DNA of 64,000 nt from Rubrivivax gelatinosus IL144 (GTDB taxonomy: Bacteria > Pseudomonadota > Gammaproteobacteria > Burkholderiales > Burkholderiaceae_C): NCBI RefSeq assembly GCF_000284255.1, contig NC_017075.1:3472001-3536000 (forward strand). Reading direction: 5' to 3'. Under the pieces are notes generated by a model. That model did not search any database. It had not been told where the DNA came from and saw only the letters and a list, made by a program, of their open reading frames with translations. Positions within the stretch are counted from its first letter, which is position 1. Every line of letters begins with the position of its first letter. Shown here piece by piece: positions 1 through 64,000 of this stretch. Both the position numbers and the translations under genes were made by a program.

Positions 1-4
1 GACG

Positions 5-31
5 AAACAAAACGCCGCCCGAAGGCGGCGT
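5..31 (-). terminator. Intrinsic terminator of clpB
   Basis: An 8-bp GC-rich stem (12-19 with 24-31) closes on a CGAA loop. Read on the minus strand it is followed by a T-rich run. It lies 20 bases past the clpB stop codon, so it most likely ends that transcript. Confidence 0.8.
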
Positions 32-50
32 CGTGTGCAGCGGCCCGTGA

Positions 51-2645
<2,595 letters not shown>

Positions 2646-2659
2646 GGAAATCCTCCGTT

Positions 2660-2694
2660 GCCCCGCAGTTCGGGCTGGACGGCGGCTTTTCAAG
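2660..2694 (-). promoter_or_regulatory. Probable sigma-32 (heat-shock) promoter of clpB
   Basis: On the minus strand CTTGAA (2694-2689) is followed after 14 bases by CCCGAACT (2674-2667), resembling the sigma-32 elements CTTGAA and CCCCATNT. Transcription would start near 2660, about 15 bases before the clpB ATG. The -35 half also lies in an imperfect hairpin (2681-2700) that could end the upstream operon. Confidence 0.5.
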
Positions 2695-2720
2695 CCCGCC
2701 GCCGCGTGCCGACGCACGCG

Positions 2721-3215
2721 TCAGAGGGGGTCGCCGAGCCGGCGGTAGTGTCCGCCCTGGTAGAGCAGCGGCGCCACCGGGTCATCCGCCAGACGGCAGA
2801 CCCGGCCGATGAAGAGCACGTGGTCGCCCGCGGCCTGGGAGGACACCGTCTCGCATTCGAAGACCGCGGCGCAGCCGGCCAGCACCGGGGCGCCGCCCTC
2901 GCCTTCGTGCCAGTCGCCTTCGCCGAACTTGTCGGGCACCGGCGAGGCGAAACGCCGCGACAGCCCGAGCTGGGCTTCGGACAGCACGTTGACGGCGAAG
3001 TGACCGGCCTGGCGGAAGGCCGGCAGGCTGGGGCTGGCCTCGCGCAGCGACCACAGCACCAGCGGCGGGTCCAGCGAGACGGCCTGGAAGGAGCTGACGG
3101 TCAGGCCGACCCGCTGGCCGTCGGCGTCGGTGCAGGTGACCAGCGTGACGCCGGTGGCGAAGTGGCCCAGCGCGCGGCGCAGCTGCTTGGGGTCGGAGGG
3201 GTCCAGGGCGTGCAT
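2721..3215 (-). CDS. Flavin reductase family protein (FMN-binding split barrel)
   Basis: A 164-residue protein of the flavin reductase-like family (HpaC/RutF-type), whose members bind FMN or FAD and reduce it with NAD(P)H, often for a partner monooxygenase. The family pattern is visible: an ATGVTLVT start, the VSSFQAVSLDPPLVLW core and a C-terminal HVLFIGRV-type strand. Its ATG overlaps the moaE stop by one base, so it is the last gene of the hom-thrC-moeA-moaD-moaE run. No monooxygenase partner lies beside it, so the physiological acceptor is unknown. The call is firm at family level only. Confidence 0.85.
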   Translation of the reverse strand: MHALDPSDPKQLRRALGHFATGVTLVTCTDADGQRVGLTVSSFQAVSLDPPLVLWSLREASPSLPAFRQAGHFAVNVLSEAQLGLSRRFASPVPDKFGEGDWHEGEGGAPVLAGCAAVFECETVSSQAAGDHVLFIGRVCRLADDPVAPLLYQGGHYRRLGDPL

Positions 3216-3694
3216 CAGGCGTTCGCGGCGTTGTCCGAGTCCAGGCCCCAGCGGGCCAGCGCCGCGTCGTCGGCAGCACGTGCGTCGACCCAGCGCGAGC
3301 CCTCGGGCGTCGTTTCCTTCTTCCAGAAAGGCGCCTGGGTCTTCAGATAGTCCATCAGGAACTCGCAGCCTTCGAAGGCGGCCCGCCGGTGCGGGGCGGC
3401 GACGCCGACGAAGACGATGTTCTCGCCGGCCGCCAGGCGGCCGACACGGTGCACGACCCGCGCCGCGCGCAGCCCGAAGCGGCCTAGGGCCGCGTCGATC
3501 ATGGCCTCGATGGCCCGCTCGGTCATGCCCGGGTAGTGTTCCAGTTCCAGCGCCTGCACGGCGTGACCGTCGTCACGGCCGCGCACGGTTCCGACGAAAC
3601 CGACCACCGCACCGGTGCCGGCATCGGCCGCGTGCAGCGCCTGGAACAGGGAGCCGACGTCGAAGTCTTCGTGCTGGATCGCGACGCGCGACAC
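3215..3694 (-). CDS. moaE: Molybdopterin synthase catalytic subunit MoaE
   Basis: Large subunit of molybdopterin synthase, which inserts two sulfurs into precursor Z using the MoaD thiocarboxylate. The 159-residue product contains the conserved VGFVGTVR segment, the LEHYPGM motif and the YLKTQAPFWKKE segment whose lysines form the active site in MoaE. A GTG start at 3694 is chosen because it lies 2 bases after the moaD stop and gives the normal family length; an in-frame ATG further upstream would run through moaD. It is co-transcribed and probably translationally coupled with moaD. Confidence 0.93.
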   Translation of the reverse strand: MSRVAIQHEDFDVGSLFQALHAADAGTGAVVGFVGTVRGRDDGHAVQALELEHYPGMTERAIEAMIDAALGRFGLRAARVVHRVGRLAAGENIVFVGVAAPHRRAAFEGCEFLMDYLKTQAPFWKKETTPEGSRWVDARAADDAALARWGLDSDNAANA

Positions 3695-3696
3695 GG

Positions 3697-3948
3697 TCAA
3701 CCGCCGGTCACCGGCGGGAAGAACGCCACTTCGGCGCCGTCGCGCACGACCGCCGCCTCGTCGCTCATCACCTGGTTGAGTGCGCAACGCACCGCGCGGC
3801 CGCGGGCCAGCACGTCGGCATAGGCCCCGCCGCGCGCGACCAGGTCGTCGCGCAGCAGGCCGAGCGTCGAGACCTCGGGCAGCTCGACCGTCTCGCCGGG
3901 GCCGAGCGCCTCGCGCAGCGAGGCGAAGTAGCGCACTTGGATCTTCAT
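3697..3948 (-). CDS. moaD: Molybdopterin synthase sulfur carrier subunit MoaD
   Basis: An 83-residue ubiquitin-fold protein that carries sulfur as a C-terminal thiocarboxylate to MoaE. It has the typical start (MKIQVRYFASLRE) and ends in the required Gly-Gly (VTGG). The ATG overlaps the moeA stop as ATGA, and moaE starts 2 bases after its stop, so moeA, moaD and moaE should be made together. MoeB, which would adenylate the C-terminus, is not in this window. Confidence 0.93.
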   Translation of the reverse strand: MKIQVRYFASLREALGPGETVELPEVSTLGLLRDDLVARGGAYADVLARGRAVRCALNQVMSDEAAVVRDGAEVAFFPPVTGG

Positions 3949-5192
3949 CGGGCGATCAGTTCGGATAACGGCAGATAGCGTACCGTTTCGCCGGAAACGA
4001 TGCGCTGGCCCGCCGGGATATCCACGAGGCCGTCTGCCCAGGCGGCAGAGGTCAGCACGCCCGATCCCTGGTTGGGGAAGAGGTCCAGCCCGCCCTGCTC
4101 GTTCAGGCGCACGCGCAGGAACTCGCGCCGTCGGTCGGGGCGCGGCCAGCCGAAATCGGCACGCAGCGGCAGCCCGGCCGGCAGCGTCGCCGGCGCGCCC
4201 TGCATCGCGCGCAGCACCGTCGTCACGCAGAGCAGGTAGGTGACGAAGCTCGACACCGGGTTGCCCGGCAGGCCGACGACCAGCGCCGAAGTGCCGTCGT
4301 CGCGGCGCACCGTGCCGAAGGCCAGCGGCCGGCCCGGCTTGATCGCCATCTGGAAGTGCTCCAGCGTGCCCCGGGCCTGGATCGCCGCCTTCAGGTGGTC
4401 TTCCTCGCCGACCGAGACGCCGCCGCTGGTGAGGATCAGGTCGTGGAAACGCGCCGCACGCTCCAGCGCCGTGCAGGTGGCGTCCAGGCGGTCGGGCACG
4501 ATGCCCAGGTCGGTGACCTCGCAGCCGCCGGCCTGCAGCAAACCGCGCAGCGTGTAGCGGTTGGAGTTGTAGATCGCGCCGGGCTTCAGCGGCTCGCCGG
4601 GCATCACCAGCTCGTCGCCGGTGGAGAACAGCGCGACGCGCGGGCGGCGGCAGACGGCCAGCGTCGCCGCGCCGACCGAGGCCGCCAGGCCCAGGCCCTG
4701 CGGCGTCAGCCGGCTGCCCTTGTGCAGCACGATGGCGCCGTGCAGCACGTCCTCGCCGCGGCGGCGGATCCACTGGCCGAAGGCCGGCAGTTCGTCGATG
4801 CGCACCGCGCCCAGACCTTCGCCGGGGATCGCTTCGCAGCGCTCCTGCATGACGACGGCGTCGGCGCCGGCGGGGATCTGCGCGCCGGTGAAGATGCGCG
4901 CCGCGGTGCCGCGGCGCAGCGGCTGGCCGACGACGCCGGCCGGGATGCGCTGCGAGACCGGCAGCACGGTGCCGGCGGCCGGCACGTCGGCGGTGTTGAC
5001 CGCCCAGCCGTCCATCGAGCTGTTGTCGCCCGGCGGCACGTCGAGCATCGACAGCACGTTGACCGCCAGCACGCGGCCCAGCGCGTCGACGGTGGGCACC
5101 GACTCGGTCTCGACGATGCGGTGCGGCGCGACGCCGGCCACGAGGCGCGCCAGCGCCTCGTCCAGCGAGATCAGCGGCTGCGGCGCGTTCAT
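3945..5192 (-). CDS. moeA: Molybdopterin molybdenumtransferase MoeA (first paralogue)
   Basis: Inserts molybdate into adenylylated molybdopterin. The 415 residues follow the MoeA plan: an N-terminal segment with the DNSSMDGWA motif (about 60), a MoCF-like domain with STGDEL (about 195) and GGVSVGEEDH (about 255), then GLPGNPVS and the C-terminal beta domain. Its ATG overlaps the thrC stop as ATGA and its stop overlaps the moaD ATG. A second moeA is at 18333-19610. The two copies differ enough to suggest distinct roles, such as different cofactor maturation routes, but the sequence does not say which. Confidence 0.94.
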   Translation of the reverse strand: MNAPQPLISLDEALARLVAGVAPHRIVETESVPTVDALGRVLAVNVLSMLDVPPGDNSSMDGWAVNTADVPAAGTVLPVSQRIPAGVVGQPLRRGTAARIFTGAQIPAGADAVVMQERCEAIPGEGLGAVRIDELPAFGQWIRRRGEDVLHGAIVLHKGSRLTPQGLGLAASVGAATLAVCRRPRVALFSTGDELVMPGEPLKPGAIYNSNRYTLRGLLQAGGCEVTDLGIVPDRLDATCTALERAARFHDLILTSGGVSVGEEDHLKAAIQARGTLEHFQMAIKPGRPLAFGTVRRDDGTSALVVGLPGNPVSSFVTYLLCVTTVLRAMQGAPATLPAGLPLRADFGWPRPDRRREFLRVRLNEQGGLDLFPNQGSGVLTSAAWADGLVDIPAGQRIVSGETVRYLPLSELIAR

Positions 5193-6607
5193 CCGGCGTG
5201 GGCCTCGATGAAGGCCTTGACCGCCGCCGCGTCGGGCGGCACGACGGTGAAGCGGCGCGGCAGCGCCTCGAGCCCGGCCAGCGCCGCCGGGCGCGGCGGC
5301 ACCGGTGCGTCGGCGCCCAGCGCCTCGGTGATCGTCGCGGCGAACTTGGCCGGCAGCGCGGTCTCCAGCACGATCATCGGCACGCCGGCGTCGCGGTGCT
5401 CGCGTGCGACCTTCAGGCCGTCGGCGGTGTGGGTGTCGACGAGCACGCCGGTTTCGCGCCAGGTGGCGGCGATCGTCGCCAGGCGGTCGGCATGCGTGCT
5501 GCGGCCCGAGACGAAGCCGAAGCCGGCGCAGCGCGCGTGCTCCTCGGCAGTCAGCGTGAAGCCGCCCTGCTGCGAGACGCCGGCACCGAACAGTTCGCGC
5601 GTGCGCGCCGCGTCGCGGCCCAGCAGGTCGAAGACAAAACGCTCGAAGTTGCTCGCCTTGCTGATGTCCATCGACGGCGACGAGGTCTCGAAGGTCTCGG
5701 CGCTGCCACGCACGCGATAAGTCCCCGTGCGGAAGAACTCGTCGAGCACGTCGTTCTCGTTGGTCGCCAGCACCAGGCGGTGAATCGGCAGGCCCATCGA
5801 ACGCGCGACGTGGCCGGCGCAGATATTGCCGAAGTTGCCCGAGGGCACGGCGAAGGACACGCGCTCGTCGTTCGTCTTCGTCGCCTGGAAATAACCGGCG
5901 AAGTAGTAGACGACCTGGGCCAGCAGCCGCGCCCAGTTGATCGAGTTGACGGTGCCGATCTTGTGGCGGCGCTTGAACTCGAGGTCGTTGCTGACGGCCT
6001 TGACGATGTCCTGGCAGTCGTCGAACACGCCTTCGACGGCCAAGTTGTGGATGTTGGCGTCCTGCAGGCTGAACATCTGCGCCTGCTGGAACGGGCTCAT
6101 GCGGCCGTGGGGGCTCAGCATGAAGACGTTGACGCCCGTCTTGCCGCGCATCGCGTATTCGGCGGCGCTGCCGGTGTCGCCGGAGGTGGCGCCGAGGATG
6201 TTCAGCGTCTCGCCGCGGCGGCCCAGTTCGTACTCGAACAGGTTGCCCAGCAGCTGCATCGCCATGTCCTTGAAGGCCAGCGTCGGGCCGTTGGACAGGG
6301 CTTGCAGGGCGAGGCCATCGCCCAGCGGCTTCAGCGGCGTGATCTCGGGCGTGCCGAAGACGGCCTCGGTGTAGGTGGCGTGCACCAGCCGCTTCAGGTC
6401 GGCGGCCGGGATGTCGTCGATATAGAGCGACAGGATCTCGAACGCCAGGTCGGCATAGGACAGCCCGCGCCAGCGCGCGAGCGTCGCGGCGTCGACCTGC
6501 GGGTAGTGCGTCGGCAGGTACAGGCCGCCGTCGGGCGCCAGGCCTTCGAGCAGGATGTCGGAGAAGCCGCGCAGCGTGGCGTCGCCGCGGGTGCTGAGGT
6601 ACTTCAC
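5189..6607 (-). CDS. thrC: Threonine synthase ThrC
   Basis: PLP enzyme converting O-phosphohomoserine to threonine. The 472-residue product starts with KYLSTRGDATLRGFSDILL. It carries the PLP lysine in the TLAFKDMAMQLLG segment (about residue 113) and the GATSGDTGSAAEYAMRG phosphate-binding region. The GTG start at 6607 overlaps the hom stop as GTGA. The length suits the longer proteobacterial/yeast-type threonine synthases. Its stop overlaps the moeA start, tying threonine synthesis to molybdenum cofactor genes in one transcript. No thrB lies between hom and thrC. Confidence 0.96.
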   Translation of the reverse strand: MKYLSTRGDATLRGFSDILLEGLAPDGGLYLPTHYPQVDAATLARWRGLSYADLAFEILSLYIDDIPAADLKRLVHATYTEAVFGTPEITPLKPLGDGLALQALSNGPTLAFKDMAMQLLGNLFEYELGRRGETLNILGATSGDTGSAAEYAMRGKTGVNVFMLSPHGRMSPFQQAQMFSLQDANIHNLAVEGVFDDCQDIVKAVSNDLEFKRRHKIGTVNSINWARLLAQVVYYFAGYFQATKTNDERVSFAVPSGNFGNICAGHVARSMGLPIHRLVLATNENDVLDEFFRTGTYRVRGSAETFETSSPSMDISKASNFERFVFDLLGRDAARTRELFGAGVSQQGGFTLTAEEHARCAGFGFVSGRSTHADRLATIAATWRETGVLVDTHTADGLKVAREHRDAGVPMIVLETALPAKFAATITEALGADAPVPPRPAALAGLEALPRRFTVVPPDAAAVKAFIEAHAG

Positions 6608-7914
6608 TTCAGCTCCTCCTTGCGGATGCGCACGATGGGTGCGAGCACGGTGGGCAGCGCCTGCATCTGCGCGAGCGCGGCGCGCATGCGGCCTTCGACG
6701 GTGTCGTGCGTCAGGATGATCAGCTCGGTCTGCTTCTCGCCTTCCGCACTCTCGCGCTGCAGCACGGCGTCGATCGAGATCTCGTGCTCGGCCAGGATGC
6801 CGGTGATCTTGGCCAGCACGCCGGCCTGGTCGGCGACCTGTAGGCGCAGGTAGAACGAGGTGACGACCTCGTCGATCGGCAGGATCGGCGTGTCCTGCAG
6901 CGAACCCGGCTGGAAAGCCAGGTGCGGCACGCGGTGGTCGGGATCGGCGGTGTGCAGCCGGGTGATGTCCACCAGGTCGGCGACGACGGCGCTGGCCGTC
7001 GGCTCGGCGCCGGCGCCCTTGCCGTAGTACAGCGTGCTGCCGACCGCGTCGCCCTGCACGACGACGGCGTTCATCGCGCCTTCGACGTTGGCGATCAGGC
7101 GCTGCGAAGGCACCAGCGTCGGGTGCACACGCAGCTCGATGCCGTGCTGGCGGCGCTTGGTGATGCCCAGCAGCTTGATGCGGTAGCCGAGCTGCTCGGC
7201 GTAGCGGATGTCGGCCGCCTGCAGCGCGGTGATGCCCTCGACATAGGCCTTGTCGAACTGCACCGGCACGCCGAAGGCGATGGCGCTCATGATCGTCGCC
7301 TTGTGCGCGGCGTCGACGCCTTCGATGTCGAAGGTCGGGTCGGCCTCGGCGTAGCCCAGCGCCTGCGCCTGCTTGAGCACGGCGGCGAAGTCCAGCCCCT
7401 TGGAGCGCATCTCCGAGAGGATGAAGTTGGTCGTGCCGTTGATGATGCCGGCCACCCACTCGATGCGGTTGGCCGTCAGCCCTTCGCGCAGCGCCTTGAT
7501 GATCGGGATGCCGCCGGCCACCGCAGCCTCGAAGGCGACCATCACGCCCCTCAGGCGCGCGGCCTCGAAGATCTCGGTGCCGTGCACCGCGAGCAGCGCC
7601 TTGTTCGCGGTGACGACGTGCTTGCCGGCGGCAATCGCTTCGAGCACCAGCGTCTTGGCGATGCCGTAGCCGCCGATCAGCTCGACGACGATGTCGATCT
7701 CGGGATTGGCGATGACCTCGCGGGCATCGGCGACGACGCGGGCACGGTCGCCGACGATGCCGCGTGCACGTTCGACGTCGAGGTCGGCGACCATCGAAAT
7801 CTCGATGCCGCGTCCGGCACGGCGCCGGATCTCCTCCTGGTTGCGGTTGAGCACCGTGAAGGTGCCGCTGCCGACGGTGCCGATGCCGAGCAGGCCGACC
7901 TGGATGGGTTTCAT
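6604..7914 (-). CDS. hom: Homoserine dehydrogenase
   Basis: NAD(P)H-dependent reduction of aspartate semialdehyde to homoserine, the branch point to threonine and methionine. The 436-residue monofunctional enzyme has the Rossmann motif GLLGIGTVGSG at the N-terminus, the catalytic-domain segment GYAEADPTFDIEG (about 205) and a C-terminal ACT domain (about 350-425, beginning LRLQVADQAGVLAKITGIL) that usually mediates threonine feedback. The ATG is 46 bases after the alaA stop. There is no sign of a leader peptide or attenuator in that gap. Confidence 0.96.
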   Translation of the reverse strand: MKPIQVGLLGIGTVGSGTFTVLNRNQEEIRRRAGRGIEISMVADLDVERARGIVGDRARVVADAREVIANPEIDIVVELIGGYGIAKTLVLEAIAAGKHVVTANKALLAVHGTEIFEAARLRGVMVAFEAAVAGGIPIIKALREGLTANRIEWVAGIINGTTNFILSEMRSKGLDFAAVLKQAQALGYAEADPTFDIEGVDAAHKATIMSAIAFGVPVQFDKAYVEGITALQAADIRYAEQLGYRIKLLGITKRRQHGIELRVHPTLVPSQRLIANVEGAMNAVVVQGDAVGSTLYYGKGAGAEPTASAVVADLVDITRLHTADPDHRVPHLAFQPGSLQDTPILPIDEVVTSFYLRLQVADQAGVLAKITGILAEHEISIDAVLQRESAEGEKQTELIILTHDTVEGRMRAALAQMQALPTVLAPIVRIRKEELK

Positions 7915-7960
7915 GCGGGGTCTCTCCGGGAACGGGGGCCGACGCGGCGGCCCGGGTGGC

Positions 7961-9193
7961 TTAAAGGGAGTGGCGTTTGCGATAGCCGGCGAGGAAGCGC
8001 TCGATGCGCCCGATGGCCTCGGTCAGGTCGTCGAGGTTGGGCAGGAAGACGAGGCGGAAGTGGTCGGGGTCGGGCCAGTTGAAGCCGGTGCCCTGCACGA
8101 TCAGCACACGCTCCTGCTCCAGCAGCTCGTAGGCGAACTGCTGGTCGTCGGCGATCGGGTAGACCTTGGGGTCCAGCCGCGGGAACATGTACAGCGCCGC
8201 CTTCGGCTTGACGACGCTGACGCCGGGGATCGCGTTCATCATCTCCCAGGCGAGGTCGCGCTGCTTGAGCAGCCGGCCGCCCGGGGCGACGAGGTCCTTG
8301 ATGCTCTGGTAGCCGCCGAGCGCGGTCTGGATCGCCATCTGGCCGGGCGTGTTGGCGCACAGCCGCATCGAGGCCAGCATGTTCAGGCCCTCGATGTAGT
8401 CCTTGGCGTAGCGCTTCTCGCCGGAGACCACCATCCAGCCCGAGCGGTAGCCGCAGGAGCGGTAGTTCTTGGACAGGCCGTTGAAGGTGACGAAGAGCAC
8501 GTCGTCGGCCAGCGAGGCGATGCTGGTGTGCTCGTTGCCGTCGTACAGCGTCTTGTCGTAGATCTCGTCGGCGAAGACGATCAGCTGGTGCTGGCGCGCG
8601 ATCTCGACGATGTCCTTCAGCAGGTCCACCGGATAGAGCGCGCCCGTCGGGTTGTTCGGGTTGATGACGACGATGGCCTTGGTGTTGGCGCTCACCTTGG
8701 CGCGGATGTCGTCGAGGTCGGGCAGCCAGCCCGAGCCTTCGTCGCAGCGGTAGTGCACCGGCGTGCCGCCCGACAGCGACACCACCGCGGTGTGCAGCGG
8801 GTAGTCGGGCGAGGGAATCAGCACCTCGTCACCGGCGTCGAGCAAGGCGTTCATGCTCATCGCGATCAGCTCGGAGGCGCCGTTGCCCAGGTAGACATCG
8901 TCGACGGTCACGCCGGAGATGCGCTTTTCCTGGGTGTAGTGCACGACCGCCTTGCGCGGCGCGAACAGGCCCTTGCTGTCGGTGTAGCCGGCGGCCACCT
9001 GCGACGGCAGGTTGTGGATCATGTCCCGGACGATCTCGTCGGGGGGCATCAGGCCGAAGGCGGCGACGTTGCCGATGTTCAGCTTGATGATGCGCTGGCC
9101 CTCCTCCTCCATCTGCCGGGCCTTGTCGAGCACCGGACCGCGGATGTCGTAACCGACGTTGGCGAGCTTGCTGGACTTGGCGATGGGCTTCAA
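7961..9193 (-). CDS. alaA: Pyruvate-glutamate aminotransferase AlaA-like
   Basis: Class I PLP aminotransferase making alanine from pyruvate and glutamate. The 410-residue protein follows E. coli AlaA closely by eye: KSSKLANVGYDIRGPVL at the start, NPNNPTGALY, FADEIYDK, and FNGLSK with the PLP-binding lysine. It ends with GTGFNWPDPDHFR. No ATG fits; the codon at 9193 is TTG, which gives the family N-terminus, so this is probably a TTG start. It is the first gene of the leftward alaA-hom-thrC-moe-moa run and diverges from the gene at 9234 across only 40 bases. Confidence 0.92.
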   Translation of the reverse strand: MKPIAKSSKLANVGYDIRGPVLDKARQMEEEGQRIIKLNIGNVAAFGLMPPDEIVRDMIHNLPSQVAAGYTDSKGLFAPRKAVVHYTQEKRISGVTVDDVYLGNGASELIAMSMNALLDAGDEVLIPSPDYPLHTAVVSLSGGTPVHYRCDEGSGWLPDLDDIRAKVSANTKAIVVINPNNPTGALYPVDLLKDIVEIARQHQLIVFADEIYDKTLYDGNEHTSIASLADDVLFVTFNGLSKNYRSCGYRSGWMVVSGEKRYAKDYIEGLNMLASMRLCANTPGQMAIQTALGGYQSIKDLVAPGGRLLKQRDLAWEMMNAIPGVSVVKPKAALYMFPRLDPKVYPIADDQQFAYELLEQERVLIVQGTGFNWPDPDHFRLVFLPNLDDLTEAIGRIERFLAGYRKRHSL

Positions 9194-9218
9194 GGCAGGC
9201 GGCTTTCGTGAGGGAACC

Positions 9219-9228
9219 TAGAATTATC
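9219..9228. promoter_or_regulatory. Overlapping divergent -10 elements
   Basis: In the 40-base gap between alaA and the Mth938-like gene, TAGAAT (9219-9224, plus) and GATAAT (9228-9223, minus) overlap by two bases. The two promoters should compete for polymerase. The plus-strand start point would fall only 2-3 bases before the ATG at 9234. No clear -35 box was seen on either strand. Confidence 0.45.
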
Positions 9229-9233
9229 CACGC

Positions 9234-9617
9234 ATGAAATTCCAGCCGGACAGCTTCAGCGGCAGCAACGTGATCACGCGTCACGACGCCGGCCAGGTGT
9301 GGGTGGGCACGACGGCCCATGTCCACAGCATCGTCGTGCCCTGGAAGGGCGCCGTGCTGCCCTGGGGCGCGCCGTCGCTGGACGCGCTGACCGCCGAGCA
9401 CTTCGAGCGCATCGCCGCGCTGCGCCCCGAACTGGTGATCTTCGGCTCCGGCCGGCGCCTGCGCTTCATCTCGCCGGCGCTGCTGCGCCCGCTGATCGAG
9501 CGCCGCATCGGCGTCGAGACCATGGACACCGTCGCCGCGTGCCGTACCTACAACGTCCTGGCCGCGGAAGAACGCGAAGTCGTCGCGGCCCTCGTTTTGG
9601 AGGGCGATGGGGCGTAA
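9234..9617 (+). CDS. Mth938-like domain protein (DUF498 family)
   Basis: A 127-residue protein of the Mth938-like fold, the family that includes mitochondrial complex I assembly factor NDUFAF3. Typical features are the WKG motif near residue 38, the LVIFGSGRR segment (about 66) and GVETMDTVAACRTYNVLAAE near the end. Bacterial members are uncharacterised; they often sit near protein-export or respiratory genes, which is not the case here. It is followed after 64 bases by a peroxiredoxin gene with its own -10 box. No function is assigned. Confidence 0.85.
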   Translation: MKFQPDSFSGSNVITRHDAGQVWVGTTAHVHSIVVPWKGAVLPWGAPSLDALTAEHFERIAALRPELVIFGSGRRLRFISPALLRPLIERRIGVETMDTVAACRTYNVLAAEEREVVAALVLEGDGA

Positions 9618-9628
9618 TGCCGGCGTTT

Positions 9629-9634
9629 TATAAT
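9629..9634 (+). promoter_or_regulatory. -10 element for the peroxiredoxin gene
   Basis: A perfect TATAAT lies 47 bases upstream of the ATG at 9682, within a locally AT-rich patch. Transcription would begin near 9641, giving a leader of about 40 bases. No good -35 is visible at the normal distance. Confidence 0.5.
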
Positions 9635-9681
9635 CACGTGTTGAGCCGGCGACGGCTGCCTACGTTCCGAGAACACCATCC

Positions 9682-10158
9682 ATGACGCCCGTTGTCAACA
9701 AGACCCTTCCGGAATTCGAAGCCTTCGCGACCGGCGGCGTGAAGTTCACGCCTTCTGCGAATCTCGGCCACGCCGTGGTCCTGTACTTCTACCCCAAGGA
9801 CGCGACGCCCGGTTGCACGACCGAGGCTATGCAATTCCGTGACCACCACCAGGACTTCCTGGCGGCCGGCGCGGTGGTCTTCGGGGTCTCGCGCGACAAC
9901 CTCGCGTCGCACGAGAAGTTCAAGCAGGCCCTGGAGTTGCCCTTCGAACTGATCGCGGACACCGAAGAGAAGCTCTGCCACATGTTCGGCGTGGTCAAGA
10001 ACAAGATCATGTACGGCAAGAAGGTCAAGGGCATCGAGCGCAGCACCTTCCTCATCGACGCCGACGGCGTGATGCGTGCCGAGTGGCGCGGCATCAAGGT
10101 CGCGGGCCACGTCGACGAGGTCCTCAAGGCCGTGCAGGCCCTCAAGCAGGCTGCCTGA
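9682..10158 (+). CDS. bcp: Thioredoxin-dependent peroxiredoxin (BCP/PrxQ type)
   Basis: Reduces hydrogen and organic hydroperoxides with electrons from thioredoxin. The 158 residues carry the peroxidatic cysteine in KDATPGCTTEA (Cys45). The resolving cysteine that many PrxQ proteins have five residues later is replaced by Met50. The only other cysteine is Cys99, so this is a 1-Cys or atypical 2-Cys variant. Further family segments are GVSRDNLASHEKF and ERSTFLIDADG. A strong terminator follows, so it is probably a single-gene transcript. A thioredoxin gene lies at 59827. Confidence 0.93.
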   Translation: MTPVVNKTLPEFEAFATGGVKFTPSANLGHAVVLYFYPKDATPGCTTEAMQFRDHHQDFLAAGAVVFGVSRDNLASHEKFKQALELPFELIADTEEKLCHMFGVVKNKIMYGKKVKGIERSTFLIDADGVMRAEWRGIKVAGHVDEVLKAVQALKQAA

Positions 10159-10216
10159 GATCGCCCGCCCGCGTGTCCGGCGCCGCCAACGCGGTGCCCT
10201 CCTCCCTCTCCCGCCG

Positions 10217-10252
10217 AAAGCCGCCCGGTCCGCCGTGCGGCTTTTTGCTTTT
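10217..10252 (+). terminator. Intrinsic terminator after bcp
   Basis: Stem AAAGCCGC (10217-10224) pairs with GCGGCTTT (10237-10244) and is followed by a T-rich tract. It lies between bcp and the PhoH gene. Confidence 0.8.
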
Positions 10253-10265
10253 TGCTGAGCCCACC

Positions 10266-11933
10266 ATGCCCCTGCCCAAGCCTCCGACGAAGAAAGCCGA
10301 CCTGCTCGCCGCCGCCGACTACGAGTCGCAGGCCGCGCCGAAACCGCGCAAGCGAACGCTGAAAGCCGCCGCGCCCGAGGCGGCGCCGGCGGAAGCCCCG
10401 CTGGAACTGCACGACGGCGGCGCGGTGGTCTCCGCGCGCCGGCCGGCGCCGCAGCCCGCACCAGCCCCTGCCGCCCCGACGCCGGCTCCGGCGCCCGCGC
10501 CGCGCGCCCGCATGCGCTCGCCGCGCGGCACCGGCCCGGTCAAGCTCTTCGTGCTCGACACCAACGTGCTGATGCACGACCCGACCTGCCTGTTCCGCTT
10601 CGACGAGCACGACGTCTTCTTGCCGATGATCACGCTGGAGGAACTCGACGGTCACAAGAAGGGCATGAGCGAGGTCGCGCGCAACGCGCGCCAGGTCAGC
10701 CGCGAGCTCGACGCGCTGGCCACCTTCACCGGCGAGAACGGCGCCGTCGACTCGACCGCCGGCATCCCGCTGGCCAAGACCGGCCACCGTGAGGCCGGCG
10801 GCAAGCTGTTCTTCCAGACCATGCTGCTGGACGTGAAGCTGCCGGCCGGGCTGCCGCAGGGCAAGGCCGACAACCAGATCCTCGGCGTCGTGCAGGCGCT
10901 GCGCGAGCAGCGCAAGGACCGCGAGGTCGTGCTGGTGTCCAAGGACATCAACATGCGCGTCAAGGCGCGTGCGCTGGGGCTGCCGGCCGAGGACTACTTC
11001 AACGACAAGACGCTCGAAGACGGCGACCTGCTCTACACCGGCGTGCTGCCGCTGCCGTCCGACTTCTGGGAGCGCCACGGCAAGACGATGGAGAGCTGGC
11101 AGCAGGGTGGCAACACCTTCTACCGCATCAGCGGCCCGCTGGTGCCGGCGCTGCTGATCAACCAGTTCGTCTACCTCGAGACCCCGGGCGCGACGCCGCT
11201 GTACGCGCGAGTCTCCGAGATCACCGGCAAGACCGCGGTGCTGCGCACGCTGCGCGACTACACCCACGGCAAGAACGCCGTCTGGGGCGTCACCGCGCGC
11301 AACCGCGAGCAGAACTTCGCGCTGAACCTGCTGATGGATCCGGACTGCGACTTCGTCACGCTGACCGGCACCGCCGGCACCGGCAAGACGCTGATGACGC
11401 TGGCCGCGGGCCTGGCCCAGGTGCTCGACGAGCGCCGCTACAGCGAGATCATCGTCACCCGCGTGACGGTGCCGGTGGGCGACGACATCGGCTTCCTGCC
11501 CGGCAACGAGGAAGAGAAGATGGGCCCGTGGATGGGCGCGCTCGACGACAACCTCGAGGTGCTGGCGCGCAGCGATGCCAGCGCCGGCGAATGGGGCCGG
11601 GCGGCGACCAACGACCTGGTGCGCGCGAAGATCAAGATCAAGAGCCTGAACTTCATGCGCGGGCGCACCTTCCTGAACAAGTACGTGATCATCGACGAGG
11701 CGCAGAACCTGACGCCCAAGCAGATGAAGACGCTGATCACGCGTGCCGGCCCGGGCACCAAGATCGTCTGCCTGGGCAACCTGGCGCAGATCGACACGCC
11801 TTACCTGACCGAAGGCTCCAGCGGCCTGACCTACGCCGTCGACCGCTTCAAGGGCTGGCCGCACGGCGGCCACCTGACGCTGGCACGCGGCGAACGTTCG
11901 CGCCTGGCCGACTTCGCCAGCGAGGTGCTTTGA
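10266..11933 (+). CDS. PIN domain-PhoH ATPase fusion (PhoH2/YlaK type)
   Basis: A 555-residue fusion of an N-terminal PIN ribonuclease domain and a C-terminal PhoH P-loop ATPase. After a low-complexity Ala/Pro-rich leader (1-85), the PIN domain begins with VKLFVLDTNVLMHD (about 92) containing the first acidic residue. The ATPase has Walker A GTAGTGKT (about 367) and a Walker B-like IIDEAQN (about 476). PhoH2 proteins elsewhere act as RNA helicase/RNases. The ATG at 10266 is 14 bases after the bcp terminator. It stands alone; no dedicated antitoxin is visible next to it. Confidence 0.92.
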   Translation: MPLPKPPTKKADLLAAADYESQAAPKPRKRTLKAAAPEAAPAEAPLELHDGGAVVSARRPAPQPAPAPAAPTPAPAPAPRARMRSPRGTGPVKLFVLDTNVLMHDPTCLFRFDEHDVFLPMITLEELDGHKKGMSEVARNARQVSRELDALATFTGENGAVDSTAGIPLAKTGHREAGGKLFFQTMLLDVKLPAGLPQGKADNQILGVVQALREQRKDREVVLVSKDINMRVKARALGLPAEDYFNDKTLEDGDLLYTGVLPLPSDFWERHGKTMESWQQGGNTFYRISGPLVPALLINQFVYLETPGATPLYARVSEITGKTAVLRTLRDYTHGKNAVWGVTARNREQNFALNLLMDPDCDFVTLTGTAGTGKTLMTLAAGLAQVLDERRYSEIIVTRVTVPVGDDIGFLPGNEEEKMGPWMGALDDNLEVLARSDASAGEWGRAATNDLVRAKIKIKSLNFMRGRTFLNKYVIIDEAQNLTPKQMKTLITRAGPGTKIVCLGNLAQIDTPYLTEGSSGLTYAVDRFKGWPHGGHLTLARGERSRLADFASEVL

Positions 11934-11942
11934 GGCCCGGGC

Positions 11943-12785
11943 TCAGAACTCGCGCACGCGCAGGAAGCTGGCGAACCGCGGCACACCGGCCGCGGTGCGG
12001 CCGCGGTAGCGGTAGCTGACGACCGTGCCGACGGGCGGCGGCGCCGCGCGTTCGGCGTCGCTGAAGCCGGTGCCGAGCAGGAACTCGGTGCCGTCGTCGG
12101 CGCGCACGCGCAAGGCGCCCATCCGGCCTTCGAGGCGGCCCTGGCCGCCGACGTGGCCGACGACCACCGCCTCGGCGTCCTGCTGCGGCTTGAGCTTGAG
12201 CAACGCGTCGCTGCGGCCGGGCTGCCATAGCGCGTCGGCGCGGTGCAGCACCAGGCCTTCGCCGCCACCGGTCACGACCTCGTCGAGCCAGACGTTCAGC
12301 GCGCCGGCCGACGCGACGCGGCGCTGCTCGACGGCGACGAAGGCGTTCGTGCCGCGCGCCAGGTCGGCCAGGCGGCGCGCCCGCTCGGCGAACGGCCCCG
12401 GAGCGCCGGGCAGGTCGAAGACGCAGTAACGCAGCGCGCGCCAGCGGCCATCGTCGGGCGACTCGCGCCGCACCAGGCCCGAGACGGCCTCGAAGGCGCC
12501 GCGCCCCAGCCAGAGTTCGCCGTCCAGCGCCACCGGCGGCAGCCGGGCGACGAAACCCGGCGGCGCGACGACGTCGCGGCCGCTGCGAAAGCGCAGGCGT
12601 CGCCCGTCCCAGAGCGCACGCACGCCGTCGAGCTTCTCGCTGACGAGAAAACCCGCCGGGTCCACGCCGAGCCGCGCTTCGCGCGCCAGCATCACGGCCG
12701 GCGGCGACCCGGCTTCGGCCGGGCGGCCCGGCAGGCTGCAGCAGGCGAGCGCGGCGGCCCAGAAATCGCGTCGAGTCAACAGCAT
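11943..12785 (-). CDS. Exported ATP-dependent DNA ligase (Lig E-like)
   Basis: A minimal ATP-dependent DNA ligase of 280 residues. Motif I is SEKLDGVRALWDG with the adenylated Lys51; LDGELWLGRG (motif III region), GEGLVLH (motif IV) and LLKLKP (motif V) follow, then a short OB-fold. It begins with a signal-like stretch containing LTRRDFWAAALACC, which fits a Tat or Sec signal, and an AEA-type cleavage site near residue 25. Periplasmic Lig E ligases are known in Neisseria and Haemophilus-type bacteria and have been linked to extracellular DNA or uptake. It is convergent with the PhoH gene 9 bases away and separate from NAD-dependent LigA. Confidence 0.88.
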   Translation of the reverse strand: MLLTRRDFWAAALACCSLPGRPAEAGSPPAVMLAREARLGVDPAGFLVSEKLDGVRALWDGRRLRFRSGRDVVAPPGFVARLPPVALDGELWLGRGAFEAVSGLVRRESPDDGRWRALRYCVFDLPGAPGPFAERARRLADLARGTNAFVAVEQRRVASAGALNVWLDEVVTGGGEGLVLHRADALWQPGRSDALLKLKPQQDAEAVVVGHVGGQGRLEGRMGALRVRADDGTEFLLGTGFSDAERAAPPPVGTVVSYRYRGRTAAGVPRFASFLRVREF

Positions 12786-12857
12786 TCGGCCCCCGTTGCG
12801 TCAGCGTCGGGGGCCGAGTCTGGCGGCGCGCACGCCGCCTTTCCATCGCTCCGCGGG

Positions 12858-12877
12858 GCGCCCTCCGCGGAGGGCGC
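12858..12877. terminator. Perfect 20-base palindrome after prpE
   Basis: A perfect inverted repeat centred on CCGCGG lies 6 bases beyond the prpE stop. There is no T tract on either strand, so it is a possible Rho-assisted end or a 3'-protecting hairpin, not a classical terminator. Confidence 0.4.
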
Positions 12878-12883
12878 AGCGGC

Positions 12884-14785
12884 TCAGGCGGCGGGCGTGA
12901 TCAGGTCGCGGATCTGCTGCAGCGCGGTCGGGTCCTCGATCGTCGTCAGGTCGCCCGGGTCGCGGGCCTCGCAGACGGCCTGGATCGCCCGGCGCAGCAG
13001 CTTGCCCGAACGCGTCTTGGGCAGCGTGGCGACGAAGCGCACACGCGCCGGCCGCGCGACGGCGCCGAGCTGCTCGTCGACGAGCTTCATCACCTCGCCT
13101 TCGAGCTTCAGCGCATCGGCCTCGGTGGCGATCACCGACGGGTCCTTCAGCACCGCGAAAGCCATCGCGACCTGGCCCTTCAGGTTGTCGGCGACACCGA
13201 CGACGGCGACTTCGGCGACCTTCGGGTGGCTGGAGATGCTTTCCTCGATCTCGCGCGTGCCCAGGCGGTGGCCGGCGACGTTGATGACGTCGTCGGTGCG
13301 GCCGAGGATGAAGAAGTAGCCGTCCTCGTCGCGGATGCCCCAGTCGAAGGTGCTGTAGACCAGCCGGCTGGGCACGCTGCTCCAGTAGGTGTTGACGAAG
13401 CGTTTGTCGTCACGCCAGACGGTCTGCATGCAGCCCGGCGGCAGCGGCCCTTCGATCGCGACGACGCCCTTCTGGCCGGCGCCCTTGAGCTCCTCGCCGC
13501 TGTGCTCGTCGAGCAGCTTGACGTCGTAGCCGTAGACCGCCTTGCCCGGCGAGCCGAACTTGCTCTTCGCGGCCTCGACGCCGTTGCACAGGCTGAGGAT
13601 CGGCCAGCCGGTCTCGGTCTGCCAGTAGTTGTCGATGATCGGCTTGCCCAGGGCCTCGGCGATCCAGGTCGCCGTCGGTTCGTCCAGCGGCTCGCCGGCG
13701 AGGAACAGCGCGCGCAGGCTGGACAGGTCGTGTTTCTTCAGCGCCGCCGGGTCCTGCTTCTTCAGCACACGCACCGCGGTCGGCGCGCTGAACATCGAGG
13801 TCACCTTGTACTTCTCGACCAGGCTCCACCAGACGGCGGCGTCGGGGCGGATCGGCAGGCCTTCGTACATGATCGTCGCGCAGCCGCCGAGCAGCGGCGC
13901 GTAGATGATGTAGCTGTGGCCGACGACCCAGCCGATGTCGCTGGTCGAGAAGAAGGTCTCGCCCGGCTTGCAGAGGTAGATCTTCTCCATGCTGGCGGCC
14001 AGCGCCACGGCGTAGCCGCCGGTGTCGCGCTGCACGCCCTTGGGCTTGCCGGTGGTGCCGCTGGTGTAGAGCGTGTAGCTCGGATGCGTGGCCTCCACCC
14101 ACTCGCAAGGCACCTCGGTCTTGAAGTGGCACTCGCGCCAGCTGGCGTAGTCTTCGTCGCGGCCTTCGACGCGGTCGAAGGCGACAAGGCCGCGGTCGAC
14201 CATCAGCACCTTCTGCGGCTTGTGGTCGGCGAGGCGGATGGCCTCGTCGAGCAACGGCTTGTAAGGCACGACCTTGCCGCCGCGGCTGCCGGCGTCGGCG
14301 CTGACGATGACCGTCGGTTCGGCGTCGTCGATGCGCGTGGCCAGGCTGACGCTGGCGAAACCGCCGAAGACCACCGAGTGCAGCGCGCCGATGCGCGTGC
14401 AAGCGAGCATCGCGAACGCCGCCTCGGGGACCATCGGCATGTAGACCAGCACCCGGTCGCCCTTCTTCACGCCCAGGCTCTGCAGCGTCGCCGCCATGCG
14501 CTGCACTTCGGCGTGCAGCTCGCGGTAGCTGTAGATGCGCTCCTGGTTCGTCTCGGTGGAGACGTAGATCAGCGCGTTCTGGTCGGCGCGCGTCGCGAGG
14601 TGGCGGTCGACGGCGTTGTGGCAGAGATTGGTCTCGCCACCGACGAACCACTTCGCGAACGGCGGCCGGCTGTAGTCGCAGACCTGCTCGAAGGGCTTGT
14701 GCCAGTCGATCAGCTTGGCCTGTTCGGCCCAGAACGCGTCGCGATCCTGCAGCGATCGACGATGAAACTCGGCGTAATCGGTCAT
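12884..14785 (-). CDS. prpE: Propionyl-CoA synthetase PrpE
   Basis: AMP-forming acyl-CoA synthetase activating propionate (or a related short acid). The 633 residues have the ACS N-terminal domain start, the A3 motif YTSGTTGKPKGVQRDTGG (about 237) and DNYWQTETGWP (A5). ILGRTDDVINVAGHRLGTREIEE and RSGKLLRR with the catalytic Lys (about 592) close the C-terminal domain. RDTGGYAVAL and the overall length favour PrpE over acetyl-CoA synthetase Acs. The ATG has a GAGGAGA ribosome binding site. It lies 57 bases after acuI on the same strand with no terminator between, so the two are probably one operon. Confidence 0.92.
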   Translation of the reverse strand: MTDYAEFHRRSLQDRDAFWAEQAKLIDWHKPFEQVCDYSRPPFAKWFVGGETNLCHNAVDRHLATRADQNALIYVSTETNQERIYSYRELHAEVQRMAATLQSLGVKKGDRVLVYMPMVPEAAFAMLACTRIGALHSVVFGGFASVSLATRIDDAEPTVIVSADAGSRGGKVVPYKPLLDEAIRLADHKPQKVLMVDRGLVAFDRVEGRDEDYASWRECHFKTEVPCEWVEATHPSYTLYTSGTTGKPKGVQRDTGGYAVALAASMEKIYLCKPGETFFSTSDIGWVVGHSYIIYAPLLGGCATIMYEGLPIRPDAAVWWSLVEKYKVTSMFSAPTAVRVLKKQDPAALKKHDLSSLRALFLAGEPLDEPTATWIAEALGKPIIDNYWQTETGWPILSLCNGVEAAKSKFGSPGKAVYGYDVKLLDEHSGEELKGAGQKGVVAIEGPLPPGCMQTVWRDDKRFVNTYWSSVPSRLVYSTFDWGIRDEDGYFFILGRTDDVINVAGHRLGTREIEESISSHPKVAEVAVVGVADNLKGQVAMAFAVLKDPSVIATEADALKLEGEVMKLVDEQLGAVARPARVRFVATLPKTRSGKLLRRAIQAVCEARDPGDLTTIEDPTALQQIRDLITPAA

Positions 14786-14842
14786 CGTTGTCTCCTCGTT
14801 ATGGGCGCGGATTAAGAGACCGGGCGCTGACGAGCCGCTGAC

Positions 14843-15835
14843 TCAGGAAGCGATGCGCACCACCACCCGCCCGGTCACCTTGCCTTCCATCAATTCGGCG
14901 GCCTTGGCGATCGCGAAATCCAGTGAAACCTCGCTCGCGATGCGCTCCAGCAGCGTCGCATCGAGGTCACGCGCCAGGCGCTGCCAAGCGGCTTCGCGGC
15001 GCGCTTTCGGCGCCATCACGCTGTCGATGCCGGCGAGCGTGACGCCGCGCAGGATGAAGGGCGCGACGCTGGCCGGCAGGTCCAGGCCTTGCGCCAGGCC
15101 GCAGGCCGCGACGACGCCGCCGTAGCGCGTCTGCGCCAGCGCATTGGCCAGCGTGTGGCTGCCGACGGCGTCGACGACGGCCGCCCAGCGCTCCTTCTGC
15201 AGCGGCTTGCCGGGCGCGGTGAACGCGGCGCGGTCGAGCACCTCGGCGGCGCCGAGCGACTTCAGGTAGTCGGCCGCATCGGGCTTGCCGCTGACGGCGA
15301 CGACGCGGTGGCCCAGCTTGGCCAGCAGCGCGATCGCGACGCTGCCGACGCCGCCGCTGGCGCCGGTGACCAGCACCTCGCCGTCACCGGGCACGACGCC
15401 GTGCGATTCGAGCGCCAGCACACAGAGCATCGCCGTGTAGCCGGCGGTGCCGATGGCCATCGCCTGGCGCGGCGTGAAGGCCGCGGGCAGCTTGACCAGC
15501 CAGTCGCCCTTCAGGCGCGCACGTTCGGCCAGACAGCCCCAGTGCGTCTCGCCGACGCCCCAGCCGTTGAGCACGAAGCGGTCGCCGGGCTTCCAGTCCG
15601 GGTGCGCGCTCTCCAGCACGGTGCCGGCGCCGTCGATGCCCGGCACCATGGGCCAGGCACGCACGACCGGCGCACGGTTCGTGATCGCCAGCGCGTCCTT
15701 GTAGTTCAGCGTCGAGTACTCGGGCTGCACCAGCACGTCGGCCAGGTCGGCGCCCGGCAGTCGCGATTCGTCGATCTCCGCGAGGCGCGCGCCGAAGCCG
15801 CCCTCGCCCTTTTCCAACAGCAATCCACGGAACAT
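14843..15835 (-). CDS. acuI: Acrylyl-CoA reductase (NADPH) AcuI/YhdH
   Basis: Medium-chain reductase reducing toxic acrylyl-CoA to propionyl-CoA. The 330-residue product has the AcuI pattern [19 protein letters not shown], the [13 protein letters not shown] segment and the nucleotide site [16 protein letters not shown]. The [13 protein letters not shown] and [14 protein letters not shown] segments follow. The ATG at 15835 follows GGAGGG; an upstream in-frame Met would extend into the promoter region and is rejected. With prpE downstream, the pair would feed acrylate/3-hydroxypropionate and propionate into propionyl-CoA. Confidence 0.93.
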
Positions 15836-15927
15836 CAGTTCCCTCCAAGACAGTGCGCCGGTTTGCGCGACCGCAACTTCGCGGCGTGCATCCGGCACGG
15901 CGAAGCATAGTGCCCATGTCGCCGACA

Positions 15928-15956
15928 TTGACACTGCTCGGGTTGCCCCCTATCCT
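15928..15956 (+). promoter_or_regulatory. Sigma-70 promoter of the NlpC/P60 gene
   Basis: TTGACA (15928-15933) and TATCCT (15951-15956) are separated by 17 bases, close to consensus. The expected start point (about 15962-15964) is almost at the ATG at 15966, predicting a leaderless or nearly leaderless mRNA. Confidence 0.7.
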
Positions 15957-15965
15957 CGCCGGCCG

Positions 15966-16592
15966 ATGCCCTTCCGTCCCCGCCTCCTCCGACTCTGCGT
16001 CGCCGGTCTTGCCGCTGCCGCAGTCTTCGGCGCCTCGGCGGCACCGGAAACACCCGCCAACCCGCCGCAAGCCGGCGACGCGGTGATGCAGCTGCTGCAG
16101 CAAAAAGGCTTCGTGCCTTCCGCCGCTTCGGTCTCGGGCACCACCCAAGGCATCGTCCAGCAGGTTCGCGACACCGCGTCCGAACTCGTGATGTCGGCGA
16201 TGAACTTCCTCGGCGTGCCCTACCGCCGCGGCGGCAACAGCGCCGAAGAAGGCTTCGACTGCAGCGGCTTCACCCGCCACGTCTTCGAAAGCAGCTTGGG
16301 CATGGTGCTGCCGCGCCGTGCCGACCAGCAGGCCAAGGACGGCGCGCTGACCAAGGTCTCGCGCGACGAGCTGAAGCCCGGCGACCTCGTCTTCTTCAAC
16401 ACGATGCGGCGCGCTTTCTCGCACGTCGGCATCTACATCGGCGACGGCAAGTTCATCCACGCGCCGCGCACCGGCAGCGAAGTCCGCATCGAGGACATGC
16501 GCCAGTCCTACTGGATGAAGCGTTTCAACGGCGCGCGCCGCGCCGACCTCGACGACGCGGCCCAGGCCGAAAACGTCCAGCCCCGGAACTGA
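15966..16592 (+). CDS. Exported NlpC/P60 family peptidoglycan hydrolase
   Basis: A 208-residue secreted cysteine peptidase that probably cuts the peptide stems of peptidoglycan. A hydrophobic signal sequence (about 7-25, ASA cleavage) is followed by a linker and the NlpC/P60 domain. The catalytic Cys99 lies in GFDCSGF, His153 in FSHVGIYIG and the third polar residue His165 in KFIHAP. It is monocistronic by position: the divergent acuI lies upstream and moaA begins 51 bases after its stop. Substrate bond specificity cannot be read from sequence. Confidence 0.93.
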   Translation: MPFRPRLLRLCVAGLAAAAVFGASAAPETPANPPQAGDAVMQLLQQKGFVPSAASVSGTTQGIVQQVRDTASELVMSAMNFLGVPYRRGGNSAEEGFDCSGFTRHVFESSLGMVLPRRADQQAKDGALTKVSRDELKPGDLVFFNTMRRAFSHVGIYIGDGKFIHAPRTGSEVRIEDMRQSYWMKRFNGARRADLDDAAQAENVQPRN

Positions 16593-16643
16593 CCGGGAGA
16601 CCCCCGACACGCTTGCCGGACGTCAAACCGGCACAATCGCGGG

Positions 16644-17762
16644 ATGGGCGAAAGCGTCATCCCTCTGGCCGATCTGCGTGTGGCTGCGGTACCGCTGGCG
16701 GTGCCTGCCGACCCGGCAGCGCCGAGCGGGCATCTCGTCGACCGCCTCGACCGCCCGCTGCGTGATCTGCGCATCTCGGTCACCGACCGCTGCAACTTCC
16801 GCTGCGGCTACTGCATGCCGCGCGAAGTCTTCGACACGCGCTACCGCTTCCTGCCGCACGAGGCGCTGCTGAGCTTCGAGGAGATCACGCGCGTCGCGCG
16901 GCTGTTCCTGGCCCATGGCGTGCGCAAGATCCGCCTGACCGGTGGCGAGCCGCTGCTGCGCAAGCAGCTGCCGACGCTGGTGGCGCAGCTCGCCGAGCTG
17001 CGCACCGTCGACGGCCGGCCGCCCGAGCTGACGCTGACGACCAACGGCACGCTGCTGACCCGCCTGGCACGGCCGCTGCGCGACGCCGGTCTGACGCGCG
17101 TGACGGTCAGCCTGGACGCGCTCGACGACGCCGTCTTCCGGCGCATGAACGACGTCGACTTCCCGGTCGCCGACGTGCTGCGCGGCGTCGACGCGGCGCT
17201 CGAAGCAGGCCTGGCGCCGGTCAAGCTGAACATGGTCGTGCGCCGCGGCATGAACGACGGCGAGATCCTGCCGCTGGCGCGCCACGTGCGCGACACCTGG
17301 GGGCCGGCGGTGCGGCTGCGTTTCATCGAGTACATGGACGTCGGTTCGAGCAACGGCTGGCGCCTGGACGAGGTGCTGCCGTCGGAGCAGTTGCGCCAGC
17401 GCCTGGACGCCGCCTTCGGCCTGGAACCGCTGCTGCCGGCTTCGGCCGACGAGACCGCCGAACGCTGGCGCTACCGCGACGGGCGCGGCGAGATCGGCCT
17501 GATCTCCAGCGTCACCAAGGCCTTCTGCGGCGACTGCAGCCGCGCCCGGCTGTCGACCGAAGGCAAGCTCTTCACCTGCCTGTTCGCCACGCGCGGCCAC
17601 GACCTGCGCTCTCTGCTGCGCAGCGGCGCCAGCGACGCGCAGATCGCCGGCGCGATCGGCCTCGTCTGGGCGGCACGCGGCGACCGCTACTCCGAGCTGC
17701 GCGGTGAACAGACCGCCGCGCCCGGCGAGCGCCGCATCGAGATGCACTACATCGGCGGCTGA
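16644..17762 (+). CDS. moaA: GTP 3',8-cyclase MoaA
   Basis: Radical SAM enzyme starting molybdenum cofactor synthesis by cyclising GTP. The 372 residues contain the N-terminal iron-sulfur site CNFRCGYC (Cys50, 54, 57) and the C-terminal cluster cysteines 295, 298 and 312 in the [11 protein letters not shown] region. The obligatory C-terminal Gly-Gly (YIGG) is present. The stop overlaps the mobA start (TGATG). MoaC, needed for the next step, is not in this window. Confidence 0.97.
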
Positions 17763-18340
17763 TGGCGCCCGGGGCGATCTCGCGCGACGAGCTGACCGGC
17801 CTCGTGCTCGCCGGCGGCCTTGGCCGGCGCATGGGCGGCGCCGACAAGGGCCTCGTCGCCTGGCAAGGCCGGCCGCTGGCCCTGCACGCGCTCGAACGGC
17901 TGGCGCCGCAGGTCGGCGCGCTGGCCGTCAGCGCCAACCGCCATCTCGATACCTACGCCGGCTTCGGCGTGCCGGTGCTGGCCGACACGCTGCCCGGTTC
18001 GCTGGGGCCGCTGGCCGGGCTGCTGGCCGGCCTGCGCCATGCACGCACGCGCTGGCTGGCCGCCGTGCCCTGCGACGCGCCCTTCTTCCCCGTCGACCTC
18101 GTCGCGCGCCTGGCCGGCGGCCGCGGCGACGCGAAGATCGTCTACGCTCGCGCGGCGCGCACGCATCCGGTGTTCTGCCTCGTCGACACGGCGCTGGCCG
18201 ATGCGCTGGAAGCCTCGCTCGCCGGCGGCGAACGCCGCGTCGAGCACTGGCTGCGCACGATGGGCGGTGTCGCCGTCGACTTCGACGACGAGACCGCGTT
18301 CGCCAACTTCAACACCCCGGAGACGCTGAACGATGGCTGA
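17762..18340 (+). CDS. mobA: Molybdenum cofactor guanylyltransferase MobA
   Basis: Adds GMP to Mo-molybdopterin to form the bis-MGD cofactor of DMSO-reductase-family enzymes. The 192-residue protein has the nucleotide-binding LAGGLGRRMGGADKGL (about 17-32), the PLAGLLAGL segment and the metal-site region AAVPCDAPFFP. Its start overlaps moaA by one base and its end overlaps the second moeA by 8 bases. The trio is therefore translationally coupled, and the organism is expected to make bis-MGD enzymes. Confidence 0.95.
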   Translation: MAPGAISRDELTGLVLAGGLGRRMGGADKGLVAWQGRPLALHALERLAPQVGALAVSANRHLDTYAGFGVPVLADTLPGSLGPLAGLLAGLRHARTRWLAAVPCDAPFFPVDLVARLAGGRGDAKIVYARAARTHPVFCLVDTALADALEASLAGGERRVEHWLRTMGGVAVDFDDETAFANFNTPETLNDG

Positions 18341-19610
18341 GGCCACGACGCCGATCGCCGCCATCGCCCAGGACCTGGCCTGCCACGGCGACGCCGACCT
18401 GCCGCTGGCCGCGGTGCAAGCCGCCCTCGCCCGCCTGGCGCTACCGGTCGCCGGCACCGAGACGCTGCCGCTGAAGGACGCGCTGGGCCGCGTGCTCGCC
18501 GCCGACCTGGTCTCGCCGCTGGACGTGCCGGCGCAGGACAACTCGGCGATGGACGGTTATTCGTTCGCCGGCGCCGCGCTGGCCGCCGACGGCGCGACGG
18601 TGCTGCCGGTCGCGGGCAAGGCGCTCGCCGGCCACGGCTTCGACGGCCCGGCGCCGGCCGACGCCTGCATCCGCATCATGACCGGCGCACCGCTGCCGGC
18701 CGGCCACGACAGCGTCGTGCCGCAGGAACTGGTGACCGTGGCCGAGGGCCGCGTGACGATCCCCGCCGGCGCGGTGCGTGCCGGCCAGCACTGCCGCCGC
18801 CGCGGCGAGGACCTGCGCCAGGGCGGCGTCGCCGTGCCGGCCGGGCGCCGGCTGCGCGCCTCGGACCTGGGCCTCGCCGCCTCGCTGGGCCAGCCCGTGC
18901 TCACCGTGCGCCGGCGGCCTCGCATCGCCTTCTTCAGCACCGGCGACGAACTGACGGCACCCGGCGAGCCGCTGCCGCCCGGCGGCATCTACGACAGCAA
19001 CCACACGACGCTGGGCGCGCTGCTCGCCGGCCTGGGCGTCGACGCCGTCGACCTGGGCCGCGTGCGCGACGACCCGCAGGCCCTGGCCGCGGCGCTGCAG
19101 GCCGGCTCCGATTGCGACGCGCTGGTCAGCACCGGCGGCGTCAGCGTCGGCGACGCCGACCACACGCGGCGTGTGCTCGCCGCCGCCGGCGAGGTGCTGT
19201 TCTGGCGCATGGCGCTGCGCCCGGGGCGGCCGATGGCGATCGGCCGGCTGCACGGCGGCGCGCTGTACTTCGGCCTGCCGGGCAACCCGGTGGCGGCGGT
19301 GGTGTGTTTCCAGGTGCTGGTGCGCGACGCGCTGCTGCGCCTGGCCGGCGCGACGCCGCGGCCGCTGCCGACCGTCGTCGCACGCGCCGCGGTGGCGCTG
19401 AAGAAACGCCCGGGCCGCAGCGAGTTCCAGCGCGGCGTGCTCTCGCGCGCCGCCGACGGCGACTGGGAGGTCGCGCCGACCGGCGACCAGGGCTCGGGCA
19501 TGCTCAGCAGCATGAGCCGCGCCGACGGCCTGATCGTGCTCGCGCACGAGCGTGGGCCGGTGGCCGCAGGCGAGCGGGTCGAGGTCCTGCCCTTCGACTC
19601 GCTCGGCTGA
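18333..19610 (+). CDS. moeA: Molybdopterin molybdenumtransferase MoeA (second paralogue)
   Basis: The second MoeA of the window, 425 residues. It keeps DNSAMDGYSF (about 70), FFSTGDEL (about 200), GGVSVGDADHT (about 260) and GLPGNPVAAVVCFQ (about 310). It has the YSF form common in MoeA from enterobacteria, whereas the copy at 3945 has GWA. Overlap with mobA and grouping with moaA suggest this is the copy used for bis-MGD enzymes, but that is inference. It is convergent with the efflux pump gene 6 bases away, with no obvious terminator between them. Confidence 0.94.
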   Translation: MAEATTPIAAIAQDLACHGDADLPLAAVQAALARLALPVAGTETLPLKDALGRVLAADLVSPLDVPAQDNSAMDGYSFAGAALAADGATVLPVAGKALAGHGFDGPAPADACIRIMTGAPLPAGHDSVVPQELVTVAEGRVTIPAGAVRAGQHCRRRGEDLRQGGVAVPAGRRLRASDLGLAASLGQPVLTVRRRPRIAFFSTGDELTAPGEPLPPGGIYDSNHTTLGALLAGLGVDAVDLGRVRDDPQALAAALQAGSDCDALVSTGGVSVGDADHTRRVLAAAGEVLFWRMALRPGRPMAIGRLHGGALYFGLPGNPVAAVVCFQVLVRDALLRLAGATPRPLPTVVARAAVALKKRPGRSEFQRGVLSRAADGDWEVAPTGDQGSGMLSSMSRADGLIVLAHERGPVAAGERVEVLPFDSLG

Positions 19611-19616
19611 CGGCGC

Positions 19617-22600
19617 TCAGGCCGCCGGCGCCGCCTCGGCTTCGGTGATCTCGCCCGGCACGCGTTCGCGCGCCAGCAGCGTGTAGACCGTCGGCACGAC
19701 GAAGATCGTCAGCAGCGTACCCAGCGACATGCCACCGACGATGACCCAGCCGATCTGGTGCCGGCTCTCGGCGCCGGCACCGCTGGCCAGCGCCAGCGGC
19801 AGCGCGCCCAGCACCATCGCGCCGGTGGTCATCAGGATCGGCCGCAGGCGCAGGCTGGCCGCCTCGACGACCGCCTCGCGCATCGCCTTGCCCTGGCGGC
19901 GCAGCTGGTTGGAGAACTCGACGATCAGGATGCCGTGTTTGGTGATCAGCCCGACCAGCGTCACCAGCCCGATCTGCGAATAGACGTTCAGCGTGCCGCC
20001 CGAGAGCTTGAGCGCCAGCAGCGCGCCGACCATCGACAGCGGCACCGACAGCAGGATCACGAAGGGGTCGACGAAGCTCTCGAACTGCGCCGACAGCACG
20101 AGGAAGATGAACAGCAGCGCGAGCACGAAGACCAGCGCCAGCGCGCCCGAGGACGCGCGGAACTCGCGGCTGACGCCGTTGAGCTCGGTCGCGTAGCCGG
20201 CCGGCAGCGTGCGCGCCGCGGCCTCGTCCATGAAGGCCAGCGCCTCGCCGAGCGAATAACCCGGCGCCAGCGAGGCGGTGATGCTGACCGAACGCCGCTG
20301 GTTGAAGTGGTTCAGCTCGCGCGGGCTGACCGACTCGCGCAAGCTCACCAGCGAGGACAGCGGCACCATCGCGCCGCCGGCGCTGCGCACGAAGAGCTTC
20401 TCGATGTCCTGCGGCGTCGCCCGGCCGGTATCGCCGGTCTGCAGGATGACGTCGTACTGCTCGGCGTCGCGCTTGTAGCGCGTGACGTTGCGGCTGCCCA
20501 GCATCGTCTCGACGGTGCGCGCGACGGCGCCGACCGAGACGCCCATGTCGGCGGCGCGCTGGCGGTCGACGTCGAGGTAGATCTCGGGCTTGTTCAGCTC
20601 CAGGTCGCTGTCGACCTGCACCAACTGCGGGTTCTTCGCCATCTCGGCCATCAGCGCGCGTGTCGCGCGGGCCATGTTGTCGTAGGAGTCGCTGCTGACG
20701 ACGACGAAGTTCAGCGGCCGCTCGCGGAAGCCCTGGCCCAGGCTGGGCGGCGTGATCGGGAAGACGTTGACGCCGGGCAGCTGGCGCACCTGGGGCAGCA
20801 GCGCCTGCGCCAGCTGCTGCGTCGTGCGCTCGCGTTCGGCCCAGTCGACGGTGCGCATCACCGCCGAGGCGGTGGAGACCTGGCCGCCGCCGACGAACAT
20901 GAAGCGCCGGTCGAACTCGGGGAAGGTCGCGGCGATCGCGTCGAGCTCGTCGAGGTAGCGCGCGGTGTACTCCAGCGTCGAGCCGTCGGGCGCACGCACC
21001 GGCATGATGATGACGCCGCGGTCCTCGATCGGCGCCAGTTCGCTCTTGGCCGTCATGAACAGCCAGACGCTGGCCGTGCCGCAGGCCAGCATCACCGCGA
21101 CGACCGCCCAGCGCAGGTTCAGCGCCGCGGCCAGCGCCCGGCCGTAGGCCGCCGACAGGCGCTCCAGGCCACGCTCCATCCAGCGGTCGAAGCGCGTCGG
21201 TTTCGTCTCGTGGCGCAGCAGCTTGCTGCACAGCATCGGAGTCAGCGTCAGCGCGACGAAGCCTGAGACCAGCACCGCGCCGGCCAGCGTCAGCGCGAAC
21301 TCGCCGAACAGCCGCCCGGTGCGCCCCGGCGTGAAGGCCAGCGGCGCGAACACCGCGGCCAGCGTCAGCGTCATCGCGACCACGGCAAAGCTGATCTCGC
21401 GCACGCCCTTCAAGGCCGCCTGGAAGGGTTTCAACCCGTCCTCGATGTGGCGGAAGATGTTCTCGAGCACGACGATCGCGTCGTCGACGACGAGGCCGAT
21501 CGCCAGCACCAGCGCCAGCAGCGTCAGCGTGTTGATCGAGAAGCCCGCCGCGGCGATCAGCGCGAAGCTGCCGATCAGGCTGACGGGAATCGTCACCAGC
21601 GGAATGAAGGACGCACGCAGCGTGCGCAGGAAGACGAAGACCACCAGCGCCACCAGCACCACCGCCTCGGCGATCGTGTGGTAGACGGCCTTGATCGAGC
21701 GGTCGATGAAGACCGAGTTGTCGTTGGCCAGCGTCGCGGTGACACCCGGCGGCAGCTCGCGCTGCAGCTCGGGCAGCAGCGCACGCACGCCGGCGGCGAC
21801 GTCCAGCGGGTTGGCGGTGGCGTTGCGGATCACGCCGGTGCTGATCGACGGCACGCCGTTCAGGCGCACGCGCGAACGTTCGCTGGCAGCGCCTTCCTCG
21901 ATGCGCGCGACGTCGCGCAGCCGCACCGTGTAGCCGGCGACGGTCTTCAGCGCCACCTGCTCGAACTGGGCGACGGTGTTCAGGTCGGTGCGCGCGGTGA
22001 CGTTGAACTCGCGCTGGCGGCTCTCGATGCGGCCGGCCGGCACCTCCAGGTTCTGCGCCCGCAGCGCGTCCTCGACGTCCTGCACCGTCAGGCGGTAGGC
22101 GGCGAGGCGGTCGGGGTCCAGCCAGACGCGCATCGAGTACGAACGGTCGCCGCCGATCTGCACGTCGGCGACGCCGGGCACGGTCTGCAGCCGCGGCTTG
22201 ATGACGCGGGTGATGACCTCGGTGAGCTGCAGCGGGTCGACGGCCTCGCCCGAGTAGGCGATCCAGATCGTCGGCGTGGCGTCGGCCTCGACCTTGGCGA
22301 TCACCGGCTCGTCGACCGCGTCGGGCAGCCGGCCGCGCACGCGCGAGACGCGGTCGCGCACCTCGGCGGCGGCGGTGTCCGGGTCCTTCTCGAGCTTGAA
22401 GCGCACCGTGATCTGGCTGCGTTCGGTGCGCGAGATCGAGGTCATGATGTCGACGCCGTCGATGCCGGCGATCGAGTCCTCGAGCGGCTTGGTCACCTGG
22501 GTCTCGATGACCTCGGAGGCGGCGCCGACCAGCGTCGTCGACACCGTGACCACCGGCTCGTCGATCTTCGGGTACTCGCGCACCGTCAGCGCGCGGAACG

Positions 22601-22682
22601 ACACCAGGCCGACCAGGATCAGCAGCAGCGACATCACCGTCGCCAGCACCGGGCGACGGATCGAGGTTTCCGACAGGCGCAC
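19617..22682 (-). CDS. RND efflux transporter permease (HAE1 family)
   Basis: A 1021-residue inner-membrane proton/drug antiporter of the AcrB family. It has the expected twelve membrane segments and two large periplasmic loops. The N-terminal SETSIRRPVLATVMSLLL and the proton-relay pair in GLVVDDAIVVLENIFRH (about residue 400) are visible. The start is GTG at 22682, 12 bases after the adaptor stop. The pattern is closer to the MexF/MdtB-like or EefB group than to AcrB itself; substrate is unknown. No outer-membrane channel gene is beside it, so it probably uses a shared TolC-type protein. Confidence 0.93.
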   Translation of the reverse strand: MRLSETSIRRPVLATVMSLLLILVGLVSFRALTVREYPKIDEPVVTVSTTLVGAASEVIETQVTKPLEDSIAGIDGVDIMTSISRTERSQITVRFKLEKDPDTAAAEVRDRVSRVRGRLPDAVDEPVIAKVEADATPTIWIAYSGEAVDPLQLTEVITRVIKPRLQTVPGVADVQIGGDRSYSMRVWLDPDRLAAYRLTVQDVEDALRAQNLEVPAGRIESRQREFNVTARTDLNTVAQFEQVALKTVAGYTVRLRDVARIEEGAASERSRVRLNGVPSISTGVIRNATANPLDVAAGVRALLPELQRELPPGVTATLANDNSVFIDRSIKAVYHTIAEAVVLVALVVFVFLRTLRASFIPLVTIPVSLIGSFALIAAAGFSINTLTLLALVLAIGLVVDDAIVVLENIFRHIEDGLKPFQAALKGVREISFAVVAMTLTLAAVFAPLAFTPGRTGRLFGEFALTLAGAVLVSGFVALTLTPMLCSKLLRHETKPTRFDRWMERGLERLSAAYGRALAAALNLRWAVVAVMLACGTASVWLFMTAKSELAPIEDRGVIIMPVRAPDGSTLEYTARYLDELDAIAATFPEFDRRFMFVGGGQVSTASAVMRTVDWAERERTTQQLAQALLPQVRQLPGVNVFPITPPSLGQGFRERPLNFVVVSSDSYDNMARATRALMAEMAKNPQLVQVDSDLELNKPEIYLDVDRQRAADMGVSVGAVARTVETMLGSRNVTRYKRDAEQYDVILQTGDTGRATPQDIEKLFVRSAGGAMVPLSSLVSLRESVSPRELNHFNQRRSVSITASLAPGYSLGEALAFMDEAAARTLPAGYATELNGVSREFRASSGALALVFVLALLFIFLVLSAQFESFVDPFVILLSVPLSMVGALLALKLSGGTLNVYSQIGLVTLVGLITKHGILIVEFSNQLRRQGKAMREAVVEAASLRLRPILMTTGAMVLGALPLALASGAGAESRHQIGWVIVGGMSLGTLLTIFVVPTVYTLLARERVPGEITEAEAAPAA

Positions 22683-22694
22683 GCGCGGCTCCCG

Positions 22695-23822
22695 TCAGGC
22701 CGCGGCCGATGCGGCGGCTGCCGGTACCGCGCCCGAGCGCAGTTGCACGACGCGCACCACCGGCTTGTCGCCGCGCAGCCTGGCGTGGCCGGCGGTCACC
22801 ACCGCGTCGCCCTCGGCGACACCGCCGAGCAGCTCGACGACGCCCGGCCGGCGCAGGCCGATGCGCGCCTCGACGCGCTCCGCACGCGGCGTCGCGCCCT
22901 CGGCGCCGACGACCTTCCAGACGTACTGGCGGCCGCCGTCGGGCACCAGCGCCTCCTCGGGCACGACGAGCGCGTCCTCGCGCACCGCGAAGACGACCCG
23001 CGGCCGCGCGAACATGCCGGGCTTCAAGCGCGCCGCGGCGTTGGCCACGCGGGCACGCACCAGCACCGCACGGCCTTCGGCCTCGACCTGGGTGTCCAGC
23101 GCCTCGATGCGGCCTTCGAAAGACTGGCCGGGCAGCGCGTCCAGGTCCAGCGCCACCGCCTGGCCGGGCGCCAGCCGCGGCAGGTAGCGTTCGGGCAGCG
23201 TGAAGTCGACCGACAGCGCCGACAGGTCGTCCAGCGTGACGATGTCGGCGCCGGCCTGCACGAAGCCGCCGAGGTCGACGCGGCGGATGCCGGCGGTGCC
23301 GTCGAAGGGCGCGACCAGGCGCATGCGCTGCACCTCGGCGCGCGCCAGCGCGACCTGGGCCTCGGCGACGTCCAGCGTCGCGGCGTTCTGGTCGACCGCG
23401 CTCTGGCTGATGAAGCTCTGCGCCAGCAGCTCGCGGCTGCGGGCGAGGTTGGTGCGCGCGATCTGCGCCTGGGCCTGGGCTTCGCGCAGCCGCGCCTGCT
23501 GCAGCGTGTCGTCCAGCTGCACCAGCAACTGGCCCTGGCGCACGCGCTCGCCGTTGCGGAAACCGAAGCCGGCGATGCGGCCGGCGACCTCGGGGCGCAG
23601 CACGACGGTCTGCACGGCGCGCAGCGAGCCCACGGCCTGGGCCTCGTCGGCCAGGCGCGCACGGCGCACGCGGCCGATCTCGACGGCGACCGCGTCGGAC
23701 GATGCGGCGGCCGGGCCGGGCGCCGCCGCCGCCGCCGTCGGCGCACGCTGCTGCCACCACCAGGCCAGGCCTCCGGCCAACGCGATGCCCAGCACCGCCA
23801 CGATCGTGTGAACCCGCTTCAA
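22695..23822 (-). CDS. RND efflux periplasmic adaptor subunit (membrane fusion protein)
   Basis: A 375-residue membrane fusion protein linking the RND pump to the outer-membrane channel. An N-terminal membrane anchor (about 5-25) is followed by a beta-barrel, lipoyl half-motifs (VLRPEVAGRIAGFGFRNGERVRQGQLL) and an alpha-helical hairpin with many Ala/Gln (about 105-165). The MVAPFDGTAGIRRVDLG-like return strand follows. No ATG fits; the codon at 23822 is TTG, after an AGGGG ribosome site, so a TTG start is likely. It heads the two-gene pump operon; no local regulator gene is adjacent. Confidence 0.92.
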   Translation of the reverse strand: MKRVHTIVAVLGIALAGGLAWWWQQRAPTAAAAAPGPAAASSDAVAVEIGRVRRARLADEAQAVGSLRAVQTVVLRPEVAGRIAGFGFRNGERVRQGQLLVQLDDTLQQARLREAQAQAQIARTNLARSRELLAQSFISQSAVDQNAATLDVAEAQVALARAEVQRMRLVAPFDGTAGIRRVDLGGFVQAGADIVTLDDLSALSVDFTLPERYLPRLAPGQAVALDLDALPGQSFEGRIEALDTQVEAEGRAVLVRARVANAAARLKPGMFARPRVVFAVREDALVVPEEALVPDGGRQYVWKVVGAEGATPRAERVEARIGLRRPGVVELLGGVAEGDAVVTAGHARLRGDKPVVRVVQLRSGAVPAAAASAAA

Positions 23823-23919
23823 GACCCCTGCACTCCGTCGAAAGGCGAACCGTCGAATGTAGCTTTACGTTGCGACAGGTGGGCAAGCGTTGCGCTCACG
23901 CCCGCCGGCAACGGGACAT

Positions 23920-24357
23920 TCAGCGCCGTGCGGACTCGCAGCCGCGGTTGGCCAGCGCGTCGGCGCGTTCGTTGCCGGGGTCGCCGGCATGGCCCTTCAC
24001 CCAGTGCCAGGAGGTGTCGTGGGACGAGGCGAGCGCTTCCAGCTGCTGCCAGAGCTCGGCGTTCTTCACCGGCTTCTTGTCGGCGGTGCGCCAGCCGCGC
24101 TGCTTCCAGCCGTGGATCCAGCTCGTGATGCCGTTGCGCACGTATTCGCTGTCGGTGTAGATCGCGACCTTGCAGCGGCGCTTGAGCGAGCCCAGCGCCT
24201 GGATCACCGCCATCAGCTCCATGCGGTTGTTGGTCGTCAGCGGCTCGCCGCCCCAGAGTTCCTTCTCGTGCTCGCCGCTGCGCAGCCAGGCGCCCCAGCC
24301 GCCCGGTCCCGGATTGCCCTTGCAGGCACCATCGGTGTAGATCACCACCTCGTTCAT
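23920..24357 (-). CDS. rnhA: Ribonuclease HI
   Basis: Cleaves the RNA strand of RNA-DNA hybrids, clearing R-loops and primers. The 145 residues show the four acidic catalytic positions in [35 protein letters not shown] and [10 protein letters not shown], plus the basic protrusion [20 protein letters not shown]. Its ATG directly abuts the stop of the upstream methyltransferase, so the two are co-transcribed, as in the yafS-rnhA neighbourhood of E. coli. Confidence 0.97.
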
Positions 24358-25188
24358 TCAGATATCCGCTTCCACCGGCTCGCGGTTCGCGACCGCAGCC
24401 GTCGCCGCCTTGACCCGGCGGCGTTCGTTCTTCAACAGGCCGACCAGGCGCATGCCACGCACGCGCTTGACGGCCACCAGGAAATACGCCGCGCCCAGCA
24501 CCGGCCACCAGCGGTCGCCCACCGGGTCCATCCAGGCGAAGCGCTCCAGCCAGCGTTCCGACGCCAGCGGCGGACGGTAACAGCCGAAGCGCCCGCTCTC
24601 GATGTGAAAGCCGAGCAGGCGCAGCCAGTCGCGCAGCCGCCAGTAGCCGATGAACTCGCCGGCGCGCGGCAGGTAGCTCGGCTTGCCGCGGCCCAGGCCG
24701 ATGCCGCGGCGCGCGTTGCCGGCGCGCTGGCGCAACGCCCACAGGCTCGCCGGGTTCAGCCCCGAGATCACGACGCGGCCTTCGGGTACCAGGATGCGCT
24801 CGACCTCACGCAGCAGCTGGTGCGGGTCGCTCGCCAACTCCAGCGCGTGCGGCAGCACGACCAGGTCGACGCTGTGCTGCGGAAACGGCAGCGCGTCGAA
24901 CTCGCAGTACAGCGCCACCGGCGCCGGCTGGGTCGTGATCAGAGCGTCGCGCGGCGGCGGCAGGACGATGGGCTCGGGCGTGACCAGCGAGTCGCAGGCC
25001 ACCCAGCGGTGCGGCATGCGGTTGGCCCGCAGGCCCTGGATCTCGGGCAGACCGAGTTGCAGCGCGTGAAAGCCGAAAGCGTCGGTCACCGCGCGATCGA
25101 GGCGATCCTGCTCCCACTCCAGCAGGTAGCGGCCGGCCGGGGATTGCAGCCAAACCCCCAACTCTATAATCGACTGGTCGCGCGTCAT
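24358..25188 (-). CDS. SAM-dependent methyltransferase (YafS-like)
   Basis: A 276-residue class I methyltransferase related to E. coli YafS, which sits at the same place beside rnhA and gloB. Weak motif I is hidden in a poorly conserved N-half; clearer segments are LDLVVLPHALELASDPHQLLRE (motif II/III region) and LVPEGRVVISGLNPASLWALR. The substrate is unknown. The ATG at 25188 is back to back with the gloB ATG at 25189 (CATATG). An upstream ATG at 25242 would place the start inside gloB and is considered less likely. Confidence 0.8.
   Translation of the reverse strand: MTRDQSIIELGVWLQSPAGRYLLEWEQDRLDRAVTDAFGFHALQLGLPEIQGLRANRMPHRWVACDSLVTPEPIVLPPPRDALITTQPAPVALYCEFDALPFPQHSVDLVVLPHALELASDPHQLLREVERILVPEGRVVISGLNPASLWALRQRAGNARRGIGLGRGKPSYLPRAGEFIGYWRLRDWLRLLGFHIESGRFGCYRPPLASERWLERFAWMDPVGDRWWPVLGAAYFLVAVKRVRGMRLVGLLKNERRRVKAATAAVANREPVEADI
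25144..25170 (+). promoter_or_regulatory. gloB promoter inside the methyltransferase gene
   Basis: A perfect TATAAT (25165-25170) with a TTGCAG 15 bases upstream (25144-25149) precedes the gloB ATG by 18 bases. Both boxes lie within the first codons of the divergent methyltransferase, because no intergenic space exists. The spacer is shorter than the usual 17 bases. Confidence 0.5.
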
Positions 25189-25959
25189 ATGAATCTCGTC
25201 GCCATCCCCGCCTTTGCCGACAATGTCATCTGGATGCTGCACGACGGCCGCGACGCCGCGGTGGTCGATCCGGGGGACGCGGCGCCGGTGGCGTCCGAAC
25301 TGGACGCCCGGGGCTTGCGCCTCGCCGCGATTCTAGTGACGCACCACCACCCGGATCACGTCGGCGGCATAGCCGCGCTGCGGCCCCGGCTGCAAGGCCC
25401 CGTGTGGGGACCGGCACGCGAGGCCATCCCGGCACCGTTCGTGCCGGTGAACGACGGCGACAGCGTCGAGGTGCTGGGCCACCGCTTCGAGGTTCTCGAC
25501 GTGCCGGGCCACACCGCCGGCCACGTCGCCTACGCCGAACGCGGCGCCAGCCACGAGCCGCTGCTCTTCTGCGGCGACACGCTGTTCTCGGCCGGCTGCG
25601 GCCGGCTCTTCGAAGGCACGCCGGCGCAGATGGCGGCCTCGCTGGCCCGGCTGGCGGCGCTGCCCGACGACACGCGCATCTGCTGCGCGCACGAGTACAC
25701 CCTCTCCAACCTGGCCTTCGCGGCCGCAGTCGAACCTGGCAACCCGCGGATCACGGCCTACACTGCGCTGTGTCAGGGTCTGCGCACGGCAGGCCGGCTC
25801 ACACTCCCGGCGGTGCTCGGTACCGAGCGGGAGATCAATCCGTTCCTGCGTTGCCGCGTGGCCGCCGTCGTGGCCGCCGCACGTGCGCAGGGCGCCGCCT
25901 CCGAGCACGAAGTCGACGTGTTCGCCGCACTGCGAGACTGGAAGAACCGATACCGATGA
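25189..25959 (+). CDS. gloB: Hydroxyacylglutathione hydrolase (glyoxalase II)
   Basis: Hydrolyses S-lactoylglutathione to lactate and glutathione, the second step of methylglyoxal detoxification. The 256 residues have the binuclear-zinc motif THHHPDH (51-57), the HTAGH ligand motif (about 110), FCGDTLFSAGCGR (about 126) and CAHEYTLSNL (about 167). The C-terminal substrate domain ends in the usual basic tail. The gene has no evident ribosome binding site in its short leader. Its stop overlaps the mltD start as ATGA. Confidence 0.95.
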   Translation: MNLVAIPAFADNVIWMLHDGRDAAVVDPGDAAPVASELDARGLRLAAILVTHHHPDHVGGIAALRPRLQGPVWGPAREAIPAPFVPVNDGDSVEVLGHRFEVLDVPGHTAGHVAYAERGASHEPLLFCGDTLFSAGCGRLFEGTPAQMAASLARLAALPDDTRICCAHEYTLSNLAFAAAVEPGNPRITAYTALCQGLRTAGRLTLPAVLGTEREINPFLRCRVAAVVAAARAQGAASEHEVDVFAALRDWKNRYR

Positions 25960-27626
25960 CTCCCCCGACGACTTCATTGCGGCGCTGCAGCGCCATCGCT
26001 GCCGCCGCATTGGCCGCCGTGCTCGCCGGCTGTGCCGGCACCCCCGTCGCCCAGAACGGCGAGGCCGGCCCGACCGTCGGCACGCCAGTGGCGACCGCTT
26101 CTTCCACGCTCGCCGCCACGCGCCGCGCCGCCGAAGGGCCGGTGCCCGGAGCGGTGATCCTGTCGCGCGACGGCAGCGCCCAGCCCGAGCTGGTGCCGGC
26201 GCCGCCGCTCGAGTCCGACCCGGCCACCGCGTCCGACGTGACCCACGCCGACGCCGCGGCTGCCGCCCAGGCCGACCTCTGGGCCCGCGTGCGCGGCGGC
26301 TTCTCGATGGCCGAGCTCGACGACGACTACGTGCACAAGTGGGAGCAGTGGTACGCCACGCGGCCCGACTACGTCGCCCGCATGACCGAACGCGGCGGCC
26401 GCTACCTGTTCCACGTGATGGAGGAAGTCGAGCGCCGCGGCCTGCCGACCGAACTCGCGCTGCTGCCCTTCGTCGAGAGCGCGTTCAACCCGCAGGCGCT
26501 GTCGACGGCGCGCGCCGCCGGCATGTGGCAGTTCATGCCGACCACCGGGCGCGACTTCGAGCTCAAGCAGAACCTCTTCCGCGACGACCGCCGCGACGTG
26601 CTGGCCTCGACGCGCGCCGCGCTCGACTACCTGCAGCGCCTGTACAGCCAGTTCGGCGACTGGCACCTGGCGCTGGCGGCCTACAACTGGGGCCAGGGCA
26701 ACGTGCAGCGCGCCATCGCGCGCAACATGAAGGCCGGGCTGCCGACCGACTACGCCTCGCTGCGCATGCCGGTGGAGACGCGCAACTACGTGCCCAAGCT
26801 CCAGGCGGTCAAGAACCTGATCACGCATCCGGAAGCGTTCTCGATCTCGCTGCCGGCGCTGCAGAACCACCCGTTCTTCCTCAGCGTGCCGATCGACCGC
26901 GACCGCGACATCGACGTCGCGCTCGCCGCGCGCCTGGCGGGACTGAGCCTGGAGGAGTTCCAGGCGCTGAACCCGCAGATGAACAAGCCGGTGATCCTGG
27001 CTGCGGCGACGCCGCGTGTGCTGCTGCCCTACGACAACGCCAACGAGTTCGTGCAGCGCCTGAAGGAGCACCGCGGCCCGCTGGCCTCGTGGACGGCCTG
27101 GGTCGCGCCGCGCACGCTCAAGCCCGCCGAGGCCGCCAAGCAGGTCGGCATGCCCGAGGCGCAGCTGCGCGAAGTCAACCGCATCCCGCCGCGCATGCTG
27201 GTCAAGGTCGGCTCGACGCTGCTGGTGCTGCGCGCCGCGCACGCCACGCGCGACGTCGACGAACACGTCGCCGAGAACGCGATGATGGTGCTGGCCCCCG
27301 AAGCCAAGCCGATGCGCAAGCTGACGCTGAAGGCCGGCCGCGGCGACACCGTCGCCTCGGTGGCCAAGCGCTACAAGGTCAGCGCGGCCCAGGTCGCGCA
27401 GTGGAACGACGTCGGCCCGCGCGCGAGCTTCAAGCCGGGGCAGAAGGTCGTCGTGATGGTCGCTGCGGCGTCGCCGTCGTCGCGCAGCGCCAAGCCGGCG
27501 CCGTCCAAGCGGCCCGCGGCCAAGGCTGCGGCACCGGCCAAGGGCAAGACGGTGAGCGCCAAGGGCAAGGCCAGCGCGCCGAAGGCCCAGGCCACGGCCA
27601 AGAGCTCGAAGAAGACGGTCCGCTGA
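25956..27626 (+). CDS. mltD: Membrane-bound lytic murein transglycosylase D
   Basis: Lipoprotein that cleaves glycan strands with formation of 1,6-anhydro-muropeptides. A signal peptide with lipobox LAGC (about Cys26) is followed by a linker. The SLT domain has the catalytic glutamate in LALLPFVESAFNPQALS (about 175), AGMWQFMPTTGRDF and LALAAYNWGQGNVQRA. A C-terminal LysM-type repeat begins LTLKAGRGDTVASVAKRYKV (about 450). The last 60 residues are a Lys/Ala-rich tail. At 556 residues it is somewhat longer than E. coli MltD owing to this tail. It is coupled to gloB, as in E. coli. Confidence 0.93.
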   Translation: MTPPTTSLRRCSAIAAAALAAVLAGCAGTPVAQNGEAGPTVGTPVATASSTLAATRRAAEGPVPGAVILSRDGSAQPELVPAPPLESDPATASDVTHADAAAAAQADLWARVRGGFSMAELDDDYVHKWEQWYATRPDYVARMTERGGRYLFHVMEEVERRGLPTELALLPFVESAFNPQALSTARAAGMWQFMPTTGRDFELKQNLFRDDRRDVLASTRAALDYLQRLYSQFGDWHLALAAYNWGQGNVQRAIARNMKAGLPTDYASLRMPVETRNYVPKLQAVKNLITHPEAFSISLPALQNHPFFLSVPIDRDRDIDVALAARLAGLSLEEFQALNPQMNKPVILAAATPRVLLPYDNANEFVQRLKEHRGPLASWTAWVAPRTLKPAEAAKQVGMPEAQLREVNRIPPRMLVKVGSTLLVLRAAHATRDVDEHVAENAMMVLAPEAKPMRKLTLKAGRGDTVASVAKRYKVSAAQVAQWNDVGPRASFKPGQKVVVMVAAASPSSRSAKPAPSKRPAAKAAAPAKGKTVSAKGKASAPKAQATAKSSKKTVR

Positions 27627-27723
27627 GCTCCCGCCCGCCCGGCCTCCCCAGGTCGGGCGAGCCCTCGCGCCGCAGGGATCGCCACGCCGCGTGCCGTCCG
27701 CCGCGACAATGCGGCCAATGCCC

Positions 27724-28731
27724 ATGAACATCATCATCCTCGACGACTATCAGGACGCGGTCCGCAAGCTCAGGTGCGCGACGCGGCTCGAGCCGCTCAA
27801 CGCGAAGGTGTTCACCAACACGGTCAAGGGCACCGGCCAGCTCTCGGTGCGGCTGCGCGACGCCGACGTGCTGGTGCTGATCCGCGAGCGCACGCACTTC
27901 CCGCGCGCGCTGCTGGAGAAGCTGCCGCGGCTGAAGCTGATCTCGCAGACCGGGCGCGTGGGCCCGCACATCGACGTCGAGGCCTGCACGCGGCTGGGCA
28001 TCGCGGTGGCCGAAGGCGTGGGCTCGCCGGTGGCGCCGGCCGAGCTGACCTGGGCGCTGATCATGGCCTCGATGCGCCGCCTGCCGCAGTACATCGGCAA
28101 CCTCAAGCACGGCGCCTGGCAGCAGGCGGGGCTGAAGTCGGCCTCGATGCCGCCCAACTTCGGCCTGGGCATGGTGCTGCACGGCAAGACGCTGGGCGTC
28201 TGGGGCTACGGTCGCATCGGCCGCATGGTCGCCGGCTACGGCCGCGCCTTCGGCATGAAGGTGCTGGTCTGGGGCAGCGAGGAGTCGCGCGAGCACGCCG
28301 TCGCCGACGGCTACGTCGCCGCCGAGAGCCGCGAGGCCTTCTTCGAGGAATGCGACGTGCTCAGCATGCACCTGCGGCTGGGCGAGACGACCCGCGGCAT
28401 GGTCAAGCTCGACGACCTGGCGCGCATGAAGCCGACGGCGCTGTTCGTCAACACCTCGCGCGCCGAGATCGTCGAGGAGAACGCGCTGGTCTCCGCGCTC
28501 AACAAGGGCCGCCCCGGCATGGCCGCGGTGGACGTCTTCGAGAGCGAACCCATCCTCCAGGGCCACCCCCTGCTGCGCCTGGAAAACGCCGTCTGCACGC
28601 CGCACATCGGCTACGTCGAACAGGACAGCTACGAGATCTACTTCGGCGCCGCGTTCGACAACGTCATCAACTTCGTCAACAACACCCCGACGAATATCGT
28701 CAACCCGGACGCCTTGAAGGTGCTGCGCTAA
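27724..28731 (+). CDS. D-2-hydroxyacid dehydrogenase family protein
   Basis: NAD(P)-dependent dehydrogenase of the D-isomer 2-hydroxyacid family (phosphoglycerate dehydrogenase/glyoxylate reductase relatives), 335 residues. The Rossmann site is LGVWGYGRIGRMVAGYGRAF (about 158). The substrate-site arginine region is FVNTSRAEIVEENAL (about 240), followed by the catalytic Glu/His pair in the VFESEPI and CTPHIGYVE segments. The start is taken at the ATG giving MNIIILDDYQDA; an ATG two codons earlier (27718) is equally placed. A GACAAT -10 box lies 7-13 bases upstream of these ATGs, so a leaderless transcript is possible. The substrate is unknown. Confidence 0.85.
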   Translation: MNIIILDDYQDAVRKLRCATRLEPLNAKVFTNTVKGTGQLSVRLRDADVLVLIRERTHFPRALLEKLPRLKLISQTGRVGPHIDVEACTRLGIAVAEGVGSPVAPAELTWALIMASMRRLPQYIGNLKHGAWQQAGLKSASMPPNFGLGMVLHGKTLGVWGYGRIGRMVAGYGRAFGMKVLVWGSEESREHAVADGYVAAESREAFFEECDVLSMHLRLGETTRGMVKLDDLARMKPTALFVNTSRAEIVEENALVSALNKGRPGMAAVDVFESEPILQGHPLLRLENAVCTPHIGYVEQDSYEIYFGAAFDNVINFVNNTPTNIVNPDALKVLR

Positions 28732-28760
28732 CGCGAACAGCGAGCAGGCTCGGAATTCGT

Positions 28761-28795
28761 CCCCTCGGGGACAGACCGCCGAAGGCGGTCAGGGG
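28761..28795. repeat. Intergenic double-hairpin repeat, copy 1
   Basis: A 35-base unit made of a small palindrome (CCCCTCGGGG) and a larger stem (GACCGCC GAA GGCGGTC). Copy 2 is identical over 35 bases and begins 57 bases later. The ten bases AACAGCGAGC also precede each copy (28736 and 28801). It lies just past the dehydrogenase stop. Confidence 0.85.
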
Positions 28796-28817
28796 CAGCC
28801 AACAGCGAGCCCGCCTT

Positions 28818-28852
28818 CCCCTCGGGGACAGACCGCCGAAGGCGGTCAGGGG
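28818..28852. repeat. Intergenic double-hairpin repeat, copy 2
   Basis: Exact second copy of the 35-base unit at 28761-28795. The repeated spacing and shared flanking decamer suggest a duplicated REP-like element, not two independent terminators. Confidence 0.85.
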
Positions 28853-28871
28853 GAGCGGCGGTGTTAACGCG

Positions 28872-28905
28872 CCTGACCGGATCCGGGTCTCCCGGTCCGG
28901 TCAGG
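28872..28905. repeat. Long near-perfect hairpin
   Basis: CCTGACCGGA (28872-28881) pairs with TCCGGTCAGG (28896-28905), and the stem continues as CCGGG/CCCGG with a single unpaired base and a 3-base loop. That is 15 paired bases. It is not a copy of the neighbouring repeat but belongs to the same hairpin-rich patch. Confidence 0.75.
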
Positions 28906-28908
28906 TTG

Positions 28909-28945
28909 CCCCCCTCGGGGGGGCGGCCGCCAGGCGGCCGGGGGC
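28909..28945. repeat. Degenerate hairpin repeat, likely terminator for upp and the dehydrogenase
   Basis: It has the same architecture as the two 35-base copies: a CCCCCTCGGGGG palindrome, then CGGCCGCC-A-GGCGGCCG, then a G run. It begins only 4 bases from the upp stop. It may mark the shared 3' end of the two convergent genes. Confidence 0.6.
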
Positions 28946-28949
28946 ACCA

Positions 28950-29576
28950 TCACTTCGTGCCGAAGATCTTGTCGCCGGCGTCGCCGAGGCCGGGGATGAT
29001 GTAGCCGTTCTCGTCCAGGTGGCTGTCGATCGCCGCCGTCCAGCAGCGCACGTCGGGGTGGGCGGTGTCCAGCGCCTTGATGCCCTCGGGCGCCGCCACC
29101 AGCACCAGCGCGCGGATGTCGGTGCAGCCGCGGCGCTTGAGCAGGTCGACGGTGGCGATCATCGAGCCGGCCGTGGCCAGCATCGGGTCGACGATCAGCG
29201 CGGTACGTTCGTCAAGGTGGCCGACGAAACGCTCGAAGTAGTGCTCGGGCTGCAGCGTCTCGTGGTTGCGCGACAGGCCGACGACGCTGACCTTGGCGTT
29301 GGGCACCATGTCGAGCACACCGTCGAGCATGCCGATGCCGGCACGCAGGATCGGCACCACCGTCACCTTGCGCCCGGCGATCTGCTCGATCGTCGCCGGG
29401 CCGCTCCAGCAGTCGATCTGGATCGGCTCCAGCGGGAAGTCGGCCGTCGCCTCATAGGCCAGCAGGCGCGCGATCTCGTTGGTCAGCTCGCGGAACTTCT
29501 TCGTCGAGATGTCTTTCTCGCGCAGCAGGCCGACCTTGTGGCGCACCAGCGGATGACGGACTTCGATGACAGGCAT
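28950..29576 (-). CDS. upp: Uracil phosphoribosyltransferase
   Basis: Salvages uracil to UMP with PRPP. The 208 residues match the bacterial enzyme length. The PRPP-binding loop [21 protein letters not shown] (about 128) is present, along with [13 protein letters not shown] and the C-terminal uracil-site stretch [15 protein letters not shown]. It is probably monocistronic, ending at the hairpin patch. Confidence 0.97.
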
Positions 29577-29652
29577 GTTGAAACTCGGAATTCGGTGATC
29601 CTGCCAGTGTAGCCAGTGGCCGCCGCCGCGAGCTTGCGGCAGGTGCAGGTGC

Positions 29653-30393
29653 TCAGCGGGTGCTGGTGCGCTGGCGCAGCGCCTCGTACAGGCAGATGCC
29701 GGCGGCGACCGAGACGTTCAGGCTCTCGACCGCACCCTGCATCGGGATGCTCACCAACTCGTCGCAGGTCTTGCGCGTCAGCTGGCGCATGCCGTGGCCC
29801 TCGGCGCCCAGCACCAGCGCCACCGGGCCGGCGAGGTCGACGTCGTAGATCGTCTTCGTCGCGTCGTCGGAGGTGCCGATGATGCGCAGGTCGCGCTCCT
29901 TCATCTCGCCCAGCGAGCGCGCGAGGTTGGTCACCATCAGGTAGGGCACGGTCTCGGCGGCGCCGCTGGCGACCTTGGCCACCGTCGCGTTCAGGCCCAC
30001 CGCGTGGTCCTTGGGCGCGACGACGGCGCAGGCGCCGGCACCGTCGGCCACGCGCAGGCAGGCGCCCAGGTTGTGCGGGTCGGTGACGCCGTCGAGCACC
30101 AGCACCAGCGGCGCGCCGGCGGCGGCGTCGAGCGCGTCGTCCAGCGAGTGGGTCGGCGCCAGCGGCGTCACGCGCGCCACGACGCCCTGGTGGCGGCCGC
30201 TGCCGGCGAGCTGGGTCAGGCGCTCGCCGTCGCTGTCGACCAGCTTGGCACCGGCGGCTTCGGCCCGTTCGACGAACTGGCGCATGCGCGCGTCGCGGCG
30301 CGTCGCATCGACGTGGATTTCCTTGACCGACTGCGGCGCGGTCTTCAGCCGCACCGTCACGGCGTGGAAGCCGAACAGGACCTTGTTGCTCAC
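29653..30393 (-). CDS. rlmB: 23S rRNA (guanosine-2'-O-)-methyltransferase RlmB
   Basis: SpoU-family methyltransferase that modifies G2251 of 23S rRNA. The 246-residue product has the N-terminal substrate-binding domain ([15 protein letters not shown]) and the SPOUT knot motifs [21 protein letters not shown] (about 105), [10 protein letters not shown] (about 195) and [22 protein letters not shown] (about 215). The GTG start at 30393 is preferred: AGGTGA lies 8 bases upstream and the product then begins at the conserved segment. An ATG at 30447 would add 18 poorly conserved residues. Confidence 0.95.
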
Positions 30394-30483
30394 GGGGTTC
30401 ACCTGGGAAAGCGCCCGCCGAAGGGACGGCGGGACGAAGGCGCGCATCGTAGCCGCTCGCCCGCCGGCGAACCCCCATCGGCC

Positions 30484-31140
30484 TCAGTTCGACGCGTCGG
30501 GGAAACGTGTCAGCGTCTTCACGCCCGGCACCGGCGCCGTGCGTACGGTGTTCATGATGCCGGCCAGGAAGGTGTAGTAGCCGACGACGCCGGCGGTGTC
30601 GAGCACACCCTGCTCGCCGAAGCGCTTGAGCGTCGCTTCGTAGGTCTTGTCGGAGACGCGGCGGTTGCGCAGCAGCTCGTCGGTGAAGTCGTAGATGATG
30701 GCCTGGTCAGGCGTCAGCTCGGTCGGGCGGCGGCCTTCGGCAATCGCGTCGATGACCTCGGGCTTGATGCCCTGCTTGGCGGCGATCGTCACGTGGTAGG
30801 TCCACTCGTAGTCCTGGCTCCACGAGCGCGCGACCATCAGGATCACCATCTCCGACAGCGGCATGCCGATCGAGGCGTTGTAACGCAGGTAGCTGCCCAT
30901 CGTGTGGGCGTTGGTCATCAGCTTCGGGCTGCGGATCAGCACCGAGAACGGGCCGAAGACCGGGTACTTGCGCGTCGCGAGGAACTCCTCGGCGGCGGCA
31001 CGCTGGGCGTCGTTGTAGTCCTCCACCTTCACCGGCGGCATGCGTTCGGCGGCCACGGCCGGCACGGCGAAGGACAGCGCCGTGCCGGCGACAAGAGCGG
31101 CGCCGGCGATGGCGGCGAGCTGGGTGGTGTTCTTCTTCAT
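30484..31140 (-). CDS. Exported carboxymuconolactone decarboxylase family protein
   Basis: A 218-residue AhpD/CMD-fold protein with a clear Sec signal peptide (AALVAGTALSFAVPAVAAE, cleavage near 31). The CMD core shows LSEMVILMVARSWSQDYEWTYH (about 95-116). The AhpD CxxC redox pair is absent, so it is not a disulfide reductase. Periplasmic CMD proteins are little characterised. Its gene stands alone with a long upstream region carrying a strong sigma-54 site, which points to inducible expression. No function is assigned. Confidence 0.85.
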   Translation of the reverse strand: MKKNTTQLAAIAGAALVAGTALSFAVPAVAAERMPPVKVEDYNDAQRAAAEEFLATRKYPVFGPFSVLIRSPKLMTNAHTMGSYLRYNASIGMPLSEMVILMVARSWSQDYEWTYHVTIAAKQGIKPEVIDAIAEGRRPTELTPDQAIIYDFTDELLRNRRVSDKTYEATLKRFGEQGVLDTAGVVGYYTFLAGIMNTVRTAPVPGVKTLTRFPDASN

Positions 31141-31190
31141 GGGGGTGACTCCAGGTCCTCAGACAGCCGAACAGTCGGCGCACCCCAAGC

Positions 31191-31205
31191 GCAAAGCTCG
31201 TGCCA
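31191..31205 (-). promoter_or_regulatory. Sigma-54 (RpoN) promoter
   Basis: On the minus strand the sequence reads TGGCACG-AGCT-TTGC. The -24 GG and -12 GC are exactly 10 bases apart and nearly every consensus base matches. The start point would be near 31180, giving a 40-base leader to the gene ending at 30484. Further upstream (31245-31300) are several imperfect inverted repeats built on GCTGCGCA, possible enhancer-binding-protein sites. Confidence 0.75.
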
Positions 31206-31301
31206 CGCAAGAACATCGTCTTCGGCGACGAAATCCTGCGTTTTTCGCTGCAAAGCGCGCAACACGCTTCGCGCTGCGCAAACCGCTGCGCAGCGGGACG
31301 C

Positions 31302-32036
31302 TCAGCGCCCGATCAGCCCCAGCGACAGCAGCGCCGTCAGCGCGCCGATGAACACCGGCTGGTGGACCATGTAGAACGACAGCGACCAGCGCCCCAGCAG
31401 CGCCAGCGGTGCCAGCACGCGCGGCAGTGCGCCGGTCAGCCAGCCGCGGCGGCGGGCGAGCGCCCACTGCCCCGCCGCCAGCCCCCAGAGCATCACGCCC
31501 CACCAGGGCAGCAGCGGCACGTAGTCCTCGGTGACCGGCTTGTGCGTCACCAGGCCGACCCAGTTCGTCCAGCGCGTGTCGAAGAACGCGTGCTGCCAGA
31601 CGAAAGGCAGCACGATGGCCACGGCACCCAGCGGCCACAACCAGCGCCCGAGCGGTGCGGCCAGCCGGGAGAGGATCAGCATCAGCGCGATGCCGTGCAG
31701 CACGCCGAAGCTGATCCAGCTGTGCGGGAACATCGTCGCCGAGCCGGCGCTGACCAGCAGCGCGCAGCCCGCCACCTGCGCCCAGCGGCGCCAGAAACGC
31801 GGCCAGCCCTGGCCGGCGTCGAGTGCCGCGGCCTGGCCGAGCCCGGCGCAGAACAGGAACAGGCTGACGATCGCCGTGCGCTGCAGCGTCCAGAACGCAT
31901 CGCCGTAGAAGTCCTGGCGCGGGTCGAGCAGCCGGAAGTGGTTCAGGTCGAACGAGAAGTGGTAGGCCGCCATCCAGACGATGGCCAGGCCGCGCAGCGC
32001 GTCCAGGCGGTCGAAGCGTTCAGCACCCCGGCTCAT
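31302..32036 (-). CDS. DUF1624 / heparan-alpha-glucosaminide N-acetyltransferase-like membrane protein
   Basis: A 244-residue polytopic membrane protein of the DUF1624 family, related to the catalytic domain of lysosomal acetyltransferase HGSNAT. It starts with RLDALRGLAIVWMAAYHFSFDL, where a histidine in the first membrane segment is conserved. About seven hydrophobic segments follow. The ATG at 32036 overlaps the stop of the RES toxin as ATGA, so it is the third gene of that operon. Whether it serves the toxin-antitoxin pair or just shares the promoter is unknown. Confidence 0.85.
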   Translation of the reverse strand: MSRGAERFDRLDALRGLAIVWMAAYHFSFDLNHFRLLDPRQDFYGDAFWTLQRTAIVSLFLFCAGLGQAAALDAGQGWPRFWRRWAQVAGCALLVSAGSATMFPHSWISFGVLHGIALMLILSRLAAPLGRWLWPLGAVAIVLPFVWQHAFFDTRWTNWVGLVTHKPVTEDYVPLLPWWGVMLWGLAAGQWALARRRGWLTGALPRVLAPLALLGRWSLSFYMVHQPVFIGALTALLSLGLIGR

Positions 32037-32710
32037 GCCGTCTTCTCGTAAACGTCGGCGAAGCCCTGCCCGTCCCAGGCGTACAGCAGGTGCGCGGCGT
32101 GCAGGCAGGGCCCGGCACCGCGCGGGCGGAACAGGCCGACGCACTCGCCGCCGGCGTGGCGCACGCTGCGGTAGACGACGCCGTGCGAGCCGGCGGCGCG
32201 CAGCGCGGCGGCCAGCGCGCGCGAGGCGCCGTAGTCGCTGGCGGCGTAGACCGCGTCGTCGACGGCGCCGGGCGGGCGCAGGTCGTGCAGCCGGGCGTCG
32301 ATCGGCACGTGGTACAGCCGCATCGGCAAATGCATCGCCGGCTGGCGCGTCGCGGCGAGGAAACGGGCGTGGTGGTAACGCGTCTCGGCGATCGCGGTCT
32401 CGCGTTCGCGCGCGGCGTAGAACACGCCCCAGCGGCCGTCGGAGAAGCGGCTGCCGTCCGGGTTGACGTGGGTGAAGGCGGCCATCACCGGCCCGCTGCC
32501 CGGACCGAAGACACGCTCGGCGCGCGGCACGCGTTCGACGTGGCCCAGTTCCTCGCGCAGGCGTTCGTTGGTCAGCGCCTCCAGCGCGTACAGCGCGTCG
32601 AAGTCCTCGGCGTCGGCGACGCGGTCGAACAGCGTCACCGACGGATAACGCGTCGGCACGATGCGACAGGCCTGCGTCCAGCGGACGCGGCGGACGTCGG
32701 GTGTGTTCAG
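32033..32710 (-). CDS. RES-domain toxin (MbcT-like, putative NAD-degrading)
   Basis: A 225-residue RES-domain protein, toxin of type II Xre/RES systems; characterised members deplete NAD+. Family segments are QACRIVPTRYPSVTLFDRVAD near the start, SDGRWGVFYAARERETAIAE (about 100) and GVVYRSVRHAGGECVGLF (about 185), which hold the Arg, Glu and Ser of the family name. No ATG, GTG or TTG exists in frame between the antitoxin stop and the conserved domain. The best start is CTG at 32710, overlapping the antitoxin TGA as CTGA. That would be a rare start codon with low, coupled translation. Confidence 0.85.
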   Translation of the reverse strand: MNTPDVRRVRWTQACRIVPTRYPSVTLFDRVADAEDFDALYALEALTNERLREELGHVERVPRAERVFGPGSGPVMAAFTHVNPDGSRFSDGRWGVFYAARERETAIAETRYHHARFLAATRQPAMHLPMRLYHVPIDARLHDLRPPGAVDDAVYAASDYGASRALAAALRAAGSHGVVYRSVRHAGGECVGLFRPRGAGPCLHAAHLLYAWDGQGFADVYEKTA

Positions 32711-33138
32711 GACCAGCCGCCGCCGCGCACGCCGTCGAGGTAGCGGCGCACGAAGTTGAGGTCGCCGACGTTGCCGGCCAGCATGCGCTGCAGCGCGCTG
32801 CGGCCGCCGAAGGCCTCGGCGCTGTTGGGCCGGCGAACCCAGGCGTCGGCCGCGGCCGGCTCGGGCAGCAGGATCTGCAGCGACTTGTAGATGCCGAGCA
32901 GGTTGGACAGCCGCTCCAGCGTGTCGCGCGACAGCCGCGCCTTCTCGGGGTGCTGGCGCCAGGCGAAGAAGGTGGAGCGCGCCGGCTGGCCCAGCAGCAC
33001 GAGCTGCTCGTCGACGCTCAGCCCCCAGGCCTCGGCGATGCGGGCAAACGCCCGCAGGCCGGCCGCGGCCATGCGTTCGTCGGAGACGTCGGCAAAAGCG
33101 GGAGCGGTTTCGGTGGCAACGAGGCGCATGACATCCAA
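32707..33138 (-). CDS. Xre/MbcA/ParS-type antitoxin
   Basis: A 143-residue antitoxin: an N-terminal Xre-like helix-turn-helix (about 30-80, RIAEAWGLSVDEQLVLLGQPA) and the C-terminal MbcA/ParS toxin-binding domain (ERLSNLLGIYKSLQILLPE and SALQRMLAGNVGDLNFVRRYLDGVRGG). It should neutralise the adjacent RES toxin and repress the operon. The start could be ATG 33138 or the ATG three codons later. It leads a three-gene operon with overlapping stops and starts. Confidence 0.9.
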   Translation of the reverse strand: MDVMRLVATETAPAFADVSDERMAAAGLRAFARIAEAWGLSVDEQLVLLGQPARSTFFAWRQHPEKARLSRDTLERLSNLLGIYKSLQILLPEPAAADAWVRRPNSAEAFGGRSALQRMLAGNVGDLNFVRRYLDGVRGGGWS

Positions 33139-33161
33139 TCTCAGACCACGACCTCATCGTA

Positions 33162-33175
33162 GTCCAAAAATGGAC
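33162..33175. promoter_or_regulatory. Candidate operator of the toxin-antitoxin operon
   Basis: An inverted repeat GTCCA-AAAA-TGGAC lies 24 bases upstream of the antitoxin ATG, in the gap after the MerR gene stop. It is the only clear dyad in that AT-richer patch, so it is the likely binding site of the Xre antitoxin. No biochemical basis is available. Confidence 0.35.
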
Positions 33176-33199
33176 ACCGCGCCAGCACGCGGCCGGCGT

Positions 33200-33649
33200 T
33201 CAGCCGCCGTCGAGCTGCCGGCGCGCGGTCTCGTTGATCAGCCGCAGCTCGGCCAGCGTCGCATCCAGGCCGGCGCGTTTGGCTTCCAGCTCGCGGATCG
33301 CCAGGTCGGTGCGTTCGACGACGTAGGCCAGCTGCTGCGTGCGGCCCTCGCCGTTGTCGCCGTAGAGGTCCAGGTAGTGCTTGATCTCGGCCAGCGAGGC
33401 GCCGATGGCCTTGCTGCGCAGGATCAGCGCCAGCCGCGCGCGGTCGCGCCGGGTGTAGACGCGGGCGCCGTTGACGCGGCGCGGCGCCAGCAGGCCCTTG
33501 TCCTCGTAGAAGCGGATCGTGCGCAGCGTGATGCCGAACTCGCGGCACAGCTCGGTGATGCCGAACAGCTCGCCGGTGTCCGGATCCCGGTGCGACGCCA
33601 CCACCGCCTGGGCGGCGGCGTCATCGGGTCGATCCGGGGTGTCGAGCAT
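33200..33649 (-). CDS. MerR family transcriptional regulator (LiuR-like)
   Basis: A 149-residue MerR regulator. The N-terminal winged helix reads FGITELCREFGITLRTIRFYEDKGLLAPRR (about 28-58), followed by VNGARVYTRRDRARLALILRSKAIGASLAEIK and a C-terminal dimerisation coiled coil (about 100-149). It has no cysteines in the effector region typical of metal sensors. It resembles LiuR-type regulators of branched-chain acyl-CoA catabolism. It lies 9 bases after the SCP2 gene and diverges with it from the acyl-CoA carboxylase operon, making it the obvious regulator of that operon. Confidence 0.88.
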   Translation of the reverse strand: MLDTPDRPDDAAAQAVVASHRDPDTGELFGITELCREFGITLRTIRFYEDKGLLAPRRVNGARVYTRRDRARLALILRSKAIGASLAEIKHYLDLYGDNGEGRTQQLAYVVERTDLAIRELEAKRAGLDATLAELRLINETARRQLDGG

Positions 33650-33658
33650 CGGCGGATG

Positions 33659-33955
33659 CTAGACGATGCGCTGAAGCTTCAGCGCGACGCTCATGTCGCC
33701 GCTGACCTTGATCTTGCCGGTCATGAACGCGGTCGCCGGCTGCAGTTCGCCCTTGATCATCGCGACCAGGTTGTCGTGCGTGATGCCGACGGTGCAGTCG
33801 GTGTCGCGGTCGACGTTGTCGACGGTGTTGGGCACGGCGCGGCCGTCGATGACGACGACGCCGTCGGCGCCGCAGTCGAACTTCAGCGTCGCGTTCAGGC
33901 CGCTGGCCTCGCCGACCTTGCGGCGCAGTTCTTCGGTGCAGGCTTGAAGGTCCAT
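33659..33955 (-). CDS. Stand-alone SCP2 sterol-binding domain protein
   Basis: A 98-residue single SCP2 domain, a fold that binds sterols, fatty acyl-CoAs or similar lipids. Visible family pattern: GLNATLKFDCGADGVVVIDG, DTDCTVGITHDNLVAMIKGELQPATAFMTGKIKVSGDMSVALKLQRI. The start MDLQACTEELRRKVGE at 33955 gives the normal length; an upstream ATG at 34000 is less likely. It heads the leftward transcript with the MerR gene. A lipid or acyl-CoA carrier role for the neighbouring catabolic operon is plausible inference. Confidence 0.88.
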   Translation of the reverse strand: MDLQACTEELRRKVGEASGLNATLKFDCGADGVVVIDGRAVPNTVDNVDRDTDCTVGITHDNLVAMIKGELQPATAFMTGKIKVSGDMSVALKLQRIV

Positions 33956-34041
33956 CGGATCGGGGCTCCTGTGTGCTGCGGCGCATCGTAGCCAGCGCAC
34001 ATGCCGCTGAGATCATGGAAATTACCAACCCGTCACCCTGT

Positions 34042-34055
34042 TGACGTTAACGTCA
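34042..34055. promoter_or_regulatory. Perfect palindromic operator in the divergent promoter
   Basis: TGACGTTAACGTCA is a perfect 14-base palindrome between the SCP2/MerR and carboxylase operons. On the plus strand it overlaps a TTGACG -35 (34041-34046); a CCTAAT -10 candidate (34065-34070) gives an 18-base spacer. An operator inside the -35/-10 spacer is the usual MerR arrangement. The expected start point is about 25 bases before the SDR ATG. Confidence 0.65.
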
Positions 34056-34100
34056 CCCACCGCGCCTAATGCCGCCGCATCCACCCGAAGGCGAGGCGCG

Positions 34101-34970
34101 ATGAACGAGTCCGGCTACCGCAGCGTGTTCCGTCCCGGCCTGTTCGCCGGGCAGCTGCACTGGGTCACCGGCGGCGGCAGCGGCATCGGCCGCTGCGTCG
34201 CGCACGAGCTGGCGGCGCTGGGCGCGACGGTCGTCATCAGCGGCCGCCAGGCCGACAATCTGGCACGTGTGGCCGCCGAGATCGCCGAGGACGGCGGACG
34301 CTGCGAAACCGTGGTGCTCGACATCCGCGACGAAGACGCGGTGAAGGCCGCCGTCGCCCGCGTCGTCGCCGAACACGGCGCCATCGCCGGCCTCGTCAAC
34401 AACGCCGGCGGCCAGTTCCCGGCGCCGCTGATGGCGATCTCGAAGAAGGGCTTCGATGCCGTCGTCGCCAACAACCTGACCGGCGGCTTCCTGATGATGC
34501 GCGAGGTCTTCCTGCAGAGCATGCAGGACAGCGGCGGCGCCATCGTCAACATGACCGCCGACTTCCGCAACGGCATGCCTGGCATGGGCCACAGCGGCGC
34601 GGCGCGCGCCGGCATGGCCAACCTGACGATGACGGCGGCCTTCGAATGGGCGCACGCCGGCGTGCGCGTCAACGCCGTCGCGCCGGGCTGGATCGCCTCC
34701 AGTGGCCTGGACCGCTACGGCCCGGAGATGAAGCCGATCATCGCCTCGCTCGCCGGCCAGGTGCCGCTGCGCCGGCTGGGTGTCGAGGCCGAAGTGAGCG
34801 CGGCCATCGTCTTCCTGCTGTCGCCGGCGGCGGCCTTCGTCACCGGCGTCACCTTGCCGATCGACGGCGGCGCGCCGCTGGGCAACCAGAGCTTCCCAAT
34901 GGGCCGGACGGCGCGGTCGACTCCGTTCGACGGCTTCCACCGCGCGACGACGCCCGAGGTGCTGCGCTGA
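34101..34970 (+). CDS. SDR family oxidoreductase, PECR-like
   Basis: A 289-residue short-chain dehydrogenase. The cofactor site is TGGGSGIGR (about 23-31), and NNAGGQFPAP follows (about 99). The usual YxxxK catalytic motif is replaced by HSGAARAGMANLT (about 167), the form found in peroxisomal trans-2-enoyl-CoA reductase (PECR) and 2,4-dienoyl-CoA reductase relatives. An enoyl- or dienoyl-CoA reductase role therefore fits better than an alcohol dehydrogenase. It is the first gene of the rightward operon and its stop overlaps the next ATG. atu clusters also carry SDR genes. Confidence 0.88.
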   Translation: MNESGYRSVFRPGLFAGQLHWVTGGGSGIGRCVAHELAALGATVVISGRQADNLARVAAEIAEDGGRCETVVLDIRDEDAVKAAVARVVAEHGAIAGLVNNAGGQFPAPLMAISKKGFDAVVANNLTGGFLMMREVFLQSMQDSGGAIVNMTADFRNGMPGMGHSGAARAGMANLTMTAAFEWAHAGVRVNAVAPGWIASSGLDRYGPEMKPIIASLAGQVPLRRLGVEAEVSAAIVFLLSPAAAFVTGVTLPIDGGAPLGNQSFPMGRTARSTPFDGFHRATTPEVLR

Positions 34971-36580
34971 TGCCCGCGCTGGTCTCGCGGTTGGACCCGC
35001 GTTCGGCGGCTTTCGCCGCCAACGCGGCTCGCATGCACGAGCGCCTGGCCGAGGTGCGCGCGCTCGAAGCCAAGGTCGTCGCCGAATCGGCGAGCAAGGC
35101 CGAGAAGTTCGCCGCGCGCGGCCAGCTGCTGCCGCGGGAACGTGTCGCGCGCCTGCTCGACCGCGGCAGCGACTTCCTCGAGCTCTCGCCGCTGGCCGGC
35201 CTCGGGATGCACGACGACGACGGCCGCAAGAGCGTGCTCGGCGGCGGCTCCATCGTCGGCATCGGCAGCGTCGCCGGGCGGCGCGTGCTGGTCACCGCCA
35301 GCGACAGCGCCGTCAAGGGCGGCACCGTCGCGCCGATGGGGCTGAAGAAGGCGCTGCGGGCGCAGGAGCTGGCGCGCGAGAACAAGCTGCCGCTGGTGGC
35401 GCTGGTCGAGTCGGGTGGCGCCAACCTGATGTACCAGGCGGAGATCTTCGTCGACGGCGGGCGCAGCTTCGCCAACCAGGCGCGGCTGTCTGCTGCCGGC
35501 ATTCCGCAGATCGCCGTCGTGCACGGCTCGTCCACCGCTGGCGGCGCCTACCTGCCGGGGCTGTCGGACTACGTCGTGCTGGTGCGCGGGCGTTCCAGCA
35601 TCTACCTCGCCGGACCGCCGCTGGTGAAGGCCGCGATCGGCGAGGACGCCACCGACGAAGAGCTGGGCGGCGCCGAACTGCACGCCCAGGTCACCGGCCT
35701 GGGCGAGTACCTGGCCGAGGACGACGCGCACGCGATCGAACTCACGCGCGAACTGCTGGCCCGCCTGCCCTGGGACACGGTCTCTGCGCTGCCGCCCGCG
35801 CCCGAGCCGCTGTACCCGGCCGAGGAGCTGATGGGCGTCGTGCCGGCCGACGAACGCACACCCTACGACGTGCGCGAGGTGCTGGCGCGCCTCGTCGACG
35901 GCTCGGAGTTCCTCGAGTTCAAGGCCGGCTACGCGCCCGACACCGTCTGCGGCCACGCGCGGCTGATGGGCCACGACGTCGGCCTCGTCGGCAACAACGG
36001 CCCGATCCAGCCCGCCGGATCGACCAAGGCCGCGCAGTTCATGCAGCTGTGCGACCAGTCGGGCACGCCGCTGGTCTTCCTGCAGAACACCACCGGCTAC
36101 ATGGTCGGCCGCGAGGCCGAACGCGCCGGCGCGATCAAACACGGCAGCAAGATGATCCAGGCGGTGGCCAACGTGCGCGTGCCGAAGTTCACCGTCGTGC
36201 TCGGCGGCAGCTACGGCGCCGGCAACTACGGCATGTGCGGTCGCGGTTTCGACCCGCGTTTCATCTTCGCCTGGCCCAGCGCGCGCACCGCGGTGATGGG
36301 CGGCGCCCAGGCGGCGCAGGTGATGGATTTGCTGAACCGCCAGAAGCTGGAACGTTTGGGCCTGCCGGCCGACGAAGCGGCGCTGGCGGCGATGAGCGAC
36401 GCGCTGCGCCGGCGCCTGGACGCCGAGAGCACGGCGCTGTTCGGCACCGCGCGGCTCTGGGACGACGGCATCGTCGACCCGCGCGACACGCGCCGCGTGC
36501 TGGGCCTGTGCCTGTCGATTGCCGAAGAGGCCGGGCGCCGCCAGCTGCGTCCGAACAGCTACGGCGTCGCCCGCTTCTGA
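34970..36580 (+). CDS. Acyl-CoA carboxylase beta (carboxyltransferase) subunit
   Basis: A 536-residue biotin-dependent carboxyltransferase of the methylcrotonyl/geranyl/propionyl-CoA carboxylase family. Landmarks are RGQLLPRERVARLLD, VESGGANLMYQAEIF (about 145), GSSTAGGAYLPGLSDY (about 185), QNTTGYMVG (about 370) and GSYGAGNYGMCGRGFDPRF (about 410). The segment around 145-165 differs from the LPRQDEVFPD form I associate with methylcrotonyl-CoA carboxylase, so the substrate may be different. It pairs with the biotin carboxylase subunit at 38546. The ATG overlaps the SDR stop. Confidence 0.9.
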   Translation: MPALVSRLDPRSAAFAANAARMHERLAEVRALEAKVVAESASKAEKFAARGQLLPRERVARLLDRGSDFLELSPLAGLGMHDDDGRKSVLGGGSIVGIGSVAGRRVLVTASDSAVKGGTVAPMGLKKALRAQELARENKLPLVALVESGGANLMYQAEIFVDGGRSFANQARLSAAGIPQIAVVHGSSTAGGAYLPGLSDYVVLVRGRSSIYLAGPPLVKAAIGEDATDEELGGAELHAQVTGLGEYLAEDDAHAIELTRELLARLPWDTVSALPPAPEPLYPAEELMGVVPADERTPYDVREVLARLVDGSEFLEFKAGYAPDTVCGHARLMGHDVGLVGNNGPIQPAGSTKAAQFMQLCDQSGTPLVFLQNTTGYMVGREAERAGAIKHGSKMIQAVANVRVPKFTVVLGGSYGAGNYGMCGRGFDPRFIFAWPSARTAVMGGAQAAQVMDLLNRQKLERLGLPADEAALAAMSDALRRRLDAESTALFGTARLWDDGIVDPRDTRRVLGLCLSIAEEAGRRQLRPNSYGVARF

Positions 36581-36606
36581 GCCCACGAGAAACGAGGAGT
36601 CATCCG

Positions 36607-37758
36607 ATGCAGTTCACGCCCGAACACCGCCAGATCGAGGACATCGTCACCCGCTTCGTCGACAAGGAGCTGAACCCGCATGTCGCCGCCTGGGAGGCGG
36701 CCGAGGAGTTCCCCAGCCACGAGGTCTTCAAGAAGCTCGGCGACCTGGGGCTGCTGGGCCTGAAGTACCCGACCGAGTACGGCGGCGCCGGGCTGGACTT
36801 CAGCTACTCGATGGTGATGGCCGAGGCGCTGGGCGCCTGCCACTGCGGCGGCGTGCCGATGGCCATCGGCGTGCACACCGACATGGCGACGCCGGCGCTG
36901 GCGCGTTTCGGCAGCGAGGAGCTCAAGCGCGAATTCCTCGTGCCGACGATCGCCGGCGACTACGTCGCCTGCCTGGGCGTCAGCGAGCCCGGCGGCGGCA
37001 GCGACGTCGCCGCGGTCAAGACGACGGCGCGCACCGAAGGCGGCGACTACGTCGTCAACGGCACGAAGATGTGGATCACCAACGGCCTGAAAGCCGACTG
37101 GTGCTGCCTGCTGGCCAACACCAGCGAAGGCCCGCCGCACCGCAACAAGAGCCTGATCGTCGTGCCGATGGACGCGCCCGGCATCACGCGGCAGAAGATC
37201 CGCAAGATCGGAATGCACGCCAGCGACACCGCGCAGCTCTTCTTCGACAACGTGCGCGTGCCGCGCCGGAACCTGATCGGCCAGGAAGGCATGGGCTTCA
37301 CCTTCCAGATGCTGCAGTTCCAGGAGGAGCGGCTGTGGGGCGCGGCCTCGTCGCTGAAGAGCCTGGACCGGCTGATCGACCTGACGATCGACTACACCCG
37401 CCAGCGCCAGGCTTTCGGCAAGCCCATCCTCGACAACCAGGTCGTGCACTACCGCCTGGCCGAGCTGCGCACCGAGGTCGAGGCGCTGCGCGCGCTGACC
37501 TACCGCGCCGTCGAGCTCTATGTCGCCGGCCAGGACGTCACGCGGCTGGCGAGCATGGCCAAGCTCAAGTGCGGGCGGCTCTCGCGCGAAGTCACCGACA
37601 GCTGCCTGCAGTACTGGGGCGGCATGGGCTACACGCCGGAGAACCCGATCTCGCAGGCCTGGCGCGACTCGCGCCTGGTGTCGATCGGCGGCGGTGCCGA
37701 CGAGGTGATGCTGGGCATCATCTGCAAGCTCGAGAACACGCTGCCGGGGCGTCGATGA
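36607..37758 (+). CDS. Acyl-CoA dehydrogenase (AtuD-like)
   Basis: A 383-residue FAD acyl-CoA dehydrogenase making a 2,3-enoyl-CoA. It carries GVSEPGGGSDVAAVKTTA (about 122), WITNGLKADWCCLLANT (about 155) and FQEERLWGAASSL (about 240). CLQYWGGMGYTPENPISQAWRD (about 335) follows near the C-terminus. LANTSEGPPHRNKSLIVVPM and GVPMAIGVHTDMATPAL recall the citronellyl-CoA dehydrogenase group more than isovaleryl-CoA dehydrogenase, an inference from memory. Its stop overlaps the hydratase ATG (ATGA). Electrons would pass to ETF. Confidence 0.88.
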   Translation: MQFTPEHRQIEDIVTRFVDKELNPHVAAWEAAEEFPSHEVFKKLGDLGLLGLKYPTEYGGAGLDFSYSMVMAEALGACHCGGVPMAIGVHTDMATPALARFGSEELKREFLVPTIAGDYVACLGVSEPGGGSDVAAVKTTARTEGGDYVVNGTKMWITNGLKADWCCLLANTSEGPPHRNKSLIVVPMDAPGITRQKIRKIGMHASDTAQLFFDNVRVPRRNLIGQEGMGFTFQMLQFQEERLWGAASSLKSLDRLIDLTIDYTRQRQAFGKPILDNQVVHYRLAELRTEVEALRALTYRAVELYVAGQDVTRLASMAKLKCGRLSREVTDSCLQYWGGMGYTPENPISQAWRDSRLVSIGGGADEVMLGIICKLENTLPGRR

Positions 37759-38549
37759 GCACGCCGGTCGTCGTCCAGGAGGACACGCGCGGCGTGCTGA
37801 CGCTGACGCTGTCGCGCCCCGAGGTGCGCAACGCGATGTCGCTGGAGATGGTGCTGGCGCTGCGCACCGCGCTGGCCGAGGCCGAAGCCGGCGGCCGCGT
37901 GCGTGTCGTCGTGCTGCGCGGCGCCGGCGGCCACTTCTGCGCCGGCGCCGACATCGCCGACATGGCCGCGGCGCGCGCCCGGCTGGCCGAGGACCCGAAG
38001 GCGATCGAGAAGGTGAGTGCCGCCTTCGGCGAGCTCTGCGCCGCTTTCGCCGCCACGGGGCTGGCCACGGTCGCCTTGCTCGAAGGCAGCGTGATGGGCG
38101 GCGGCCTCGGCCTGGCCTGCGTCGCCGACGTCGCCATCGCCGCCACCAGCGCGGTCTTCCGCCTGCCCGAGACCTCGCTCGGGCTGGTGCCGGCACAGAT
38201 CGCGCCCTTCCTCGTCGAGCGCCTGGGGCCGTCGCAGGCGCGGCGGCTGGTGGTCTGCGGCGGCAAGCTCGACGCGCACGCGGCGCTGGCCGTCGGCCTG
38301 GTGCACGAGCTGCACGCCACCGGCGCGCTGGACCACGCGCTGGAGAAGGTGCTGCTGGACATCCTGCGCTGCGCGCCGGGCGCGGTGGCCGCCAGCAAGG
38401 CGCTGGTCGGCCAGGCGCGCTGGCAGCCCGCGGCAGGGCTGGTGGCGCACGCGGCGGAAGTGTTCTCGCGCGCCGCGCTGGGCCCCGAAGGCGTCGAGGG
38501 CACGACCGCCTTCCTCGAACGCCGCGCGGCGGCCTGGGCGCCCCGATGA
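37755..38549 (+). CDS. Enoyl-CoA hydratase/isomerase family protein
   Basis: A 264-residue crotonase-fold protein, presumably hydrating the carboxylated enoyl-CoA (a glutaconyl-type intermediate). It has the oxyanion-hole segments GGHFCAGADIADM (about 56) and GSVMGGGLGLACVADVAIA (about 112). The catalytic glutamate region is FRLPETSLGLVPAQIAPF (about 137). GLVPAQI is typical of methylglutaconyl/isohexenylglutaconyl-CoA hydratase relatives. ATGA overlaps occur at both ends, so stoichiometric expression with the dehydrogenase and the carboxylase alpha subunit is likely. Confidence 0.9.
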   Translation: MSTPVVVQEDTRGVLTLTLSRPEVRNAMSLEMVLALRTALAEAEAGGRVRVVVLRGAGGHFCAGADIADMAAARARLAEDPKAIEKVSAAFGELCAAFAATGLATVALLEGSVMGGGLGLACVADVAIAATSAVFRLPETSLGLVPAQIAPFLVERLGPSQARRLVVCGGKLDAHAALAVGLVHELHATGALDHALEKVLLDILRCAPGAVAASKALVGQARWQPAAGLVAHAAEVFSRAALGPEGVEGTTAFLERRAAAWAPR

Positions 38550-40447
38550 GCCGGCGCTTCGAAACCGTGCTCGTCGCCAACCGCGGCGAGATCGCCTGCC
38601 GCGTGATGCGCACGGCGCGCCGCCTGGGTTACCGCACGGTGGCCGTCTACAGCGACGCCGACGCGGCGGCGCCGCACGTGCGCCAGGCCGACCTCGCCGT
38701 GCGCCTGGGGCCGGGGCCGGCGTCGGAGTCCTATCTGAACGTCGCCGCGGTGCTGGACGCCGCGGCGCGTGCCGGCGCCGACGCCGTGCACCCCGGCTAC
38801 GGGTTCCTGTCCGAACGCGCCGATTTCGCCGCCGCGGTCGAGGCCGCCGGCTTGGTGTTCATCGGCCCGCCGGCCGAAGCCATCCGCGCGATGGGCGACA
38901 AGGCCGGCGCCAAGCGCCGCATGCTCGCCGCCGGCGTGCCCTGCGCGCCGGGTTACCTGGGCGACGAGCAGGACGAGGGGCGTCTGGCCGCCGAAGCCGA
39001 AGCCCTGGGCGTGCCGCTGCTGGTGAAAGCCGTGGCCGGCGGCGGCGGGCGCGGCATGCGCCTGGTGCGCCGCGCCGACGAGCTGGCCACGGCGCTGGCA
39101 GGCGCACGCCGCGAAGCCGAGAGCGCTTTCGGCGACGGCCGGCTGATGCTGGAACGGCTCATAGCCGGCGCACGCCACGTCGAGGTCCAGGTCTTCGCCG
39201 ACGCGCACGGCCACGCCGTCCACCTGGGTGAACGCGACTGCACGGCGCAGCGGCGGCGGCAGAAGGTCGTCGAAGAGGCGCCGTCGCCGATCGTCGGCCC
39301 CGAGATGCGCGCCACGATGGGCCGCGACGCGGTGGCCGCGGCGCTGGCCGTCGGCTACCGCGGCGCCGGCACCGTCGAGTTCGTCGTCGACGCCGGGGGC
39401 CGGCATTTCTTCCTCGAGATGAACACGCGGCTGCAGGTCGAACATCCGGTCACCGAGGCGATCACCGGGCTGGACCTGGTCGAATGGCAGCTGCGCATCG
39501 CCGCCGGCGAGCCGCTGCCGCTGACGCAGGATCAGATCCGCTTCGACGGCCACGCGGTCGAAGCCCGGCTCTACACCGAAGACCCGTATGCCGGCTGGAC
39601 GCCGCAGACCGGCCGTGTGCTGCACTGGCGGCCCGAAGACGCCGGGCTGCGCGTCGACCACGGCCTGGCCGAAGGCGGCGAAGTGCCGCCGTATTACGAC
39701 GCGATGGTCGCCAAGTTCGTCGCCCACGGCCGCGACCGCACCGACGCCTTGCGCCGGCTGCGCCGCGCGCTGGCCGATGCGCCGCTGTTAGGCTTGCGCA
39801 GCAACGCCGGTTTCCTGCGTGCGCTGCTGGCGCACCCGGACTTCGTCGCCGCGCGTTTGACGACGACACGCCTGGACGAATGGGCCGAACACGGCGAGCC
39901 GCTGCTGCAGCGCCCTTGCCCGCCCGAGGCCGCGTGGGCGCTGGCCGCAGCGCTGCTCGCCACCGGCGCCGGCTGGCGGCCCGCCGGCCTGGCCACCAGC
40001 GAACTGACGCTGGCCCACGACGGCGAGCGCCGCACGCTGCGCGCGCCGCCGCCTGGCCTTCAGGTGCTCGAATGGGCCGCCGACGGCCGCGTGCGCTGGC
40101 AAGCCGACGGCCTGCAGCGCCACGCGCTGGCACGCCGCGACGGCGCCACGCTGCACCTGGCGCTGGACGGCGAGGTCTTCGTCTTCAGCGAGCCCATGGC
40201 CGGCGCACGCGACGTGGCCGAAGACGCCTCGCGCGCCTGCGCGCCGGTGGCCGGCGTCGTCGCCCAGGTGCTGGTGGCGCCGGGCGATCGGGTCGAAACC
40301 GGCCAGCGCCTGGCCTGCGTCGAGGCGATGAAGATGGAGATGTGGCTGCAAGCCGGCGCCGCCGGCGTCGTGCGCGCGGTGCACGCCGCTGCCAAGGACC
40401 CGGTGGCCGCCGGGGCGCTGCTGGTCGAACTGGAGCTGGATTCATGA
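38546..40447 (+). CDS. Acyl-CoA carboxylase alpha subunit (biotin carboxylase-BCCP)
   Basis: A 633-residue fusion of biotin carboxylase, a linker (BT) domain and a biotinyl carrier domain. N-terminal ANRGEIACRVMRTARRLG, ATP-grasp KAVAGGGGRGMRLV (about 160), EVQVFADAHGHAVHLGERDC (about 215) and EMNTRLQVEHPVTEAITG (about 292) are all present. The biotin lysine is Lys596 in CVEAMKMEM. With the beta subunit it forms a two-subunit carboxylase of the methylcrotonyl/geranyl-CoA type. Overlaps of ATGA join it to the hydratase and to the BKACE gene. Confidence 0.93.
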   Translation: MSRRFETVLVANRGEIACRVMRTARRLGYRTVAVYSDADAAAPHVRQADLAVRLGPGPASESYLNVAAVLDAAARAGADAVHPGYGFLSERADFAAAVEAAGLVFIGPPAEAIRAMGDKAGAKRRMLAAGVPCAPGYLGDEQDEGRLAAEAEALGVPLLVKAVAGGGGRGMRLVRRADELATALAGARREAESAFGDGRLMLERLIAGARHVEVQVFADAHGHAVHLGERDCTAQRRRQKVVEEAPSPIVGPEMRATMGRDAVAAALAVGYRGAGTVEFVVDAGGRHFFLEMNTRLQVEHPVTEAITGLDLVEWQLRIAAGEPLPLTQDQIRFDGHAVEARLYTEDPYAGWTPQTGRVLHWRPEDAGLRVDHGLAEGGEVPPYYDAMVAKFVAHGRDRTDALRRLRRALADAPLLGLRSNAGFLRALLAHPDFVAARLTTTRLDEWAEHGEPLLQRPCPPEAAWALAAALLATGAGWRPAGLATSELTLAHDGERRTLRAPPPGLQVLEWAADGRVRWQADGLQRHALARRDGATLHLALDGEVFVFSEPMAGARDVAEDASRACAPVAGVVAQVLVAPGDRVETGQRLACVEAMKMEMWLQAGAAGVVRAVHAAAKDPVAAGALLVELELDS

Positions 40448-41313
40448 GCCTGGAACCCGCGATCCTGACCTGCGCGCTGACCGGCGTGCTGACCAACCCC
40501 GACCAGCACCCGGTGCCGGTGACACCCGAGCAGATGGCGCGCGAGGCGCGCGCCGCCTTCGACGCCGGCGCCAGCGTGATGCACGTGCACCTGCGCGACC
40601 AGACGCCGGGCCGCGGTTTCATGCCGACGTGGGACCCGGAGGTCGCCGCCGCCGTCTGCGACGCGATCCGCGAGGCCTGCCCCGGCGTCATCCTCAACCT
40701 GACGACCGGCGTGCTCGGCCCCGACATAGCAGGCCCGGAGGCCTGCATCCGCCGCGTGCGCCCCGAGATCGCCGCCTGCAACGCCGGCAGCCTGAACTAC
40801 CTGAAGCTGCGCGAGGACGGCCGCTGGGCCTGGCCGCCGATGGTCTTCGACAACCCGGTCGACAAGATCGAGCGTTTCGTCGCCGTGATGCGCGAATGCG
40901 GCACGCATCCGGAGTTCGAGTGTTTCGACGTCGGCATCGTGCGCAGCGTCGGCCTGTTCGCCAAGGCCGGCCTGGTCGACGGCACGCCCGAGCTGAACTT
41001 CGTGATGGGCGTGGCCAGCGGCATGCCTTGCGACGCCGCGCTGCTGGCGCTGCTGCCGGGTTACGCGCCGCCGGGCGCGGTGTGGCAGGCGACGCTGATC
41101 GGCCGCGCCGAGATCTGGCCGGTGCACCAGCGCGCCGCCGAGCTGGGCGGCATGCTGCGCACCGGGCTCGAAGACACCTTCTACCTGCCCGACGGCCGGC
41201 GCGCACGCGGCAACGGCGAGCTGATCGAGGCGCTGGCCGACTGCGCACGGCGCGCCGGGCGCGCCATCGCGACGCCGGCGCAGGCCCGCGCCCGGCTGGG
41301 GCTGGCGCCGTGA
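40444..41313 (+). CDS. Beta-keto acid cleavage enzyme (BKACE) family protein
   Basis: A 289-residue TIM-barrel zinc enzyme of the 3-keto-5-aminohexanoate cleavage family (formerly DUF849). Family members condense a free beta-keto acid with acetyl-CoA to give acetoacetate and a new acyl-CoA. The zinc motif MHVHLRD (His47, His49) and RTGLEDTFYLPDG (Glu243 region) are visible, as is NLTTGVLGPD. The keto-acid pocket cannot be read by eye, so the substrate is open. It is unusual in a branched acyl-CoA cluster, where an HMG-CoA lyase would be expected. It is fully overlapped into the operon. Confidence 0.88.
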   Translation: MSLEPAILTCALTGVLTNPDQHPVPVTPEQMAREARAAFDAGASVMHVHLRDQTPGRGFMPTWDPEVAAAVCDAIREACPGVILNLTTGVLGPDIAGPEACIRRVRPEIAACNAGSLNYLKLREDGRWAWPPMVFDNPVDKIERFVAVMRECGTHPEFECFDVGIVRSVGLFAKAGLVDGTPELNFVMGVASGMPCDAALLALLPGYAPPGAVWQATLIGRAEIWPVHQRAAELGGMLRTGLEDTFYLPDGRRARGNGELIEALADCARRAGRAIATPAQARARLGLAP

Positions 41314-41795
41314 CGACGCCCGCAGCACGCCGCAGCGCCGCCGAGCAGCAGCGGCTGGAAGCGGCCTTCACCGAGATGTTCGAGCAGCAGATCGTCTTCA
41401 ACCGCGTGCTCGGGCTGAAGGTCGAGTCGCTGGCGCCCGGCGACGTGCGCCTGTCCTTCGAGATGCGGCCCGAGCTGATCGGCCACTTCCTGCACCAGCG
41501 CCTGCACGGCGGCGCGATCTCGGCGACGCTGGACGCCACCGGCGCGCTGGCGCTGATGGTCGCGATCGCCGAACGCCACCCGGCCGACGACGCCCAGCAG
41601 GTGCTGCAGCGTTTCGCGCGCATGGGCACGATCGACCTGCGCACCGACTTCCTGCGCCCCGGGCTGGCGCCGCGCTACGTCGCGCAGGCCGAGGTCACGC
41701 GCCTGGGCGGGCGTGTCGGCTCGACGCAGATGCGGCTGATCGACGACAGCGGCCAGCTGATCGCCACGGGTTCGGGCTCGTACATCGTCAGCTGA
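41310..41795 (+). CDS. Hotdog-fold acyl-CoA thioesterase (PaaI/YiiD-C type)
   Basis: A 161-residue hotdog protein probably hydrolysing an acyl-CoA. The central helix segment is HQRLHGGAISATLDATGALAL (about 60-80), followed by TIDLRTDFLRPG and YVAQAEVTRLGGRVGSTQM. The GTG start at 41310 overlaps the BKACE stop as GTGA. Release of a free beta-keto acid by this enzyme would supply the BKACE next to it. That pairing is inference from gene order. Confidence 0.85.
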   Translation: MTTPAARRSAAEQQRLEAAFTEMFEQQIVFNRVLGLKVESLAPGDVRLSFEMRPELIGHFLHQRLHGGAISATLDATGALALMVAIAERHPADDAQQVLQRFARMGTIDLRTDFLRPGLAPRYVAQAEVTRLGGRVGSTQMRLIDDSGQLIATGSGSYIVS

Positions 41796-41847
41796 GAAAA
41801 TCGGCGCCGACAAGGCCACGTGGGGGCCGCTTGGCCCCGCATCAACG

Positions 41848-42924
41848 ATGAGACACACGCCGATCGCCCTCGCCTTCCTCCTCACCAGCCTGGCGCTGCC
41901 GCTGCAGGCGCGCACCGAAGCCGGCCCGCGGCCGATCACGCCGCGCGGCGCGCTGTCGGCCGAGGAGACGGCCAACATCGAACTCTTCCGCAAGGCCTCG
42001 CCGTCGGTCGTGCACATCACGACGCTGGCCGCGCGGCGCGACTTCTTCTCGCTCAACGTGCAGCAGGTGCCGGCCGGCACCGGCACCGGCTTCGTCTGGG
42101 ACGAGGCCGGCCACATCGTCACCAACTTCCACGTCATCCAGGGCGGCAGCGGCGCGCAGGTGACGCTGGCCGACCAGACCAGCTACGAAGCCGAACTGGT
42201 CGGCGCCTTCCCCGACCGCGACCTCGCGGTGCTGCGCATCAAGGCGCCGCGCGAAAAGCTGCCGCCGATCGCCATCGGCGCCAGCCGCGAGCTGCGGGTC
42301 GGCCAGCGCGTCTACGCGATCGGCAACCCCTTCGGGCTGGACCAGACGCTGACCACCGGCATCGTCAGCGCGCTGGGCCGCGAGATCGAGTCCTTCAACA
42401 ACCGCACGATCCGCGGCGTGATCCAGACCGACGCGGCGATCAACCCCGGCAACTCCGGCGGCCCGCTGCTCGACAGCGCCGGCCGGCTGATCGGCGTGAA
42501 CACGCAGATCGCCAGCCCCAGCGGCGCCAGCGCCGGCATCGGCTTCGCGATCCCGGTCGACGAGGTCAACCGCATCGTGCCGCGGCTGATCCGCGACGGG
42601 CGTTTCCTGCGCCCGGCGATCGGCGTCACCGCGGGGCCCGAGAACCTCACGCGGGCCCTGGGCCTGCCACGCGGCGTGCCGCTGGTGCAGGTGCAGCCGG
42701 GCGGCCCGGCGGCCAAGGCGGGCCTCAAACCCTTCCAGCGCGGGCGCGGCTCGCAGATCGTCGCCGGCGACGTCATCACCGCGGTGGCTGGCGAGGCGGT
42801 CGACAGCCTGGACGACATCCTGTCGCTGCTGGAAACACGCCAGCCCGGCGACCGCGTGAACCTGACCGTCTGGCGCTCCGGCCAATCGCGCAGCGTGACG
42901 GTGACGCTGGGCAGCGCCGAATAG
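41848..42924 (+). CDS. Periplasmic trypsin-like protease of the HtrA family
   Basis: A 358-residue S1C serine protease with one PDZ domain. A signal peptide (about 1-22, LQA cleavage) is followed by the protease domain with catalytic His95 (TNFHVI), Asp125 (PDRDLAVLR) and Ser203 (NPGNSGGPLL). The PDZ domain spans about 250-350. One PDZ and the length are closest to DegS, but the N-terminus looks cleavable, so it may be a soluble relative. A hairpin lies before it (41819-41840). It is convergent with the proline-rich gene, one base apart. Confidence 0.9.
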   Translation: MRHTPIALAFLLTSLALPLQARTEAGPRPITPRGALSAEETANIELFRKASPSVVHITTLAARRDFFSLNVQQVPAGTGTGFVWDEAGHIVTNFHVIQGGSGAQVTLADQTSYEAELVGAFPDRDLAVLRIKAPREKLPPIAIGASRELRVGQRVYAIGNPFGLDQTLTTGIVSALGREIESFNNRTIRGVIQTDAAINPGNSGGPLLDSAGRLIGVNTQIASPSGASAGIGFAIPVDEVNRIVPRLIRDGRFLRPAIGVTAGPENLTRALGLPRGVPLVQVQPGGPAAKAGLKPFQRGRGSQIVAGDVITAVAGEAVDSLDDILSLLETRQPGDRVNLTVWRSGQSRSVTVTLGSAE

Positions 42925-42925
42925 C

Positions 42926-43516
42926 TCAGGTCGGCAGGACGATCTCGACGTCGTCGTCGGGGCCGGACTTGGCGGACGGCGGCGAGGTGGCCTCGCCGGT
43001 CTGCGACAGCATGGTCTGCGGCAGCGGCTCGGCCGGTGCCGCCTCGGCGGGCGGCGCACCGAGCACCGGCAGCACCGGGGGTGGTTTCGGCGGCTCCGGC
43101 GGATGCGAGCGCGCCAGCGCTGCCGGCACGCTGCCAAAGGTCGGTTTCGGTTTGGGCGGCTTGGGCCGCGGCAGCGGCGGCAGCGGCAGGTCGCGCCAGC
43201 CGTCCCAGCCGGGCGGCAGCACGCCGGGTGGCGGCGGCGAGATCTCCTCGAGCACGTTGCCGGCGCTGTCGGTCACGGTGACCTGCTGGGCGACCGAGTT
43301 GGCCGCCAGCGCGCGGCCGAAACGCCGCGCCACCGACAGGTCGCTGTGCCAGATCTGGGCGTGCTTGACGAGCCGCCCGTCGCTGTCGCGCCCGACCTCG
43401 ACGACACGGTACAGCGGACCCTCGGCGCGCCCTTGCTGGCGCGAGAGTTCGCGGCGTACCTTGTCCAGCAGTTCGGCGCCGGCCGGCTCCTGGCCGTCGG
43501 CCTTGCCCTCGGCCAT
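42926..43516 (-). CDS. Hypothetical protein with proline-rich C-terminal half
   Basis: A 196-residue protein of no recognised family. The first 90 residues look folded (LLDKVRRELSRQQGRAEGPLYRVVEVGRDSDGRLVKHAQIWHSD and VAQQVTVTDSAGNVLEE). From about 93 onward it is Pro-rich and low-complexity (PPPPG, PLPPLPRPKPPKPKP, PPEPPKPPPVLP) with an acidic end. No signal or membrane segment is seen. The ATG at 43516 follows GGAA; a GTG one codon earlier is also possible. Codon use matches its neighbours, so it is probably a real gene. Confidence 0.65.
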   Translation of the reverse strand: MAEGKADGQEPAGAELLDKVRRELSRQQGRAEGPLYRVVEVGRDSDGRLVKHAQIWHSDLSVARRFGRALAANSVAQQVTVTDSAGNVLEEISPPPPGVLPPGWDGWRDLPLPPLPRPKPPKPKPTFGSVPAALARSHPPEPPKPPPVLPVLGAPPAEAAPAEPLPQTMLSQTGEATSPPSAKSGPDDDVEIVLPT

Positions 43517-43663
43517 CACGTTTCCATTGGTTGGTCCAGCCGGAAAGCATAGCGGCGGCGCGCCGCGCCACGCGCATCCGACATCCGCTGGGGGCTTGAC
43601 GACCCTCCGGTCGTGGAGAAATCACGCTTGATGCGGCGGCGACGGCACGAGGCAGCGCTGCGC

Positions 43664-43669
43664 TAGCAT
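43664..43669 (+). promoter_or_regulatory. -10 element close to thrH
   Basis: TAGCAT lies 8 bases before the thrH ATG, predicting a start point at or next to the ATG and therefore a leaderless message. The -35 region is unclear. Confidence 0.35.
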
Positions 43670-43677
43670 CGCGCCCC

Positions 43678-44292
43678 ATGCAAGTCGTCTGCCTCGACCT
43701 CGAAGGGGTGCTGGTCCCCGAGATCTGGATCGCGTTCTCGCAACGCACCGGCATCGCCGCCTTCTCGCGCACGACGCGCGACGAGCCCGACTACGACAAG
43801 CTGATGCGCTGGCGTCTGGCGATGCTGCGCGAGCACGGCCTGAAGCTGGCCGACATCCAGGAGGTCATCGCCGGCATGGCGCCGCTGCCCGGCGCGCGCG
43901 AGTTCCTTGACGACCTGCGCTCGCGCTACCAGGTGATCATCCTGTCGGACACCTTCTACGAGTTCGCCGACCCGCTGATGCGCCAGCTCGGCCGGCCGAC
44001 GCTGTTCTGCCACCGGCTGGAGATCGAAGCCGAAGGCTACGTCGCCGACTACAAGCTGCGCCAGCCCGACCAGAAGCGCCACGCGGTCAACGCGCTGAAG
44101 TCGCTGAACTTCCAGGTCATCGCCGCCGGCGACTCTTACAACGACACCGGCATGCTCGGCGCCGCCGACGCCGGCTTCTTCATCCACCCGCCCGAGAGCA
44201 TCGTCGCGCAGTTCCCGCAGTTCCCGGTGAACCGCCACTACGACGAGCTGAAGGCGTCGATCGACGGCGCTGCAGCGCGCCTGCGCGGCTGA
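43678..44292 (+). CDS. thrH: Bifunctional phosphoserine phosphatase/homoserine phosphotransferase ThrH
   Basis: HAD-family enzyme of 204 residues. It starts with VCLDLEGVLVPEIWIAF, where the nucleophile is the first Asp of DLEG. It carries VIILSDTFYEF (motif II), KLRQPDQKRHAV and AAGDSYNDTGML (motif III/IV). This matches Pseudomonas ThrH, which dephosphorylates phosphoserine and can pass the phosphate to homoserine. With hom and thrC in the window but no thrB, this activity is relevant to threonine synthesis. Only 17 bases separate it from rlhA. Confidence 0.93.
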   Translation: MQVVCLDLEGVLVPEIWIAFSQRTGIAAFSRTTRDEPDYDKLMRWRLAMLREHGLKLADIQEVIAGMAPLPGAREFLDDLRSRYQVIILSDTFYEFADPLMRQLGRPTLFCHRLEIEAEGYVADYKLRQPDQKRHAVNALKSLNFQVIAAGDSYNDTGMLGAADAGFFIHPPESIVAQFPQFPVNRHYDELKASIDGAAARLRG

Positions 44293-44309
44293 ACGGCCGC
44301 CGTCCCGCC

Positions 44310-46274
44310 GTGCGCGACACACTTGAACTGCTCGCGCCGGCGCGCGACGCCGACGTTGGCATCGAAGCCGTCAACCACGGCGCCGACGCCGTCTACATCG
44401 GCGGCCCGAGCTTCGGCGCGCGCGACAAGGCCGGCAATGCGCTGGCCGACATCGAACGCCTGGCGCGCCACGCGCACCGCTGGAACGCGCGCGTCTTCGT
44501 CACGCTGAACACCATCCTGCGCGACGACGAACTGGAAGACGCACGCCGCCTGGCCTGGGACGTCTGGCGCGCCGGAGCCGACGCGCTGATCGTCCAGGAC
44601 ATGGGCCTGCTGGAGCTGGACCTGCCGCCGATCCAGCTGCACGCCAGCACGCAGACCGACATCCGCACGCCGGAGAAAGCGCGTTTCCTGCAGGACGCCG
44701 GCTTCTCGCAGCTGGTGCTGGCGCGCGAGCTGACGCTGGCCGAGATCGAGGCCGTGGCCGCCGCGGCGCCCGGCGTCGTGCTGGAGTTCTTCGTGCACGG
44801 CGCGCTGTGCGTCGCCTACAGCGGCCAGTGCTACATCAGCCACGCGCACACCGGGCGCAGCGCCAACCGCGGTTCGTGCTCGCAGGAGTGCCGGCTGCCG
44901 TACACGGTGACCGACGCCCAGGGCCGCATCGTCGCGCACGAGAAGCACGTGCTCTCGCTGAAGGACAACGACCAGGGCGCCAACCTGCCGGCGCTGGTGG
45001 CCGCCGGCGTGCGCAGCTTCAAGATCGAGGGCCGCTACAAGGACATGGGCACGGTGAAGAACGTCACCGCGCACTACCGCCAGCTGCTGGACCGGCTGCT
45101 CGACGAGCGCCCCGAGCTGCGCGCCGCCTCCAGCGGCCGCTGCCGCTATACCTTCACGCCCGACCCGGCGCGCAGCTTCAACCGCGGCGCGACCGACTAC
45201 TTCGTCAACGGCCGCCAGAGCGACATCGGCGCCTTCGACACGCCCAAACACGCCGGCATCGAGATCGGCCACGTCACGCGGGTCGGCAAGGACCACTTCG
45301 ACCTCGTGCTCGCCGACGCCTCGGCGGCGCTGAACAACGGCGACGCGCTGACTTGGTGGGACCGCCAGGGCGAGCTGCAGGGCGTGCCGGTCAACGTCGC
45401 CACGCCGCTGGGCGGCCGCGCCTGGCGCGTGCAGCCCAACGCGGCTATCGAGACCCTGAAGGACCTGCGCCGCGACGCCGCCATCAGCCGCAACCGCGAC
45501 ATGGCCTGGGACCGGCTGCTGGAGAAGAAGTCGGCCGAGCGCCTGATCCCGGTCGACCTGCGTTTCGAGGCCACCGGCCAAGGCTTCGCGCTGCAGCTCG
45601 TCGACGCCGACGGCCATTACGCGCATGCCGAGGTCGTGCACGCGCACCAGCTGCCGAAGGACGCGGCGCGCAACGAATCGACGCTGCGCGAGAACCTGGC
45701 GCGCCTGGGCGGCACGATCTTCGAGGCACGCGGCGTCGACATCGTGGCGCCGTGGTTCGTGCCGGCGTCGGTCGCCAACGCCCTGCGCCGCGACGCCGTC
45801 GCGGCCCTGGAAGCGGCCCGCGCCGCAGCTTTCGAGCCGCTGCCGCGTGCGACGCCGAAAGACCCGCCGGCGCCGTACCCCGAGGACACGCTGAGCTATC
45901 TGGCCAACGTGCACAACACCAAGGCCGCGGCGTTCTACGCGCGCCACGGCGTCAAGGTCATCGAAGCGGCCTACGAGAGCCACGAGCGCAGCGACGAGGT
46001 CAGCCTGATGATCACGCGCCACTGCGTGCGCTGGTCGCTGTCGCTGTGCCCCAAGCAGGCCAAGGGCGTCATCGGCGTGCAGGGCACGGTGCGCGCCGAG
46101 CCGCTGACGCTGGTCTCCGGCGGCGAACGCCTGACGCTGCGCTTCGACTGCAAGCCCTGCGAGATGCACGTCGTCGGCCGCATCAGGAAGAGCGTGCTGC
46201 GCGAGGCGGCAGCGGTGCCGATGCAGTTCTACCGGACGAAACCGGCGGGCAAGCCGGCACGGCGGGCCGGCTGA
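44310..46274 (+). CDS. rlhA: 23S rRNA C2501 hydroxylase RlhA (peptidase U32 family, YdcP)
   Basis: A U32-family protein of 654 residues. E. coli RlhA, which makes 5-hydroxycytidine 2501 in 23S rRNA, is about this size, whereas the tRNA hydroxylase TrhP is much shorter. Signature regions are LAPARDADVGIEAVNHGADAVYIGG, ALCVAYSGQCYISHAHTGRSANRGSC (about 165-190) and SFKIEGRYKDMGTVKNVTAHYR. A C-terminal domain carries cysteines in CPKQ and DCKPCEMH. The conserved Cys residues may hold an iron-sulfur cluster. The start is GTG. Probably co-transcribed with thrH. Confidence 0.92.
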   Translation: MRDTLELLAPARDADVGIEAVNHGADAVYIGGPSFGARDKAGNALADIERLARHAHRWNARVFVTLNTILRDDELEDARRLAWDVWRAGADALIVQDMGLLELDLPPIQLHASTQTDIRTPEKARFLQDAGFSQLVLARELTLAEIEAVAAAAPGVVLEFFVHGALCVAYSGQCYISHAHTGRSANRGSCSQECRLPYTVTDAQGRIVAHEKHVLSLKDNDQGANLPALVAAGVRSFKIEGRYKDMGTVKNVTAHYRQLLDRLLDERPELRAASSGRCRYTFTPDPARSFNRGATDYFVNGRQSDIGAFDTPKHAGIEIGHVTRVGKDHFDLVLADASAALNNGDALTWWDRQGELQGVPVNVATPLGGRAWRVQPNAAIETLKDLRRDAAISRNRDMAWDRLLEKKSAERLIPVDLRFEATGQGFALQLVDADGHYAHAEVVHAHQLPKDAARNESTLRENLARLGGTIFEARGVDIVAPWFVPASVANALRRDAVAALEAARAAAFEPLPRATPKDPPAPYPEDTLSYLANVHNTKAAAFYARHGVKVIEAAYESHERSDEVSLMITRHCVRWSLSLCPKQAKGVIGVQGTVRAEPLTLVSGGERLTLRFDCKPCEMHVVGRIRKSVLREAAAVPMQFYRTKPAGKPARRAG

Positions 46275-46280
46275 GGCCGG

Positions 46281-46661
46281 TCAGCGTTCGCCGTCGGCGG
46301 CGGGCAGCGCGGTGGCCTGCGACCAGACGGCCTGCCAGACGTCGCCGCGCAACTCGTAGCTGTCGGTGTGCCAGCAGCGGAGCGTGCGGCCGGACGGAAA
46401 ACCGAGTTCGGCTACGTAGCGCACCACCGCCATCGTCGTAGAACGCCGGACCCGCATCGGGCCGTGGTGCCAGGCGGCGTAAAACGGGCCGGCGGCGATC
46501 TCGGCCAGATAGCGCTCTCGCGAGAAGGCGCGGCCCGCAGGCGTGAGCAGTTCGTAATCCGGCGCGTGCAGGCGCTCGATCAACACGAGGTCGCGGTCGA
46601 CGAGGGCGCGTGTGCGCCGCTGCTCGAGTCCCCGGAAAAAGTCGTCGTCGGGCTCGGACAC
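46281..46661 (-). CDS. NTF2-like (DUF4440 family) protein
   Basis: A 126-residue SnoaL/NTF2-fold protein. The pattern ALVDRDLVLIERLHAPDYELLTPAGRAFSRERYLAEIA and VRYVAELGFPSGRTLRCWHTDSYELRGDVWQAVWSQAT is typical of DUF4440. Such proteins are often of unknown catalytic role. The start is GTG at 46661, 13 bases after the recR stop, so it is likely the last gene of the dnaX-ybaB-recR transcript. Confidence 0.8.
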   Translation of the reverse strand: MSEPDDDFFRGLEQRRTRALVDRDLVLIERLHAPDYELLTPAGRAFSRERYLAEIAAGPFYAAWHHGPMRVRRSTTMAVVRYVAELGFPSGRTLRCWHTDSYELRGDVWQAVWSQATALPAADGER

Positions 46662-46674
46662 GGCCTTGGCCCGT

Positions 46675-47262
46675 TCAGCGCCGGTCGACCAAGGCGTGGG
46701 CGATCGTGCCCAGGTCGACGTACTCGATTTCGCTGCCCGCCGGCACGCCGCGCGCCAGGCGCGTGACCTTCAGGCCGCGGGAACGCAGCGCCTGGGCCAG
46801 CGCGTGCGCGGTGACCTCGCCTTCGGCAGTGAAGCTGGTGGCGAGGATGACTTCCTGCACGGTGCCGTCGCTCGCGCGTTCGATCAGCTCGGCGGCGCCG
46901 ATGTCGCCGGCGCCGATGCCGTCCAGCGGCGACAGCCGGCCCATCAGCACGAAGTACAGGCCGCGGTAGCCGCCGCTGCGTTCCAGCGCGTGCTGGTCGG
47001 CCGGCGTCTCGACGACGCACAGCAGCCGGGCGTCGCGCTCGGGGTCGCGGCAGACCGGGCAGACCTCGTCTTCGGTGAAGGTGTGGCAGCGCGCGCAGTG
47101 GTGCACACGCTCGGCCGCGACGTCCAGCGCGTGCGCCAGGCGGCGCGCGCCATCGCGGTCGTGCTGCAGCAGGTGGAAGGCGACGCGCTGCGCCGACTTC
47201 TGGCCGACGCCCGGCAGCCGCCGCAGCGCCTCGATCAGCGCGTCGAGCGCGGTGTCGGCCAT
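46675..47262 (-). CDS. recR: Recombination mediator protein RecR
   Basis: Part of the RecFOR pathway that loads RecA on gapped DNA. The 195 residues show the N-terminal HhH ([20 protein letters not shown]), the Cys4 zinc finger [16 protein letters not shown] (about 55-70) and a Toprim domain ([15 protein letters not shown]). The C-terminal Walker-B-like region is also present. The ATG at 47262 is preferred over a TTG two codons earlier. Downstream of ybaB by 10 bases, in the classic dnaX-ybaB-recR order. Confidence 0.97.
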
Positions 47263-47272
47263 CGGCAAGGCG

Positions 47273-47599
47273 TCAGAACGGGAACTTCATGCCCGGCGGC
47301 ATCGGCATGCCGGCCGTCAGCTTGCCCATCTTCTCGGCGCTGATCTCGTCGGCACGGCGCACGGCATCGTTGAACGCGGCGGCGACCAGGTCTTCGAGCA
47401 TGTCCTTGTCGTCGGCCAGCAGGCTGGGGTCGATGCTCAGGCGGCGCACGTCGTGCTTGCAGGTCATCACGACCTTCACCAGGCCGGCGCCCGACTGGCC
47501 CTCGACCTCCAGCTGCGCCAGCTCTTCCTGGGCGCGCTTCATGTTTTCCTGCATCGCCTGGGCCTGCTTCATCAGCCCGGCGAGTTGGCCCTTCATCAT
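47273..47599 (-). CDS. ybaB: Nucleoid-associated protein YbaB/EbfC
   Basis: A 108-residue DNA-binding protein. [41 protein letters not shown] at the start, [26 protein letters not shown] in the middle and a Gly/Pro/Met-rich end ([12 protein letters not shown]) are typical. It forms dimers that bind and bridge DNA. Two adjacent ATGs (47599, 47596) are possible starts. It lies between dnaX and recR. Confidence 0.96.
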
Positions 47600-47668
47600 C
47601 GTCGTGTCCTTTCGTGGCGGCCTCGGGGCCGCCGAAAACGCGGGATTATCGTCGTGCGGCAGCGCCGC

Positions 47669-49654
47669 TCAGACCGGCTTGATCGAGTTCGGCACCAGGC
47701 GTGCCGTGGGGAACTGACGCATCAGCTCCAGCACCACCGGGTCGTGGCGGATCGTGTGCTCGGCCTCCTGCTGGCGGCGCGTGCGCTCCCAGGCGTCACG
47801 CTTGGCCGGCGTGTCCTCGGGCGAACCGGGTTCGAGCACCAGATCGACCGGCGCGCCGAGCTCCGCGGCCATCGCGGCCGCCAGCTTCTCGCGCAGCGCA
47901 TTGGTGCGCAGCGACTCGCGTTCGACCTGCAGCCGCCAGCGCTGCGGCGCGGCGGCCTCGTCGACCTCGACCAGCCCGCCCTGCCAGGCGAGTTCACGCA
48001 GCAGCGCCGAGACGGCACCGCGCTCGGCCATCGCCTGGCACAGCGCATACCAGCGGTCGCCCAGCGGCGTGCGCGGCGGCGGCGCGGGCGGCTCGTCGCG
48101 GCGCACCGGGCGCGGGCGGCGTTCGACGGGAGGCGGTTCGTCGGGCACGGCGTCGACCGGAGCGGGCTCGAAGCGCTCGGGCTCCGGATCCGGCACTGCA
48201 GCCGGCCTGCGCGACGGCGCCGGAACGGCGTGTCGGTACTCGCCTTCGGGCGGCGGCTCGTCGTCACGGCCCCAGGGCGGCTCGTCGTCAGGCGGTGCCG
48301 AGCGCGTTTCGATGCGTTCAGGAGCCGCCTGCGGCGCCGGCGCAGGAGGTTCGCGGCGGCGTTCGGCAACAGGCGCGGACGCGGGTGCCGCAGGCTGCGG
48401 CGCGACCACCGGCGCCACCGGCACAGGCCGCGGCGGCGGCGAGGCCGGGACGACCGGCGCAGCAGCCTTGGCCACCGGCATCGTCATCGCCGGCGGCGAT
48501 GGCGCGCGCAGCGGCGCCGAACGCGGCGCTTCGCGCGGCGGCACCGGCGCGGCACCGGCCGGCGGGAAGGCCAGCAGGCGCAGCAGCACCATCGTCAGCG
48601 CGCCGTACTCGTCGCTCATCAGCGCCAGCTCGGCGCGGCCGTGCAGCGCGATGCTGTAGAGCAGCTGCGTCTCGTCGGGTGGCAGCACGCTGGCCAGCGC
48701 ACGCGCGTCCTCGGTGTCGGGGTCCTGCGCATCCAGCGCGCCGGGAACGGCCTGCTCGACGGCCATCTGCTGCAGCAGCGAGGCCAGTTCCTCCAGCGTC
48801 GCCGAGGCCGACAGGCCCATCGCGCGCAGCGCGTCGACGGTGGCCAGCACCGCGGCGCCGTCGCGTGCGGCCAGCGCCTCGACGAGCCGGCGTGCATGGC
48901 CGCGGTCGACGCTGCCCAGCATGCCGCGCACGACGGCCTCGTCGACCCGGCCGCCACCGTAGGCGATGGCCTGGTCGGTCAGCGACAGCGCGTCGCGCAT
49001 CGATCCGCGCGCGGCACGCGAGAGCAGGCGCAGCGAGGCCTCGTCGTGCGGCACGTGCTCGGCGGCCAGCACCTCCTGCAGGTGCTCGTGCACCGTCTGC
49101 GGCGCCATCGGCCGCAGGTTGAACTGCAGGCAGCGCGACAGCACCGTCGGCAGCATCTTCTCCGGGTCGGTCGTCGCGAGCACGAACTTCAGGTACTCGG
49201 GCGGCTCCTCCAGCGTCTTCAGCAGCGCGTTGAAGGCGTCCTTGGTCAGCTGATGCGCCTCGTCGATCATGAAGACCTTGAAGCGGCCGATGCCGGGCTT
49301 GTAGGCGGCACGCTCGATCAGGTCGCGGATCTCGTCGATGCTGCGGTTGCTGGCCGCGTCGAGCTCGATGTAGTCGATGTAGCGGTCGCCGTCGATCTCG
49401 GTACAGGCGCTGCAGACGCCGCAGGGATGCGCGGTGATGCCGCCGGTGCCATCGGGCCCGGTGCAGTTCAGGCTCTTGGCCAGGATGCGCGAGACGGTGG
49501 TCTTGCCAATCCCGCGCGTGCCGGTGAAGAGGTAGGCGTGGTGCAGCCGCTGCTGCTCCAGCGCGTTGCTCAGCGCACGGACGACGTGCTCCTGGCCGAC
49601 CATCTGGTCGAAGCTGCGGGGACGGTATTTGCGCGCGAGGACGACGTAGCTCAC
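47669..49654 (-). CDS. dnaX: DNA polymerase III subunit tau/gamma
   Basis: Clamp-loader ATPase of 661 residues. Walker A is GTRGIGKT (45-52). The zinc-binding cysteines begin at Cys64 and continue in CGVCSAC. FMIDEAHQ (Walker B) and LKTLEEPPEYLKF follow. After the AAA+ part (about 365) comes a long Pro/Ala-rich disordered linker (about 365-530), then the tau C-terminal domain. The start is GTG at 49654. I see no A-run slippery site in the linker, so a gamma form by frameshifting is not evident. A 69-base gap with a GGCGGCC hairpin (47616-47633) precedes ybaB. Confidence 0.96.
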   Translation of the reverse strand: MSYVVLARKYRPRSFDQMVGQEHVVRALSNALEQQRLHHAYLFTGTRGIGKTTVSRILAKSLNCTGPDGTGGITAHPCGVCSACTEIDGDRYIDYIELDAASNRSIDEIRDLIERAAYKPGIGRFKVFMIDEAHQLTKDAFNALLKTLEEPPEYLKFVLATTDPEKMLPTVLSRCLQFNLRPMAPQTVHEHLQEVLAAEHVPHDEASLRLLSRAARGSMRDALSLTDQAIAYGGGRVDEAVVRGMLGSVDRGHARRLVEALAARDGAAVLATVDALRAMGLSASATLEELASLLQQMAVEQAVPGALDAQDPDTEDARALASVLPPDETQLLYSIALHGRAELALMSDEYGALTMVLLRLLAFPPAGAAPVPPREAPRSAPLRAPSPPAMTMPVAKAAAPVVPASPPPRPVPVAPVVAPQPAAPASAPVAERRREPPAPAPQAAPERIETRSAPPDDEPPWGRDDEPPPEGEYRHAVPAPSRRPAAVPDPEPERFEPAPVDAVPDEPPPVERRPRPVRRDEPPAPPPRTPLGDRWYALCQAMAERGAVSALLRELAWQGGLVEVDEAAAPQRWRLQVERESLRTNALREKLAAAMAAELGAPVDLVLEPGSPEDTPAKRDAWERTRRQQEAEHTIRHDPVVLELMRQFPTARLVPNSIKPV

Positions 49655-49678
49655 CGGGCCATTCTACGGGCGGGGGGC

Positions 49679-49684
49679 GATAAT
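49679..49684 (+). promoter_or_regulatory. -10 element of the PurM-like gene
   Basis: GATAAT lies 8 bases before the ATG at 49693 within the 38-base gap to divergent dnaX. The start point would coincide with the ATG, predicting a leaderless transcript. No convincing -35. Confidence 0.4.
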
Positions 49685-49692
49685 CCCGGCCC

Positions 49693-50808
49693 ATGCAAGC
49701 ACCCGCCAACACTCCGCTGAGCTACGAGCAGTCCGGCGTCGTCTACGACCTGATCGACCCGCTCAAAGTGGCCGCGCAGCGCGCCGCCGCCGCCACCGCC
49801 CCGCATCTCGCGGGCCACGGCTTCACCGAGGTGAAGGCCTCGCGCGGCGAATCCGCCTACGTCGTCGACGTCGGCCCGTTCTACCTCGCCAGCATCGTCG
49901 AATGCCTGGGCAGCAAGGCCCTGGTCGCCGACGAGATGCAAAAGCTCACCGGCCGCAGCTACTACTCGGCAATAGCGCAGGACACGATCGCGATGGCGGT
50001 CAACGACCTGATCACCGTCGGCGCCACGCCGCTGGTCGTGCAGGCCTACTGGGCCGCCGGCGGCAGCGACTGGTTCGGCGACGCCGAGCGCGCGCAGGCG
50101 CTGGTGGCCGGCTGGAAGGCCGCCTGCGACACCTGCCGCGTCGCCTGGGGCGGCGGCGAGACGCCGGCGCTGGCCGGCATCGTCGAGAGCGGCCGCATCG
50201 ACCTGGCCGCCTCGTGCACTGGCATCGTCAACCCGAAGCAGCGCCTGTCGCTGGGCGACGAGCTCGCCGCCGGCGACGCGATCGTGCTGCTGGCCTCCAG
50301 CGGCATCCACGCCAACGGCCTGAGCCTGGCGCGCAAGCTGGTCGAGCGCCTGCCCGAGGGCTACCTGACCGAGGTCGAGCCGGGCCTCGCCTACGGCGAC
50401 GCGCTGCTCGCGCCGACGACGCTGTATTCGCCGGTCACCGAGGCGCTGGCCGCCGCCGGCGTGCGCGTGCACTACGCCGCCAACGTCACCGGCCACGGCT
50501 GGCGCAAGCTGCTGCGCCACCCGGGCACCTTCACCTACCGCATCACCGCGGTGCCCAAGGTGCCGCCGGTGCTGGCCTTCATCCAGCGCCACGCCGGCCA
50601 GGACGACGCCGAGGCCTACGGCACGCTGAACATGGGCGCCGGCTTCGCGCTCTACGTCGCCGCCGCGGACGCCGAGCGCACCGTCGAGATCGCGCGCGCC
50701 CAGGGCATCGAGGCCATCGTCGCCGGCCGCGTCGAAGCCGGTCCCAAGCGCCTCGTCGTCGAGCCGCTGGGCATCGAGTGGGGCGACGACGCGCTGCAGC
50801 TGCGCTGA
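49693..50808 (+). CDS. PurM-like (AIR synthase superfamily) protein, divergent
   Basis: A 371-residue protein of the AIR-synthase fold. It retains LSYEQSGVVYDLIDPL at the start, AMAVNDLITVGATPL (about 95), GGGETPALAGIV (about 153), LLASSGIHANGLSLARKL (about 200) and LLAPTTLYSPVTEALAAAG (about 240). The PurM motif TDGVGTK near residue 65-75 is replaced by VECLGSKALVAD, and the protein is longer than usual PurM. It may be a PurM paralogue with another substrate, so an unqualified purM name is avoided. It starts 38 bases from dnaX and ends just before the 4.5S RNA gene. Confidence 0.82.
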   Translation: MQAPANTPLSYEQSGVVYDLIDPLKVAAQRAAAATAPHLAGHGFTEVKASRGESAYVVDVGPFYLASIVECLGSKALVADEMQKLTGRSYYSAIAQDTIAMAVNDLITVGATPLVVQAYWAAGGSDWFGDAERAQALVAGWKAACDTCRVAWGGGETPALAGIVESGRIDLAASCTGIVNPKQRLSLGDELAAGDAIVLLASSGIHANGLSLARKLVERLPEGYLTEVEPGLAYGDALLAPTTLYSPVTEALAAAGVRVHYAANVTGHGWRKLLRHPGTFTYRITAVPKVPPVLAFIQRHAGQDDAEAYGTLNMGAGFALYVAAADAERTVEIARAQGIEAIVAGRVEAGPKRLVVEPLGIEWGDDALQLR

Positions 50809-50864
50809 GAGCCGATGGCCCGCGGTGCCACCTGGGCACCGGCGGGCCCGCCGCGCACTGCGGC

Positions 50865-50870
50865 TAGAAT
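50865..50870 (+). promoter_or_regulatory. -10 element of the 4.5S RNA gene
   Basis: TAGAAT ends 5 bases before the predicted RNA 5' end at 50876, the right distance for a -10 box. No clear -35 box is visible. Confidence 0.55.
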
Positions 50871-50875
50871 GCGCC

Positions 50876-50975
50876 GTGACGGGCCTCCCCGCATGGAAGC
50901 GCGCCCAACCGGGTCAGGTGGGGAACCAAGCAGCCCTAAGCGTTGCAACCAGTGCCGGGGGTAAGGCTCGTCACC
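50876..50975 (+). ncRNA. ffs: Signal recognition particle 4.5S RNA
   Basis: The conserved apical domain is present: GGGTCAGG, a GGGGAACC loop region and AAGCAGCCCTAAG (50911-50940), then CAGTGCCGGGGG. The ends pair: GTGACGGGCC (50876-50885) with GGCTCGTCAC (50965-50974), ten continuous pairs including one G-U. The length of about 100 fits bacterial small SRP RNA. A pyrimidine run follows. Positions 50976-51189 after it hold no gene I can support. Confidence 0.9.
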
Positions 50976-51189
50976 CTCCCCTCCCCCTCTTCCCCACGCC
51001 GTCCGGCAAGCCTTCGGGCAAACGCGACCGGATCCGGCATCACGAACTCCATTGCCTCTGATCCGGCGCAAACCGCGCTGAACCGCATGTCGGCATTCGC
51101 CGACTCCGCGTTGACGGTCATTGCACGCATCGGCAATTCTGTCGCCCGCATGCCATTCGGCCATGCGATGACCAACCGACAGGGAAACG

Positions 51190-51726
51190 ATGAAGAAGAT
51201 CGCAATGATCGCCGCCGCCGTTCTGGCCTGCGGCGCCGCCCAAGCGCAAACGAATGCCTCGCCGATTTACGCCGAGATCGGTTATTCACTGCTGCACGCC
51301 GACGTCGGCTCCAATGGCCTCGACATCGGGGCCGTGCGCGGCATCGTCGGTTACGAGCTGCACCCGTACCTCGCCCTCGAAGCGATGCTCGCCGTCGGCG
51401 TAACCGACGACAGGACCAAGGCGCTCTTCCTCGAGCGCGTCAAGCTGAAGATGGAACACGCCTACGGGCTGTACATCAAGCCGAAACTCCAGGTCACCGA
51501 CAGCCTGCAACTGTTCGGCCGCGTCGGTTATGCCGAGAGCAAGTTCAAGGCGACTCGCGAAGGCTACGGCAGCGACAGCGACAGCGACCACGACGTCTCG
51601 TTCGGCATCGGTCTGAACTACGCTTTCTCGAAGGCCATGTACGGCACCCTCGATTACACGCGCTATTACGACAAGGACGACTTCAAGGTGAACGGCTTGA
51701 CCTTCGGCGTCGGCTACAAGTTCTGA
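51190..51726 (+). CDS. Small outer-membrane beta-barrel protein (OmpA/OmpW-like)
   Basis: A 178-residue exported barrel. A signal peptide (MKKIAMIAAAVLACGAAQAQ) is followed by alternating amphipathic strands (YAEIGYSLLHADV, AVRGIVGYELHPYLALEAMLAVGV, YGLYIKPKLQVTDSLQLFGRVGYAESKFKA) and ends in aromatic GVGYKF, the usual C-terminal Phe for BAM insertion. An SDSDSD-type acidic loop (about 130) may bind cations. The ribosome site is AGGGA. A good terminator follows. Codons are less GC-biased than in the neighbouring housekeeping genes. Confidence 0.85.
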   Translation: MKKIAMIAAAVLACGAAQAQTNASPIYAEIGYSLLHADVGSNGLDIGAVRGIVGYELHPYLALEAMLAVGVTDDRTKALFLERVKLKMEHAYGLYIKPKLQVTDSLQLFGRVGYAESKFKATREGYGSDSDSDHDVSFGIGLNYAFSKAMYGTLDYTRYYDKDDFKVNGLTFGVGYKF

Positions 51727-51748
51727 TCAGAGATCCATATCGATAGCA

Positions 51749-51775
51749 ATGGCCCGCCTCGGCGGGCCATTTTTC
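51749..51775 (+). terminator. Intrinsic terminator after the barrel gene
   Basis: ATGGCCCGCC (51749-51758) pairs with GGCGGGCCAT (51761-51770) and is followed by TTTTCT. Strong rho-independent terminator. Confidence 0.9.
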
Positions 51776-51847
51776 TGAGGCCATCGACAAATACCGGCAC
51801 GCGGGCCGCAGTGCAGCATAATAGCCAGAACCCGAAACGACTGACCG

Positions 51848-52576
51848 ATGATTCGCATCGCCATTTGCGACGACCAACCGGACGACCTGCAGCGCCTCGT
51901 CGCACAGGCCGATCGATACTTCAGCCACCAGGGAATCGACGCCGAAGTCACCGGTTTCGCCGACGCCGCCCCCTTGCTCGGCGCGATGGCGACGAAGAAC
52001 TTCCATCTCTACCTGCTGGACATCGTCATGCCGATGGTCAGCGGCCTGGAACTCGGCCAGGAGATCCGGCGCCTCGACCGCGAGGCCCAGATCGTCTACA
52101 CGACGACCGAACCGCAGTTCGCGCTGCGCGCCTATGCCGTGCAGCCGCTGGCTTACCTCGTCAAGCCGGTCGTCGAAACGCAGCTATTCGACACGCTGGC
52201 GCTGGCGGTCGCCAAGGCCGACGTCGACGACGAGAGAACCTTCGCGGTGAAGACCGCCGACGGCCTGCGCGTGATCCGGCTGGCCGACATCGCCTGCTGC
52301 GAATACCACAAGCACGCCGCCGTCTTCGACCTGAGGGGCGGCGAGAAGATCACCAGCCGCAGCTTCCGCGAGAGCTTCGCCGACTACTGCGCGCCGGCCT
52401 TGCACGAGCCGCGTTTCGTGCAGTGCCATGCCGCCTTCGTCGTCAACATGCGGCACGTCGAGCGCTTCGGCAAGGACAGCTTCACGCTGTGCAGCGGCAA
52501 GGTGGTGCCGATCGCCGAGAAACGCTATGCGGCGGTGCGCGACGCCTACCTCGATTACCTGGTGGCGCGGCCGTGA
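51848..52576 (+). CDS. LytTR family response regulator (AgrA-like)
   Basis: A 242-residue regulator: receiver domain with acidic pair Asp8-Asp9, phospho-acceptor Asp58 (LLDIVMP) and Lys in LAYLVKPV, then a LytTR DNA-binding domain (about 135-240; IRLADIACCEYHKHAAVF, RFVQCHAAFVVNMRHVERF). LytTR regulators bind paired direct repeats. A CATAAT -10 candidate is at 51817-51822. Its stop overlaps the kinase GTG start (GTGA). AgrA-like pairs are typical of Firmicutes and less common in betaproteobacteria. Confidence 0.92.
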   Translation: MIRIAICDDQPDDLQRLVAQADRYFSHQGIDAEVTGFADAAPLLGAMATKNFHLYLLDIVMPMVSGLELGQEIRRLDREAQIVYTTTEPQFALRAYAVQPLAYLVKPVVETQLFDTLALAVAKADVDDERTFAVKTADGLRVIRLADIACCEYHKHAAVFDLRGGEKITSRSFRESFADYCAPALHEPRFVQCHAAFVVNMRHVERFGKDSFTLCSGKVVPIAEKRYAAVRDAYLDYLVARP

Positions 52577-53859
52577 GCGGACACTTCCCCGACCTGCTGC
52601 GGGCGTTCATCAGCGACGTCATGCTGATACTTCTGCTGTGCACGATGGCCATGCCGAAGTATCGCGACAAACGGATCTACGTCGCCGCGACGGCCATCAT
52701 CCTGGCGGCGAATCTCGGCGCGAACTATTATTTCTATCGCCTCGAGGACTATACCTCGGTCTTTTACGTCGACCTCGCGATGCTGCTCGTGATCGGCATC
52801 GCGCTGAAGCCGTTATTTGCCGACAGCGTCATGCAGTGGTGTTTCAGCTACATCACCATGATAAATATCTACGCGGCCGTCGTCTTCCTCAGTTATTACC
52901 TCCGGCCGCTGTTTCCCGACCCGCACTACGGCAACATCTTCCTGCGCCTGATCCTGTTCACGGCCGTCATCCTGGCTTTCCGCCGCTGGGTCTCGCGGCT
53001 GTATCGCCAGGTACTCGACTACTGGCACATCTACATCCTGCCGGCGTCGGCGCTGCTGCTGTGTTTTCTCGGCCACTTCTTCGGCGGCGACATCCAGCAG
53101 ATGCTGACGGCGCACGACTCGCCGCTGCTGTCGCTGACGCTGCTCGGCCTGTCGATCTACGTCGCCATCGTGCACTCGCTGCGCACGCTCACCCGGCAGT
53201 ACCGCTTGCGCGAACAGAACCTCGTCATCGGGGCCGAGCGCGAATACCTGCAGCTGGCGACGACCGGCATGGCCGCACGGCTGCAGTTGATGGAGACGGT
53301 GGCGACGCAGAACAGCCGCGCCGCGCACGACCGGCGGCACTTCAACCACGTCCTGCTCGGGCTGCTCGAACGTGGCCAGACCGCCGAGGCGGCCAGCCTG
53401 CTGCGCCGCGACGACGGCGCCAGCCCCGGAGTCGCCAGAACCTACTGCGAGAACCCGGCGCTCAATGCGGCGGTGAGCCATTACGCCGGGCTCGCGCAGC
53501 AGGCCGGCATCCACACCGAGATCTCGCTGGACGTTCCGGCCGAGCTGAAGATCGACGCGCTGGAACTGTCGATGGTGGTGTCGAACCTGCTGGAAAACGC
53601 AGTGCAGGCCTGCACCCGTCTGCCCGAAGGACGGAAGCCCTCCCTGCGCTTCGTCTGCCGCAACGCCGGGCGGCTGCTGCTCGAGATGGAGAACGCCTGC
53701 GGCGACGAGACCGCGCTCGACGCGGACGGCCAGCCGGTCGTGCAGGCCGAGGGGCACGGCATCGGCAGCAAGAGCGTCGCGGCCTTCGCCAAGAAGCACG
53801 ACGCGGAGCTGATGTACCGCGTCGAGAACGGTTCGTTCCGGGTGCGGCTGCTGATCTAG
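52573..53859 (+). CDS. GHKL-type sensor histidine kinase (AgrC-like)
   Basis: A 428-residue kinase. The N-terminal half (about 10-205) has six or so membrane segments and no large periplasmic domain, the plan of AgrC/ComD-type peptide sensors. The phospho-acceptor box is AAHDRRHFNHVLLGLL with His252. The ATPase has the N box SNLLENAVQAC (Asn342 region) and a G box GHGIGSKSVAAFAKKH (about 392). GTG start coupled to the regulator. No AgrB-like protease or small peptide gene is evident nearby, so the signal is unknown. Confidence 0.9.
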   Translation: MSGHFPDLLRAFISDVMLILLLCTMAMPKYRDKRIYVAATAIILAANLGANYYFYRLEDYTSVFYVDLAMLLVIGIALKPLFADSVMQWCFSYITMINIYAAVVFLSYYLRPLFPDPHYGNIFLRLILFTAVILAFRRWVSRLYRQVLDYWHIYILPASALLLCFLGHFFGGDIQQMLTAHDSPLLSLTLLGLSIYVAIVHSLRTLTRQYRLREQNLVIGAEREYLQLATTGMAARLQLMETVATQNSRAAHDRRHFNHVLLGLLERGQTAEAASLLRRDDGASPGVARTYCENPALNAAVSHYAGLAQQAGIHTEISLDVPAELKIDALELSMVVSNLLENAVQACTRLPEGRKPSLRFVCRNAGRLLLEMENACGDETALDADGQPVVQAEGHGIGSKSVAAFAKKHDAELMYRVENGSFRVRLLI

Positions 53860-54127
53860 CGAGCGCCACCGCGATTTGCCCCAGCGCAAATCGACACGAC
53901 TTGCGGACCCAGCCGCGGGAGCGGCGCGAATTATTCCCGGGGAGAAACTCGGCAGCGGCGAGGCGACGAGATAAGCACCGCCGCGGAAACTCATCCGCCG
54001 GACGACACTCCGACGTTTCCGAGCGCAAAAACGCGGCGATTGAGTGCAATGTAAAATTCGATGACGTCGGGAGATAGCATTCGGAGCAAATCTTTACAAG
54101 ACGACAAGCCAGTTGTCGGAGGCCCGA
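53860..54127 (+). other. Intergenic region before the metallophosphoesterase
   Basis: These 268 bases after the kinase stop contain no gene I can support. The last 100 bases are AT-richer than the surroundings and include the GGAGG ribosome site (54118-54122) of the next gene. I see no strong terminator or promoter pair, so read-through from the kinase is possible. Confidence 0.5.
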
Positions 54128-55444
54128 ATGTCCATCTCCCGCAGAAACTTCATGAGAACCCTGGGCGCCGGCGCCGGCGCCTGTTTCGCGACACTGAATC
54201 TCTCCGGCTGCGGGGGCGACGGCTCGGACCCCGCACCCGACGCCGCGCCGCTGTGGGCCGCCAACGGCAACCGCAACAAGATCGTCGTCATCAGCGACCT
54301 GCACCTGGGCATCGACGACCGGTATACCGAGACGCTGGCCAACCGGCCGCTGCTGATCAAGTTCCTGCAATGCCTGCGCAACACCAGCGACGTGCGCGAA
54401 CTGGTCATCGCCGGCGACTTCCTCGACGAGTGGTTCCTGCCGGTCCACTACCCCGTCTACACCGACCAGGCCCAGTTCTACCGGGGCGTCATCGCGAACA
54501 ACCTGGAGGTCTTCCAGGAACTCAACCGCGTCGTCTCGCGCGGCATCAAGCTGGTCTACGTGCCGGGCAACCACGACCTGACGCTCGAAGCCGAGGTCCT
54601 GCAGGCGGCCATTCCGGGCCTGGTGCAGGTGCGCGACGTCCGCGGGCTGGGCGCCTACTACACCGGCGACCGCAAAGAGATCGTCATCGAGCACGGCCAT
54701 CGCTACGACCTGTTCTCGGCACCGGACACGCTGACCAATGCCGCGCTCTGCGGCAACGGCGACAGCTTCCTGCCCGCCGGCTATTTCTATGCCCGTTACG
54801 CCGCGACCTGGGTGCTGGAAGGCAAGCCGAGCGTGCCGAAGAACCTGCCGCCGGTGACCAACGTTCCCGACCCGTCGAACGTGGACCAGTACGGGGCCTA
54901 CCTCTATCACTCGGTCCTGAAGAAGATCTCCACGCGCATGACGCCCTACGAGGGCCTCGAGGACAAGATCTTCGACATGCACATCTGCGGCTTCAACGAC
55001 AGCTACAGCTACCTGGACTTCTATCCGACGCAGCAGGCCGACGGCACGATCAGCGCGCCGGTGCTGTTCCGCAACATCCAGCGCACCTGGGCCGATCGCC
55101 AGGCGCTCAACCGGGTGAAAGTGCCCAGCAGCTTCGCCACCGCGGTGACCGGCGACTACGAGTCCTTCTATACCCAGGCGCGGGCGCAGTATCTCGAGAA
55201 CCCGGACGAGAACGTCGACGTCGTCGTCTTCGGCCACACCCACGTGCCTTCGTACCGCAGCCTGGGCAACGGCAAGCGCTACCTCAACTCGGGCACCTGG
55301 ATCGACGACAACGTCGACTACGAGGACGCGCCCCGGACCTTTGCCGTGCTCACCACCGGCGCCGGCACGACGGGCGCGGTCTACACCTTCATCGGCGAAG
55401 GCATGGCCAACGACATCACCCACAAGGTCAGCCAGGGCGCCTAG
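54128..55444 (+). CDS. Tat-exported metallophosphoesterase
   Basis: A 438-residue calcineurin-like phosphoesterase. The signal SISRRNFMRTLGAGAGA is a Tat motif (SRRNFM), and LNLSGC (about Cys28) is a possible lipobox. Metal-binding motifs: VVISDLHLG (Asp/His, about 55), GDFLDEW (about 96), VPGNHD (about 143), EHGHRYD (about 188) and FGHTHVPSY (about 365). The substrate is unknown; it may be a lipid, nucleotide or UDP-glucosamine-type pyrophosphate. ATG at 54128 follows GGAGG; a TTG five codons earlier is less likely. The neighbour two-component pair may control it. Confidence 0.9.
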   Translation: MSISRRNFMRTLGAGAGACFATLNLSGCGGDGSDPAPDAAPLWAANGNRNKIVVISDLHLGIDDRYTETLANRPLLIKFLQCLRNTSDVRELVIAGDFLDEWFLPVHYPVYTDQAQFYRGVIANNLEVFQELNRVVSRGIKLVYVPGNHDLTLEAEVLQAAIPGLVQVRDVRGLGAYYTGDRKEIVIEHGHRYDLFSAPDTLTNAALCGNGDSFLPAGYFYARYAATWVLEGKPSVPKNLPPVTNVPDPSNVDQYGAYLYHSVLKKISTRMTPYEGLEDKIFDMHICGFNDSYSYLDFYPTQQADGTISAPVLFRNIQRTWADRQALNRVKVPSSFATAVTGDYESFYTQARAQYLENPDENVDVVVFGHTHVPSYRSLGNGKRYLNSGTWIDDNVDYEDAPRTFAVLTTGAGTTGAVYTFIGEGMANDITHKVSQGA

Positions 55445-55452
55445 CCGACGAC

Positions 55453-55476
55453 GGCGCCGCCCGCAGCGGCGGCGCC
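55453..55476. terminator. Shared hairpin between convergent genes
   Basis: GGCGCCGCC (55453-55461) pairs with GGCGGCGCC (55468-55476) in the 33-base gap between convergent stops. There is no T tract, so termination here would need Rho or would be weak. Confidence 0.45.
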
Positions 55477-55477
55477 C

Positions 55478-57852
<2,375 letters not shown>

Positions 57853-57856
<4 letters not shown>

Positions 57857-59601
57857 GACATCGCTCCCGAGGCTCCGGCGACGCTGGCGCGGCGCTCCGC
57901 GGGCTCGGCGGCGCCGGCGGGCCGCATCGAGGCCGCGACGGCCTCCTGCAGCTCCTTGACCGACAGGCCCAGCGCGCGGCCGTAGCGCTGCGCGATGCGC
58001 TGCAGCGCCGGCCCGGGCGCGGCGCCGGTCGTCGCATAGGCATCGACGATCTCGTTGCCGGCGCTGGCCACCTGGCGCAGCAGCTCGGTGTCGCCGTCGG
58101 CATGGCGCACCGGTGTCTCCAGCGGCAGGCGGCGGATCATGTGCAGCACGCCGTCGTCCAGACCCCAGTGGCGCGCGACGGCGTGTCCCAACGCCTCGAC
58201 GTCGATGCCGAGCACGGCAAAGGACGCGGCCTGCTCGCCCATGCCGGGGTCTTCGCGCTCGCTGCCGGGGGCCGGCTGCATCAGGCGGCGGATCTGCTGC
58301 GCCTCGTCGGGGAAGTGGTACTGCAGCACCAGGCGGCCGAGGTTCTGCAGCATCGCGAGCAAGGTCACGACCTCGGCGTCGTAGCCGGCGGGCCGCAAGG
58401 CCGCGGCCACGCGACCGGCACGCTTGACGCGCGCGATGAGCTGCAGCAGCTCGGCCGCGGCGTCCTCGGACAAGGGGCCGGGCCAGGGCCGCAGCGCGGT
58501 GGCGGCGCGGCGCACGCCGTCGATGCCGAGCATCGCGATCGCGCGGCGCAGCGTCAGGATCGGGCCGCTACCCGAGACCTGTGCACCGCGCACCTGGGCG
58601 GTGTTGACGGCGCGCAGCAGCTCGAAAGCCAGCGCCAGGTCCTGCAGCGCGACCTCGGCGATCTCGTTGGTGCGCTGGCGCTCCATCGCGCCCAGGCGGT
58701 TCAGGCGCCCGGCGGCGCCGGGCTGGGCGGGCAGCACGCCGGCGGCGCGCAGCCGGTCGGACAGCAGCGACAGCGCGCCGTTGCCGCCGGACTCGGCCTG
58801 GATCCAGCCTTCGAGCGCACGTGCCAGCGTGCGCGCGCTGCGGTAGCGCTGGCGCTCCTGGCGGTCGGTGGCGCGGTTGACGATGGCGCGCAGCGGCTCG
58901 GGCACGAGGTGGGCCGTCGCCCAGGGCAGGCGCACGATCTCGCGGCCCAGCGGCGGCATGCGCTCGACGACGCGCCCGGTGTCGGGCTCGTCCAGCGCGT
59001 GCTGGCCGGCCAGCGCGTGGTGCAGCAGCAGGCCGGCAGCCATCACGTCGCGCTGCGCGGCAGCCCGCTGCGCGGCCAGCGACGGCGCCTCGCCCTGCGG
59101 CGTGGCGACTTCCAGGCCGGCCAGACGCAGCCGGCCGTGGTCGTCGACGAGCACGACGAAACCTTGCAGGTCCTGGTGCGCGACGCCGGACTGGTGCGCG
59201 AACGCGAGGCCGGCGAGCAGCTGCACGAAGATCCCGGCGCACTCGGGCGGCGCCAGGCCTTGCGAGCCGACCCGCTCGGCCAGCGGCGCGGCGTCGTCCA
59301 GGTCGTAGGCGACGTAGGGCCAGCCGTCCTGCACGCCGATGTCCACGGCGACGGCGAGGTTCGGGTGCTGCAGCCGCGCGGCGCGCTGCACGGTCTCGGT
59401 CCAGCGCTCGAGCGCGGCGAGCTCGGCCGGCTGCACGCGCGGCAGCACGAGCAGCAGGTCGCGGCCGGCGCGCGCGTCGGCCACCAGCCAGGCCATCGTG
59501 CGCTCGCTCTTGCCGACGAGCCGCAGCAGCTGATAGGCGCCGAAGTGGCGCACCGCAGCGGAACGCGGCGCAGCCTCCGTGGCGGTTACGGGGTTGGACA
59601 T
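57853..59601 (-). CDS. Pseudokinase-HDOD protein
   Basis: A 582-residue paralogue of the next gene. The kinase-like domain (about 20-265) has lost catalysis: the beta3 Lys position is Val52 (DLLLVLPR), HRDLKPSN reads HQDLQGFV (142-149) and DFG reads AGL (161-163). The HDOD domain (about 290-520; LNRLGAMERQRTNEIAEVALQDLALAFELLRAVNTAQV, LLAMLQNLGRLVLQYHFPDEA) is preserved. It has no GAF part. It is first in the two-gene operon and overlaps the active kinase as GTGA. It probably serves as an allosteric or scaffold partner, by inference. Confidence 0.88.
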
Positions 59602-59826
59602 GGTCCAGATTGGAAACCGGCGGGGCACATGCCGAAACCCCGATCTGGCGTCGTTTTCGGTTGCAGTTCGCGCGCCCGGCGCTATCGCGGTGATAGCCGC
59701 AGCCCAATCAGCCGAACAGGCCCTTTGTGCAAGAATCCGCCCGACGCATTCGCGTACCCTTCCCGGTTTACCGACCCATCCTGCGCCCGCCCGTGACGGC
59801 GACCGCGGCGCCCGGAGTTCACCCCC

Positions 59827-60156
59827 ATGAGCAGCGAACTGATCAAGCACGTGACCGACGCGTCGTTCCAAAGCGACGTCCTGCAGGCCGACAAGCCCGT
59901 CCTCGTCGACTACTGGGCCGAGTGGTGCGGCCCCTGCAAGATGATCGCGCCGGTGCTCGACGAACTCGCGCCGGCCTACGACGGCCGTCTGCAGATCGCC
60001 AAGATGAACGTCGACGAGAACCGCGAAGTGCCGGCCAAGTTCGGCATCCGCGGCATCCCGACGCTGATGATCTTCAAGGGCGGCCAGCTCGCCGCGACCA
60101 AGGTCGGCGCGCTTTCCAAGGCACAACTGTCGGCCTTCATCGACAGCCATCTATAA
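59827..60156 (+). CDS. trxA: Thioredoxin 1
   Basis: Cytoplasmic disulfide reductase of 109 residues with the active site WCGPC (Cys34, Cys37) in [18 protein letters not shown], the cis-proline stretch [14 protein letters not shown] and the usual C-terminal helix. It is a ready electron donor for the peroxiredoxin at 9682. A 225-base region separates it from the divergent pseudokinase gene; an AAGAAT-type -10 at about 59728-59733 and a GCTATC dyad (59681-59697) lie there. rho follows 193 bases downstream, as is common. Confidence 0.97.
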
Positions 60157-60349
60157 TGCGGCCGATCGGCGCCTGAGCATCACGCTCGCGGCGCCGACGG
60201 TACGCCCCCGCCCCGCTGCCCGCCGGCCTCCTCGCCGGCACACGAACAGGCAGCGGCACGCGGACCAGGCTCCCCTCCCACAGCCTCTCTCTACGCCTCG
60301 GCGGGCACCCTTGACGGGCGCTGGCCCGGCGTGACCAGGGTCTCGACCC
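60157..60349 (+). other. C-rich rho leader region
   Basis: The 193 bases between trxA and rho encode no protein I can support. The stretch from about 60200 is C-rich and low in G on the plus strand, as in rut-like sites. rho genes are autoregulated by termination in their leaders, so such a role here is possible but not shown. Confidence 0.35.
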
Positions 60350-61615
60350 ATGCATCTGTCCGAACTGAAAGCGCAGCACGTCTCCGAGCTCATCAAGATG
60401 GGCGAAGCGCTGGAAATCGAGAACGTCGCCCGCCTGCGCAAGCAGGAGCTGATGTTCGCGATCATGAAAAAGCGCGCGAAGGCCGGTGAACAGGTCTTCG
60501 GCGACGGCGTGCTCGAAGTCCTGCCCGACGGCTTCGGCTTCCTGCGCTCGATCGAAGCCAGCTACATGGCTTCGACCGACGACATCTACCTGTCGCCGAG
60601 CCAGATCCGCCGCTTCAACCTGCACACCGGCGACATGGTCGAAGGCGAAGTGCGGGTGCCCAAGGACGGCGAGCGCTACTTCGCCCTCGTGAAGGTCGAC
60701 CGTGTGAACGGCGTGACCCCGGAGGAGAGCAAGCACAAGATCATGTTCGAGAACTTGACGCCGCTCTTCCCGAAAGAGCAGTTCAAGCTCGAGCGCGACA
60801 ACCTCAAGGCCGAGGAGAACATCACCGGCCGCATCATCGACCTCATCGCCCCGATCGGCAAAGGCCAGCGCGCGCTGCTCGTCGCCCAGCCCAAGACCGG
60901 CAAGACGGTGATGATGCAGCACCTGGCGCACGCGATCGTCGCCAACCACCCCGAGGTGCACCTGATCGTGCTGCTCGTCGACGAGCGACCCGAGGAAGTG
61001 ACCGAGATGCTGCGCACCGTGCGCGGCGAGGTCATCAGCTCGACCTTCGACGAGCCCGCCGCGCGCCACGTGCAGGTCGCCGAGATGGTGATCGAGCGCG
61101 CCAAGCGCCTGGTCGAGCTGAAGAAGGACGTCGTGATCCTGCTCGACTCGATCACCCGCCTGGCCCGCGCCTACAACAACGTCCTGCCCTCGTCGGGCAA
61201 GGTGCTGACCGGCGGCGTCGACGCCAACGCGCTGCAGCGCCCGAAGCGCTTCTTCGGCGCCGCGCGCAACGTCGAGGAAGGCGGCTCGCTGACGATCATC
61301 GGCACCGCGCTGATCGACACCGGCAGCCGCATGGACGAGGTGATCTACGAAGAGTTCAAGGGCACCGGCAACTGCGAGATCCACCTGGATCGCCGCATGG
61401 CCGAGAAGCGCGTCTACCCGTCGATCCTGATCAACAAGTCGGGCACCCGCCGCGAGGAGTTGCTGCTCAAGCCGGAGATCCTGCAAAAGACCTGGATCCT
61501 GCGCAAGCTGCTCTATCCGATGGACGAGATCGAGGCGATGGAGTTCATCCTCGACAAGATGAAGGCGACGAAGAACAACCTGGACTTCTTCGACATGATG
61601 CGACGCGGCGGGTGA
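60350..61615 (+). CDS. rho: Transcription termination factor Rho
   Basis: Hexameric RNA-dependent ATPase that ends transcripts at rut sites. The 421-residue protein has the N-terminal helical part [18 protein letters not shown], the RNA-binding cold-shock fold DGFGFLRS (about 60) and Walker A PKTGKT (181-186). [37 protein letters not shown] (Q/R loop region) and [19 protein letters not shown] follow. Length and motifs match the E. coli type with no insertion. Promoter probably in its leader or shared with trxA. Confidence 0.98.
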
Positions 61616-61658
61616 TTCCGCGGTCGATCACGCCTTGCGCGCACTCGATGCGCGCACA

Positions 61659-61682
61659 CGGGGCCCTACGGGGCCCCGTTTC
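61659..61682 (+). terminator. Terminator hairpin after rho
   Basis: CGGGGCCC (61659-61666) pairs with GGGCCCCG (61671-61678) around a TACG loop and is followed by TTT. Moderate intrinsic terminator, 43 bases beyond the rho stop. Confidence 0.65.
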
Positions 61683-61686
61683 ACGC

Positions 61687-61692
61687 TAGAAT
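61687..61692 (+). promoter_or_regulatory. -10 element for rpmE
   Basis: TAGAAT immediately follows the rho terminator. The leader to the ATG at 61767 would be about 68 bases, long enough for autogenous control by L31, though no structure is obvious. Confidence 0.45.
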
Positions 61693-61766
61693 CAGCGGTT
61701 TTTCCGCCACCGGGCAAGTGCGCCGACGTTTCGGCGTGGCTGCCACACCTGCACTCGAGAGGCACC

Positions 61767-62027
61767 ATGAAAGAAGGCATCCACCCGAACTACCGCGAGG
61801 TCTGCTTCCAGGACCTGTCCAACGGCTTCAAGTTCGTGACGCGTTCGTGCGTTCAGACCAAGGAAACGATCAAGCTGGACGATGGCCGCGAGCTGCCGCT
61901 GGTGAAGCTCGAAACCACGAGCGAGACGCACCCGTTCTACACCGGTACGCAAAAGAGCGTGGACAACCTGGGCGGCCGCGTCGAGAAGTTCCGCAACAAG
62001 TTCGCGCGGGTCGGCCTCAAGAAGTGA
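61767..62027 (+). CDS. rpmE2: 50S ribosomal protein L31 type B
   Basis: An 86-residue L31. It starts [23 protein letters not shown] and carries [27 protein letters not shown]. The length and the lack of CxxC pairs place it in the zinc-free (C-minus) type B class, though single cysteines are at positions 13 and 28. In many bacteria the zinc-free form replaces the zinc form under zinc shortage; here it sits in the housekeeping rho position, so it may be the only L31. The ATG at 61767 gives the family start. Confidence 0.93.
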
Positions 62028-62066
62028 GGCGTGCCCGCCGGGGCCCGCGCGCGGCCCCCGCTGGAC

Positions 62067-62096
62067 AAGGCAGCCTCGGCTGCCTTTTCTTTTTTC
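62067..62096 (+). terminator. Intrinsic terminator after rpmE2
   Basis: AAGGCAGCC (62067-62075) pairs with GGCTGCCTT (62078-62086), followed by TTCTTTTTT. Very strong rho-independent terminator. Confidence 0.92.
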
Positions 62097-62124
62097 CGCC
62101 GTCTTCACGCATCATCGTCCTCCG

Positions 62125-63825
62125 GTGAGCAGTCCCAATCCCGCCCTCGTCACCCAGCGCGGCGCGCGCTCCCTGCCGCGGCTGGCGCTGCTGGTGTTCT
62201 GTGCCGCGTACGTGCTGCCCGGCGTCTTCCACCGCGACCCCTGGCGCAACGCCGACCTCGTCGCCTACGGGCTGATGTCGGCGATCGCCGAAGGCCGGAC
62301 GTCCTGGCTGTCGCCGACGCTGGGCGGGGTGCCGGCCGACGCCGCGCTGCTGCCGCACTGGCTGGGCGCGCTGGCGATCCAGTGGCTGGGCCCGCTGTTC
62401 GGCGACGGCGCCTTCGCCGCGCGCGTCCCGTTCGCGCTGCTGCTGGCGCTGGCGATGGTGCTGGTCTGGTACACGACCTACTACCTCGCGCGCACCCAGG
62501 CCGCGCAGCCGGTGGCCTTCGCCTTCGGCGGCGAGGCCGACCCCGTGGACTACGCGCGAGCGATCGCCGACGGCGCGCTGCTGGCGCTGATCGCGACGCT
62601 GGGCCTGCTGCAGCTGGGCCACGAGACGACGCCCGAACTCGGCCAGCTGGTCGGCGTGGGCCTGTTCATGCTGGCGCTGGCGATCGCGCCGTTTCGCCGC
62701 TGGCAGCCGCGCGTGGCCATCGTCGCCGCACTGCTGGTGCTGGCCGGCAGCGGCGCGCCGGCCACGGCGCTGGGCATCGGCCTGGGCGGCGTGCTGGTCT
62801 GCATGCGCTCGGCCTACGACACGGTGCGCCGCTTCGCGCCCTGGGTGGCCGCGGCGACGCTGGCCTCGGCGGCGCTGGCCGCCTGGCTGGGCGCCTGGCA
62901 GTGGCGCGCCTCCTGGCCCGACGCCGACGACGCCGTGACGCTGGCGCGCCAGTGGGCCTGGTTCCTGTGGCCGGCCTGGCCGCTGGTGCTGTGGACGCTG
63001 TGGCAGTGGCGCCGCCATCTGACGCACCGGCACATCTCGGTGCCGCTGGTGACCGTCGTCGTGGCGATGGTCGGGGCGATCGCGACAAACATGAACGAGC
63101 GCCTGCTGATGCTCGCCATCCCCGGGCTGGCGGTGCTGGCGGCGTTCGCGCTGCCGACGCTCAAGCGCACCAGTTCGGCGGCGATCGACTGGTTCTCGAT
63201 GTTCTTCTTCACCTTCGGCGCGATCGCGATCTGGTTCTTCTACGTCGCGATGCAGACCGGGGTGCCGGCCAAGCCGGCGGCCAACGCGCTGCGCCTGGTG
63301 CCGGGCTACGTCGTGCGCTTCGAGCCGGTGGAACTGGCCTTCGCGCTGGCCGGCACGCTGGCCTGGTTATGGCTGCTGCGCTGGCGCACCGGGCGCCACC
63401 GCGAGGCGCTGTGGAAGAGCATGGTGATCCCGGCCGGCGGCGTCGCGCTGTGCTGGCTGCTGCTGATGACGCTGTGGCGCGCGCCGCTGGACTACGCGCG
63501 CAGCTCGCGCCCTGAAGTCGAACATCTGCGCGCCTATGTCGCCAGCGGCGGCTGCATCGCCGCGCCGGGCGCACCGTCGGTCGCGGTGGCGGCGCTCGAG
63601 GTCTTCGGCCGCTACCAGATCGACGCCAGCCCCGATGCCGTGAACGGCCGCTGCGACAACCTGCTGTACCGGGTGCGCGGCGTGAAGCCGCCGCCGGCGC
63701 CGCCGGGCTGGGTGCACGTGGCGACGCTGCAGCGCATGCAGGACCGCGGCGAGCGCTTCGCGCTCTACCGCCGTCAGGCCGCGCCGGCGGCCGCCGTCGA
63801 AGCGCCCGAGGCCGCGGCGCGCTGA
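62125..63825 (+). CDS. ArnT-like polytopic glycosyltransferase (GT83 family-like)
   Basis: A 566-residue membrane protein with roughly a dozen hydrophobic segments and a soluble C-terminal domain (about 470-560). The first periplasmic loop contains [14 protein letters not shown], in the position of the acidic motif of ArnT/Pmt-type glycosyltransferases. The start is GTG at 62125, 29 bases after the rpmE2 terminator. Acceptor and sugar donor are unknown, although lipid A modification is a common role for this group. The last 52 bases overlap the antisense end of the adjacent sensor kinase gene. Confidence 0.75.
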
Positions 63826-64000
63826 CGCAGCCGCGCCGCCGGGAACACGAGGCGGAAACGCGAGCCCCGGCCGGGCTCGCTGGCGACGTCGATCTCGCCG
63901 CCGTGGCGCTGCACGACGTGCTTGACGATCGACAGCCCCAGCCCGGTGCCGCCGGTCTCGCGCGAGCGGCTGCTGTCGACGCGGTAGAAACGTTCGGTCA
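63774..64000 (-). CDS. phoR: PhoR-type sensor histidine kinase, 3' part only
   Basis: The window cuts the gene; the visible C-terminal 74 residues read [29 protein letters not shown] and then [14 protein letters not shown]. This is the F and G2 boxes of a HisKA-type kinase in the PhoR style ([20 protein letters not shown]). The stop is at 63774, 50 bases inside the 3' end of the convergent glycosyltransferase. PhoR senses phosphate limitation; the identity rests on this segment only, so another kinase of the same class is possible. Confidence 0.75.

Follow-up and report, generated by a model that had tools for sequence, protein, structure and literature searches.

A putative acyclic-terpene-utilization operon of Rubrivivax gelatinosus IL144 that lacks AtuA and carries a BKACE

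The closest described systems include the acyclic-terpene-utilization (atu) cluster of Pseudomonas, atuABCDEFGH, and the liu cluster for leucine. AtuR, which acts on the former, belongs to the TetR family. As far as the accessible parts of the sources go, AtuR is the repressor of Pseudomonas atu (PMC9973270), AtuA or LiuE has been named as the enzyme of the pathway's cleavage step (PMC4847356, PMC4097962, PMC9973270), and the published schemes give the lyase products as a CoA thioester and acetate, one of them giving the reaction to LiuE (PMC4097962, PMC4847356). Acetate and a CoA thioester are an unusual product split, and AtuA is a poorly understood enzyme. Geranyl-CoA carboxylases carry a pocket signature consisting of Gly at position 162 and the absence of the three-residue insertion of methylcrotonyl-CoA carboxylase (MCC), according to the available excerpt of PMC4673880. 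Similarly partial texts describe a classification of DUF849 with substrate groups G1-G7 and with some groups that show no BKACE activity (PMC4922564), and a BKACE of deoxyribonate catabolism that takes a free beta-keto acid from an upstream pathway enzyme (PMC6365646). Among the literature matches listed (open-access literature, with most subscription journals outside it), no paper was found that links BKACE with terpenes or geranyl-CoA, and none of the listed matches for Rubrivivax with citronellol or geraniol concerned the organism.

Within the window (the whole stretch of 64,000 nucleotides that was analysed), a seven-gene operon occupies 34101..41795 on the + strand. Coordinates and strand were checked for all seven genes, which lie where the preliminary description had placed them, and Pfam assigns each to its expected family. 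Overlaps occur at five of the six internal boundaries (1, 4, 4, 4, and 4 bases), the sole exception being a 26-base gap between the beta subunit and dehydrogenase genes; overlapping as such had been described correctly, but the count of six out of seven boundaries was wrong. The genes, all on the + strand, encode an AtuB-type SDR (34101..34970), a carboxyltransferase beta subunit predicted to be of the geranyl-CoA carboxylase type (AtuC; 34970..36580; 5ikl match, pocket signature, and tree), an acyl-CoA dehydrogenase in the AtuD position (36607..37758; Pfam), an enoyl-CoA hydratase in the AtuE position (37755..38549; Pfam ECH_1), a biotin carboxylase and BCCP alpha subunit (AtuF; 38546..40447; Pfam, with the biotinylation motif EAMKM in the translation), a BKACE (DUF849) of a distinct subfamily (40444..41313; PF05853, 287.7 bits), and a hotdog thioesterase of the PRK11688 (YigI) family (41310..41795; NF008675, 181.1 bits against a cut-off of 107). 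Taken as a whole, the operon is real, the observation in the preliminary description is partly confirmed, and its interpretation is partly supported.

Comparison with the PDB and with complete atu clusters shows that five of these genes are homologues of atuB, atuC, atuD, atuE, and atuF, with their order kept. In the complete clusters L138-L141, the SDR that separates AtuA from AtuC is 60-64% identical to the SDR of the operon, and the dehydrogenase at the corresponding position is 65-66% identical to its dehydrogenase. Gamma-carboxygeranoyl-CoA hydratase (NCBIfam) is the second match of the hydratase, under the cut-off (155.5 versus 426). Among PDB entries the SDR matches 6lln best (371 bits, against 198 for PECR), an entry titled "putative dehydrogenase involved in catabolism of citronellol", and the earlier designation of this protein as PECR-like is not supported. 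Judged from sequence, the operon is of the atu type, comprising atuBCDEF, a BKACE, and a thioesterase. It differs from the Pseudomonas cluster in that none of atuA, atuG, and atuH is found beside it, in the added BKACE and thioesterase, and in the MerR and SCP2 genes upstream.

The beta subunit matches 5ikl (geranyl-CoA carboxylase type) at 731 bits, compared with 540 bits for 3u9r (methylcrotonyl-CoA carboxylase). The motif VESGGANLMYQAEIF was confirmed in it, its counterpart in 5ikl being ESGGANLNYAAEIF, and in the alignment the stretch SGGANLMYQAEIFVDGGRSFANQ has the Gly162-type residue and, unlike the organism's own LiuB, no three-residue MCC insertion; the MCC-type insertion, with its pocket Phe, was not found in the aligned operon protein. 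On a "quick" tree to which 11 of the 80 named loci were added, with two MCC rows as the outgroup, the beta subunit falls on the geranyl-CoA carboxylase side of the branch to those two rows (SH-aLRT 100), and the earlier view that the carboxylase is not LiuB is supported. Clusters L139-L141 group with 5ikl on this tree and, by that grouping, would be Pseudomonas-like. The beta subunit is geranyl-CoA-carboxylase-like in its sequence, and carboxylation of cis-geranyl-CoA is predicted; the motif is not a new one, and both it and the pocket signature are those of geranyl-CoA carboxylase, so that the new substrate surmised from the motif is not supported.

The arrangement around the BKACE is conserved. 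In the best 80 named BKACE loci among the matches listed, with each neighbour counted only where the flank suffices, the alpha subunit is present in 64/66 loci, the beta subunit in 55/56, the dehydrogenase in 54/56, the hydratase in 53/56, and the SDR in 28/56. Linkage of BKACE and carboxylase is not due to chance, and its occurrence under five family codes within the phylum (f1, f9, f31, f41, and f48) bears out the earlier view that the BKACE belongs to the operon. The BKACE shares PF05853 with Kce (3-keto-5-aminohexanoate cleavage enzyme, PDB 2y7d) and keeps His46, His48, Glu143, Arg226, Glu230, and Asp231 (Kce numbering), positions that serve Zn binding and catalysis in Kce. It differs from Kce in having Leu for Glu14 and in falling short of the cut-off in each of the four NCBIfam models that it matches (180 versus 382 for the Kce model). 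It is 62-95% identical to the BKACEs of 91 loci; the remaining BKACEs seen in the 71 genomes reach no more than 38%, and the best 120 relatives listed are all at least 77% identical. These features place the protein in a separate subfamily with predicted cleavage activity.

The distribution of AtuA and BKACE was compared in 71 genomes with this carboxylase type, made up of those with a beta match of at least 564 bits together with G019 (555) and G629 (552); other beta matches below 564 bits, which mostly end near residue 520 like LiuB and may hide further cases, were left out, and in 17 of 73 loci beta has less than 6 kb of sequence on one flank. AtuA orthologues (at least 414 bits) occur in 45 of the 71 genomes, this BKACE subfamily (at least 402 bits) in 16, and neither in 10. 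No genome has both, or one does if the split, 44%-identical AtuA relative of G122 (387 + 76 bits) is counted, in a genome where the BKACE lies away from the carboxylase cluster. Low-scoring AtuA relatives were treated as paralogues (this genome, 269 bits; G111, 243; G122; and others), the one in this genome being only 37% identical (G000:C1:146054-147361). AtuA was also absent from all 91 BKACE loci searched (about 3.4-20.9 kb each). On the carboxylase tree the AtuA/BKACE label switches at least five times; in the sign test the best attainable p is 0.0625, with 0.05 out of reach, and the median is 0.125 if G122 is scored as both. Mutual exclusion of AtuA and BKACE in the sampled genomes is a new observation.

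Where BKACE occurs, it is AtuA that is absent. A separate liu cluster with an HMG-CoA lyase (LiuE) was found elsewhere in this genome, where the preliminary description had suggested looking for both, and a LiuE-level lyase is present in 14/16 BKACE genomes (48 of the 71 genomes were searched for the lyase, including all 16 with BKACE). Since the lyase is encoded elsewhere, BKACE does not stand in its place, as had been supposed. The operon shares with the liu cluster the dehydrogenase-carboxylase-hydratase logic and a similar palindrome, but its carboxylase has another pocket type, no HMG-CoA lyase lies within it, and BKACE is added. No HMG-CoA lyase was found in G004 and G059 (one genus), which both carry the BKACE cluster, and the lyase step must therefore differ there. 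Other HMGL-like proteins were considered for these two genomes and rejected, each having only two, with frames of 543-585 aa and none of HMG-CoA-lyase length. None of the 56 named loci (from the best 80 listed) whose upstream sequence reaches 7 kb or more has the lyase near BKACE. Adjacency of the two would have supported a lyase-then-BKACE sequence directly.

The absence of AtuA, together with the presence of the unrelated BKACE in the operon, points to an alternative cleavage of the same intermediate. The predicted fold of AtuA matches citramalate lyase subunit A (CmlA, PDB 9erq/9evf; 15% identity) and only weakly subunit B (9evf_B, E 0.02); AtuA, itself absent from this operon, differs from CmlA by an extra C-terminal ferredoxin-like domain (PF23544). 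Citramalate lyase is an acetate-releasing enzyme.

Somewhat better than an even chance is given to the explanation that this is an atu-type operon acting on geranyl- or citronellyl-type acyl-CoAs, with AtuA replaced by a LiuE-type cut and BKACE; we infer its reactions, their order, and the substrate as follows. From beta-methyl-branched acyl-CoAs of this type, the dehydrogenase would form a 3-methyl-2-enoyl-CoA, the carboxylase would put CO2 on the beta-methyl group, and the hydratase would give 3-hydroxy-3-alkylglutaryl-CoA. In ordinary atu operons the citramalate-lyase-type AtuA would, going by its modelled fold, free acetate, with CoA staying attached to the long chain. In the present case an HMG-CoA-lyase-type enzyme (LiuE, from the liu cluster with its similar palindrome) would cut the other side to give a free beta-keto acid and acetyl-CoA; BKACE would convert the acid with that acetyl-CoA to acetoacetate and an acyl-CoA two carbons shorter, no ATP being spent. 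Supply of a free beta-keto acid by an upstream enzyme would resemble deoxyribonate catabolism, except that there, in the portion of the source available, the acid arises by SDR oxidation (PMC6365646) and here it would come from a carboxylase-hydratase-lyase route. The published acetate and CoA thioester products, in one scheme those of LiuE, count against this explanation, as do G004 and G059, the 10 genomes with neither AtuA nor BKACE, the case of G122, the sign test, the lack of a lyase in the 56 named loci with enough upstream sequence, and the DUF849 groups without BKACE activity. That 3-hydroxy-3-alkylglutaryl-CoA is cut in two regiochemically opposite ways (acetate out by AtuA; acetyl-CoA out by the lyase, with BKACE restoring CoA), and that these modules were swapped repeatedly, is put forward tentatively, at slightly under an even chance. 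The exclusion pattern and the fold of AtuA would give each protein a specific, assayable role, and a substrate class is proposed for a BKACE subfamily common in sequence data.

Other readings share much of this evidence. The same chemistry might have a natural substrate other than a monoterpenoid, such as isoprenoid acids of greater length or further beta-methyl-branched fatty acids, an appreciable possibility given that a second carboxylase kind, the SAGANL type, is likewise paired with BKACE, and that a Pseudomonas cluster highly similar to atu reacts to DSF, a branched signal, and takes part in degrading it, according to the excerpt of PMC9973270; the geranyl-CoA carboxylase type of the beta subunit and the AtuB-type SDR speak against it. 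It is rather unlikely that BKACE performs a different reaction in the operon, such as the cleavage by AtuA directly on the hydroxy-alkylglutaryl-CoA. Such a role would let AtuA and BKACE substitute for each other one for one, would explain G004 and G059, and has a precedent in the inactive DUF849 groups that part of PMC4922564 describes, but the canonical catalytic positions checked are kept and the lyase is present in most BKACE genomes.

On the scheme of the preliminary description, the thioesterase could hydrolyse a CoA ester to the free beta-keto acid, BKACE could cleave this acid, and no lyase would be needed. Although the two genes overlap by 4 bases and a lyase-free route would suit G004 and G059 (the thioesterase is not seen in their loci), this scheme is improbable. 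The thioesterase follows BKACE in 21/69 named loci with enough sequence (best 80 listed) and in 0/12 BKACE loci from other classes, and it occurs without BKACE in three clusters (L133, L165, and L173); it is an optional member of the operon, which tells against its feeding BKACE. Furthermore, a thiolase would cut the CoA ester directly, and, unless a C-C bond is cut, carboxylation and hydration yield no beta-keto acyl-CoA. A leucine/isovalerate operon (LiuB/LiuD) that lost its lyase is scarcely credible and largely refuted: the enzyme logic is shared and the palindrome resembles one upstream of liuB, but this identity was rejected on the 731 versus 540 bits, the separate liu cluster, the missing MCC insertion, and the separation of the beta subunit from the two MCC rows on the tree.

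Upstream of the operon lie features overlooked in the preliminary description: a divergent MerR-family regulator gene (33200..33649, - strand; Pfam MerR_1, 61 bits), a gene for an SCP2 sterol-carrier-type protein (33659..34000, - strand; Pfam SCP2, 55.9 bits), which may in truth start at an internal ATG close to 33955, and, between these genes and the operon, a palindrome read directly from the sequence, the putative operator TTGACGTTAACGTCA (34041..34055, no strand). Among the best 80 named BKACE loci listed, the divergent MerR gene is present in 54/56 with enough upstream sequence and the SCP2 gene in 53/56. The palindrome has a ACGTNNACGT core, is presumably LiuR-like, and recurs in 52/57 homologous intergenic regions; two overlapping copies of a similar palindrome with this core are found at the start of liuB in the same genome.

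The operon is real, and represents a variant atu operon that is conserved. Its carboxylase beta subunit scores 731 bits against that of geranyl-CoA carboxylase (GCC; 5ikl) versus 540 bits against that of methylcrotonyl-CoA carboxylase (MCC; 3u9r). According to PMC4673880, the pocket Phe of MCC is Gly162 in GCC and MCC has a three-residue insertion there; in this region the window beta has the GCC form and the LiuB of its own genome the MCC form. The beta motif that the preliminary description read as a sign of novelty proved ordinary for a GCC-type carboxylase. The best solved relative of the operon SDR is 6lln (371 bits; PECR, 198 bits), titled 'putative dehydrogenase involved in catabolism of citronellol'. 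Four clusters (L138-L141) have the full order AtuA-SDR-beta-ACD-ECH-BC-SDR-AtuH, and on the beta tree three of their betas are close neighbours of 5ikl; compared with these clusters, the window keeps the middle five genes in the same order, followed by genes for a beta-keto acid cleavage enzyme (BKACE) and a thioesterase. The seven genes occupy 34101 to 41795 on the plus strand, with overlaps at five of the six internal boundaries and a 26-base gap at the remaining one.

BKACE is an informative part of the operon, since it occurs where AtuA is missing, and within the sampled genomes the two exclude each other. Among 73 GCC-type loci (window excluded; up to ~9 kb on each side, with <6 kb on one side in 17), AtuA was nearby in 34, BKACE in 14, both in 0 and neither in 25. 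Genome-wide, 45 of 71 genomes contain an AtuA orthologue, 16 BKACE, none both and 10 neither (Fisher p 1.7e-9 assuming independent genomes, which these are not). The BKACE label requires 6 changes on the beta tree, at least 5 of them being forced by well-supported branches. In five independent pairs differing in BKACE, AtuA differed in the same direction in 0, in the opposite direction in 4.6 and not at all in 0.4 (averages over 200 pairings), giving a best sign-test p of 0.0625, with 0.05 out of reach. A possible exception is genome G122: alongside BKACE it carries, in a different cluster that also includes aldehyde dehydrogenase, SDR and hydratase genes, a split AtuA relative (387 + 76 bits); counting this genome as having both leaves 4.1 opposite pairs and a median p of 0.125. 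Two kinds of beta pair with BKACE: those of the GCC type and others reading SAGANL instead of SGGANL; the latter form a second, large group (loci L030-L038 and many of L157-L187) paired, like the GCC type, with AtuA or BKACE. In AtuA (L124, L128, L130), a predicted fold matching that of citramalate lyase subunit A precedes a ferredoxin-like domain, and the protein is possibly a fusion of both citramalate lyase subunits. The two families also meet in a different setting in the window's genome, where ~7 kb separates a second BKACE (~30% identity with the first) from a short AtuA relative that has a citrate-type transporter beside it (L136, G000:C1:132000-151900).

Of 299 Pseudomonadota genomes sampled, 12 (counting that of the window) contain a BKACE of the operon's subfamily, and all 12 have a GCC-type carboxylase (our own beta cut-off, 564 bits), compared with 43 of 398 genomes overall. 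Named Rubrivivax gelatinosus proteins share 95-98% identity with the window's BKACE, and a protein of Rubrivivax sp. JA1026 shares 98%. In the best 80 named BKACE loci of a longer list, scored where the flank allows, the partners are steady (alpha 64/66, beta 55/56, dehydrogenase 54/56, hydratase 53/56, MerR 54/56, SCP2 53/56), and BKACE is a genuine operon member. SDR (28/56) and thioesterase (21/69) are optional. The thioesterase belongs to the YigI family, and YigI removes dead-end acyl-CoAs; because the thioesterase is only patchily present, it may serve as a relief valve and not as a step of the pathway. In the other classes of the phylum, twelve BKACE loci differ from the window in gene order, and carry, anywhere in the locus, a GST gene (11/12) and a CoA-ligase-like gene (10/12). 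The GST-carrying BKACE-carboxylase clusters are L030-L035, L037, L038, L161, L163 and L164; in L036, a domain of the mycothiol-maleylpyruvate-isomerase type is encoded between the beta and BKACE genes. Both families include thiol-dependent isomerases of other pathways, and such proteins might supply the trans-to-cis isomerisation of geranyl-CoA, which is mentioned in PMC8637051.

The preliminary description had BKACE replacing an HMG-CoA lyase. This is not supported, as the 5.04 Mb, single-contig genome encodes an HMG-CoA lyase (NF004283, 449 bits; cut-off 246) in a separate liu cluster, together with LiuB, a hydratase and a biotin carboxylase; the isovaleryl-CoA dehydrogenase of that cluster was not located. 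Of the counter-case named in the preliminary description, an HMG-CoA lyase elsewhere that completes the pathway while BKACE has no role, the first part holds: the lyase exists, and it may complete this pathway. From the known reaction on HMG-CoA, lyase chemistry would cut the CoA-bearing arm of hydroxy-alkylglutaryl-CoA, yielding acetyl-CoA and free 7-methyl-3-oxo-6-octenoate. BKACE converts a free beta-keto acid and acetyl-CoA into acetoacetate and a shortened acyl-CoA (PMC6365646 and PMC4922564). The octenoate, a substrate of its class, would be taken by BKACE, so that hydroxy-alkylglutaryl-CoA would give acetoacetate and 5-methyl-4-hexenoyl-CoA with acetyl-CoA regenerated. All 23 subfamily rows examined retain Kce His46, His48, Glu143, Arg226, Glu230 and Asp231, and all 23 have Leu at the Glu14 position, which would suit an uncharged side chain.

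Of the 16 BKACE genomes, 14 encode a LiuE-level lyase (>300 bits), as do 15 of the 22 AtuA genomes searched for one; the other seven AtuA genomes have only distant relatives (four) or no match (G078, G403, G320). These small numbers agree with AtuA not needing LiuE. However, several observations speak against the lyase-BKACE route. HMG-CoA lyase is absent from genomes G004 and G059 despite their BKACE-carboxylase-CoA ligase clusters (L038 and L037), which either leaves the cut there to some other enzyme, perhaps a hydratase-lyase, or implies a different role for BKACE; neither genome gave a LiuB-type match past 1e-155 among three candidates scored per genome. Additionally, a lyase gene is missing from all 56 named loci whose upstream sequence is long enough, ten genomes have neither AtuA nor BKACE, and part of the DUF849 family is inactive as BKACE, according to PMC4922564.

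SCP2 and MerR genes lie divergently upstream of the operon. The window has a palindrome, TTGACGTTAACGTCA, whose ACGTNNACGT core recurs in palindromes of 52 of 57 homologous intergenic regions; at the start of liuB in the same genome, a palindrome with this core is present twice, the copies overlapping. Because the palindrome is present both upstream of the operon and at liuB, regulation common to the operon and the lyase is plausible. The MerR gene adjoins one for an antitoxin-like protein (32707-33138, minus strand) with an Xre-like HTH and an Xre/MbcA/ParS C-terminal domain. On the other side, 53 bases 3' of the thioesterase gene and on the same strand, is a trypsin/PDZ protease gene (41848-42924, plus strand) that is probably unrelated to the operon.
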